The notes under the pieces were generated by a model that worked only from the letters and a program-made list of their open reading frames with translations, made no database searches and was not told where the DNA came from. A program made the position numbers and the translations under genes. From Oscillospiraceae bacterium (GTDB taxonomy: Bacteria > Bacillota > Clostridia > Oscillospirales > Ruminococcaceae), in NCBI GenBank assembly GCA_017545185.1, contig JAFWQJ010000083.1:1-37693 (forward strand): 37,693 nt of DNA, in the 5' to 3' direction. Below, one piece after another: positions 1 through 37,693 of the stretch. Within the stretch, counting starts at the first letter, position 1. Every line of letters begins with the position of its first letter.

Positions 1-1
1 A

Positions 2-940
2 AAGCTGATCGCCGATGTGACCGCTGCCGCCGCTGACCAGAACCCGAAGTTCATCGCGGTCTGCGGCTCCCCGATGCCGATGATGATCGGCGTGGACTTT
101 GACGCCGTCGCGTTTGAGATCGAGCAGCGCACCGGCATCCGCACCTTTGCGCTGCATACGAACGGGATGCATTCCTATCCGGACGGCGCATCCGAAGCAC
201 TCCGCTGCATTGCGGAGGAATATGTCAGACCCGCGGGGACAAAGATCCCGAACGGCGTCAATCTGCTCGGCATGACGCCGCTCGATTTCGGCAATCTGAA
301 CACGGCTGCGAGCATCCGGGAATGGCTCACGGCAAACGGCTTTGAGACGGTCGCCTGCTTTGCAATGGGCGATGCGCTCGAAACGCTCGCAAATGCTGCG
401 AATGCATCGGTCAGTCTAGTGCTGTCGCAGAGCGGGCTTGCCGCGGCGGAATATCTGCACGAAGCCTTCGGGATCCCGTATGTCTGCGGCGTGCCTTACG
501 GAGAGGCGTTTTCCGCGCTGCTTGCGGATACCCTGCGGACGGCTGCGGCAGACGGTACATGTGCATATCCCTGCACGGAGCGCGGGCAGGAAGGAAAGAA
601 CGTCACGGTCATCGGTGAGGCGGTGTCTGCCGGTTCGATTGCGGCGGCGCTCGGCCTGACCGGATACGCGGCAAACGTGATCTGTCCGCTGCCGCATGAC
701 AAAAATCTGCTCGCGGACGGTGATTCCGGTGCCTTTGCGGAGGACGAGATCGCCGCGGCACTGGCGGGAATGCAGCCGGACACGGTCATCGCCGATCCGC
801 TGTACCGGTTTATCCTGCCGGAAAACGCAAAGCATATTCATCTGCCGCATACGGCATTTTCGGGCAGATGCTACGATAAGATCATTCCCGACCTGACGGG
901 CAGCAGCTTTGATGCATGGTATAGGGAGGCATTGTTATGA
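2..940 (+). CDS. Nitrogenase component-1-like oxidoreductase subunit, 5'-truncated by window edge
   Basis: The reading frame is open to the left edge, so the true start lies upstream; the GTG at 17 is only an internal codon. The visible part (about 312 aa) aligns along its whole length with the 350-aa protein at 5573-6625. Shared blocks are a G-[ST]-P-x-P segment, LLGxTPLD / ILGATPLD, a central Rossmann-like repeat and a C-terminal IADxxxR...PH motif. By that alignment about 80 N-terminal residues are missing, probably including the GGC-x4-C cysteine pair seen in the paralogue. This fits the PF00148 superfamily (NifD/NifK/BchN/BchB-like), whose members carry FeS clusters and take electrons from a NifH-type Fe protein. 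The NifH-like gene is two genes downstream. The substrate is unknown. The stop overlaps the next start (ATGA). Family is fairly secure; role in the complex is inferred. Confidence 0.75.
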   Translation, partial: KLIADVTAAAADQNPKFIAVCGSPMPMMIGVDFDAVAFEIEQRTGIRTFALHTNGMHSYPDGASEALRCIAEEYVRPAGTKIPNGVNLLGMTPLDFGNLNTAASIREWLTANGFETVACFAMGDALETLANAANASVSLVLSQSGLAAAEYLHEAFGIPYVCGVPYGEAFSALLADTLRTAAADGTCAYPCTERGQEGKNVTVIGEAVSAGSIAAALGLTGYAANVICPLPHDKNLLADGDSGAFAEDEIAAALAGMQPDTVIADPLYRFILPENAKHIHLPHTAFSGRCYDKIIPDLTGSSFDAWYREALL

Positions 941-1329
941 AGCACGGAAAGCATATCCTGATCGCGTACATCTTTCATCTGGTCCCGATCATCCTCGGAT
1001 TTACGGCGGGCAGAGACCGGTTTCATTTCATGGGGTTCTGCGCGATCGCCGGCACGATCGCTTATATCATCTACTGGTGCATAGCAAACCGGAAGCAGTT
1101 TCTCTCGTGGGCGGTATTCGTGCATTTTCTGATCGGTGCCGCCGTGCAGATCATTCTGAATGCGGCGGAGATCATTGAGCCTGACAGCGGTATGTTTTCG
1201 GGGCTCGGACAGTATTTTTATATGATCTATGTTGCGGTCTCCGCTGTGCTGGTCGGCCTCACGAATCTGATTTTGTGGCTGATCGACAGACGCCGCAAAA
1301 CGAAACAGGCAGCACAGCCGGAAGAATAA
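937..1329 (+). CDS. Small integral membrane protein, unknown
   Basis: A 130-aa protein with four hydrophobic segments (about residues 7-22, 32-48, 56-75 and 93-115) and a basic C-terminal tail (DRRRKTKQ), predicting a four-helix inner-membrane protein. No enzymatic motif is visible. Its ATG overlaps the stop of the upstream component-1-like gene, and the NifH-like gene starts 10 bp downstream, so it is transcribed and probably translationally coupled with the nitrogenase-like genes. I do not recognise a family. Its position suggests a membrane partner of the complex, but it could simply be an unrelated passenger like the GNAT and VOC genes nearby. Confidence 0.7.
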
Positions 1330-1339
1330 GAGGAACGAT

Positions 1340-2101
1340 ATGATAAAGCTGGCAATTTACGGCAAGGGCGGCATCGGCAAATCGACCTGCACCGCGAACC
1401 TCGCGGCGGCATTTGCGATGCGCGGCAAAAAGGTCATCCAGATCGGCTGCGACCCGAAGGCCGATTCCACGATCAATCTGCTGAACGGGGAGCCGGTCAC
1501 GCCGGTCATGGACTGGATGCGCGACCACGACGACGAGCCGGACAGCCTCGACCAGATCGCGAAGGAGGGCTTCGGCGGGGTGCTCTGCATTGAGACCGGC
1601 GGCCCGACACCGGGGCTCGGCTGCGCGGGGCGCGGCATCATCACGACATTTTCGCTGCTCAAGGAGCTGCGCCTGTTCGAGACATATCAGCCGGACGTCG
1701 TGCTATACGATGTGCTCGGCGACGTCGTCTGCGGCGGGTTTGCCGCACCGATCCGGGAGGGCTACGCGGAGCAGGTGCTGATCGTCACATCCGGCGAAAA
1801 AATGGCGCTCTACGCCGCGAACAATATCAACAATGCGGTGAAGAATTTTGAGGACAGAAGCTATGCGAAGGTACGCGGGCTGATCCTCAACCGCCGCAAT
1901 GTCACGGACGAGGAAGCGAAGGTGCGCGCCTTTGCAGAAACAGCAGGGCTTTCGATCGCGGCGGATATCCCAAGATCGGACGATATCACAAAGTACGAGG
2001 ATACGGGCAAAACGGTCATTGAGGGCGACCCTGCCTGCGAGACCGCAAAGCGATTCTTTGCGCTGGCCGATCTGCTGATCGGTGAGGATGCGGGAATATG
2101 A
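1340..2101 (+). CDS. NifH-like ATP-dependent Fe protein (nitrogenase-like reductase)
   Basis: A 253-aa protein of the NifH/BchL/CfbC family. Visible hallmarks are the P-loop GKGGIGKST at residues 8-16, GCDPKADST at 36-44, the FeS ligand Cys95 in PGLGCAGRG (with Arg98 in the position of the ADP-ribosylated arginine of NifH), and the second ligand Cys131 in switch II ([10 protein letters not shown]). Each monomer of the homodimer would give two cysteines to a shared [4Fe-4S] cluster and couple ATP hydrolysis to electron transfer to a component-1-type protein. It is shorter than true NifH (about 290 aa), and no nifD/K with canonical MoFe ligands or nifB/E/N accompanies it, so nitrogen fixation is unlikely. 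Its partners are probably the component-1-like proteins at 2, 3833 and 5573. The stop overlaps the next ATG. Confidence 0.9.
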
Positions 2102-2580
2102 GCAGCGGGCAGCCGGGCGGCATCACGGTCATGCGCGCCGCGGAGGAATGGCAGCGCGCCGGTGCCTATTCCGTGCGCATTCAGGGCATGAACCGGCAGC
2201 ATCATATTTCACTGCGCGAGGAATTTGACGGGCACGACGGCGAAGGCACAAAATACATCGTCCTGCTCGATGACGGCTATCCGTTTGCGACATGCCGGTT
2301 TTATCCGCTGGACGGAAACCGCGTGATGCTCGGGCGGGTCGTCGTGCTGCCGGAATACCGCGGAAAGCAGTACGGCGTGAAAACCGTCGCAGAAGCGGAG
2401 AAATGGATGCGGGAGCTCGGCTATCAGACCGCAGAGATCGAGAGCCGCACCGAAGCGGTCGGGTTCTACGAGAAGCTCGGCTACCGCAAAACCGGCGGCG
2501 GGATCGTCCGGAGCGGCGTGTTTGACTGCATCCGCATGACAAAGCCGCTCACCGGAACGGAGCAGTCAGATGAAAATTGA
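2098..2580 (+). CDS. GNAT-family N-acetyltransferase
   Basis: A 160-aa GNAT enzyme. The acetyl-CoA-binding motif A is [17 protein letters not shown] (about residues 80-96), followed by a typical motif B ending in [12 protein letters not shown] (about 122-135). Layout and length match small single-domain GNATs. It would transfer an acetyl group from acetyl-CoA to an amine; the acceptor cannot be predicted. The start ATG overlaps the stop of the NifH-like gene, and the 3' end overlaps the next gene by 11 bp, so it belongs to the same transcription unit. A role in the nitrogenase-like pathway is unproven. Confidence 0.85.
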
Positions 2581-2953
2581 GCATATTGCGATGTATGTGC
2601 GCGACCCGGAACGTGCGCGGGACTTTTTCACGGAATATTTCGGCGGCACGGCAAATGACGGGTATCATAACCCGAAAACCGGGTTCCGCTCGTACTTCAT
2701 CCGCTTTGCGGACGGCGCACGGCTGGAGCTGATGAACAGGCCGCAGCTGTCAGACGGGATGCAGGACGGCAATCGCTTCGGCTATGCACATATTGCATTC
2801 AGCGCCGGGAGCAGAGACGCCGTTGACCGGCTGACCGAACGGCTCCGCGCTGCCGGGTACGAGGTCATCAGCGGCCCGCGCACGACCGGCGACGGCCATT
2901 ACGAAAGCTGCATTGCGGCGATTGAGGGCAATCTGATCGAGATTACGGAATAG
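2570..2953 (+). CDS. VOC-family (glyoxalase/bleomycin-resistance-like) protein
   Basis: A 127-aa single-unit vicinal-oxygen-chelate protein. The four positions that usually bind the metal are present: His5 (EHIAM), Glu in RLELMN, His in YAHIAF and Glu in LIEITE near the C-terminus. Such proteins act as dimers on small molecules as lyases, isomerases, dioxygenases or drug-binding proteins; the substrate is not predictable. The gene starts inside the end of the GNAT gene (11-bp overlap), and a second VOC gene follows 13 bp later. The two VOC proteins resemble each other only in the fold pattern, so they are probably not a recent duplication. Confidence 0.85.
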   Translation: MKIEHIAMYVRDPERARDFFTEYFGGTANDGYHNPKTGFRSYFIRFADGARLELMNRPQLSDGMQDGNRFGYAHIAFSAGSRDAVDRLTERLRAAGYEVISGPRTTGDGHYESCIAAIEGNLIEITE

Positions 2954-2966
2954 GGAGAATATTGCG

Positions 2967-3344
2967 ATGATCAAGGGCATTCACCATATCTCCATGAAAT
3001 GCGGTACGCAGGAGGCGTTCAGCAAAGCAAAATCGTTTTATCTGGATGTGCTCGGCATGACGGCCGTCCGGGAATGGGCTGACGGCATCATGCTCTCCGC
3101 CGGGAACTGCATGATCGAGATTTTCTGTAACGGCGCGGGCATCACCGAAAAGGGCGCGATCCGGCATTTTGCGCTGCTGACTGACGATATCGACGCACTT
3201 GCAGAAAAAATCACACAGGCCGGATACCGCTTTTTCATTGCACCGGATGACCGCGTGATTCAATCCGACCCGCCGTACCCGATCCGGATCGCATTCTGCA
3301 CCGGGCCGCTCGGCGAGGAGATCGAGCTCTTTCAGGAACGGTAA
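2967..3344 (+). CDS. VOC-family (glyoxalase-like) protein, second copy
   Basis: A 125-aa VOC protein. Metal-ligand candidates are His6/His7 in GIHHISM, Glu in MIEIFC, His in IRHFALLTDD and Glu in EEIELFQE near the C-terminus. It starts 13 bp after the first VOC gene, with a purine-rich ribosome-binding site (AGGGAGA) upstream. The pattern GLG-M/Y...FYLDVLGM is typical of glyoxalase I-like and lactoylglutathione-lyase-like proteins. The substrate is unknown. It is co-transcribed with the nitrogenase-like genes. Whether it works with the preceding VOC protein is inference. Confidence 0.85.
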   Translation: MIKGIHHISMKCGTQEAFSKAKSFYLDVLGMTAVREWADGIMLSAGNCMIEIFCNGAGITEKGAIRHFALLTDDIDALAEKITQAGYRFFIAPDDRVIQSDPPYPIRIAFCTGPLGEEIELFQER

Positions 3345-3359
3345 GCAAAAGGAGCAAAA

Positions 3360-3836
3360 ATGTTCAGTACAGATTCACATGAGATCGAATTTTTATATCT
3401 GTTCGGCGGCAGACGCCTGCTGATCATCGTCGGCATCGTGCTGTACCTGATCGCGGGTGCCGCGCTGCTGATGTTCATTCCGCAGACGTATGACTGGGTG
3501 CGCGCGGAGGCAAGATACACCGTGCAGGCCGATATCGTTTCCTCGAAGGTGGATTATTTCGGGAGCAGCCGCAAGAAAGAGGACAAGCGGTACGAGGTCA
3601 CCATGGAATATGAGATCAACGGCATCCGCCGGACGCATACGGAAATCTGCTCGCATGAGCCGACCGGCAAGCAGAAGCTGCGTGTTTACTGCACGCGGGA
3701 CGGCCGCTGGGAGGTTCTGGAGTATAATATTCCTGCAATGATATTGCTGACCGCGATCGCAGTCTGTGCCGCGATCTACGGGACGACTGTGCTGCGCGCG
3801 GCGAAGGAGCGGAAAAATACAGGAGAATCTGCATGA
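3360..3836 (+). CDS. DUF3592-like two-helix membrane protein
   Basis: A 158-aa protein with an N-terminal membrane helix (about residues 18-40), an extracytoplasmic beta-rich domain (about 45-120, with EVTMEYEINGIRRTHTE and RVYCTRDGRWEVLEYN segments) and a second helix (about 125-147). This two-helix arrangement around a small beta domain is typical of DUF3592 proteins, whose function is unknown. The ribosome-binding site AAAAGGAGC precedes the ATG. The stop overlaps the start of the next component-1-like gene (ATGA). Confidence 0.7.
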   Translation: MFSTDSHEIEFLYLFGGRRLLIIVGIVLYLIAGAALLMFIPQTYDWVRAEARYTVQADIVSSKVDYFGSSRKKEDKRYEVTMEYEINGIRRTHTEICSHEPTGKQKLRVYCTRDGRWEVLEYNIPAMILLTAIAVCAAIYGTTVLRAAKERKNTGESA

Positions 3837-5122
3837 ATCACAACGCATACAGCATCACCGCGGCGGAGCTTGCCGCGGGAGGCTTTGATAATCTGCCGCC
3901 GGAGCTGAACAGTGCGAAGCACCTGATCTACAGCTCGCCGGCGACGCTCGACTACAATTCACCGGGCGCAAAGGGCTTCGGCGTCAAACGCGCGGGGCTC
4001 GCGATCCCGGGCTCCGTGATGCTGCTGGTCGCGCCGGGCTGCTGCGGCCGCAATACCGCGCTGCTCAACGAGCTCGGCTACAGCGAGCGGTTTTTCTACC
4101 TGCTGCTCGACGACACCGACATCGTCACGGGACGCTATCTCAAGAAAATTCCGCAGGCCTGCGCGGAGCTGCTCGGCGAATGCAAAACGCCGCCGTCCGC
4201 GGTCGTGATCTGCATTACCTGCGTCGATGCGCTGCTCGGCACCGATATGGAGCGCGTCTGCCGAGCCTGCACGGAGCAGACCGATGTCCCGACGATCCCG
4301 GCGTATATGTACGCACTGACGCGCGAAAAGCGTCTGCCGCCGATGGCACTGGTGCGCAGATCGGTCTACTCGCTGCTCGAAAAGCAGAAGCGTGTTTCTA
4401 CAGCCTGTAATCTGCTCGGCTATTTCTCAGCGCTGGAGGACGGCTGTGAGATCTATCGGCTGCTGCGGTCGGCGGGCATCAAAACGATCGGTGAGATCGG
4501 CCGATGTCAGACATTCGACGAATATACGCGGCTTTCGCAGGCAAATTTCAACCTTGTGCTCAATGCGGAGGCAAGATACGCGGCGCAGGATATGCAGGAG
4601 CGGCTCGGCATTCCGTATATCGAGCTGACGCGGTTATACCGGCTGGATAAAATTCGCAACCAGTACCGGCTGCTCGGGCAGGCGCTCGGCGTGACGTTTG
4701 ACGATGCGGACGATTATCAGGAGGCGCTGGAAACCGTCGAGCGGTTCCGTGACAAATACGGCGCGCTGAAAATCGCGGTCGGCGAATGCCTGAACGCGGA
4801 CAGCTTCGAGCTCGCGCTCGCGCTGACGGAATACGGATTCACGGTGACGGAGATCTACGGGACGGTCGGCGAGCGCAATTTTGTCTTTCTCAAAAAGCTG
4901 GCGGAGCTCTCGCCGAAAACACGTATCTACTCGAATTTATCGCCGTCGATGCTCAATTATCGGTGCGATGACGAGCCCGATGCGGTCATCGGCAACGACG
5001 CGATGTACTATCACAAAAACGTGCCGGGCGTCGGCTTTCAGGACGAGGCGCAGCCGTTCGGCTACCGCGGCGTGACGCTCCTGTTTGCGCAGCTCGATGC
5101 GGCAATGCAGGGGGCGGGCTGA
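3833..5122 (+). CDS. Nitrogenase component-1-like oxidoreductase, larger (NifD-like) subunit
   Basis: A 429-aa PF00148-type protein. Two cysteine sites sit where NifD-family proteins bind their P-cluster or [4Fe-4S] cluster: VAPGCCGRN (Cys70/Cys71) and ICITCVDALLGTD (Cys130), the latter closely resembling the C-P-x-G-L-I-G-D-D block of NifD. Three Rossmann-like lobes follow, ending with DAVIGNDAMYYHK and PFGYRGVTLL. The usual His and Cys that hold the FeMo cofactor in NifD cannot be assigned, so this is a nitrogenase-like rather than nitrogenase enzyme. It probably pairs with the smaller component-1-like proteins at 2 and 5573 and is reduced by the NifH-like protein. The start overlaps the DUF3592 gene, and a 150-aa ORF follows after 1 bp. 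Confidence 0.8.
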   Translation: MNHNAYSITAAELAAGGFDNLPPELNSAKHLIYSSPATLDYNSPGAKGFGVKRAGLAIPGSVMLLVAPGCCGRNTALLNELGYSERFFYLLLDDTDIVTGRYLKKIPQACAELLGECKTPPSAVVICITCVDALLGTDMERVCRACTEQTDVPTIPAYMYALTREKRLPPMALVRRSVYSLLEKQKRVSTACNLLGYFSALEDGCEIYRLLRSAGIKTIGEIGRCQTFDEYTRLSQANFNLVLNAEARYAAQDMQERLGIPYIELTRLYRLDKIRNQYRLLGQALGVTFDDADDYQEALETVERFRDKYGALKIAVGECLNADSFELALALTEYGFTVTEIYGTVGERNFVFLKKLAELSPKTRIYSNLSPSMLNYRCDDEPDAVIGNDAMYYHKNVPGVGFQDEAQPFGYRGVTLLFAQLDAAMQGAG

Positions 5123-5123
5123 C

Positions 5124-5576
5124 ATGGCGGACTGGAAGGCGAAGGAGTATTATACCGTGCAGCTTGACGGGATCCCGGTGGAGCGCCTCGCAGGATTCCT
5201 GCGCGGAACGCTTGGGCTCAGCGAGGAAACGGCGGTCAGATCGCAATTTTATACCAAAGAAGCGGGCGATCTTGCGTATTCGGATTCGTTCGATCTTGCG
5301 GCGTATTTTGCCGGCCGCGGCAGCGCATCCGTGCACATGAAAACCGTCTGCTTTGACCGCGCATACCGCGACGGCACCTGTGTGATCTGTTCGGACGGAA
5401 CGGCTGCGGAACTGGAATGTGACATCGAGGAAAAGGATTTTGATACGCAGCGGGTTCCGGCGCTGGAAGCATGGCTGACGGAGCAGATACGGGAGGGAAT
5501 AGCTGAATATGCGAGCATCAACTACACTTTCGATAATGCGCCGCTGTTTGAGATCAGGAAAGGAGACTTGTCATGA
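5124..5576 (+). CDS. Conserved-looking 150-aa protein of unknown function
   Basis: I chose the ATG at 5124, one base after the upstream stop, because an upstream start would overlap the preceding gene by 38 bp. The 150-aa product begins MADWKAKEYYTVQLDGIP. It is soluble and mixed alpha/beta, with no transmembrane helix or signal peptide. It has three cysteines (in VCFD, TCVIC and LECD), two of them close together in GTCVICSDG, which could be a metal or redox site but match no family I know. It lies between the NifD-like gene and a NifK-like gene, with an ATGA overlap into the latter, so a small subunit or assembly factor of the complex is plausible but unproven. Confidence 0.7.
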   Translation: MADWKAKEYYTVQLDGIPVERLAGFLRGTLGLSEETAVRSQFYTKEAGDLAYSDSFDLAAYFAGRGSASVHMKTVCFDRAYRDGTCVICSDGTAAELECDIEEKDFDTQRVPALEAWLTEQIREGIAEYASINYTFDNAPLFEIRKGDLS

Positions 5577-6625
5577 GCAGTCTGCTGACGCATCTTTCGC
5601 CGCTCGCGCCGGACGATTCCGGTGCCTGTGCGGTGCTCTACGAGCTGGGCGGCATCACGGTCATCTGCGACGCCGGCGGCTGCGCGGGCAATGTCTGCGG
5701 CTTTGACGAACCGCGCTGGCTCGAGAAAAAATCCGCGCTGTTCAGTGCCGGGCTCCGCGATATGGACGCGATCCTCGGGCGCGACAAGCTGCTGATCGAC
5801 AAGCTCTGTCAGATCACGGAGCAGGTCCCCGCCGATTTTACGGCGATCGTCGGAACGCCCGTACCTGCGGTGATCGCGACCGATTTTCACGCGCTGCAGC
5901 GTATGGCCGAAAAGCGCACGGGACTGCCGTGCATCGTCATCCCGACGGATGGCACAAAGCATTATGATGTCGGCGCGGAACAGGCTTATCTTGCTGTATT
6001 TGAGCGCTTCGCAACAGAGCAATATCCGATCAAAAAGAACAAGGTCGGCATTCTCGGCGCGACGCCGCTCGATACCGGCTGTACCCATGCGAAGGATATC
6101 GTGCACGGGATGAATTATGACGAAATTGTCTGCTTCGGTCTGGACAGCGGGCTCGATGAGATCCGGCGGGCATCGGAGTGTTCCGTGATCCATGTGATCG
6201 CGCCGTCCGGCCTGAAAACCGCGAAGCTGCTGAAAGAACGCTTCGGAACACCCTATGTGATCCTGCCGCGGATACCGAATGAGATCCTGTCAGTCTGCCG
6301 CAAAACGGACATCAGTGACAAGCGCATTCTAATCGTGCATCAGCAATATGCTGCAAATCATCTGCGCGAGCTGCTGTACCCGCAGGAGGACTATCTCCCG
6401 CAGGCAGCGCAGATCGACTGCGCAACATGGTTCAAATTTGATAAGAGATGCGCGAATGAACACGATTTCCGGATCAAAGCAGAGCAAGATCTGCGCAATG
6501 CAGCGCAAGATTATGATATTATCATTGCCGACGGGATGTTCCGTCGGGCGGTGCCAGAGTTCAACGGCGAATGGATCAACTGGCCGCATTATGCGGTCTC
6601 AGGCTCGGAAGGAGCGGTGTTATGA
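5573..6625 (+). CDS. Nitrogenase component-1-like oxidoreductase, smaller (NifK-like) subunit
   Basis: A complete 350-aa paralogue of the truncated first gene of the window. N-terminal cysteines lie in DAGGCAGNVCGF (Cys37 and Cys42), a candidate half of an inter-subunit FeS cluster. The position that holds a cysteine in NifK (…TSC-x-E) reads IVGTPVPAVIATD, without cysteine. Conserved later blocks are GILGATPLD, the IVCFGLDSG repeat and IIADGMFRR...WPHYAVSG. Being shorter than NifK (about 450-520 aa), it belongs to the compact nitrogenase-like branch. An RBS (AAAGGAG) precedes the start, which overlaps the previous stop, and the stop overlaps the next gene. Partner assignment is inferred from clustering with the NifH-like and NifD-like genes. 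Confidence 0.8.
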   Translation: MSSLLTHLSPLAPDDSGACAVLYELGGITVICDAGGCAGNVCGFDEPRWLEKKSALFSAGLRDMDAILGRDKLLIDKLCQITEQVPADFTAIVGTPVPAVIATDFHALQRMAEKRTGLPCIVIPTDGTKHYDVGAEQAYLAVFERFATEQYPIKKNKVGILGATPLDTGCTHAKDIVHGMNYDEIVCFGLDSGLDEIRRASECSVIHVIAPSGLKTAKLLKERFGTPYVILPRIPNEILSVCRKTDISDKRILIVHQQYAANHLRELLYPQEDYLPQAAQIDCATWFKFDKRCANEHDFRIKAEQDLRNAAQDYDIIIADGMFRRAVPEFNGEWINWPHYAVSGSEGAVL

Positions 6626-7056
6626 TACGGGAAGCAATGCGCGGCGACCTCGAAGGTCTGCTGCTGTTATACACGCATTTACATGAAAAATCGGTTCCTG
6701 CGGATACACCGGAGCGGGCTGTGCTCTGGGACAAAATCCTCAGCGACCCGGACTATCACATCATCGTCGCGGAGGAGGACGGCCTGATCGTGTCGTCCTG
6801 TGTCTGCGTGATCGTGCCGAACCTGACGCACGGGCTGCGGCCGTATGCGCTGATTGAGAACGTCGTGACGCATGCGGAATACAGAAAGCGCGGGCTGGCG
6901 AGTGCCTGTCTTGATTTTGCGCGGGAGCTTGCGAGAAAGCAAGATTGCTACAAAATCATGCTGATGACCGGCTCGAAGGAGGAGAGCACGCTGCGGTTTT
7001 ACGAGCGTGCCGGCTACAGCCGCGGCGACAAAACCGCATTCAATCAATGGCTGTGA
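6622..7056 (+). CDS. GNAT-family N-acetyltransferase
   Basis: A 144-aa GNAT enzyme. The start at 6622 makes an ATGA overlap with the upstream stop and follows GGAGCGG; an earlier in-frame ATG at 6571 would lie inside the previous gene. Motif A reads NVVTHAEYRKRGLASACL (about residues 76-93), and the C-terminal part has the GSKEESTLRFYERAGY segment common to ribosomal-protein-type and amino-acid GNATs. The substrate is unknown. It sits between the nitrogenase-like genes and hypF, so the operon carries two unrelated GNATs. Confidence 0.85.
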   Translation: MIREAMRGDLEGLLLLYTHLHEKSVPADTPERAVLWDKILSDPDYHIIVAEEDGLIVSSCVCVIVPNLTHGLRPYALIENVVTHAEYRKRGLASACLDFARELARKQDCYKIMLMTGSKEESTLRFYERAGYSRGDKTAFNQWL

Positions 7057-7078
7057 CAGGCAGACAAGGAGGTGCGCA

Positions 7079-9394
7079 GTGACAGTCAGATATCAGATCT
7101 GCGGCATTGTGCAGGGGGTCGGGTTTCGTCCGTTTACTGCTGTAACAGCTGAGAAATTCGGCGTAACCGGTACCGTATCGAACAAGGGCTCCTATGTCGA
7201 GATCGTTGCGCAGGGAATGCCGGAAGCACTGCGGGATTTCGCGGAGGCGATCCGTCATACGCCGCCTGACCGTGCCGTGATTCTCAGCATGGAGGAGACG
7301 GAAATCCCGGATACAGAAGTAAAGCAATATCGTACATTTTCAATCATCGAAAGTGAAAAGGAATACGGTGATATTTTCGTGTCACCGGATATCGCAATAT
7401 GCGACAAATGCAAAGCAGAACTGTTCGATCCGAAGAACCGCAGATATCTGCATCCGTTCATTAACTGTACGCAGTGCGGCCCGCGGCTGACGATTCTCGA
7501 TACGATGCCGTATGACAGAGAACGCACGAGTATGCGCGATTTTCCGATGTGTCCGGAATGCGCGGCGGAGTATCATGATCCAGCGACAAGGCGCTACGAT
7601 GCGCAGCCGAATTGCTGTAATCAATGCGGCCCGGAGCTGTACATCGTGAGCAAGAAAATCCATGGCGGTGACGCAGTCACGGCTGTTCGCAGGACGATCA
7701 TGGCGGGGGGGATCGCGGCAGTCAAGGGCATCGGCGGTTTTCACCTCTGCTGCGACGCGAAAAATCCGGAGGCAGTCCGTCGGCTGCGGGAACGCAAACA
7801 TCGGCCGATGAAGCCTTTTGCAATTATGTTGCGCGACATACAGACTGCCGAACGTGAATGTATCCTTGCGGAAGGTCAGCGTGAGATGCTCACCGGCTGG
7901 CAAAAGCCGATCCTGCTTTTGGAAAAACGCGAAAATATGTCAATTTGCGATGAGATCGCGCCGGACAACAGAACGGTTGGCGTTATGCTGCCGTATGCAC
8001 CTGTGCAGCAGCTGCTGTTTGATTATCCGGACGATATTGCGATGACGGATTGTCTTGTCATGACCAGCGGCAATGCGCACGGCGCACCGATTTGTCGGGA
8101 TGATGACGATGCGGTCAAAGAAATCGGCGGATTTTGCGATATAATCCTCTCGCATAATCGGAATATCTTGCTAAGAGCAGACGACTCTGTCTGTGACTGG
8201 CTTGACGGAAAGCCATATATGATCCGTCGTTCCCGCGGCTTCGCACCGCTCCCGGTCGCAATTCCGATTCGGGAGCACAAGCAAGTGCTTGCAATCGGCG
8301 GTGAGTTGAAAAATACTTTTTGTATAGCGAAGGGCGGGCTGCTCTATGCGTCGCCGTTTGTCGGAGACATGGCAGATATTCGCACAGTGCAGGCACTCCG
8401 AGAGTCCGTTAAACGAATGTGCGGTTTGCTGGAAACCGAACCTGAGGTCATTGTCTGCGATAAGCATCCGCTGTACAATACCGTCACCGTCGCAAAGGAA
8501 ATTGCGAAGGAGCTGGGAATTCCAATGCTGCAGGTTCAGCATCATTATGCGCATATTCTGTCGTGCATGGCCGAAAACGGATGTACGGATCGTGTCATCG
8601 GCATCAGCATGGACGGAACCGGGTACGGCGATGACGGCACGATCTGGGGCGGCGAATTGCTGCTTTGTGATCCGCATAGATATATACGCGCAGGATATAT
8701 TGAACCGTTTGTCCAGACCGGCGGCGATCTCTCAGCGAAAGAGGGATGGCGCATCGCCGCGGCTCTGCTGCGGGATGCTGACCCTGAAAATGCCGCTGAC
8801 ATTTGTGAGGATCTTGACATTTGTACTGCGCAGGAATACAAAGTCCTGAGCAATATGGCACGAATGGGCATCAACAGTGTGCGATCGACCAGCTGCGGAA
8901 GGCTTTTTGATGCGATTGCAGCAATTCTTGGGCTGCGGCGCAGTGTGACCTTCGAGGGAGAAGCCGCTGCTGCACTCATGTGCGAGGCGGAGCAATATGC
9001 ATCGAAATGCGAGGATATGATGTGTCGGCTCCATACTGGGATTATTGAAAAAGACGGTGCTCTGATACCGGCCACAACTGCACTTGCTGCAGAAATCACG
9101 GTGAGCTACATGGCCGATCGCTGTCCCGAAAATCGCGCGTATCTGGCATACCAATTCCATGCTGCATTATCATCAATGATTCTGGACGTATGCATTAAAA
9201 TCCGCGAAAGAACAGGCATATCAACATGTGCATTGAGCGGCGGCGTTTTTCAGAATCGTCTGATGACAATGCTCTGTGAGCGCAAACTGAAAGCAGCCGG
9301 CTTCCACGTGCTGCGCCACAGTCTTATCCCGCCGAATGACGGGGGCATTTGCATCGGCCAGGCAATGTACGGTGTTGTCCATGCCGGTTATTGA
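7079..9394 (+). CDS. hypF: HypF carbamoyltransferase, [NiFe]-hydrogenase maturation
   Basis: HypF uses carbamoyl phosphate and ATP to carbamoylate the C-terminal cysteine of HypE, the source of the cyanide ligands of the [NiFe] active site. I chose the GTG at 7079 (771 aa) because AAGGAGG lies 6 bp upstream and the protein then begins with the acylphosphatase domain. Domains in order: acylphosphatase (about 1-90, with GIVQGVGFRPF), two C-x2-C...C-x2-C zinc fingers (about 107-183: CDKC/CTQC and CPEC/CNQC), a YrdC-like domain (about 200-385, with KGIGGFHL) and a Kae1-like domain (about 390-771, with QHHYAH, MDGTGYGDDG and SGGVFQNR). All hallmarks are intact. The first hyp gene of a F-C-D-x-E set, it follows the nitrogenase-like genes 22 bp downstream of a GNAT gene. 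Confidence 0.97.
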   Translation: MTVRYQICGIVQGVGFRPFTAVTAEKFGVTGTVSNKGSYVEIVAQGMPEALRDFAEAIRHTPPDRAVILSMEETEIPDTEVKQYRTFSIIESEKEYGDIFVSPDIAICDKCKAELFDPKNRRYLHPFINCTQCGPRLTILDTMPYDRERTSMRDFPMCPECAAEYHDPATRRYDAQPNCCNQCGPELYIVSKKIHGGDAVTAVRRTIMAGGIAAVKGIGGFHLCCDAKNPEAVRRLRERKHRPMKPFAIMLRDIQTAERECILAEGQREMLTGWQKPILLLEKRENMSICDEIAPDNRTVGVMLPYAPVQQLLFDYPDDIAMTDCLVMTSGNAHGAPICRDDDDAVKEIGGFCDIILSHNRNILLRADDSVCDWLDGKPYMIRRSRGFAPLPVAIPIREHKQVLAIGGELKNTFCIAKGGLLYASPFVGDMADIRTVQALRESVKRMCGLLETEPEVIVCDKHPLYNTVTVAKEIAKELGIPMLQVQHHYAHILSCMAENGCTDRVIGISMDGTGYGDDGTIWGGELLLCDPHRYIRAGYIEPFVQTGGDLSAKEGWRIAAALLRDADPENAADICEDLDICTAQEYKVLSNMARMGINSVRSTSCGRLFDAIAAILGLRRSVTFEGEAAAALMCEAEQYASKCEDMMCRLHTGIIEKDGALIPATTALAAEITVSYMADRCPENRAYLAYQFHAALSSMILDVCIKIRERTGISTCALSGGVFQNRLMTMLCERKLKAAGFHVLRHSLIPPNDGGICIGQAMYGVVHAGY

Positions 9395-9491
9395 TCGTTA
9401 ATCCACAATATAAGCGTATATGCTTTCTGCATAATTACATGCAAAACATACGGTTTCTAACCGCAATATCATATAAAAGGAGAAGATTCAA

Positions 9492-9701
9492 ATGTGTGTT
9501 GGATTATCTGCAAAAGTGGTCAGAGTTGAGGGCGGTACCGCACTGATCGACGCATCAGGTGCGCAGAGAGCCGTCAGCGCGGGCGTTCTTGACGACCTCG
9601 AACCCGGCGATTTTGTTATGGTCCACGCCGGCGTCGCAATCGCAAAAATAACCCAAAACGATGCCGAGGAAGCCGACGAAATCATGGAGGGGCTGCTGTG
9701 A
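9492..9701 (+). CDS. hypC: HypC/HupF-family hydrogenase maturation chaperone
   Basis: A 69-aa HypC. The essential N-terminal Met-Cys is present (MCVGLSAKV; Cys2), followed by the small beta-barrel with ALIDASGAQRAVS and the conserved GDFVMVHAGVAIAKI. HypC carries the Fe(CN)2CO group, forming a complex with HypD and then delivering it to the hydrogenase large subunit. An AAAGGAG site precedes the ATG. The stop overlaps the GTG start of hypD. The roughly 97-bp gap to hypF is the largest in the operon and could carry an internal promoter, but I see no strong -35/-10 pair. Confidence 0.97.
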   Translation: MCVGLSAKVVRVEGGTALIDASGAQRAVSAGVLDDLEPGDFVMVHAGVAIAKITQNDAEEADEIMEGLL

Positions 9702-10741
9702 ACGAGAGCATGGCGCGTGCGCGGGACATCATCACCTCGTACAGCGGGCGGCCGCTGCGCATCATGGAAGTCTGCGGCACGCATACGCATGAAATTTTCC
9801 GCATCGGGCTGCGCAAGCTGCTGCCTGAACAGATCGACCTGATCTCCGGACCGGGCTGTCCGGTCTGCGTGACGGCGGTCGGATTTATCGACGAGGCGAT
9901 CTGGCTTGCCCTCGAAAAACGATGTATCATCTGCACTTTCGGCGATCTGATCCGCGTCCCCGGAACCGAAATGAGCCTCGCCGGAGCGCGTGCAAAGGGC
10001 GGCGATATCCGGCCGGTTTACTCCCCTCTGGACGCGGTCGAGCTGGCGAAGGCGAATCCTGACCGGCAGGTCGTGTTCCTTGCTGTCGGGTTTGAGACGA
10101 CGACGCCCTCGGCCTGTCTGGCCGCAAAGCAGGCGCGTGACGCCGGGCTCACGAATTTTTCGCTGCTGACTGCGAACAAAACGATGCCGAATGCTTATCA
10201 GGCGCTGGTCGGCTCAGCTGACGCATTCCTCTATCCGGGGCATGTCAACGCGATTACCGGTAACGCAACATGCTACAAATTATGTGAGGAGCAGGGCGTC
10301 TCCGGTGTCGTGGCCGGTTTTACCGCGAGCGAGCTGCTCACCGCTCTGGCCGTTACAATTAAGTTGCTCGAAAAGGGCGAACCGTTTTTCCGCAACTGCT
10401 ATCCGCGCGTTGTGAAGGATGAGGGCAATCCTGCCGCAATTGCGCTGATGAACGAGGTTATGGAGCCCTGCGACAGTGAATGGCGCGGGCTTGGTATGAT
10501 CCCTGGTTCTGGTATGAAGTTGCGGTCTGAATTTGCAGCGTATGATGCGCGTATCAAACATAATATGCCGGTTATTACGGGCAGGCCGAATCCTGCCTGC
10601 CGCTGCGGCGATGTGCTGCAGGGCAAGATCAGACCATGTGACTGCAAGGTGTTCGGCAAGGTCTGCACCCCGCTGCATCCGGTCGGCGCGTGCATGGTGT
10701 CCGATGAGGGCGCGTGTGCCGCGTACTATCAGTATTCCTGA
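9698..10741 (+). CDS. hypD: HypD, Fe-S scaffold for Fe(CN)2CO assembly
   Basis: A 347-aa HypD of normal length. HypD holds a [4Fe-4S] cluster and, with HypC, is the scaffold on which the Fe(CN)2CO group is built using cyanide from HypE. Family signatures are VCGTHTHEIF (about residues 25-34), GPGCPVCVT (about 54-62), AVGFETTTPS (about 129-138) and the C-terminal cysteine-rich region (CRCGDVLQG, CDCKVFG, LHPVGACMVS). The start is a GTG overlapping the hypC stop, with GGAGGGG just upstream, so it is translationally coupled to hypC. Confidence 0.97.
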   Translation: MNESMARARDIITSYSGRPLRIMEVCGTHTHEIFRIGLRKLLPEQIDLISGPGCPVCVTAVGFIDEAIWLALEKRCIICTFGDLIRVPGTEMSLAGARAKGGDIRPVYSPLDAVELAKANPDRQVVFLAVGFETTTPSACLAAKQARDAGLTNFSLLTANKTMPNAYQALVGSADAFLYPGHVNAITGNATCYKLCEEQGVSGVVAGFTASELLTALAVTIKLLEKGEPFFRNCYPRVVKDEGNPAAIALMNEVMEPCDSEWRGLGMIPGSGMKLRSEFAAYDARIKHNMPVITGRPNPACRCGDVLQGKIRPCDCKVFGKVCTPLHPVGACMVSDEGACAAYYQYS

Positions 10742-10751
10742 GGTGATTTTT

Positions 10752-10922
10752 ATGGAACCGCATGACTACATCGTCACGGATAGTCAGGGCGATTATGCTT
10801 ATCTTGCGCAGACTGATTCGGACGCTTCCGAGCCGTTTCAGGTTGCGATGGCTCTGCTGCCGCCGGAGACCGATCTCGGGACTAAGCTCCGTGGTTTTAT
10901 GGGCATGTTTGAGATCATCTGA
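10752..10922 (+). CDS. 56-aa protein between hypD and hypE, unknown
   Basis: An ATG at 10752 lies 10 bp after the hypD stop, preceded by GAGGTG. The 56-aa acidic product begins MEPHDYIVTDSQGDYAYL and ends GTKLRGFMGMFEII. The stretch GDYAYL...ALLPPETDLGTKL loosely recalls small DUF3006-type beta domains, but that is only a pattern impression. The gene keeps the hypD-hypE spacing tight and has no stop codons in the chosen frame, which together support it as a real gene. It could be a small partner of the HypCDE machinery. Confidence 0.6.
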   Translation: MEPHDYIVTDSQGDYAYLAQTDSDASEPFQVAMALLPPETDLGTKLRGFMGMFEII

Positions 10923-10965
10923 TAGAAAATGTATAACAAGATAATTTGAAAAGGAGTTCATGATC

Positions 10966-11973
10966 ATGAGTGAACGGACTGTCACGCTTGCGCACGGCGC
11001 GGGCGGTACACAGACAAACGAGCTGATTGACAGCGTATTCAAGGCGCATTTTGCAAACCCGATGTTTACCGGCGATGACGCCGCGGTACTTCCGCAGCCG
11101 CAGGGCATGATTGCAACATCGACTGACGGATTCATCGTATCTCCGTGGAAATTCAACGGCGGCAACATCGGCAAGCTGTCGATCTGCGGCACGGTCAACG
11201 ACCTCTCCTGTATGGGCGCAAAACCGCTCTATCTGACCTGCGCGTTTGTTATTGAGGAAGGCTTCTCCATGGACGCGCTCGAGGAAATTGCAGCAGCTAT
11301 GGAGAAAACAGCCGCCGAAGTCGGCGTGCGCATTGTCGCGGGCGATACGAAGGTCGCCGGAAAAGGCCAGTGCGACGGCGTATTCATCACGACGACCGGC
11401 ATCGGCGAGATCATGCCGCAGGCGCATACCTCCGGAACGCTCGCCAAACCCGGAGACGCGGTCATTGTCAGCGGAGACGTCGGGCGGCACGGTTGTACGA
11501 TCTTGCTTGCACGTGATGACTTCGGTATCGAATCTGATGTGGACAGCGACTGCGCGCCGCTTTGGGGAACGGTCGAAAGCCTTTATCAGGTCACCGATCA
11601 GATTCATGTGATCCGTGATGCGACCCGCGGCGGCGTCGGCACGGTTTTGTACGAAATTGCGGGACAGAGCAGCGTCGGCATCCGTCTGGACGCAGCCAGC
11701 GTTCCGGTTGATCCGCGCGTCAAAGGCGTCTGCGGGATGCTCGGTCTGGAACCGCTGTACCTCGCCTGTGAAGGCCGCCTCGTGATCTTCGCGCCGCAGG
11801 AGCACGCAGCCGCGATCGTCGAACAGCTCCGCCGCGGCAAATATTCGCAGAACGCCGCGGTCATCGGCACGGTCACGGCCGAGAACCCCGGCAAGGTCAT
11901 CATGGAGACCGAGATCGGCACGCAGACCGTTCTTCCCCAGCCGAAGGGCGAGCTGCTGCCGCGCATCTGCTGA
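10966..11973 (+). CDS. hypE: HypE, thiocarbamate dehydratase making the cyanide ligand
   Basis: A 335-aa HypE of the PurM/ThiL/SelD fold. It dehydrates the carbamoyl group placed on its C-terminal cysteine by HypF and passes cyanide to HypCD. The glycine-rich N-terminus (AHGAGGTQTNELI), FTGDDAAVL, the ATP-binding VNDLSCMGAKP and GDTKVAGKG segments, and the diagnostic C-terminus PRIC-stop are all present. I prefer the ATG at 10966 (9 bp after AAGGAG) over the ATG at 10960 (3 bp after). A rho-independent terminator follows at 12001. No hypA or hypB is visible, so nickel insertion genes must be elsewhere. Confidence 0.97.
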   Translation: MSERTVTLAHGAGGTQTNELIDSVFKAHFANPMFTGDDAAVLPQPQGMIATSTDGFIVSPWKFNGGNIGKLSICGTVNDLSCMGAKPLYLTCAFVIEEGFSMDALEEIAAAMEKTAAEVGVRIVAGDTKVAGKGQCDGVFITTTGIGEIMPQAHTSGTLAKPGDAVIVSGDVGRHGCTILLARDDFGIESDVDSDCAPLWGTVESLYQVTDQIHVIRDATRGGVGTVLYEIAGQSSVGIRLDAASVPVDPRVKGVCGMLGLEPLYLACEGRLVIFAPQEHAAAIVEQLRRGKYSQNAAVIGTVTAENPGKVIMETEIGTQTVLPQPKGELLPRIC

Positions 11974-12000
11974 GAAAGCACGCGTTTACGAAGAAAATAA

Positions 12001-12029
12001 GGCGTCGGCTTTGTGCCGGCGTCTTTTTT
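12001..12029 (+). terminator. Rho-independent terminator after hypE
   Basis: A 9-bp stem (GGCGTCGGC / GCCGGCGTC, two G-U pairs in RNA) with a 5-nt TTTGT loop, followed by six T residues. It lies 28 bp after the hypE stop and ends the operon that begins left of the window. Confidence 0.9.
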
Positions 12030-12030
12030 A

Positions 12031-12484
12031 TTGTACAGCGGCAAGGCATCATTTCAAGATATCATTTCTAAGGGTGTGATATCTTGATGCCTTGATATGT
12101 TAAACTGTACAAATGCCAGTGTTATTTTTTGTTGATATCATCAAATGCTTGAAAGCTTCAGCGAGCAATAAAATCATATTTCATCGCTCTGTCAACCGTA
12201 TCCCGCAGTCTGAACGGCGATGCTTGATCCATGAAAAAAGCTTGCGGATCAGCAAATCACAGGTTATTTTCCTGTCAGCATAAAAAAGCCTGCATATACA
12301 CAGCATGTTTTTTCATTGCTTTTCTTTCCTGTTCTCAATGCGAAAGCCTGCCGGATCGTCCACGAAACAGCTGCTTTTGTTCAGTGCGTACAAATTCATA
12401 CGCCTTCTTTTATGCATCTTAACATATCAAGGCATCAAGATATCATGTCTTTACGGATGATATCTTGGCATGATACCTTGGCAT
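12031..12484. mobile_element. MITE-like non-coding element with hairpin ends
   Basis: No convincing gene lies here. Instead there are two related hairpins facing each other. The left hairpin (12031-12112) is closed by TTGTACAG / CTGTACAA and nested arms CAAGGCATC / GATGCCTTG and AAGATATCA / TGATATCTT. The right hairpin (12428-12480) uses the same arms (AAGATATCAT / ATGATATCTT, CAAGG...CCTTG). A perfect 27-bp inverted repeat links them: 12077-12103 is the reverse complement of 12419-12445. About 315 bp of AT-richer unique DNA separates the ends. The layout suggests a small non-autonomous element or a structured RNA/DNA locus between the hypE and M18 terminators. A 63-codon ORF inside (12231-12422) is not supported. 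No target-site duplication is obvious. Confidence 0.6.
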
Positions 12485-12490
12485 ACAGAA

Positions 12491-12517
12491 AGGCGCCGAC
12501 CGTTCCCGGCCGACGCC
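12491..12517 (-). terminator. Probable terminator of the coaE-M18 gene
   Basis: Imperfect 11-bp stem AGGCGCCGACC / GGCCGACGCCT around GTTCCC, located 28 bp beyond the M18 stop on the minus strand. The following T-run is weak (TTTCTG). Confidence 0.55.
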
Positions 12518-12544
12518 TGTTTCTTCCGTATGAAAGGCTGCATG

Positions 12545-14602
12545 TTACGATTCGTTGAACGCCTTGACCGCCTCGTAGCACATGAAAACGTCGATCTTGC
12601 TGACAACTTCCATCGGCGCGTGCATGGAGAGCACCGGCACGCCGACATCGACCGTGTCAATGTTCAGGTTCGCAAGATACGCCGCGACCGTACCGCCGCC
12701 GCCGATATCCACCTTGCCGAGCTCGCCGGTCTGCCAGATCACGCCCGCCTTGTCGAACAGGCTGCGCATTTTGCCGATGAACTCCGCGGACGCATCCGAG
12801 GAGCCGCTCTTGCCGCGTGCACCGGTATACTTCATCATGCAGACGCCGTAATTGAGATACGCGCAGTTCTTGCGGTCGTTGACGTCCGAGAAGGTCGGGT
12901 CATAGGCAGCGGTCACATCCGCGGACAGGCACTGCGACTGCGCAAAGACCGTATGCGCCTCCGTGCCGAATGCCGCCGCAAGATCCTTCATAAAATCATG
13001 GAAATACGCCGAGCAAAGACCCGTGTTGCCCTCGCTGCCGATCTCCTCCTTGTCGGTCAGGATCACGACGGCCGTATGCTGCGGGTGCTCGGTATCCAGC
13101 ATCGCCGCAAGGGACGGATACGCACAGACGCGGTCGTCATGGCCGTAGGCGCCGATCATGCTGCGGTCAAAGCCGAGGTCACGCGCTCTGCCTGCCGGAA
13201 CGACCTCCAGCTCCGCGGAGAGGAAATCCGCCTCGGTCATGCCGTATTTCTCGTTCAGGATCTGCATGATGCGCAGCTTGACCAGATCGCTGCCCTCGTC
13301 GCTGCGGAACGGTCTGGAGCCGATCAGCAGATTGAGCTCCTCGCCCTTGATGCCCTGCGCAAGCGGCCGCTTGACCTGCTCCGTTGCCAGATGCGGCAGC
13401 AGATCGGTCACGCAGAACACCGGGTCGTTCTCGTCCTCACCGACGGAAACGGTCACGGATGTGCCGTCCTGCTTCACGACGACGCCGTGCAGTGCCATCG
13501 GGATGACCGTCCACTGATACTTCTTGATGCCGCCGTAATAATGCGTTTTGAACAGCGCCAGCTCGGTTTCCTCGTAGAGCGGCTGCTGCTTGAGGTCAAG
13601 GCGGGGCGAATCAATATGCGCCGCGGAAAGCCGGATGCCGGATTCCAGCGGGTCGGTGCCGATGACCGCCGCGATGATCGCCTTGTTCCGGTTGACCTGA
13701 TAAATTTTGTCGCCGGCCTGAACCGCGTCGCCGCGCTTCCATGCACGGAAGCCCTTTGCTTCGAGCAGCTCCTTCGCGTATGCGCACGCCTCGCGCTCGG
13801 TCTTGCCGCGGTCAAGGAAGGTCTTGTAGCCCTCGCAAAAATCGTCGCATTTTGCGATCTTCTCGTCATCGAGCAGCAGTGCTGCATTCTTTTTCTGCAT
13901 CAGCAGCGATTCCTTCAGCTGCTTCAGCGCGTCCTTCTGTTCCATTTGGGATTCCTCCTTTGAAATATCGGTTTTCTGCGTATCAGCGTTCTGCTGACAT
14001 CGCAGGGGATTCAGCAGGTTGATGACGGTCTCCCGCAGCGCCTCAGGGTCGCCGTTGTTTTCGATGACGGCATCGGAATGCGCACGGAAAAATTCCTCTG
14101 TATGCTGCGCGTTCATGCGCTGCTCGGCCTGATCTTCGGTGAGCGTATCGCGGGCAATGATGCGTGCCTTGCGGGATTCCCTGTCCGCCGTGACCGATAT
14201 GACCATATTGCAGAAGCGGTCGAGCCCGCTCTCAAAAAGGGTCGGTGCATCGAGCAGAACCGTCCGGTTTCCGGCGGCCGTCAGTGCGGCGATCTGCTCC
14301 CGCACGGCTGCGGTGATATAGGGGTACATGACCGCGAGATAGCGCTGTTTTGCCTGCGTATCCGAAAAGATGAGCGCGGCAGTCGCTTTGCGGTCGAGCT
14401 GACCGTCCGGCTGCAGGATCCTGTTTCCGCAGACGTTTGCAAGTGCCCGCAGACAGGGATGTCCCGGCTGCACGACCTCCCGCGCAACGGCATCCGCATT
14501 GATGACGGCGATGCCCTGCTCCGCGAAAAGGCGGCTGACGGTCGTTTTGCCTGCGCCGGTCTGTCCGGTCAGGCCGATGAGAAAGCAATGTTCACGGAAC
14601 AA
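12545..14602 (-). CDS. coaE: Dephospho-CoA kinase (CoaE) reading in frame into an M18 aminopeptidase
   Basis: A 685-codon frame joining two enzymes that are normally separate. Residues 1 to about 203 are CoaE (ATP + dephospho-CoA to CoA): P-loop GLTGQTGAGKTT at about 10-21, INADAVAREV, and RIIARD in the lid. Residues 220-685 are a complete M18 metallo-aminopeptidase (expected tetrahedral dodecamer, two zinc ions, removing N-terminal residues from peptides): AAHIDSPRLDLK, YGHDDRVCAYP, TDKEEIGSEGNTG, DIGGGGT and SMHAPMEV. The start is TTG at 14602, preceded by AGGAGGGG. The linker (about 204-219) includes KEESQ, which is encoded by the M18 gene's own ribosome-binding site. Either a stop codon was lost, giving a fusion, or M18 is made mainly by internal initiation at 13945. 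Confidence 0.9.
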   Translation of the reverse strand: MFREHCFLIGLTGQTGAGKTTVSRLFAEQGIAVINADAVAREVVQPGHPCLRALANVCGNRILQPDGQLDRKATAALIFSDTQAKQRYLAVMYPYITAAVREQIAALTAAGNRTVLLDAPTLFESGLDRFCNMVISVTADRESRKARIIARDTLTEDQAEQRMNAQHTEEFFRAHSDAVIENNGDPEALRETVINLLNPLRCQQNADTQKTDISKEESQMEQKDALKQLKESLLMQKKNAALLLDDEKIAKCDDFCEGYKTFLDRGKTEREACAYAKELLEAKGFRAWKRGDAVQAGDKIYQVNRNKAIIAAVIGTDPLESGIRLSAAHIDSPRLDLKQQPLYEETELALFKTHYYGGIKKYQWTVIPMALHGVVVKQDGTSVTVSVGEDENDPVFCVTDLLPHLATEQVKRPLAQGIKGEELNLLIGSRPFRSDEGSDLVKLRIMQILNEKYGMTEADFLSAELEVVPAGRARDLGFDRSMIGAYGHDDRVCAYPSLAAMLDTEHPQHTAVVILTDKEEIGSEGNTGLCSAYFHDFMKDLAAAFGTEAHTVFAQSQCLSADVTAAYDPTFSDVNDRKNCAYLNYGVCMMKYTGARGKSGSSDASAEFIGKMRSLFDKAGVIWQTGELGKVDIGGGGTVAAYLANLNIDTVDVGVPVLSMHAPMEVVSKIDVFMCYEAVKAFNES
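13943..13961 (-). promoter_or_regulatory. Internal ribosome-binding site and start for the M18 aminopeptidase
   Basis: On the minus strand AAAGGAGG (13954-13961) lies 8 nt before an ATG (13945-13943) opening a 466-aa protein starting MEQKDALKQLKESLL. This is a near-ideal Shine-Dalgarno site at the exact length expected for a stand-alone M18 enzyme, and it lies inside the longer coaE frame. Confidence 0.8.
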
Positions 14603-14626
14603 ACGATCCCCTCCTGTTCGGTTTCT

Positions 14627-14655
14627 ATTATATCACAAATCGCAGGAAAATGCAA
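14627..14655 (-). promoter_or_regulatory. Sigma-A-type promoter for coaE-M18
   Basis: Minus strand: TTGCAT (14655-14650), 17-nt spacer, TATAAT (14632-14627). The -10 lies about 25 bp upstream of the TTG start codon. The same TTGCA-N17-TATAAT arrangement recurs before several other genes here. Confidence 0.75.
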
Positions 14656-14679
14656 TACGGGCGCGGAGCCCGCGCTGGC

Positions 14680-15080
14680 GATTCCCTCCGTGCGGGCAGT
14701 GCCCGCTGCCGTTTCCCTCCGGGCGCGGTTGGCGAAGCCGTCCCAACAATCTTTACCGCACGCCGCGTGGCGGCTTCTTTGGCATTATTTCTCCCAATCA
14801 ATTCACGAATCAAGCTTCCTGTGAACTTTAGGAATTGCCTGCCCGGGCCCCGGGCCCGCCGCCATTTCCCTCCGGGGCGGGGAGCCCCCGCTGCCGATTC
14901 CCTTCGGGCGCGGTTGGCGAAGCTCTCCCAACATTCTGAACTGCACGCCGCGGGGCGGCTTCTTTGGCGTAAGTGCGCCCAATCAATTCACGAACAAAGT
15001 TTCCTGTGAATTTTCGGAATTGCCTGCCCTGTCGCAGCACACGCCGCGGGGCGGCTTCTAGGGCGTTTCTGCGCCCAATA
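14680..15080. repeat. Tandem copies of a dispersed GC-rich repeat
   Basis: The 480-bp gap between coaE and the polymerase gene holds no gene. It contains two near-complete copies and one partial copy of a repeat. Shared pieces include GATTCCCT(C/T)CG, GGCGCGGTTGGCGAAGC, CACGCCGCG(T/G)GGCGG and GCGGCTTCTTTGGC (14770-14783 and 14955-14968; degenerate at 15051-15064). A further block, CAATCAATTCACGAA to GGAATTGCCTGCCC, occurs at 14797-14843 and 14979-15028 and contains a TTCAC/GTGAA dyad. Reverse-complement copies of the core lie at 24203-24556. Short ORFs across the copies (ending in NFRNCLP) are products of the repeat, not genes. Confidence 0.85.
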
Positions 15081-15113
15081 CTGAAGTTCGCCTCAGGTAC
15101 AACGGGTCATGAT

Positions 15114-15147
15114 AAAAGGACGCCGATCACAGCATCAGCGTCCTTTT
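15114..15147 (-). terminator. Terminator of the Y-family polymerase gene
   Basis: A perfect 10-bp stem AAAAGGACGC / GCGTCCTTTT with a 14-nt loop. The A and T runs on both sides make it potentially bidirectional. It lies 33 bp beyond the polymerase stop. Confidence 0.85.
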
Positions 15148-15179
15148 GTGTTATACATAACGGTGTCTGGAGATACCTA

Positions 15180-16664
15180 TTATGCTTTATGTCCGCCGAC
15201 CTGTTCGTTGCGGGCGCGGGCGGTTGCGCCCTCTTTGAGGTTCATGCCTTTGAACACTGTGTTTTTTCCGTATTTGCTGCGGATTTCCAATATCGCCTCC
15301 TGCAGGTGCTGTTCGCGGATCTCCGCAGCCTGCTCCTGCTGCTGCCGCCGCCGGATCGCTTCGGTATCGTCAAACAGCCCGTACTGCACCGGCGGCGCCT
15401 CCTCCGCATCCGACGCGCAGATCACATGATTGACGGCGACATTCAGCCGCCGGACGAGCAGCGCCCTGTCAATGATGCGGTCAAACAGCTGCATGGCCGC
15501 CGCAATGATCCGCTTGGCCGATGCAGTATGCCGCCCGAGACTGACGGAGCCGTGCGCGGGCTTCGGCAGCAGCCTGCCGTAGCGGTCAGCCGACAGCACG
15601 CCGTCATAATGCGCCGGAATACCGGTGTGGTCGTAGCCGATATTCAGCACGAGCTGATCGGCCGCGAAGCCTTTGCACACAAGGTCGCAGACCAGCTGGT
15701 CGGTCATTTCGCGCACGATCAAGCGCGCTTTCTCCGGCGTGTAGGGCTCCGCCAGCACCTGCCCCTGTGAAAGACTGTGATTCTCCGGCCGGTAGGCTTT
15801 GATATCCGCCATGGTGCAGGGTTCCCAGCCCCATGCGTGGTCAATGAGCAGCTCCGCCTTGACGCCGAAAATCCGGAACAGCCTGTCCTCGCTGTGCAGG
15901 GATGCACGCGCAAGCTGCCCCATATTGCGGATGTACTCGTGTTCCAGCCGCCTTGCGGTGCCGCTGCCGATCTGCCAGAAATCGGTGAGCGGCTCGTGAT
16001 CCCAGAGCAGGCGGCGGTAGGAGAGCTCGTCCAGCTCCGCGATGCGCACGCCGTCTTTGTCGGCGGGCATTTTTTTTGCAACGATATCCATTGCAATTTT
16101 CGCCAGATACAGATTGGTGCCGATGCCGGCGGTCGCGGTGATGCCGGTCTGCTTCAGCACATCGCGGATCATGCGGATTGCCAGCTCATGCGCCGTGCAG
16201 CGATAGGTTTCCAGATAATGCGTCACATCCATGAACACCTCATCGACAGAATACACATGGATATCTTCGGGCGCAATATACTTCAAATAGATCTGATAAA
16301 TATCCGTGCTGACAGCCATATACCGCCGCATCTGCGGGGGCGCGACCAGATAGTCCAGCTCGAGCCGCGGGTCGGCGGCCAGCGCATCAGCCTGACAGGA
16401 TTTTCCCGTAAACCGGTGCTCCGGTGCGCGGCTGCGGCGGCGTTCGTTTTCCTGCCGGACAATTTCGATCACCTCAAAGAGCCGCGGCCTGCCCGGTACG
16501 CCGATCGCTTTCAGGGACGGCGTGACCGCAAGGCAGATCGTTTTTTCGGTGCGGGTCGGGTCTGCGACGACCAGATTCGTGTTCAGCGGGTCAAGCCCCT
16601 GTTCGACGCATTCCACCGATGCATAAAAGGATTTCAGGTCAATGCAGATATACTGCGGCGTCAT
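15180..16664 (-). CDS. Y-family (DinB/UmuC-like) translesion DNA polymerase
   Basis: A 494-aa error-prone polymerase of the ImpB/MucB/SamB (UmuC/UvrX-like) type, which copies past damaged bases. I chose the ATG at 16664, preceded by GGGGGTGG; upstream codons lie over the promoter. Catalytic acidic residues are in ICIDLKSFYASVEC (Asp9) and SVDEVFMDVT (Asp141, Glu142). The UmuC-type block VVADPTRTEKTICLAV follows the first motif, and a helix-hairpin-helix region and little finger follow (about 220-400). The C-terminal extension is Gln/Arg-rich (RRRQQQEQAAEIREQ) and may mediate contacts. Expression is almost certainly SOS-controlled (boxes at 16690-16703 and 16718-16729). An isolated gene with its own promoter and terminator. 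Confidence 0.93.
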   Translation of the reverse strand: MTPQYICIDLKSFYASVECVEQGLDPLNTNLVVADPTRTEKTICLAVTPSLKAIGVPGRPRLFEVIEIVRQENERRRSRAPEHRFTGKSCQADALAADPRLELDYLVAPPQMRRYMAVSTDIYQIYLKYIAPEDIHVYSVDEVFMDVTHYLETYRCTAHELAIRMIRDVLKQTGITATAGIGTNLYLAKIAMDIVAKKMPADKDGVRIAELDELSYRRLLWDHEPLTDFWQIGSGTARRLEHEYIRNMGQLARASLHSEDRLFRIFGVKAELLIDHAWGWEPCTMADIKAYRPENHSLSQGQVLAEPYTPEKARLIVREMTDQLVCDLVCKGFAADQLVLNIGYDHTGIPAHYDGVLSADRYGRLLPKPAHGSVSLGRHTASAKRIIAAAMQLFDRIIDRALLVRRLNVAVNHVICASDAEEAPPVQYGLFDDTEAIRRRQQQEQAAEIREQHLQEAILEIRSKYGKNTVFKGMNLKEGATARARNEQVGGHKA

Positions 16665-16689
16665 GATACCACCCCCGTTCACTCGTGAA

Positions 16690-16738
16690 AGAACATCTGT
16701 TCTACCTGTATTATAGCACAAATGTTCGGGGATGTCAA
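16690..16738 (-). promoter_or_regulatory. SOS-regulated promoter: consensus -35/-10 with two LexA boxes
   Basis: Minus strand: TTGACA (16738-16733), exactly 17 nt, TATAAT (16715-16710), a perfect sigma-A consensus. A perfect Firmicutes LexA box, GAACATCTGTTC (16691-16702, palindromic to AGAACATCTGTTCT), lies just downstream of the -10. A second, one-mismatch box, GAACATTTGTGC (minus strand, about 16716-16727), fills the spacer. The layout predicts tight LexA repression of the polymerase, relieved by DNA damage. Confidence 0.9.
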
Positions 16739-16759
16739 GCGGAAAATATTGCCGAACAG

Positions 16760-16790
16760 AAAAACCGCGCTGACACGGATATCAGCGCGG
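16760..16790 (-). terminator. Terminator of the cotH-membrane protein operon
   Basis: A perfect 9-bp stem CCGCGCTGA / TCAGCGCGG (16765-16773 with 16782-16790), followed on the minus strand by TTTTT. Confidence 0.88.
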
Positions 16791-16797
16791 CTCATTT

Positions 16798-17229
16798 TTA
16801 TGATTCGTCTGCGGCTTTGTGCGGTTTCTGCTTCCCTGCAAGGATGCTGATGACGGCCGACCAGCCGACCGGCCACAGCGAGAACAGGAACAGGATCAGA
16901 TAGTCAACCTCTTTGTTGAAATCAACGGGTTTCATCAGATCGTGCCGGTCAAACCGGAGCCCTGCAAGAAAGCACAGTCCGGCGGCCGCCGCTGTTGAAA
17001 GTACATAGACAATGCCGGTATTCAGCTGCAGCTTTGCTTTCCGGTTCAGCAGCCGGATCAGTGCAAAATGGATGCCCGCAATCAGCAGAGAGCCGATGAG
17101 AATGCCGAGCCATGTTGTGATCCGCTCATGCGTGTGCATCAGGATCGCTTTGTATACAAACACGGTTTCCGCGAAGGTCAGACAGCTTAAAACGATAAAC
17201 TGCGCAAGCCAAAGCAGTGCTTTTTTCAT
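16798..17229 (-). CDS. Small four-helix membrane protein, unknown
   Basis: A 143-aa protein starting MKKALLWLAQFIVL. Four hydrophobic segments are visible (about residues 4-22, 37-57, 70-90 and 110-130), with a basic tail (GKQKPHKAADES). I chose the ATG at 17229, 4 bp after the stop of the CotH-kinase gene, with its GAGGGG site inside the end of that gene; the longer frame to 17250 would overlap it. No family is recognised. Operon position suggests work at the membrane with the CotH-like lipoprotein, without direct evidence. Confidence 0.75.
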   Translation of the reverse strand: MKKALLWLAQFIVLSCLTFAETVFVYKAILMHTHERITTWLGILIGSLLIAGIHFALIRLLNRKAKLQLNTGIVYVLSTAAAAGLCFLAGLRFDRHDLMKPVDFNKEVDYLILFLFSLWPVGWSAVISILAGKQKPHKAADES

Positions 17230-17233
17230 TGTG

Positions 17234-19039
17234 TTACCCCTCTGCCGCATCTTCCAGCAGCTGATCGAGATGCTTCATGATCTGTTCGCCGCGCTTCTCA
17301 AAAAACCGCCGTACCTGCTGTACTTCCTGCTGATAATTCCGCTCCGCCTGCGCACCGCCGAGCGAATCGCACCAGAAGCGGTTATAGGTCGCGGCCGTCA
17401 TGTCGTGATACTGCGCTTCGAGTTTGTCGATCTCCGCATTGACGCGTTCGCTGCTGAAATCCTGCTCCGCGATCTGCGTGAAGGTCTCGCGGAACTGCTG
17501 CCGGAAACCTTCGTTTTTCAGTGCCGCTTTCAGCAGATCACCGATGAAATTGTCCTTTTTCATCAACTTTGCAAAGGTATTGTCCGAGGGCTTCGCCTCG
17601 CCGTAAATGTTCGTGCTGTATTCCGTATCGAACATGAGGAACCGCCATTTGCCGTCCGACCACGGATTCTCCGGGTCATAGACCTCCGACCGCCACATGC
17701 CCATATTGCTGGAATCCCAGTTCGCATTGTTGATGTAGATCTCGCTGCTGACATATTCCGCAAAGCCCTGCATGTCAATGACCGCGCAGAGCCTTTCGTA
17801 TGCATCCTGATCGGAGAAATCGGTCTTGGTGATCTCCTCCCGGAGCTGCTGCCAGCTGTCGAATGCTTCCTCATCGCCCGTGTCAAGCTCCTCATTCTTG
17901 ACGATGACGATATCCTTTTTGGAGATGCCGGTATGCGACGAAATATACGCAGCGTCGATCTTTTCGGTAATCTCATAATGCCCCCAGAACTCGCCGTTCA
18001 GGAACACGATGCACGGCTCCATGCCCTGCGTCAGGAAGCTGAATCCGGAAACAAGCGACTGATTCAGCTTGTCGCGGAAGCGCGTATAATAGGCGTCGTT
18101 GCCGGCATTGCGCAGCATGAACGAATCAAATGCGGTGATTGGGCTGCCGCCGGAACCGGTCACCTGACCGGAGAACAGGTCGCACTGCAGCTTGGACGCG
18201 CCGTACTGCTTCCGGAAATAAACATTCATGCTTTTCTGCGCGTAGGAGCGCGTGGCACCGCCGTGGATGCGGATGCCGGCGTTTTCCGCGGCGAGCTGTC
18301 TGCCGTCCGAAAAGATCTGGATCGCCGCCGGACGCTCCCAGTCTCTGCCCTTCTGTGTATAGTTGGCGGGCATGAAATAATCCGGCACGGAGGCGTCATA
18401 AGCATCGCCGTTTTTCCAGTCATCATGGCATTTTCCGAGGACATAGATGCCGGTTTCGTAATCGAACAGATTGTCCGCATCGGTCTGCAGGGAGACGATC
18501 TTCACATCCTGATAGAATTTCGCCTTATCTTTGAACCCGACGAAATAGGTCTGCGAGACGACAGGGCTCGGGATGCCGTCCGCGCTGACGGCGAATGCCC
18601 GCACGACGGCCGCCTTGTCCACGGGCTTATCCGGCGGTGTGACCGGCGGACTGAACATGCCGGTCGGTGCAATGTCCGTTTCCATGCTGATCGTGTTCGG
18701 CTCGGCGGAGCGGTCAGCGATCTCGATCGGCGCGGTATAGCGGATGCTGTTGACGGTCGGTGTGCTGCCGTCCAGTGTGTAGAAAATTGCGGCGCCGTCC
18801 GCTGCGGAGAGCGTCAGCGAAAAGGGCGCGTCACAGAATCCGCCCTCTGCGGAAAAGACAGGCGGCGTGAAGTCCGCGGGCACATCCTGCACGGTGACGG
18901 GCGCGGGCGCCGGGGCAGGGGAGGCGGTCGTCTGTACGGCGGCACTGTCGGGGGTGCTTTCCGTTTGTGTTTTCGCGCAGCCGGTCAGTGCGAGGCTCCC
19001 CGCAAGCAGCAGCGCGGTCAGGCTATATTTACGGTTCAT
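17234..19039 (-). CDS. CotH-kinase-family surface lipoprotein
   Basis: A 601-aa lipoprotein. The signal peptide ends with lipobox LTGC (Cys21), followed by a Thr/Pro/Ala linker (to about 50). A chitobiase/beta-hexosaminidase C-terminal-like domain (about 55-140, FYTLDGSTPT) comes next, then a CotH domain (about 180-560) with GIRIHGGATRSYAQKS, FMLRNAGNDA, LNGEFWGHYEITEKID and WRFLMFDTEYS. CotH proteins are atypical protein kinases, first known from Bacillus spore coats; in ruminococci they occur on secreted and cellulosomal proteins. The RBS is AGGAGAA. It is the first gene of a two-gene operon with the 143-aa membrane protein. Which surface protein it phosphorylates, if any, is unknown. Confidence 0.9.
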   Translation of the reverse strand: MNRKYSLTALLLAGSLALTGCAKTQTESTPDSAAVQTTASPAPAPAPVTVQDVPADFTPPVFSAEGGFCDAPFSLTLSAADGAAIFYTLDGSTPTVNSIRYTAPIEIADRSAEPNTISMETDIAPTGMFSPPVTPPDKPVDKAAVVRAFAVSADGIPSPVVSQTYFVGFKDKAKFYQDVKIVSLQTDADNLFDYETGIYVLGKCHDDWKNGDAYDASVPDYFMPANYTQKGRDWERPAAIQIFSDGRQLAAENAGIRIHGGATRSYAQKSMNVYFRKQYGASKLQCDLFSGQVTGSGGSPITAFDSFMLRNAGNDAYYTRFRDKLNQSLVSGFSFLTQGMEPCIVFLNGEFWGHYEITEKIDAAYISSHTGISKKDIVIVKNEELDTGDEEAFDSWQQLREEITKTDFSDQDAYERLCAVIDMQGFAEYVSSEIYINNANWDSSNMGMWRSEVYDPENPWSDGKWRFLMFDTEYSTNIYGEAKPSDNTFAKLMKKDNFIGDLLKAALKNEGFRQQFRETFTQIAEQDFSSERVNAEIDKLEAQYHDMTAATYNRFWCDSLGGAQAERNYQQEVQQVRRFFEKRGEQIMKHLDQLLEDAAEG

Positions 19040-19082
19040 GATGATTCTCCTGTGTTTGCGGCAAAATCGGTTTGATAACGCT

Positions 19083-19111
19083 ATTATAGCAGATTATGCA
19101 AGAAATTGCAA
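19083..19111 (-). promoter_or_regulatory. Promoter for the CotH-kinase operon
   Basis: Minus strand: TTGCAA (19111-19106), 17 nt, TATAAT (19088-19083), about 44 bp upstream of the start. The -35 and spacer lie inside the 29-bp repeat (19089-19117), a second copy of which (19181-19209) lacks the -10. Confidence 0.7.
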
Positions 19112-19209
19112 TGGGAGCAGTGAGGAAAAATTTTGATTTACGCTTCCGGGGTGATAAAACGGCGGCGGGTTCTACCCGCTGGCAGATTGTGCAAGAAATT
19201 GCAATGGGA
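19089..19209. repeat. 29-bp direct repeat, two copies
   Basis: Positions 19089-19117 and 19181-19209 are identical except for one base (GCAGATTATGCAAG versus GCAGATTGTGCAAG, then AAATTGCAATGGGAG). The copies are 92 bp apart. The left copy supplies the -35 and spacer of the cotH promoter. Confidence 0.85.
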
Positions 19210-19210
19210 G

Positions 19211-19246
19211 AAAGAAAAATCGTGAACAGCGGCTGCCGTTCACGAT
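19211..19246 (-). terminator. Terminator after the blaI-M56 operon
   Basis: The stem ATCGTGAAC / GTTCACGAT (19219-19227 with 19238-19246), followed on the minus strand by a TTTTTC run. It lies 11 bp beyond the M56 stop. Confidence 0.82.
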
Positions 19247-19256
19247 TCAATATTCT

Positions 19257-20387
19257 CTATTCACTTTTCATCGGTACCGTGTGTTCCATGAATACTTCCT
19301 CATACTGCGGCACTGTATAGGTCTCGGCTTCCCATGCCGGAGCCGGTGCCGAGGATACAAAGGTACCGGTCTGCTCCGGCATATCCGGGGCGGCGGGCGC
19401 GGTGTCGGTTGCAGCATAAGCAAGGATGCTGCCGGTCATGGCCGTCAGAATGACCGCTGCGGCGGTGATGAACAGGAACCGTCTTTTTCTGCCGCCGGAC
19501 AGGATCGCCTGCAGACGGGCTTTCAGCATCTCCTTGCTGCCGGAGAAGCTGGTCGCGACGGTCAGATCGGAATGGAGCCCGGAACGGCGTATCGCTGCGT
19601 GCAGGATCGACCTGCAGTAAATGTTCGCAGATTCAGCGGTTTCATTCTGCATGACCGCCTCGTCACAGGCGAGCTCGCAGTCCTGCTCCGTTTGCTGCAT
19701 CAGCAGCGGCATCAGCGGATTGAACCAGTGGATCACGCGGCAGCCGATCCACAGGAGCTTGCAGAACAGATCGCCGCGGCGGTAATGACAGAGCTCGTGC
19801 TTGAGGATCAGCCGCAGCTCCGCCGGATCAAATTCCTGCTCCGGCAGCAGAATGCAGGGGTGCAGGATGCCTGTCAGCATCGGCGTCTGAATGACCGGAA
19901 CGGTATAGACCGGAATATGCTCCGTGATGCAGAGCTCGCTGCAGAGCAGATCGGAAAGATACTGCACGGGTGCGTCTGCAGGTCTGCGCAGCCGGGTGAT
20001 GCTCCGGCTGAACTGCTCCTGCCGGCTGACGATTCTGACCGTGCAGATCACGGCACCGGCCAGCCAGATCACGAACAGCAGCACGAACTGCTCCGACGGG
20101 AAAAACGACGGCGACAGCCCGCGGTTTTCATACTGCACGACGGTCGCGACGGCTCCGGCGGGGTGCGGCTTGAACGGGATCAGATATCCGATGCCGATGA
20201 TCCACCAGAGCAGGCATCGCCCCGATGCGGACTGTTTCCTCTGCAGCCTGCGCGAGATGAGCAAAGCGGCGGCCGCGATCAGGCTCATGGCGACCGTGCA
20301 GATCAGAATGCCCTGAATCAGGTATAACAGGAAATATTCGTTCAGGATCTCACGGAGAAAATGACGGATCATGCGGTAGATACTCAT
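19257..20387 (-). CDS. M56 (BlaR1/MecR1-like) membrane metalloprotease
   Basis: A 376-aa signal-transducing protease. Membrane helices are at about residues 18-43, 60-75, 103-120 and 305-325. The zinc-protease motif is H197-ELC-H201, followed by the third-ligand region CELACDEAV. The C-terminal tail outside the membrane is short (about 50 residues, Pro/Ala-rich), with no penicillin-binding sensor domain, so it probably does not sense beta-lactams. In BlaR1-type systems the protease is activated by a surface signal and leads to loss of the BlaI repressor. The start overlaps the stop of the BlaI-like gene (ATGA), forming a classical two-gene unit. Other targets of the repressor cannot be told from this window. 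Confidence 0.92.
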   Translation of the reverse strand: MSIYRMIRHFLREILNEYFLLYLIQGILICTVAMSLIAAAALLISRRLQRKQSASGRCLLWWIIGIGYLIPFKPHPAGAVATVVQYENRGLSPSFFPSEQFVLLFVIWLAGAVICTVRIVSRQEQFSRSITRLRRPADAPVQYLSDLLCSELCITEHIPVYTVPVIQTPMLTGILHPCILLPEQEFDPAELRLILKHELCHYRRGDLFCKLLWIGCRVIHWFNPLMPLLMQQTEQDCELACDEAVMQNETAESANIYCRSILHAAIRRSGLHSDLTVATSFSGSKEMLKARLQAILSGGRKRRFLFITAAAVILTAMTGSILAYAATDTAPAAPDMPEQTGTFVSSAPAPAWEAETYTVPQYEEVFMEHTVPMKSE

Positions 20388-20770
20388 TGTTTGCTCCTTT
20401 CGTCCAGCCAGCTCTGCAGCTCGGCAATGTCCGCGGCGGTCAGGTCGTCGGTATCGCAGAGTGCCTTGACCAGTCCCGTGAAGCGTCCGCCGGAAAACCG
20501 CTGCCGGAAGCTGCTTGCTTCGATCTGCAGATAGTCCTGCTGCGGGATCAGAACGTAGTATTCGCGTTCCTTTCCGTGCTTTTCCGAGCGCAGAAACGCT
20601 TTCTGCTCCAGCCGCGTGAGCATCGTCAGGATCGTCTGCGGCTTCCAGTCTTTGGCGGGCAGCGTCATGCGCAGGCGTTCGGTGACCATGGCCGAGGTGA
20701 CCGGCTCCTGCATTTGCCAGATCGCCTTCATGATCTCAAATTCGGCGTCCGGCAGTTTTTTCTGCTCCAT
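20384..20770 (-). CDS. BlaI/MecI/CopY-family transcriptional repressor
   Basis: A 128-aa winged-helix repressor, normal length for BlaI. The N-terminal DNA-binding part reads LPDAEFEIMKAIWQM...TILTMLTRLEQKAFL (residues about 5-60), and the C-terminal dimerisation part ends in DLTAADIAELQSWLDE. It is preceded by AAAAAGGGGG and by a strong promoter bearing two CTACA-N2-TGTAG dyads, so it very likely represses itself and the M56 gene. The expected cleavage or inactivation partner is the downstream M56 protease. Confidence 0.94.
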   Translation of the reverse strand: MEQKKLPDAEFEIMKAIWQMQEPVTSAMVTERLRMTLPAKDWKPQTILTMLTRLEQKAFLRSEKHGKEREYYVLIPQQDYLQIEASSFRQRFSGGRFTGLVKALCDTDDLTAADIAELQSWLDERSKQ

Positions 20771-20792
20771 ATCATAGCCCCCTTTTTGTATT

Positions 20793-20841
20793 CTACAGTT
20801 GTAGTTGACTGTATTATACTACATTTGTAGTGAATTGTCAA
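20793..20841 (-). promoter_or_regulatory. BlaI-type promoter-operator
   Basis: Minus strand: TTGACA (20841-20836), 17-nt spacer, TATAAT (20818-20813), a perfect consensus. One dyad (CTACATTTGTAG, 20819-20830) fills the spacer and a second (CTACAGTTGTAG, 20793-20804) lies just downstream of the -10. Both match the BlaI/MecI operator pattern TACA...TGTA. Confidence 0.88.
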
Positions 20842-20880
20842 GGGGTATGAGAAATTTTTTTGATGCGGGAATACCGGTGC

Positions 20881-20913
20881 AAAAAAATCGCTGCAGGCGG
20901 TACTGCAGCGATT
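20881..20913 (-). terminator. Terminator of the LRR-dockerin gene
   Basis: A stem AATCGCTGCAG / CTGCAGCGATT, followed on the minus strand by a TTTTTTT run, just after the gene's stop at 20921. Confidence 0.88.
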
Positions 20914-20920
20914 CTGATAT

Positions 20921-22408
20921 TCAGTTCAGTTCGATCTCCCAGCCGCCCGCCAGATACCGGCGGAGAATCACAACGTCCTTCAGATCGAAGGAGCCGTCCT
21001 TGTTGATGTCCGCGGCGGTTTCGTTCAGCGTGACGTCCCAGCCGGCCAGTGCGCGGCGCATGAATCCGATATCCTTCAGATCGACCGAATCATCGTCATT
21101 GACATCTCCGTATCGGATGACGCCCATTTGATCGAGTGCTTTGAACCGGTAACCGTATTTTTTCGCGTATGCTTCGGCAGTCGAGCCTGAATAACCCAGA
21201 ATGCGGCCGCGGTATCCCTGATCCGGTCTGACCAAGCCGCCGTGATTGAATGTAAGGCTGCTGTCAGCGATCCTGCACGCCGGATTCATGATCGTAACAG
21301 ACTGTAAATCAGAACACTCCGCAAACGCATAGTTACCGATGCTTTCAACGGATTCCGGCAGAACCACTGTTTTCAGGGCATAACAATTTACACACGCATA
21401 GGCTCCGATGCTTTTGACAGACGCCGGAAGTTCCAGTTCCTCAATGCCTCTGCACTCCTCCAGCGCGCCCTTCTCTATAGAAACGACCGTATCGGGAATT
21501 GTCAGTTTTTTGAAATACACAAAGGCAGTTCCGCCGCTGAACGTACTGGAGTATCCGTTTCCGAGGATGGTCACAGGGACATTCTGAACATGGCTCGGAA
21601 TCACAATATCCTCATCAACCTTCACAACCGACCGTACAAGCACGGCATGGTCGGGATAGACACGGAAATTCAGGTTCCCCTCTTTGACTTCCTCATATTG
21701 TGCAGATGCAGGTTCGGTCGTTGTGGTGACCGTTGCAGTTGTTTCTGTCACGGCTGTCGTGACCGGCGTAAAGGGAAACGGACAGGCTCCGAGCGATTCA
21801 AACTGCAGACCGTGTTCGTTTGCATAAGCTTCCGCCGTTGAGCCGTCATAGCCGCAGATTTCTGTTGCAGGGTTGACGAATGCACCATCACTTATAATGC
21901 ATTCCGGATTCAGAATGGTAATGCGTCCCATAAAAAATGCATACGCTTCAATCTTTTTCGTCTTTACAGGAATTGTAATGTCTGATGTGCCGCCACAGAA
22001 GAAAAATGCCTGTACTCCGATATATGTCAGATCGGAAGGAAGTGTCAGATCCGTCAGATTTTCACAGTGCAAAAAAGCATCGCTGCCTATCACGGAAACA
22101 CTGTCCGGAATTTTGATGCCGGTTATATTTTGACACCACGAAAATGCACCTTCATTGATCGCTGTAACAGGCATTCCGTAGATTTCCGGGAGAATCTCGA
22201 TTTCTCCGGTATAGTCCCGGTCGGATATGCCGCAGACCTCTCCCAGCTCATTATATGCGATCAGTCCGGCTTCATCCCATATCCATTCGGCGGTTTCTTC
22301 CCCGGATTCCTCATCCGCAAACGCAGTTGTCACCGCGGAGATTCCCGTAAACGCCAGACACCCCGCGCAAAGCATGGCAAGCATTCGTGTTGCCTTCATT
22401 CTCAACAC
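20921..22408 (-). CDS. Secreted leucine-rich-repeat (BspA-type) protein with C-terminal dockerin
   Basis: A 495-aa exported protein. The signal peptide (about 1-31) ends near TAFADEE. Two LRR_5/BspA blocks follow (about 60-195 and 235-415), with repeats such as ITGIKIPDSVSVIGSDAF and LTDLTLPSDLTYIGVQAF, separated by a Thr-rich linker (VTTTTEPA). Residues about 431-495 form a type I dockerin: the two calcium loops DVNDDDSVDLKD and DINKDGSFDLKD are each followed by a helix with RRALAG / RRYLAG. Dockerins bind cohesins, so the protein is probably tethered to a cellulosome-like scaffold. Start: AAAGGGTG precedes the ATG at 22408. Confidence 0.93.
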   Translation of the reverse strand: MLRMKATRMLAMLCAGCLAFTGISAVTTAFADEESGEETAEWIWDEAGLIAYNELGEVCGISDRDYTGEIEILPEIYGMPVTAINEGAFSWCQNITGIKIPDSVSVIGSDAFLHCENLTDLTLPSDLTYIGVQAFFFCGGTSDITIPVKTKKIEAYAFFMGRITILNPECIISDGAFVNPATEICGYDGSTAEAYANEHGLQFESLGACPFPFTPVTTAVTETTATVTTTTEPASAQYEEVKEGNLNFRVYPDHAVLVRSVVKVDEDIVIPSHVQNVPVTILGNGYSSTFSGGTAFVYFKKLTIPDTVVSIEKGALEECRGIEELELPASVKSIGAYACVNCYALKTVVLPESVESIGNYAFAECSDLQSVTIMNPACRIADSSLTFNHGGLVRPDQGYRGRILGYSGSTAEAYAKKYGYRFKALDQMGVIRYGDVNDDDSVDLKDIGFMRRALAGWDVTLNETAADINKDGSFDLKDVVILRRYLAGGWEIELN

Positions 22409-22448
22409 CCTTTCAACAAAGATCCGGCATTTTCATACCGCTGTGGAA

Positions 22449-22477
22449 ATTATAAGTCAAAAAATAATAAAATGCAA
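22449..22477 (-). promoter_or_regulatory. Promoter for the LRR-dockerin gene
   Basis: Minus strand: TTGCAT (22477-22472), 17 nt, TATAAT (22454-22449), 41 bp upstream of the start codon. The rest of the 416-bp gap to the helicase gene contains its promoter and nothing else that I can support. Confidence 0.75.
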
Positions 22478-22698
22478 GCAATTCCGTAACAAATCGGCAC
22501 ATCCCACAAAACAGACTGCGCTCTGCTGTTGATTTTGCCGAATCCGGACGGGCGCGGCCTGCGACAAAATCCGACAATCTGTATGATGCACCGGCGGCCT
22601 GATACGCAAGATGTCCGCTGAAATATCGGCGGTCTGCCCCGTTTTCGGCAGGACTGTATCCGCTTTTTGTCCAATCGAATGAAAATGCAGCAAACAGG

Positions 22699-22727
22699 TT
22701 CCTTTTCTGCTCTGAATGTGGTATAAT
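22699..22727 (+). promoter_or_regulatory. Extended -10 promoter for the UvrD-like gene
   Basis: TATAAT at 22722-22727 is preceded by TG one base earlier (TGG-TATAAT), giving an extended -10. The -35 is weak (TTCCTT, 22699-22704, 17-nt spacing). A leader of about 95 nt follows before AAAGGAAA and the ATG at 22825. Confidence 0.6.
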
Positions 22728-22824
22728 ACAGCATGGAGCGCAGGAATGCGCTCTGTTTTCTCCCATCATTTTTCCAAACAATGCAGCATTCAGTCGCAGT
22801 AAACATTACAGAAAGGAAATCAGT

Positions 22825-24105
22825 ATGTACACACAGGATCAGATCATTACAGCCATGCCCGCAGCGGGGTATACAGTCGTGCTCGGAGCCGCCGGAAGCG
22901 GCAAGACGGCTGCCGCCCTGAAACGGGCTGCTTTTTTTGCCGCAAAGCCGGAGCACCCGCGGGTCCTGCTCGTCACATGGAACCGGCTGCTCGCGTCGCA
23001 GCTGCTGACGCAGTCCGCAAAGGAGACGCTGCCGCGCCGCCTGACCGTGGAGGGCTTTCCGGATTTTGCACTGCGCAGCCTGAAATATTACGGCGCGATC
23101 GCAGGCACCGGGCGCATTCTGGACGCGCACCGCAGAGCGGCCATGATCCGGCAGGCTTTGCAGAAATGTCAGGCGGCACATCCGGAGGAGCCGCTTTTTT
23201 TCATGCCCCCGCAGTTTTATGACGAGGAGATCCGCATTATGCAGCAGACCGATCTTTGCTACGGCACACACGCCGCGGACGACAGCGGTTCGGGTTATCA
23301 GAAGCGGCTGCGGAAATGCACCGAGGAGGTTCGCCGGAATTATCAGGAGATGCGAACATTCGGGGGCTGGCGGTTCGATGCGGAGGATCTGCCTGCGCTG
23401 CTCTGCCGGGCGGCGTCCGGGACAAAAACGCCGCTTCGCTATCAGCATATCATCGCAGACGACGCGCAGGATTTCTCACCGGCGATGCTTCAGGCGCTTT
23501 TCGGCGCGCTTGCTCCGGAGGGCTCCATGACGCTGTTTGCCGATCCGGCGCAGCGCATCACCGGCAGCCGCTATCACTGGCAGGACGCCGGACTGCCGGT
23601 CGGGGCGGTGCATGAGCTTTCAGGGAGCCGCATGTTTCCTGCGGATATCCGGCATTTTCTTGCGGCGATCCGCAGCGGGGATGAGACGGCAGAGCTGGCT
23701 GTCCGGCTGAGCCGCAGTGCGCCTGCGGCCGTTCTGTGCAGAAGCACAAAGGATCTGCTGCGCGTCCGGGAGCAGCTGCTGAAAACCGGGCATGAAAGTG
23801 TCATTCTGCACGGAGACACCGCGGCGGGTGTGCGGGAACCTGCGGTTTATCTCAGCACGTACCGCGACGCGCGCGGTCTGGAATTTGCGCACGTTCTGCT
23901 GCCGTTTCTCTCCGCGGAGAAGCTGCCGCATCCGGCGGCACTGCTGCGTGCAAGGACTGCCGCGGAGGCGGTCGCAAACGAGCGCAGTCTGTTTTACTGT
24001 GCGGCATCGCGGGCGGCGGAATCGCTGCATCTTTCGGCATCCGGTGTGCCCTCGCAGATGCTGCCGGAGGGGGTTCGCGCGCTCGAAGTAATAAGTGAAT
24101 CATGA
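22825..24105 (+). CDS. Compact UvrD/Rep-like (superfamily 1) helicase
   Basis: A 426-aa SF1 helicase-like ATPase, much shorter than UvrD/PcrA (about 720 aa). Motif I is GAAGSGKTAAA (about residues 21-31) and motif Ia is VTWNRLLA. Walker B is IIADDAQDFSP, where the usual Glu of DEAQD is replaced by Asp. Motif III is FADPAQRITGS, motif V is STYRDARGLEFAHVLLP and motif VI is ERSLFYCAASRA. The 1B and 2B accessory domains are reduced or missing. It resembles stand-alone UvrD-like proteins that carry out DNA repair or defence tasks; no partner gene is adjacent. The D-for-E change may slow hydrolysis. The last five residues and the stop fall in a repeat (24091-24191). Confidence 0.82.
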   Translation: MYTQDQIITAMPAAGYTVVLGAAGSGKTAAALKRAAFFAAKPEHPRVLLVTWNRLLASQLLTQSAKETLPRRLTVEGFPDFALRSLKYYGAIAGTGRILDAHRRAAMIRQALQKCQAAHPEEPLFFMPPQFYDEEIRIMQQTDLCYGTHAADDSGSGYQKRLRKCTEEVRRNYQEMRTFGGWRFDAEDLPALLCRAASGTKTPLRYQHIIADDAQDFSPAMLQALFGALAPEGSMTLFADPAQRITGSRYHWQDAGLPVGAVHELSGSRMFPADIRHFLAAIRSGDETAELAVRLSRSAPAAVLCRSTKDLLRVREQLLKTGHESVILHGDTAAGVREPAVYLSTYRDARGLEFAHVLLPFLSAEKLPHPAALLRARTAAEAVANERSLFYCAASRAAESLHLSASGVPSQMLPEGVRALEVISES

Positions 24106-24191
24106 ATAACGAAGAGTGAATAACGGCGGTGTGCCCTTCGGGCAAATCTGAAATATTATTCACTCTTCACTTTTCACTATTCGTTTTTCAC
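24091..24191. repeat. Hairpin-forming AT-rich repeat overlapping the helicase stop
   Basis: GAAGAGTGAATAA (24111-24123) pairs exactly with TTATTCACTCTTC (24156-24168). The flanks carry further TTCACT/AGTGAA copies (TTTTCACTATTCGTTTTTCACT), and an inner GCCC-TTC-GGGC hairpin lies in the loop. It may act as the 3' end structure of the helicase transcript. Confidence 0.7.
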
Positions 24192-24202
24192 TATAAATAT
24201 AG

Positions 24203-24556
24203 GGGAGCAGTAACGCCAAAGAAGCCGCTTCGCGGCGTGTACCGCGATTGCTGGGGGAGCTTTGCTCACCGCACCCTGAGGGAAATGCCCGCGGGGGCTC
24301 CCCGCCCCGGAGGGAAACGGCTGTCGGCCTGCCGACCGGGGGCCCCCGCTGGGAGAAGTGACCTATCAGAAGCCGCAGCGTGTACCCCTCCGTCAGCTAA
24401 CGCTGACACCTCCCCTTTCATGGGAGGCTTGGGAAAAGCTTTTACATTGGGAGCAGTAACGCCAAAGAAGCCGCTTTAGCGGCGTGCAGTTCAGACTGTT
24501 GGGAGCGTCCGGCTAACCGCCCCCGGAGGGAATCGCCAGCGCGGGCTCCGCGCCGC
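24203..24556. repeat. Dispersed GC-rich repeat, two copies in opposite orientation to those at 14.7-15.1 kb
   Basis: Two copies share GGAGCAGTAACGCCAAAG and GCCAAAGAAGCCGC (24215-24228 and 24461-24474), GCGGCGTG and a downstream GGAGGGAA...CGCC block. The reverse complement of these elements is seen at 14680-15080. Between the copies lies a separate palindromic unit, CCGTCAGCTAACGCTGAC with CCTCCCCTTT (about 24388-24420). No gene is supported in the 536-bp gap between helicase and sigma factor. Confidence 0.85.
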
Positions 24557-24585
24557 TTGCATTATCCATTTAATTTTGTTATAAT
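24557..24585 (+). promoter_or_regulatory. Promoter for the ECF sigma operon
   Basis: TTGCAT (24557-24562), 17 nt, TATAAT (24580-24585), 56 bp upstream of the ATG. It looks like a housekeeping promoter, not an obvious ECF (AAC...GTC) self-promoter. Confidence 0.75.
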
Positions 24586-24641
24586 GCCTGTAAGGTTTGG
24601 CACACGGTTTCTGTCATATAGGGTGAAAGGGGGCGGACAGC

Positions 24642-25199
24642 ATGAAGGACAGCGAGATCATTCGCGGATTAGAGCAGCGGGAGGAATCCGCGCTCCGCGG
24701 GATCACGGCGTCATACGGCAGTCTCGGCCGGCAGATCGCCATGCGGATTTTAGGCAGCGCAGAGGATACCGAGGAATGCCTGAACGACGCGCTGCTGCGG
24801 CTTTGGAACAGCATTCCGCCTGCAAAGCCGAAATATCTGAAAGCATATTATTCTGCGGTCGTCCGGAACACCGCGCTCAACCGTTACGCTTATGACAATG
24901 CGGAAAAGCGCGGCGCGGCGGAGGTGTCCCTCGTGCTGGACGAGCTGGCCGAGGTACTCGCGGACGGGCAGGATGTGCAGGCGCAGGCGGAGGCCTCGAT
25001 GCTGGAGGAAAGCATCCGGCATTTTCTCCGGAAGCAGAATCCCATGCAGCAGAACATTTTTATGCAGCGGTACTTTTATATGATGACGGGTCCGGAGATC
25101 GCAGCGGGGCTCGGCATCACCGAAAACCGCGTCACGGTGACGCTGCACCGGATGCGGCAGAAGCTGCGGGAGCATCTGAAAAAGGAGGCGTTCTTATGA
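24642..25199 (+). CDS. ECF-type RNA polymerase sigma-70 factor
   Basis: A 185-aa sigma factor. Region 2 is at about residues 10-85 (GSAEDTEECLNDALLRLWNS) and region 4 at about 125-180 (QRYFYMMTGPEIAAGLGITE, then VTVTLHRMRQKLREHL, a helix-turn-helix). No region 1 or 3 is present, as in ECF factors. It directs RNA polymerase to a small regulon, normally held in check by a membrane anti-sigma protein. The ATG follows AAAGGGGGCGG. The stop overlaps the start of the next gene (ATGA), which encodes a single-pass membrane protein and fits the partner role. Confidence 0.9.
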   Translation: MKDSEIIRGLEQREESALRGITASYGSLGRQIAMRILGSAEDTEECLNDALLRLWNSIPPAKPKYLKAYYSAVVRNTALNRYAYDNAEKRGAAEVSLVLDELAEVLADGQDVQAQAEASMLEESIRHFLRKQNPMQQNIFMQRYFYMMTGPEIAAGLGITENRVTVTLHRMRQKLREHLKKEAFL

Positions 25200-27235
25200 A
25201 ACTGACGGAAATGCAGCTCTTGCAGGCGATCGGTCAGGCAGACGAGAAAACGGTCAACAGAACGGCACCGCGTCAGCCCGAAGAAACGGGCAGGCTCCCG
25301 ATCCGCATCCGCCGCAGAGCACTGGAAATGATCGCAGTCTGTGCGGCACTCTGCATCTTTGTCGGCGGCGGGTTCCTGATCCGGAACCTGTACCGCGCAC
25401 AGAATCCGGTGATGCCGTACTCGGACGAGGAAACGGCTGCGCTGGATGTGCTCGAACGGTTCTTTGCAGCCTGCAAAAAGGGCGATCAGCAGAAAATGCG
25501 GGAGCTTTCGCTGATGGAGACCGTCTGCGATGTGATTAATGAAAATGATCCGGAGCAGATCGAATCGACGGTGCAGGAGTATCTGGATGCGTTCGCCTGT
25601 GTCTCCGGGTATCAGATCGATTCTGTCCGTGATGCGACAGATTCACTCGAAAGCGCAAGAATCATTGAAAATGAGCTGTGCGAGTATTATGCCTATCTGT
25701 TTGAAGAAAAGGGAAAACATGCAGAGGCGGAAAAAATGCGCGGCATGACGCCCGCAAAGGATTTTTACAGCCGCGCAGACCGCTTGCTTGTCGTTACGGT
25801 CAGGATCTCCGGCACGGATCCGGAGTGGAATTCTTTCCCGGAGGAGGACTGGGAGCTGCAGGTCATCCGCTATGACGGAACATGGTATGTGCAGCCGATC
25901 GAGATGATCATGCCGTATTTGGGCGAAGAAAAAAGGCAGAAGCTGAATGAATACCGTGCCAATGACCCGAATTATCACGGGGATGCGGAGCTGACCGTTC
26001 CGGCGGAGGATGAGAATCTGACACCGGAGGACAGGGAAGCCAAAGCAGCGATCACCGCGTTTCTGGAGCTTTGCATGACCGGTGATGCCGATGCGATCCG
26101 GAAGGGCTGTCTGCTGGATCGGCAGCTGTCGCTGATGTGTCCGGACGGCACGGAGCAAACCGGACTGCAGGTGCTCTGGGAAGAAATACCGGAGGCGGAA
26201 TGGGAGCAGCGCGTGATGAACGGCATTCTCAATTACACGTTTCAGTTTGAATATCAGGCTGAATTGGCGGATGCAGAGGGAATCCTGGACAGAGCGCTTG
26301 CAGAAGCCGCGTCCGCTGTCTATTATGATGCGTGGCGGCTGGAACAGGCGCGGAAGCACAACGAAGCTATGGAACGGCTTTCCGATGACCCGCTGACATT
26401 CTTCCTGCAGGAGTTCGACAGCGCGAGATATGCCGTTGTCAACGTGCAGACGATGATTTCCGGGAAGCCGAAGATGTTTGCGGTGCAGATCGTTGTCGGT
26501 CATAATCAGGACGGCTGGAAGGTCATGCCCTGTCTGCTGTGGCGGACGGAGACGGAGAATCTGAGCGATGAGGAACGCGCCGAGCTGGATGAGTTTATCC
26601 GCAGCGTGAAGAATCTGCCGGAAAGCGACCTGCCTGCATACGAAAACAATGCAAAATGGAAAACATGGAGCACAGCCGCGACCAAGAAGGCAGAGCAGCA
26701 TTTCAGCGGCGGCGGGATCAAAGCGGGACTGCCGGTCATCGAACTGACCGAAGCAAAGCTGCCGCCTGCGGGCGGGACAGCACTGAGTCTGCTGGTCGGT
26801 CCGGAACACAGTGTTCCGTATACCGTGTCCTTTGACTTCCGGATGCCGGATGCATCGCCGGGCGTGCTCAATTTCGTGACCTGTTACGGCGCAAACACCG
26901 TGCCGGACGACGAGCCCTACGGCGAACAGCAGTACTGGTACAAGCTGCAGCCGAACGGCATGATCTCCTATGAGACATCCTTCGGGCACGGCTCCGAGGA
27001 GATCCGCAGCTTTTTGGAGAAGAATGCATCAGGGCAGTGCTTTGATCCGAAGAAGTGGAACACGATGACGCTGAAAACGACCGAAACCGGCACGGAGGTC
27101 TTTATCAACGGCGTGTTCGCCGCGTCCCTGCCCGACCCGAACGGAATGCGCAGCGACTTGACCGGACGGCTGGCACTGGACGGCGCAAAGGGTATGATGT
27201 TCCGGCATTTTGTGTTTGAGGACGGGATTTCATAA
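25196..27235 (+). CDS. Membrane partner of the ECF sigma factor (putative anti-sigma) with large external part
   Basis: A 679-aa protein. The cytoplasmic N-terminus (about 1-40, opening KLTEMQLLQAIGQADEKTV) is followed by one membrane helix (about 43-63: MIAVCAALCIFVGGGFLI). Two related segments outside the membrane (about 80-240, ERFFAACKKGDQQKMRELS, and about 285-440, TAFLELCMTGDADAIRKGC) look like duplicated NTF2-like domains. The C-terminal domain (about 530-679: TVSFDFRMPD, MTLKTTETGTEVFINGVF, GRLALDG) has a LamG/concanavalin-like beta-sandwich pattern that often binds carbohydrate. The arrangement resembles clostridial sigma/anti-sigma pairs that sense extracellular polysaccharide. No canonical anti-sigma domain name can be assigned. 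Confidence 0.8.
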   Translation: MKLTEMQLLQAIGQADEKTVNRTAPRQPEETGRLPIRIRRRALEMIAVCAALCIFVGGGFLIRNLYRAQNPVMPYSDEETAALDVLERFFAACKKGDQQKMRELSLMETVCDVINENDPEQIESTVQEYLDAFACVSGYQIDSVRDATDSLESARIIENELCEYYAYLFEEKGKHAEAEKMRGMTPAKDFYSRADRLLVVTVRISGTDPEWNSFPEEDWELQVIRYDGTWYVQPIEMIMPYLGEEKRQKLNEYRANDPNYHGDAELTVPAEDENLTPEDREAKAAITAFLELCMTGDADAIRKGCLLDRQLSLMCPDGTEQTGLQVLWEEIPEAEWEQRVMNGILNYTFQFEYQAELADAEGILDRALAEAASAVYYDAWRLEQARKHNEAMERLSDDPLTFFLQEFDSARYAVVNVQTMISGKPKMFAVQIVVGHNQDGWKVMPCLLWRTETENLSDEERAELDEFIRSVKNLPESDLPAYENNAKWKTWSTAATKKAEQHFSGGGIKAGLPVIELTEAKLPPAGGTALSLLVGPEHSVPYTVSFDFRMPDASPGVLNFVTCYGANTVPDDEPYGEQQYWYKLQPNGMISYETSFGHGSEEIRSFLEKNASGQCFDPKKWNTMTLKTTETGTEVFINGVFAASLPDPNGMRSDLTGRLALDGAKGMMFRHFVFEDGIS

Positions 27236-27245
27236 CATAAAAAAA

Positions 27246-27281
27246 CGGACAGCAGGAGATAGCTTCAGCTGTCCGCTTTTT
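27246..27281 (+). terminator. Terminator of the sigma factor operon
   Basis: A perfect 8-bp stem CGGACAGC / GCTGTCCG (27246-27253 with 27268-27275), followed by CTTTTTCT. Confidence 0.87.
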
Positions 27282-27305
27282 CTGCAACAAATTTCAGATT
27301 TTGTC

Positions 27306-27334
27306 TTGACAAAGCAAAAAATCCTTGTTATACT
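27306..27334 (+). promoter_or_regulatory. Promoter for the lipoprotein serine hydrolase
   Basis: TTGACA (27306-27311), 17 nt, TATACT (27329-27334). It is followed by a leader of about 140 nt to the ATG at 27476, in which I see no known riboswitch. Confidence 0.8.
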
Positions 27335-27475
27335 AATTACATAAGCAATGTATGGATCCCGCTTTATCACCGCAGAATTGGTTTGCGCGAGAAATCCGCC
27401 GGGGATCATTCAGGACATCAGTGTGCATCTGCTCCGGAAGGCCGGAAAGCTCGTGAGAACGGAAAGGACGTCCCG

Positions 27476-28805
27476 ATGAAACAACTGATTGCGATGCTTG
27501 CCGCAGGAACCCTGCTTCTTTGTACAGCCTGCGGACAGAATGAGGCTGCATTTGAAACGAAAGAGCCGCAGGCACTGAGAGCCGCGGTGACGGTACCGGC
27601 AGAGGAACCGGTCACACAGGCGCAGCAGACAACTGCTGCAGCCGAAGAACAGACGGCGGTCATCCCTGCAGTGACGGCGGAAACTGTTCCGGAGCTGACG
27701 GAGCCGCCGGTGACAACAGCTGCGGGAACAAAACCGGCCGCGGCAAAGCCCGCCGCGCAAAAACAGGCTGCTGTCAGTCCGTCAGCCGGTGCTGCGGAAA
27801 CGCCTGTCAGCGATGCGCAGCCGCAGACCGAACCGGATGCGCCGCAGGCGGATGCACCTGCAGAGGAACCGGTTACGCAGACGGAGCCGGAGGACTCGGA
27901 TACACCGGCGGAAACCGCGGTGACGGTCATCACAACGGCAGCGGCGAAGAAGACCTCCGCGACGACTGCGGCTTCTTCTGCAGCGGCCGCTGCTCCGGAA
28001 ACTGCGGCGGCTTCCGTGACGACGGCTGCGGCGGTACCGGTGATCACGCGGGAAAAGCCGGCAGTCGATACCGCGGCACTGGATAAGCTTGTGAAGCAGT
28101 ATGCCCGCGGCTGTGCCGTGGAGCTGTACAGTCTGGAAGGCACCGTGCTTTATGCACACCGCGCGAATACGCTGATCTCCGGCGCAAGCCTCATCAAGCT
28201 GCCGTATGTGTATTATTGCTGCACGCAGATCGAAGCGGGCACAGCTAAGCTGACCGACACAATGACCTATACGGCGAGCTTTGCGCAGGGCGGCAGCGGA
28301 ATCCTGCGGAACAAATCCTACGGAACGAAATATACGCTTGCCCAGCTGATGGATTACGCGCTGCGCTATTCCGACAACACGGCATACTATATGCTGGTCA
28401 CGAAGTTCGGGGCAAAGGGCTTCAATCAGATGGTCAAAGACTGGGGCTATCAGAATATCAGCATTTCCGTTTCCTCGCGGTTTCCGGCGCTGACGGCGGC
28501 GTTCATGACCGATGCGGCGGATGTATGCGCAGCGCAATGCGGGCGAATGCTGGGCGAATGCATGGCACGCGCTGGTCAGCTCCGAGCGCAGCTATACGAG
28601 AGCGATCATCGGCGGGACGGATGAGATCGCCGTGAAATACGGCAGCATCCCCGATCACTATCACGAAACGGTTTTGGTCAACTGCGGGCAGCCGTATATT
28701 CTGGTGATCCTGAGCGGTGCCGTCAACTACAATGCGGATGTGAAATTCGTGCAGAATGTGGCTGCGGCGGCGAAAAAGATCGCGGTGCAGTATAACGGGC
28801 AGTAA
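27476..28805 (+). pseudogene. Serine hydrolase lipoprotein (class A beta-lactamase fold), interrupted by a frameshift
   Basis: The start at 27476 (after GGAAAGGA) gives MKQLIAMLAAGTLLLCTACG, a lipoprotein signal with Cys19. A long Thr/Ala/Pro/Glu-rich spacer follows (about 24-200), then a beta-lactamase-like domain: SxxK as SLIK (Ser238, Lys241) and the SDN motif in RYSDNTAYY. The frame closes at 28624 with an unrelated tail (CGRMLGECMARAGQ). The missing end of the domain continues in the next frame (28512-28805), with WANAWHALVSSERSYTRAI and VKYGS in place of the KTG motif, ending with LVILSGAV...AVQYNGQ. A one-base gain (or two-base loss) between about 28510 and 28560 explains this. It may be a sequencing error. 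Such proteins act on beta-lactams or cell-wall peptides. Confidence 0.85.
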
Positions 28806-28828
28806 ACGGTTTTTTCTGAATACGGCAA

Positions 28829-28866
28829 CGCGGCACAGGGCTTTTTGCAGTCCTGTGCCGCGTTTT
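28829..28866 (+). terminator. Terminator of the serine hydrolase gene
   Basis: A perfect 11-bp stem CGCGGCACAGG / CCTGTGCCGCG (28829-28839 with 28852-28862), followed by TTTT. Confidence 0.88.
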
Positions 28867-28884
28867 CTGCCGTGTTCCGTGCAT

Positions 28885-28912
28885 AAAAAATCTCCCCGCA
28901 TTGCGGAGAGAT
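28885..28912 (-). terminator. Terminator of the former tRNA gene
   Basis: Minus strand: the stem ATCTCTCCGC / GCGGGGAGAT (one G-U pair) with a 3-nt loop and a TTTTTT run. It lies directly downstream of the tRNA 3' end at 28923-28944. Confidence 0.8.
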
Positions 28913-28922
28913 CCTTTTCTGA

Positions 28923-28944
28923 GTCGAGGTGACAGGACTTGAAC
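28923..28944 (-). other. tRNA 3'-end remnant, probable attachment site of an integrative element
   Basis: Read on the minus strand this is a tRNA TpsiC loop with the 3' half of the T stem (GTTCAAGT then CCTGT) and the acceptor 3' strand (CACCTCG, discriminator A). The T-stem 5' half should read ACAGG but reads TCCTG, and nothing further upstream resembles a tRNA, so only the last 22 nt of the gene survive. Tyrosine integrases commonly recombine at exactly this part of tRNA genes. A drop in GC content and an integrase gene begin immediately to the right. The intact tRNA copy should lie at the other end of the element, outside the window. The amino-acid identity cannot be told. Confidence 0.75.
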
Positions 28945-29021
28945 AGGACGCCAAGACAGAAAATGTAAGTTAAACAAACTCATTTTACCATACATTATGG
29001 GAAAAGTCAAGGTGTTGTTTG

Positions 29022-29073
29022 AAAAAGCATCCATATCAATCTGAGTATATTGGGTTGGTATGGATGCTTTTTT
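29022..29073. terminator. Bidirectional hairpin between the tRNA remnant and the integrase
   Basis: AAAAAGCATCCATATCAA (29022-29039) pairs with TTGGTATGGATGCTTTTTT (29055-29073) with one wobble. A and T runs on both sides suggest termination from either direction at the left edge of the element. Confidence 0.75.
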
Positions 29074-29132
29074 GTCATTATGCTATATAATATATGTGTC
29101 CGCAGGACTACTATATCATAAGGAGCATTCAA

Positions 29133-29837
29133 ATGACAGTGAAAAAGCCTGATATTACCCCTGATTTAGATGTATTGGAATATATGCGCTCGCTCACGCC
29201 TATTCAAGACAAGAAATATGAGTGTGTGACTGTGGCTGATTGGACGGTATGTTGGTTGTTACATTACAGCAATAACCTGAAAGATTCCACAAAACTGGAA
29301 TATCAAAAAACTATTGATCAGCATATTAACCGAGTTCTAGGTAAAGTAAAGTTAAATGAACTGTCGCACGAGGATGTCCAGCTGTTTATTAATAGCCTAA
29401 ACATGGGTATTGGGATTGAAAATGAGTTAAGTCCAAAAAGTATTAAGAATATACACGGTGTCCTTCATAGTTGCTTAAAAGCTGCTGTTGACTTTGGATA
29501 TATCACAGCAAATCCGGCTGATAAAATTCGTTTGCCGAAGAAAAACACTCCAGAAGTACAACATCTAGAACCGGATATTTTACATGATTTCTTTGATGCT
29601 ATTTGCGATCACCCCAAAAAGCTGCTTTTTACTGTGTCTATCTTTACGGGAATGCGCGAAGGAGAAATCCTTGCTTTGACATGGGATTGCATCCGGTTCG
29701 AAATCGGAGAAATCTATCTATATCGGCAGCTTTCAAATAAGAATGCCGATAAAGAATACAGATTTACTTCTCTAAAAAATGGAAAGACAAGAATCTTGCG
29801 TCCCGCTCCGTTTATTATTAAGCTGTTAATACGATGA
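29133..29837 (+). CDS. Tyrosine recombinase/integrase, C-terminally truncated
   Basis: A 234-aa product from the ATG at 29133 (AAGGAG 7 nt upstream). The N-terminal SAM-like core-binding domain (about 30-135) includes TLKYQ-type helix SNNLKDSTKLEYQKTIDQHI and ELSHEDVQLFINSL. The catalytic domain begins at about 145 and shows box I, IFTGMREGEILALTW (Arg175), and the beta-hairpin lysine (SLKNGKTR). It then stops: box II (HxxR) and the catalytic tyrosine, which need about 130 more residues, are absent. Only about 150 bp separates this stop from the relaxase gene, so the 3' part has been deleted, not merely frameshifted. It is presumed inactive alone, although the N-terminal domain could still bind att DNA. 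Confidence 0.85.
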   Translation: MTVKKPDITPDLDVLEYMRSLTPIQDKKYECVTVADWTVCWLLHYSNNLKDSTKLEYQKTIDQHINRVLGKVKLNELSHEDVQLFINSLNMGIGIENELSPKSIKNIHGVLHSCLKAAVDFGYITANPADKIRLPKKNTPEVQHLEPDILHDFFDAICDHPKKLLFTVSIFTGMREGEILALTWDCIRFEIGEIYLYRQLSNKNADKEYRFTSLKNGKTRILRPAPFIIKLLIR

Positions 29838-29992
29838 AATCAAGCGAAGATGAACTTATGAACAGAATTAGAGCGCGGCTCATTCGCAATGGAAGCGGGA
29901 AAGCAATCGGAAAATTACAAGTTAAGCTGGCCGAATCCGAAAAGCACATCCAATCGTTGGAAGCGAAATTTGAGAAGAAAAGAAAGAAGTGA
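29834..29992 (+). CDS. 52-aa basic coiled-coil ORF, unknown or remnant
   Basis: The ORF overlaps the integrase stop and runs into the relaxase start. The product (MKSSEDELMNRIRARLIRNG, then KLQVKLAESEKHIQSLEAKF) is a highly charged helix with heptad-like spacing. There is no clear ribosome-binding site. It could be a small mobilization accessory protein translated by coupling, or a leftover coiled-coil piece of another recombinase joined to the relaxase by the deletion that removed the integrase end. Translation is uncertain. Confidence 0.4.
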   Translation: MKSSEDELMNRIRARLIRNGSGKAIGKLQVKLAESEKHIQSLEAKFEKKRKK

Positions 29993-29997
29993 CAGAA

Positions 29998-31863
29998 ATG
30001 GAACAATATAGTGTCAGCTTGACGCTTGGCAAAGGTAACGTTCCGCATGGCGGAAACATCGAGCATAATAACAGAGCATTTCTTGCTCATAATGTAAACG
30101 ATGTAAGATCGCCCTTGAATATTTGTTTCACAAGTAAAGACATCGAAGATACTTATCATCAGTTGTTCGATGCCGCTTTAGCCAAGTATAACGAAAAGCA
30201 AAAGCAACCATGCAGACGTATTAAAGATTATTATGACCATATCGCTTCCGGAAAAAGAGAGTCTTCGTTCTATGAAGTGATTGTTCAGTTCGGTGATAGC
30301 ATAACTGCACCTGTAGGTTCAAAACGCGGAGAGGTCGCAAAACAAATGCTGACAGATTATATGAAAGGGTTTCAGGAACGAAATCCTAATCTTCATGTCT
30401 TCAATGCGACACTTCACTTGGACGAAGCAAGCCCGCATCTTCACATCGACTTTGTTCCTTATTATACGAAAGGTCGAAAGAATGGTCTTGAAAAAGGTGT
30501 GTCAATGAAAGCTGCATTAGAGGAAATGGGATACCGAGCGAAAGGACTAAAAGAGAATCAATTAGTGTTATGGGAACAGTCTGAGAAAAAAATAATGGAT
30601 CAGATTCTTAAAGCACATGGGTGTACTCGTGAAGATAAACATGTGAAACATAAGCACATGAGCGTGGAAAACTACAAAGCAATGATGAATAAAAAGAGGA
30701 TGATTCAAAATGCAAGAGCAAGGCTTGGACTGTTGACCGGAGAGAATCAGACGAAGCAAAGTCTTCAAGCTCAACTGGTTGCTGCCAAAGAACGTGTAAA
30801 GAATCTGGAAGCAGAAAAGAAATCTCCATACGCTTGCTTCTACTATTCATCAGCTGACAAGCAAGCGTTCGTGCAGGACGCGCTGCGGAAAGAGGGCATC
30901 CGATTCCGTGAAACAGATAATGGCTTTGAAGCACAGGAATGCTACACAAGACGTATTCGGGAGATCGAGAAGACCTATCAGGCTCCTGATTCTTCGATTC
31001 GCAATCAGCTCCGGGATGATATTGACAGCTTTCTGTATCAATCCAAAAGTTTTGATGAGTTTCTCAAAAAAATGCAGGAAGCCAAGTATGAAGTCAAGCA
31101 AGGAAAGTACATCTCTGTTAAGCCGCCTTACGGTCAGAGGTTTATTCGTTTGAAGTCGCTCGGAGATTTTTATGATGAGCTATCGCTTAAAAACAGAATG
31201 AAGAAAAAACTGCGTTTCGAGAAACGACTTGACGAAAAGATCAAGGAGCTTGAAACTGCAAAGGCTCCGAATCTTTGCGTGCTCCAAGAAGTTCGCCATT
31301 ATATTGCAGTCGTGCATAAAGGTGACTTGCCTATCCGAAAAAAAGATAAGGCTTCACCGTATAGCTGGGCAAACGATCAGGAGCTTGACAAGCTGCTGAT
31401 GCTGAACAATATGCTCAATCAGGGCATGGACGCTGCCGCGATCCGGAAGAAAGCCGAAGCATTGGAAGCGTCCGCACAAAAAAAAGGCGCAGCACTTGCT
31501 GCTGCCGAAAACGATCTCCGTCAATATCTCGAAATGAAAGAGAAGATCGAAATTGTCTTCGAGAAGAAAACTGGCGCATTCACTCTGGAACAGGCGAAAG
31601 CAGCCGTTCGCATGTATCCGGATATCAATGCATCGAATTATCGGAATATTGAAAAGGTCATTGAGCCTGCGCAGGAACAGGTGCAGAAACTTTCCGCAGA
31701 GCATCAGGCAATCCGTGCGGAACTGAAAGAAGTCACTGACGCTTTAAGCGTGATCGAGAAGGCAACGAATCACACCTTTGTTCAACACTTGCTTGCGGAT
31801 CAGCGTCGTGTTGCCGCTTCGGAACTGCTTATGAACGGCATCTATTCAGGAGAATCGCTATGA
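29998..31863 (+). CDS. MOBV-family (Pre/Mob) relaxase
   Basis: A 621-aa relaxase from the ATG at 29998 (a GTG at 29989 is an alternative). Relaxases nick one DNA strand at oriT and lead it into a recipient cell. The MOBV metal-binding motif HLDEASPHLHIDFVPY is intact (His140, His147 and His149). Upstream motifs include SITAPVGSKRGEVAKQML, and KHKHMSVENYKAMM follows. The C-terminal half is rich in charged coiled coil (about 230-280 and 400-600) and has a FLKKMQEAKYEVKQGKY...RFIRLKSLGD segment common in mobilization proteins of Firmicutes elements. The stop overlaps the TraX-like start (ATGA). No oriT consensus could be pinned down; it should lie upstream, near 29,830-29,990. Confidence 0.9.
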   Translation: MEQYSVSLTLGKGNVPHGGNIEHNNRAFLAHNVNDVRSPLNICFTSKDIEDTYHQLFDAALAKYNEKQKQPCRRIKDYYDHIASGKRESSFYEVIVQFGDSITAPVGSKRGEVAKQMLTDYMKGFQERNPNLHVFNATLHLDEASPHLHIDFVPYYTKGRKNGLEKGVSMKAALEEMGYRAKGLKENQLVLWEQSEKKIMDQILKAHGCTREDKHVKHKHMSVENYKAMMNKKRMIQNARARLGLLTGENQTKQSLQAQLVAAKERVKNLEAEKKSPYACFYYSSADKQAFVQDALRKEGIRFRETDNGFEAQECYTRRIREIEKTYQAPDSSIRNQLRDDIDSFLYQSKSFDEFLKKMQEAKYEVKQGKYISVKPPYGQRFIRLKSLGDFYDELSLKNRMKKKLRFEKRLDEKIKELETAKAPNLCVLQEVRHYIAVVHKGDLPIRKKDKASPYSWANDQELDKLLMLNNMLNQGMDAAAIRKKAEALEASAQKKGAALAAAENDLRQYLEMKEKIEIVFEKKTGAFTLEQAKAAVRMYPDINASNYRNIEKVIEPAQEQVQKLSAEHQAIRAELKEVTDALSVIEKATNHTFVQHLLADQRRVAASELLMNGIYSGESL

Positions 31864-32582
31864 AAAAGAATTACTCCGCACTCTCAGTAAAGCTACTTGC
31901 GATTATTGCTATGACGGTCGATCACATTGCTGTGGTCTTCGTTCCGCCAAGCAGTATGCTTTACTACTTCATGCGGATGTTCGGTCGGCTGACCGCGCCG
32001 ATCATGGCGTATTTTATCGCAGAAGGTTTCCGGCATACGCGCAGTCGAAAAAAGTATCTTCTTCGGCTTGCTGTATTTGGTCTGATCTCGCAGCCATTTT
32101 ATTTCACCGTCTTCTTCGGAAAAATACCGGATAGTCCGCAGAACTTCATCGGGAACTGGAACGTCATGGTATCGCTGGCAATCGCACTGCTCACTTTGAT
32201 CGTACTGGAATCCGGCATACCGGAAACGCCGCGTCTGATACTCGTTGCCGTCTGCATTTCGCTCGGACACTTTTCTGACTGGTCGCTGATGATCCCGGTG
32301 TGGACCGTAATCTTCTACATCTTCCGGAATGATTTTCGGAAGATGGCAATCCTTTTTGCAGTCGCTTCGGTTGTGCTGCAAACGATAATCTTCGCCAAGA
32401 GCTATGACAGTTTTCTTATGTTTACATACCATTACGGAACGCTGTTTGCCCTGGTCCCGATCTGGAAATACAACGGAGAACATGGCAGCGTCCGACACAA
32501 AAAGCTGCAACGCTGGTTCTTCTATGTGTACTATCCCGTGCACATGGCGGTATTATTGCTTATTCAAGCCTTGATCGAATGA
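31860..32582 (+). CDS. TraX-family membrane protein
   Basis: A 240-aa multi-pass membrane protein of the TraX/acyltransferase-like family (F-pilin acetylase TraX in plasmid F). Signatures are KLLAIIAMTVDHIAVVF near the N-terminus, RLTAPIMAYFIAEGFRHTRS (about 40-60), then several helices, ending FFYVYYPVHMAVLLLIQ, which is typical of the family. In Firmicutes elements TraX-like proteins often sit next to relaxases; their substrate there is unknown. The start overlaps the relaxase stop, so the two are translationally coupled. Confidence 0.9.
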   Translation: MKKNYSALSVKLLAIIAMTVDHIAVVFVPPSSMLYYFMRMFGRLTAPIMAYFIAEGFRHTRSRKKYLLRLAVFGLISQPFYFTVFFGKIPDSPQNFIGNWNVMVSLAIALLTLIVLESGIPETPRLILVAVCISLGHFSDWSLMIPVWTVIFYIFRNDFRKMAILFAVASVVLQTIIFAKSYDSFLMFTYHYGTLFALVPIWKYNGEHGSVRHKKLQRWFFYVYYPVHMAVLLLIQALIE

Positions 32583-32599
32583 TAGTCGTTCATATGAAC

Positions 32600-32628
32600 T
32601 TGACAAATATTATTATTTTCGTTATAAT
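32600..32628 (+). promoter_or_regulatory. Consensus promoter for the GIY-YIG gene
   Basis: TTGACA (32600-32605), 17 nt, TATAAT (32623-32628), about 40 bp before the start. A perfect sigma-A consensus, suggesting strong constitutive transcription unless repressed. Confidence 0.88.
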
Positions 32629-32667
32629 TGAAGACAAAGAAGTATTTTTCCATGGAGGGATGTAATC

Positions 32668-33453
32668 TTGAACCTCGATCAGTTATTAAAGCTTGAAGGC
32701 ATCACAGACTATTACATTCTCTGGTATGGTGCTGAGATTGCAGACCAGTATATGAACGATAGTGGATTGCTAAAGGGTACTGTTGATCTACAAAAAGGAA
32801 AACCAAAGACTGAAGAACGGATTTATATTTTTTTATCAGGGATTGATAAGAAAACATGTCGTTATCGTTTCGCTGGCAAGTTGCATCCCATCGATAATAA
32901 CACGATTTATTCTTTTAAACGAGTCAATATACAGCTTGACGATTATGCAGGAAGACTTGTTCTTCGAAGAGAAAACGGATTTAGTTTATATAATAGTGCT
33001 ACCACCGGAAAGGACTTTATTGTCGAAGAGATTTGGGGAAAAGAGCTTCACAGAACAGTTCGTCCTTTTATTGACTATGATTCCGTTGAGTTATCATTTG
33101 ATGAATTGAAAGAGGTTATAGAAGGTCATTATTCGGATTATTTCAAAGCCCTTTCCTCAGTCAAAGGCATATACATGATTGTTGACGGAAATACAGGAAA
33201 GCTGTATATCGGAAGTGCTTATGGTTCGGATGGAATTTGGGGGCGATGGAACTCCTATGTCAACACCTTTCATGGTGGTAACTTTGAACTAGAAGAGCTC
33301 TATCTCGATCATGGTGAAGAGTATTTTCTAAAATTCAAATACATCATTTTGCAGATTTTACCTTTCAAGATATCAGATAAAGAAATAATAGAAATTGAAG
33401 CGAAATACAAAAACAGATTCTTAACCAGAGAGTTTGGATTGAATTCAAATTAA
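32668..33453 (+). CDS. GIY-YIG nuclease domain protein
   Basis: A 261-aa protein starting with TTG at 32668 (GGAGGG 8 nt upstream; an ATG at 32659 meets an immediate stop). The N-terminal part (about 1-150) is an unrecognised mixed domain. The C-terminal GIY-YIG domain is intact: GIYMIVDGNTGKLYIGSAYG (about 168-186), WGRWNSYV with the catalytic Arg, and Glu in EIIEIEAKYKNRF. Such proteins are seen as stand-alone genes on mobile elements and may be restriction-like or defence nucleases; no methylase or other partner is nearby. It has its own consensus promoter. Confidence 0.82.
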   Translation: MNLDQLLKLEGITDYYILWYGAEIADQYMNDSGLLKGTVDLQKGKPKTEERIYIFLSGIDKKTCRYRFAGKLHPIDNNTIYSFKRVNIQLDDYAGRLVLRRENGFSLYNSATTGKDFIVEEIWGKELHRTVRPFIDYDSVELSFDELKEVIEGHYSDYFKALSSVKGIYMIVDGNTGKLYIGSAYGSDGIWGRWNSYVNTFHGGNFELEELYLDHGEEYFLKFKYIILQILPFKISDKEIIEIEAKYKNRFLTREFGLNSN

Positions 33454-33493
33454 CTGGTTTGGATATAGAAGAATCATTATGGAGGTATCACCT

Positions 33494-33865
33494 ATGCCAA
33501 GCAGAAAGAAAACTGAAATCGCACCTGTTGCCGAAGCCACCGTAGCAATCGCAGCAGAAACCGTCACGGAAATTGCCGCAGAAGCTCCTGACGAGAAACC
33601 GGTAAAGAAACCGGCGGCAAAGAAAGCCGCTCCTGCAAAGAAGCCTGCCACTAAAACAACAAAGGCAGCAGCACCGAAAGAAACCGTCAAGATTCAGTTC
33701 GGCGCAGACGAGTATGACTACGCGGAAATCAAGAAAGCTGTCGAAGCAGATTACAAGTGCAAGGTCAAGGATAGAATCAAGACTGTCGAAATCTACATTA
33801 AGCCGGAGGACAAGGCTGTCTATTATGTTGTCAACAGCGGCTTCACCGATAAGATTGAACTGTAA
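33494..33865 (+). CDS. DUF6465-type protein with Lys/Ala/Pro-rich N-terminal tail
   Basis: A 123-aa protein. I chose the ATG at 33494 because GGAGG (33481-33485) lies 8 nt upstream; the in-frame ATG at 33479 has no such site. The first half is low complexity: an acidic Ala/Glu/Val stretch, then PVKKPAAKKAAPAKKPATKT, like histone H1 or HU-tail proteins. The second half (about 68-123: VKIQFGADEYDYAEIKKAVE, IYIKPEDKAVYYVVNSGF) matches my memory of the DUF6465 domain, function unknown. The tail suggests nucleic-acid binding. Confidence 0.8.
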   Translation: MPSRKKTEIAPVAEATVAIAAETVTEIAAEAPDEKPVKKPAAKKAAPAKKPATKTTKAAAPKETVKIQFGADEYDYAEIKKAVEADYKCKVKDRIKTVEIYIKPEDKAVYYVVNSGFTDKIEL

Positions 33866-34031
33866 GAACGAACAGAGAGAACGGGTGGCTCTCGATAGTA
33901 TTCTAATGCTGTCAATAGGCTTGTTTCTCATACAGTTAACTTTTGCGTTTCATTTTGATTTAATAGGAACAATCGGCAAGATCTCAACTTGCCTGATGAA
34001 AAAATAAGAATATATGTCAGGAGAATGTCAT

Positions 34032-35699
34032 ATGATAGGATTAAAAAAAACTACATCCGTTTTACTGTCTGCTGTATTGCTCTTTGGAATAGCAGGAAAT
34101 ATGTCAGCTATACCGACCAATGCGGCATCCGTCAATTATCCGGTAAAGCTAAGTACAGTGTTGGCAGACTGGAATAACAAGATGGCAAAAGAGCAGAAAA
34201 AATATGAGCATGGAAAATATTGGAATGACATCAACAATCCCAATGGAAAAGAAGGGTATACCGAGACAGCATGCAACCACGACAAGACAATATCCGATTG
34301 TTTTGCCTATCATGTTTTAAAACCATTTGATGACAAATTCCCTAGAGTACCAAATCAAACTACTACTGAAAAATACAAACAATGTATGGCTTTCGCGCGG
34401 AAGTTGGCAAATGATGTATTCAGAACAGATCATTTTATTCGCTACAACATTGTTAACGGAAAGATCAATTACACAACAGGTGGGTGGAAAGACTATGTTC
34501 CACAAGTAGGCGACCAACTTCGGCTGCTTACAGAAGGTTCCGGCGGTCACAGCGTTTTTATTACTGGCATTGATAATGGCAAAATCACTTTTGCGGGATG
34601 CAATGGTGACATGAAGACATGCAAGATCGAATGGGGCTGCACGCAGTATTACACGAGTATCACAAACAAAAAGTTAATCGACGTAGACATGGATTATATA
34701 AAAAACAATGCAATCTATGTTGAACGCGTAATTCTTGCCGGAGACCTGAATCTGAACGGCAAAATTGACAAGGATGATCTTCCGAAATTCAAATCAGTTA
34801 TGATTGATTACAAGCATCCAGACTGGAAAATCTATGCAACCGATTACGATGTAAACGGAGACCTAAAAATAAATAGTGCCGATTACACCGCACTGAGCAA
34901 CTATGCTTCTAAATCCCAAGCCGATGGTTACATAGTCGATTCATTTAGCGCTCCTCAAATGCCATATAACAGTCCTCCGACAGACTGCTTTGTTTATAAA
35001 AATGGAATATACAAACGGTTGAAGTATTCAGGTGCAGCATTTATCGGTTCTTTCCTTACAGAAACAACTAATTTCAATGTTGCCGATTATCCGATTGATC
35101 CAAGCGACAGACAAACATATTCAGTGGTGGAAATCGGTAAAAATAATTATCGCTATGGAATCGGTGATTCAATGCTAAATAAGCTGGAGTCAATTACAAT
35201 TCCTCAAACTACAAAAATTATTAATCTTGCCTCATTTGCAAGCAATGACATATCCGCTTTGAAAAACGTGTATTTCTCCGGTACCCCAGCTCTAAAAGCG
35301 ATTGGATCTAACGCTTTTATGAATTGCAAGAACCTTTCAAGGCTCGATTTGAGCAGCTGCCGTCATCTCACCGAAATAGGGAACTGCGCATTTTACGGCT
35401 GCACAAAGTTGTCTCTGATTATGCTCCCGTCCGTTTCTTCTCAACAAGAAGCGACGCTAAAATTTGGCACGACTTCGGAAGTTTTCGACAGCAATCTTTC
35501 CTCTACTGTTACCCTTTACTTTAATAATACAAGCAGCTATGAAAGAAAAGTCATCCTTCAGGATAATGACATTTCGCTATGGAAAAGCGGAAAAATCCAT
35601 ATTCTTGCCTCTGGAAAGACAAGAATCATGGATAAGCAGGATAATACGCTTGCTGTAAACCAGTATAATCAACTTGTACAGCTTAATCCCAATAATTGA
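34032..35699 (+). CDS. Exported CHAP-like peptidase/amidase with internal dockerin and LRR region
   Basis: A 555-aa protein from the ATG at 34032 (AGGAG upstream). The signal peptide (about 1-31) ends near PTNAAS. Residues about 95-215 look like a CHAP/NlpC-type cysteine hydrolase: Cys118 in YKQCMAFARKLA and His173 in GSGGHSVFITGI, with the acid residue not certain. A dockerin follows in the middle (about 237-295: GDLNLNGKIDKDD and DYDVNGDLKINSAD), unusual because dockerins are normally terminal. BspA-like repeats (about 375-465) and a short C-terminal domain complete it. Likely roles are peptidoglycan or protein cleavage on a cohesin scaffold. A terminator follows. Confidence 0.85.
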   Translation: MIGLKKTTSVLLSAVLLFGIAGNMSAIPTNAASVNYPVKLSTVLADWNNKMAKEQKKYEHGKYWNDINNPNGKEGYTETACNHDKTISDCFAYHVLKPFDDKFPRVPNQTTTEKYKQCMAFARKLANDVFRTDHFIRYNIVNGKINYTTGGWKDYVPQVGDQLRLLTEGSGGHSVFITGIDNGKITFAGCNGDMKTCKIEWGCTQYYTSITNKKLIDVDMDYIKNNAIYVERVILAGDLNLNGKIDKDDLPKFKSVMIDYKHPDWKIYATDYDVNGDLKINSADYTALSNYASKSQADGYIVDSFSAPQMPYNSPPTDCFVYKNGIYKRLKYSGAAFIGSFLTETTNFNVADYPIDPSDRQTYSVVEIGKNNYRYGIGDSMLNKLESITIPQTTKIINLASFASNDISALKNVYFSGTPALKAIGSNAFMNCKNLSRLDLSSCRHLTEIGNCAFYGCTKLSLIMLPSVSSQQEATLKFGTTSEVFDSNLSSTVTLYFNNTSSYERKVILQDNDISLWKSGKIHILASGKTRIMDKQDNTLAVNQYNQLVQLNPNN

Positions 35700-35719
35700 T
35701 AACTCTAAATCCTAAACAG

Positions 35720-35752
35720 AAAGCACCGGATTATTTTTAATTCCGGTGCTTT
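35720..35752 (+). terminator. Terminator of the CHAP-dockerin gene
   Basis: A perfect 11-bp stem AAAGCACCGGA / TCCGGTGCTTT with an 11-nt loop; symmetrical, so possibly bidirectional. Confidence 0.85.
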
Positions 35753-35810
35753 CAGCTTGTCCACAAAGTAAGCGTAAATCATCCCACGTCCAACACGAAC
35801 AGACAAAAAG

Positions 35811-35849
35811 ATACCACGCCCAGAATCACTCTGATGGGCGTTGGGGTAT
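35811..35849. terminator. Second hairpin in the gap before the clan CD peptidase
   Basis: ATACCACGCCCA (35811-35822) pairs with TGGGCGTTGGGGTAT (35835-35849), with a small bulge. No clear T-run follows, so it may be a terminator or another structured element. Confidence 0.5.
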
Positions 35850-35905
35850 TAATGGGAATTAGCGGCAGCTCTATAAAATTTATAAATAGATTACTGCACG
35901 ATATA

Positions 35906-35934
35906 TTGACAAAGTCGAAATTATCGTGTATACT
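35906..35934 (+). promoter_or_regulatory. Promoter for the clan CD peptidase
   Basis: TTGACA (35906-35911), 17 nt, TATACT (35929-35934), about 65 bp before the ATG at 36000, which is preceded by AGGGAGGA. Confidence 0.82.
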
Positions 35935-35999
35935 GAAAATGGTTTCTATTATGCTGCTGATTGAACGATTTCAAATAACAAGACAGGGAGGATTTGTTT

Positions 36000-37562
36000 A
36001 TGAAACGAAAAAAATGGATATCGCTGACAATGGCATTGATAATGGTTGGCAATCTGCTCCCGATGCAATTAAAGGCAGATGCCGCATCCATATCGGATGA
36101 GGTTCGGGAGGATATCATCGCAATTAATTCGTATCTGCAAGGAATTCTGGTCGGAACAGAAGCTGTTGACATCAACGAAGATGGCTGTATCAACGCGGTT
36201 GATTTGACTCTGGCAAAGCGCGATCTGCTGGGCGATAACACGCCCGCACTGAAGCCTTTAAGGGCAGATACATGGGATATTTATCTGAACGAGGAAGCGA
36301 CCGTCACATTCACTGTGCAGACAGTCAGTATTACAGATCCCGTGATACTGTATGACGAAGCGGACGATGTTCTCGCAGAGATGCATGATGACGGCAAGAA
36401 CGGAGACAAGACTGCGGGAGACAGTATCTATACAGCGACTGCGGTGCTCTCCTCTGACAAGACAAAAAACGCTGGCTATTATGCTGCTGCCGGAGAGCTG
36501 CGCAGCGAGCCCTTTGAGATATGCTTTTATCGGGACATGGAAGATGAAGACATAAGTGGGTTTCTGACTTTGTTCTGGAAAATCTCTGAAATGAGCTTTG
36601 ATGAAGCATCAGAATTTATCATGCAGTCCGATGAGATCAGTTCCTTTTCGGCCGATGAGGAACTGAAGCAGATTTGGTATCAGAGTGTTTACGGCATCCA
36701 GGGATGTTTTGAAGAACCACAGGAATCTGAAGAACAGACACTGGGCTCCGGTGTGCGTATAGATATAAGTGACGGTGGCTATGATTATAAAGCGGCGGAA
36801 GAATATATAGAAGCAAATACATTTACACCCGCGCATCCGGATAAAAGAGATGTGATCGTGCTGCGTCCGTTTCAGAAGAATTTGCCTAAACCTGTTTTTT
36901 CAAGAGCCGGTGAATTGCTGGCGAATGCTTTGGACGGCTCGCTGACTGAACTCGATGATCAGGATGTAACGCTGGAACAATTAAAAAACCTTGATTCATA
37001 CGGAACGGTTTTGCTTAATACACATGGTGTACTAGTTGATTCAAACCGGGACGAGAGTATTCCGAGTGTCATTTATCTCCTGACCGGAGAAAGTGTACCC
37101 AACGGAAATATAGATATTGCTTTTCCATGGCAGAGTTATTCCGCTGACTTTTGGGCCGGACGAGTAGCCTGTTTCGGTGCTGGCAGCAGTTATCGAATTT
37201 CAGTCAGCTATAAATTCTTTGATAAATACTACGCGTCCGGCTCTTTGGATCAGTCATTCTGGTTTTTGGGTGCATGCTATAGTCTGCATAACTATCAGCT
37301 CGCGGATACTTTGATCAGCAAAGGCGCCGGTGCTGTCATTGGATATTCTGATGTGACCAGTACGCACTATTGTTATAAAACGATGCTCGAAACAGTGATT
37401 AACAGTATGGTATTGAATGCTGAAAATGTCAAGAAAGCCGTGTTAGAATCCAAGGCGCGCTACGGTTATTTCGATCCGTACAATCCTGAGAATGAAATGA
37501 GATTCAGGGGACGACCGCATTTCAAGTTGGTAGAAGCAGCCGGAGACAACACAGTGTTATGA
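36000..37562 (+). CDS. Exported clan CD (caspase/gingipain-like) cysteine peptidase with half-dockerin
   Basis: A 520-aa protein. The signal peptide is residues about 1-29 (MKRKKWISLTMALIMVGNLL). A dockerin-like F-hand follows (about 48-78, VDINEDGCINAVDLTLAKRDLL); only one clear calcium loop is seen, so it is a half or degenerate dockerin. An Ig-like segment (about 85-165) contains MHDDGKNGDKTAGDSIYT. The C-terminal part (about 265-520) has the clan CD pattern: a hydrophobic strand ending in His-Gly (LLNTHG, His342) and another ending in Ala-Cys (WFLGACYS, Cys426), then KGAGAVIGYSD. This fits gingipain/C25, CHAT or caspase-like peptidases and would be an extracellular protease. Which subfamily is unclear. 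Confidence 0.8.
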   Translation: MKRKKWISLTMALIMVGNLLPMQLKADAASISDEVREDIIAINSYLQGILVGTEAVDINEDGCINAVDLTLAKRDLLGDNTPALKPLRADTWDIYLNEEATVTFTVQTVSITDPVILYDEADDVLAEMHDDGKNGDKTAGDSIYTATAVLSSDKTKNAGYYAAAGELRSEPFEICFYRDMEDEDISGFLTLFWKISEMSFDEASEFIMQSDEISSFSADEELKQIWYQSVYGIQGCFEEPQESEEQTLGSGVRIDISDGGYDYKAAEEYIEANTFTPAHPDKRDVIVLRPFQKNLPKPVFSRAGELLANALDGSLTELDDQDVTLEQLKNLDSYGTVLLNTHGVLVDSNRDESIPSVIYLLTGESVPNGNIDIAFPWQSYSADFWAGRVACFGAGSSYRISVSYKFFDKYYASGSLDQSFWFLGACYSLHNYQLADTLISKGAGAVIGYSDVTSTHYCYKTMLETVINSMVLNAENVKKAVLESKARYGYFDPYNPENEMRFRGRPHFKLVEAAGDNTVL

Positions 37563-37594
37563 TACAATAGATAGGTAACAGAGGGGATAGAAAA

Positions 37595-37657
37595 ACAACT
37601 TCCAAAATGATATAATGTTAAGTACCACCCAAACACCAATATCAAAAAGGAAGTTGT
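37595..37657 (+). promoter_or_regulatory. IS leader: inverted repeat covering the transposase RBS, with a -10 between the arms
   Basis: ACAACTTCC (37595-37603) is the reverse complement of GGAAGTTGT (37649-37657). The right arm overlaps the AAAAAGGAAG ribosome-binding site 3 bp before the transposase ATG. A TATAAT (37611-37616) lies between the arms, without a good -35. Confidence 0.55.
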
Positions 37658-37659
37658 CT

Positions 37660-37693
37660 ATGAACAGTATAACACAAGAAGCGCACTTTCGTC
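37660..37693 (+). CDS. Insertion-sequence transposase, first 11 codons only
   Basis: ATG at 37660 with AAAAAGGAAG upstream. The first codons give MNSITQEAHFR, which resembles the N-terminus of helix-turn-helix DDE transposases common in gut Clostridia. The gene leaves the window after 34 nt, so the IS family is not established. Confidence 0.5.
   Translation, partial: MNSITQEAHFR

Follow-up and report, generated by a model that had tools for sequence, protein, structure and literature searches.

The two nitrogenase-like enzymes and the Hyp proteins encoded in one operon of an Oscillospiraceae bacterium form, with a probability that we put at roughly 0.7 from sequence comparison, an alternative line for assembling the iron cofactor of [FeFe]-hydrogenase in bacteria without HydG. 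HydG is a tyrosine lyase that makes an Fe(CO)2(CN) synthon, and the system described here would supply the iron-CO/CN precursor that is normally the HydG product.

The window, i.e. the whole stretch of 37,693 nucleotides that was analysed, comprises all of contig C85. Its start has 141 identical bases in common with the reversed contig C12, which brings the start of K1, D1, a second Fe protein (H1) and a TM1266-like gene, and the joined operon reads H1-D1-K1, H2-D2-K2, hypF-C-D-E. The initial annotation had counted one Fe protein and three component-1 subunits; this was incomplete because the contig edge cut the locus, the actual numbers being two and four, with the rest on C12. The features are as follows.

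2..940, + strand: K1, component-1 beta-like subunit of set 1, C-terminal part (PF00148, 5e-25)
L009:3-356 (contig C12), - strand: start of K1 (141-base exact overlap; full-length homologue in L041)
937..1329, + strand: small membrane protein with a probable accessory role (matches confined to the window, L041 and L050; nothing over cut-off in Pfam)
1340..2101, + strand: H2, nitrogenase-like Fe protein of set 2 (Fer4_NifH, PF00142, 1.7e-87; P-loop GKGGIGKS; two cluster Cys motifs)
2098..2580, + strand: GNAT acetyltransferase, lineage-specific insertion (labelled in few relatives' loci)
2570..2953, + strand: glyoxalase-fold protein, lineage-specific (profile, relatives' loci)
2967..3344, + strand: second glyoxalase-fold protein, lineage-specific (profile, relatives' loci)
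3360..3836, + strand: protein without assigned function, lineage-specific (DUF2500 match below cut-off)
3833..5122, + strand: D2, component-1 alpha-like (NifE-like) subunit of set 2 (PF00148, 2e-27; D1 paralogue)
5124..5576, + strand: protein of about 150 aa without family (homologues in some relatives within the genus)
5573..6625, + strand: K2, component-1 beta-like subunit of set 2 (PF00148, 1.6e-17; K1 paralogue)
6571..7056, + strand: GNAT acetyltransferase, start uncertain (found in part of the relatives' loci)
7070..9394, + strand: hypF, carbamoyltransferase, start approximate (TIGR00143, 761 bits; both zinc fingers, VQHHYAH)
9492..9701, + strand: hypC (PF01455; MCVG start, Cys2 present)
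9698..10741, + strand: hypD, of a HypD group that, within the compared set, occurs solely at these loci (TIGR00075, 406 bits; tree)
10752..10922, + strand: possible 56-aa protein between hypD and hypE (family in 12/26 clustered loci)
10960..11973, + strand: hypE (TIGR02124, 411 bits; C-terminal PRIC)
11999..12025, + strand: intrinsic-terminator-like hairpin just 3' of hypE (11 pairs, T tail)

The tight joining of nitrogenase-like and Hyp genes was confirmed, as profiles support the family assignments and the intergenic gaps range from -55 to +97 bases, with the exception of the 218 bases between hypD and hypE, which may hold the small gene. A promoter separating the two gene sets, which would have spoken against a common operon, was sought on the + strand from K2 to hypF, and no promoter-like sequence was matched. 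Two weaker terminator-like matches of six pairs each lie on the same strand, one at 6890 within the GNAT gene and one at 9370 at the extreme end of hypF, ahead of the 97-base gap to hypC; terminator-like sites numbered 23 as compared with 11.4 in shuffled sequences. Contig C52 also matched the Fe protein gene weakly at the DNA level.

Pfam Oxidored_nitro matches in the window fall at 2-940, 3833-5122 and 5573-6625, alignments identify D1/D2 and K1/K2 as paralogous pairs, and the Fe-protein P-loop and both cluster Cys motifs are present in the H1 and H2 proteins examined, except in H1 of L162, which lies at a contig end. At 70 % identity or more, D2 occurs in 23 genomes out of 199, the own genome counted. 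Nitrogen fixation was rejected as a function on account of scores far under the Nif cut-offs, i.e. 301 bits for H2 against the nifH model (cut-off 394) and at most 65 bits for the component-1 subunits against the Nif component-1/NifE/N models (cut-offs of at least 486). Likewise, the models for CfbC (295 bits, cut-off 402), BchL (208 vs 345), BchX (188 vs 331), BchB (46 vs 490) and methan_mark_13 (17 vs 268) were not passed. The proteins thus lie below the cut-off of every NCBIfam nitrogenase-superfamily model that they matched. While DPOR, COR, CfbCD and methylthio-alkane reductase share the architecture of Fe protein plus component 1, their gene context differs, and the matched models of DPOR, COR (BchX) and CfbC/CfbD were not passed. 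NifEN/NifDK resemble the system in layout, as two adjoining paralogous alpha-beta pairs with Fe proteins, and NifE chains are the closest solved structures (PDB search, with one mis-framed row, L152, in the alignment); nevertheless, besides the low scores against the nif equivalogs, the locus encodes two Fe proteins, and its client, unlike that of NifEN/NifDK, is probably an [FeFe]-hydrogenase.

Evidence for this client comes from the genome itself, which encodes HydE on G000:C11, HydF on G000:C50 and one [FeFe]-hydrogenase on G000:C69 with all three H-cluster motifs (TSCSPGW, MPCTAKKFE and EIMACPGGCVNGG), while HydG gave no match at E<=1e-20. The remark that no hydrogenase subunit is visible consequently stands for [NiFe] enzymes in the whole genome, where PF00374, the [NiFe] large subunit, had no match at E<=1, but not for the [FeFe] enzyme on another contig. 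Among 32 genomes with D1 (E<=1e-25, own genome included; HydG and HydF lists compiled by hand), HydE and HydF exceed their cut-offs in 29/32 each and the PF02906 [FeFe]-hydrogenase domain is present in 31/32, while HydG exceeds its cut-off in 0/32; one of 14 control genomes has it. In 17 of the 32, the HydG model matched at E<=1e-20 under the cut-off (at most 199 bits vs 312), and these proteins are probably ThiH or HydE, judged by model span.

The same picture emerges from 111 relatives with HydF, in which HydG exceeds its cut-off in 74 of the 82 without D1 and in none of the 29 with D1 (p=9e-20, ignoring kinship); eight relatives possess neither D1 nor an intact HydG. On a HydF tree built by a 'quick' method from 77 hand-chosen rows (55 from the 199 genomes and 22 named), D1 and HydG swap repeatedly. 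Over 10 independent pairs, HydG and D1 changed in opposite directions in an average of 8.5 and in the same direction in 0, while 1.5 showed no difference (sign test with a median p of 0.004 and a range of 0.002-0.031). A caveat is that the two may trade places via swaps of whole clusters. The exclusion is not absolute, since 6 of 50 named genomes with D1 (chosen of 80; HydF over cut-off in 50/50) also carry HydG, i.e. C. drakei, C. thailandense, two Intestinibacter bartlettii, Clostridium sp. 1001270J and one MAG. Two of the named genomes (G216, G223) match relatives (G194, G059) by contig and HydF coordinates. C. ljungdahlii, whose lack of hydG has been in print since 2022, is one of the 44 without HydG over cut-off; neither its genome nor that of C. 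ragsdalei matched the HydG model TIGR03955 at E<=1e-20.

In comparison with the HydE-HydF-HydG system, HydE, HydF and the hydrogenase are present, and the locus often includes HydE, HydF and a TM1266-type regulator, with nitrogenase-like enzymes where HydG would be. A specialised HydE in D1 genomes was considered: a test for residues conserved in at least 85 % of 22 HydEs from HydG genomes and in less than 15 % of 63 from D1 loci, which left out the six HydG-positive named loci and sought only residues lost in D1 loci, returned one marginal column. With that exception HydE keeps its conserved residues in D1 genomes, and the step that is replaced therefore probably precedes HydE.

Alternatively, the nitrogenase-like sets might produce or repair a different component of the H-cluster, such as the dithiomethylamine bridge, or serve HydE as redox partner, HydG having been lost because CO and CN come as free diatomics or via a divergent HydG. 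This would fit the linkage to HydE and HydF in general and the activation of about 1 % by HydE and HydF alone that is mentioned in a study of acetogens (PMC9431212). For those without canonical HydG, the study further proposes an unknown ligand incorporation and an atypical radical SAM protein of about 450 aa as a possible HydG. However, HydG is the gene that trades places while HydE and HydF are kept, and the same operon encodes HypFCDE, a known maker of CN/CO ligands, with its residues retained, which makes such a role rather unlikely.

The linkage to hypFCDE proved not to be peculiar to this genome, recurring in relatives and in named genomes; the arrangement is found in other genera and in Lentisphaerota, so that its conservation across distant genomes (Bacillota and Lentisphaerota) supports the functional link proposed at the outset. 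Beside H1-D1-K1 stands a second module, which is either H2-D2-K2 with HypFCDE or a FecBCD-type importer, as labelled by phmmer thresholds that we set; the D1 tree was computed with FastTree, which gave long-branch warnings, and two incomplete loci (L065, L072) received their Hyp-type label manually. In many importer-type loci, H1-D1-K1 sits between HydE and HydF. HydE, HydF or TM1266 occurs in 44/54 importer-type and 11/17 Hyp-type loci of the named set, which holds the 80 loci out of 499 that are most similar to an importer-type D1 and therefore favours importer types, and in 7/7 and 19/22 loci of the relatives, respectively. No Hyd gene was found nearby in six Clostridium Hyp-type and ten importer-type loci. 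Four of the named loci (L115, L130, L170, L180) repeat loci of the relatives, and C. autoethanogenum lies outside the locus set. The initial annotation had overlooked this tie to [FeFe] maturation through TM1266, HydE and HydF, as well as the lack of HydG and the importer as an alternative module.

Substrates of FecBCD/BtuFCD-type importers include iron chelates and corrinoids, and CfbCD and DPOR act on tetrapyrroles. Accordingly, H1-D1-K1 and the importer, which has Pfam matches of this class, could handle a chelate (tetrapyrrole, corrinoid or siderophore), with an indirect tie to the hydrogenase via iron supply. Consistent with this, no Cys of D1 faces the cofactor-position Cys of NifE in the alignment as printed, and I. 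bartlettii, in which HydG is present, carries the importer set with no Hyd genes linked to it. Yet the importer is exchanged for HypFCDE and H2-D2-K2, both modules together occurring in 0 of the 80 named loci (best 80 of 499) and 0 of the 32 relatives' loci, four being shared, and iron supply leaves the loss of HydG in many lineages unexplained; we consider this explanation improbable.

The maturation of [NiFe]-hydrogenases relies on HypF and HypE for the cyanide group, while the Fe(CN)2(CO) unit is built by HypC-HypD. HypF, HypD and HypE of the locus pass the TIGR00143, TIGR00075 and TIGR02124 cut-offs, and all four proteins retain catalytic residues: HypE ends in PRIC in 35/35 loci, Cys2 of HypC is present in 36/37 (the remaining one is probably a start-site artefact), and the motifs are intact in the three loci viewed for HypF and the four viewed for HypD. 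In contrast to the canonical pathway, PF00374 had no match at E<=0.001 in any of 23 genomes with D2, 22 of which encode HypD, while it is present in 12 of 13 HypD genomes without the locus. Furthermore, the HypDs of the locus form one side of a branch (support 96/95) apart from 12 further HypDs of the order, 11 of which come from genomes where PF00374 was matched. A [NiFe] enzyme as their client in the window's genus was therefore rejected, and the Hyp chemistry is probably put to another use, as had been suggested. The HypD nearest to this group (G169) is on a contig without nitrogenase-like genes, a K2-hypF-hypC-hypD fragment was found in a genome outside the 32 with D1 (G022), and hypF was not seen in the stretches examined of three relatives (L048, L051, L058). 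That HypFCDE serve a [NiFe]-hydrogenase encoded elsewhere, their placement being an accident of a metal-cofactor island, finds some precedent in five clostridial acetogens, including C. ljungdahlii and C. ragsdalei, for which PMC9431212 lists HypCDEF and a group 1a [NiFe] subunit with HypA/HypB not found, but is highly improbable given these PF00374 and HypD counts, the separate HypD group and a linkage kept in Bacillota and Lentisphaerota.

For the replacement of HydG, the following route can be proposed. HypF and HypE would make cyanide and HypC-HypD would assemble Fe(CN)2(CO), as in [NiFe] maturation, a unit that in the window's genus would have no [NiFe] large subunit as its destination. 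H2-D2-K2, with its own Fe protein and ATP, would process or release this unit, and H1-D1-K1 would carry out a low-potential reduction to the iron-CO/CN synthon that HydE normally receives from HydG, after which HydE, HydF and the hydrogenase would act as usual. Importer-type genomes would take up a preformed precursor in place of making it; all seven importer-type relatives have neither HydG over cut-off nor HypD and are consequently without a known dedicated source of CN and CO. More tentatively, and with a good deal of doubt, one may think of an organometallic 'vitamin', i.e. an iron-cyanide-carbonyl compound produced and leaked by neighbours, taken up by the FecBCD-type importer and converted by H1-D1-K1 into the H-cluster precursor, which Hyp-type genomes would make themselves via HypFCDE and H2-D2-K2. 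Uptake from outside is chemically possible, because a synthetic diiron cofactor matures apo-hydrogenase expressed in living Escherichia coli or Synechocystis (PMC6984386).

Pairs of NifHEN-like proteins in Coprococcus catus and Dorea longicatena were described by Dos Santos et al. (2012, PMC3464626), who associated those of C. catus and further Firmicutes with hydrogenase maturation proteins and, in one sentence, suggested a role in hydrogenase metallocluster assembly. By gene order, the present locus likewise has a linked pair of NifHEN-like sets next to genes for hydrogenase maturation, and, likened by description, the two probably belong to the same family. The consulted text of that paper names no HydG loss, specific maturation proteins or importer alternative, and the searched passages of a C. 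autoethanogenum transposon study (PMC9004356) hold nothing on hydrogenase maturation or hyp genes. The replacement of HydG, the exchanged modules and the mechanism are new here.

If true, the nitrogenase superfamily would gain a new task in the building of organometallic cofactors, and the maturation of [NiFe]- and [FeFe]-hydrogenases, treated as separate, would become joined. It would also explain the missing hydG in gas-fermenting clostridia such as C. ljungdahlii, which, like its kin, is cultured and therefore allows a direct test. Should the importer reading hold as well, an iron-carbonyl-cyanide compound would be a nutrient common to gut anaerobes.

The window makes up contig C85 in full, one of the 94 contigs of a 3.6-Mb draft genome (95 % complete). 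Its genes for a Fe protein, for three component-1-type subunits and for HypF, C, D and E stand close together in a single run, and a terminator-like hairpin lies directly 3' of hypE; here our profile searches agree with the initial annotation, which had placed these genes in one operon. Its count of one Fe protein and three component-1 subunits stands within the window but not for the full operon, which is truncated by the left edge. The start of the window and contig C12 (reversed) have 141 identical bases in common, and C12 holds the start of the gene for the beta-like subunit K1, along with genes for another alpha-like subunit (D1), for another Fe protein (H1) and for a TM1266-like protein. 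The identical gene set lies on a single contig in the near relative G021 (locus L041). The complete order is TM1266, H1-D1-K1, H2-D2-K2 and hypF-C-D-E, interspersed with lineage-specific GNAT and glyoxalase-fold genes. D1 and D2 are paralogues, as are K1 and K2 (hhalign E 2e-43 and 2e-69, respectively). The Fe proteins have the P-loop and the cluster cysteines; the component-1 subunits pass no NCBIfam cut-off, and their closest relatives of solved structure are NifE chains (best E 2e-18 to 3e-7). A possible small protein of 56 amino acids, encoded between hypD and hypE (window 10752-10922), recurs in 12 of 26 clustered loci.

D2 was found at ≥70 % identity in 23 of the 199 genomes, including the genome under study. 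In the 22 other neighbourhoods (fetched stretches of 7 to 20 kb), matches were found for H1 in 20, D1 in 20 and K1 in 21, for H2, D2 and K2 in 22 each, and for HypF in 17, HypC in 20, HypD in 20 and HypE in 18. Missing genes fall at contig ends in L047, L049, L053 and L057; hypF was not found in the fetched stretches of L048, L051 and L058, nor hypE in those of L058 and L059. The arrangement also varies: hypE separates D1 from K1 in L048 and L051 and adjoins K1 in L049, and in L058 hypCD separates K1 from H2. When named genomes were scanned with the D1 alignment, 499 matches were confirmed; the best 80 of them are referred to as named loci. Among these 80 of 499, the Hyp-type locus occurs in Clostridium ljungdahlii, C. 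ragsdalei, C. muellerianum, C. thailandense, C. luticellarii and C. drakei, as well as in a Megamonas metagenome-assembled genome (no H1 match) and in Lentisphaeria. The linkage to hypFCDE, initially regarded as unusual, is kept across distant genomes, i.e. in other Bacillota genera and in Lentisphaeria. In L152 (Megamonas sp. UBA1796, around 2.7-5.2 kb), D2 and K2 apparently share a single long open frame and may be fused, which would support their pairing.

The second module is exchangeable. Among the best 80 of 499 matches, 54 loci have an importer of the FecBCD type, which comprises a binding protein, a FecCD permease and an ATPase (the call required the binding protein, the permease or both), 17 have H2-D2-K2 or hyp genes, nine have neither (several of them short contigs) and none has both. 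The corresponding numbers for the relatives' loci, four of which are common to both sets, are 7, 22, 3 and 0 of 32, and the D1 tree requires at least three switches between modules.

Regarding the client of the Hyp proteins, a [NiFe]-hydrogenase is very unlikely in this genus, since the large subunit (PF00374) is absent from 23/23 D2 genomes; the genome under study has no match even at E≤1. HypD is present in 22 of these 23, the sole miss (G020) having a broken contig. Setting aside the fragmentary G012 and G022, HypD occurs without D2 in 13 further genomes, 12 of which have PF00374. The HypD proteins of Hyp-type loci (37 rows) are separated by a branch (support 96/95) from 12 further HypD proteins of the order, and the Hyp catalytic residues are intact where inspected.

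The gene neighbourhoods instead point to the [FeFe]-hydrogenase. A gene for HydE, HydF or the TM1266-type protein (PF21699, ‘iron-only hydrogenase system regulator’) is found in 19/22 Hyp-type and 7/7 importer-type loci of the relatives. TM1266 precedes H1 in their Hyp-type loci, HydE adjoins H1 in several, and G094 and G100 show the order TM1266-HydF-HydE-H1-D1-K1-H2-D2-K2-HypF-C-D-E (in G100 with a glyoxalase-fold gene inside). Among the best 80 of 499 matches, such a gene lies within 44 of the 54 importer-type and 11 of the 17 Hyp-type loci; none was found in six Clostridium Hyp-type and ten importer-type loci. Of the 32 genomes with D1 (E≤1e-25 among 199), 29 have HydE and 29 HydF over cut-off, and 31 have the [FeFe]-hydrogenase domain; all three H-cluster motifs are present in the enzyme of the genome under study. 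HydF over cut-off is lacking in 84 of the 190 genomes (of 199) with this domain (PF02906), including near-complete ones such as G033, whose enzyme keeps the H-cluster motifs.

HydG is over cut-off in none of the 32 D1 genomes. Weaker matches to its model in 17 of them (≤199 bits, cut-off 312) are probably ThiH or HydE, judging by their span, and the genome under study has no match at E≤1e-20. Among the 111 genomes with HydF (of 199), none has both D1 and HydG, 29 have D1 only, 74 HydG only and eight neither, one of these eight having HydG in pieces. In the window's own genus, six genomes have HydG and no D1. The HydF tree (77 rows) implies at least 18 changes of D1 and at least 20 of HydG; in ten independent pairs on supported branches, HydG differed opposite to D1 in 8.5 (mean), in the same direction in 0 and not at all in 1.5 (median p 0.004, range 0.002-0.031). 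None of the seven importer-type relatives has HypD, or HydG over cut-off. All 50 named D1 genomes (from the best 80 of 499; two already counted among the relatives as G194 and G059) have HydF over cut-off and six have HydG, which shows that D1 and HydG can coexist. In L132, L140 and L186 (Intestinibacter bartlettii group) the importer-type set has no Hyd gene nearby and HydG is also in the genome; this branch may have a different role. The lactobacillus Loigolactobacillus rennini DSM 20253 (L162, L215) has H1-D1-K1 and HydF as well as the binding protein of an importer and a permease of the FecBCD type; no HydG match was found at E≤1e-20. Taken together, we consider it probable (around 70 %) that HydG was replaced by the nitrogenase-like system.

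Comparing HydE from 63 D1 loci with 22 HydG genomes, the residues conserved in the latter are not lost, bar one marginal column. This suggests that the HydE substrate is the same in both and that the altered step is upstream of HydE. As for the chemistry, which we infer from the observed gene pattern, HypFCDE would build Fe(CN)2(CO), H2-D2-K2 would then process it, and H1-D1-K1 would yield the synthon expected by HydE; a reductive exchange or the reduction of CO2 to CO is conceivable for the conversion into a species that has two CO ligands and one CN. D1 (L009:370-1752, minus strand; alignment A4) has an almost invariant C-terminal tail, KGxGCxxC, which resembles the cysteine tail of HypE; a metal fragment could be bound or carried by its cysteines.

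Parts of these observations have precedents. Dos Santos et al. 2012 (PMC3464626) describe that Coprococcus catus and Dorea longicatena each have NifHEN-like genes in two linked copies; for C. catus and other Firmicutes they note an association with ‘hydrogenase maturation proteins’, and they consider a role in metallocluster assembly possible. In a separate remark they mention ABC transporters adjoining other nitrogenase-like genes. A 2011 profiling study (PMC3226654) counts 200 genomes with HydF, of which 189 have HydE and 179 HydG. Di Leonardo et al. 2022 (PMC9431212) describe acetogens that lack a canonical HydG, for which they name an atypical radical SAM protein as a candidate, and report HypC-F without HypA/B in five acetogens; C. 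ljungdahlii, C. ragsdalei, C. coskatii and strain AWRP are in both lists. Among the hits listed by our searches of the open-access literature, no paper links these points. The finding of the initial annotation is confirmed and widened, and it is given a specific, testable reading, i.e. that a nitrogenase-like route would take the place of HydG in supplying the iron-CO/CN precursor for the H-cluster of the [FeFe]-hydrogenase.
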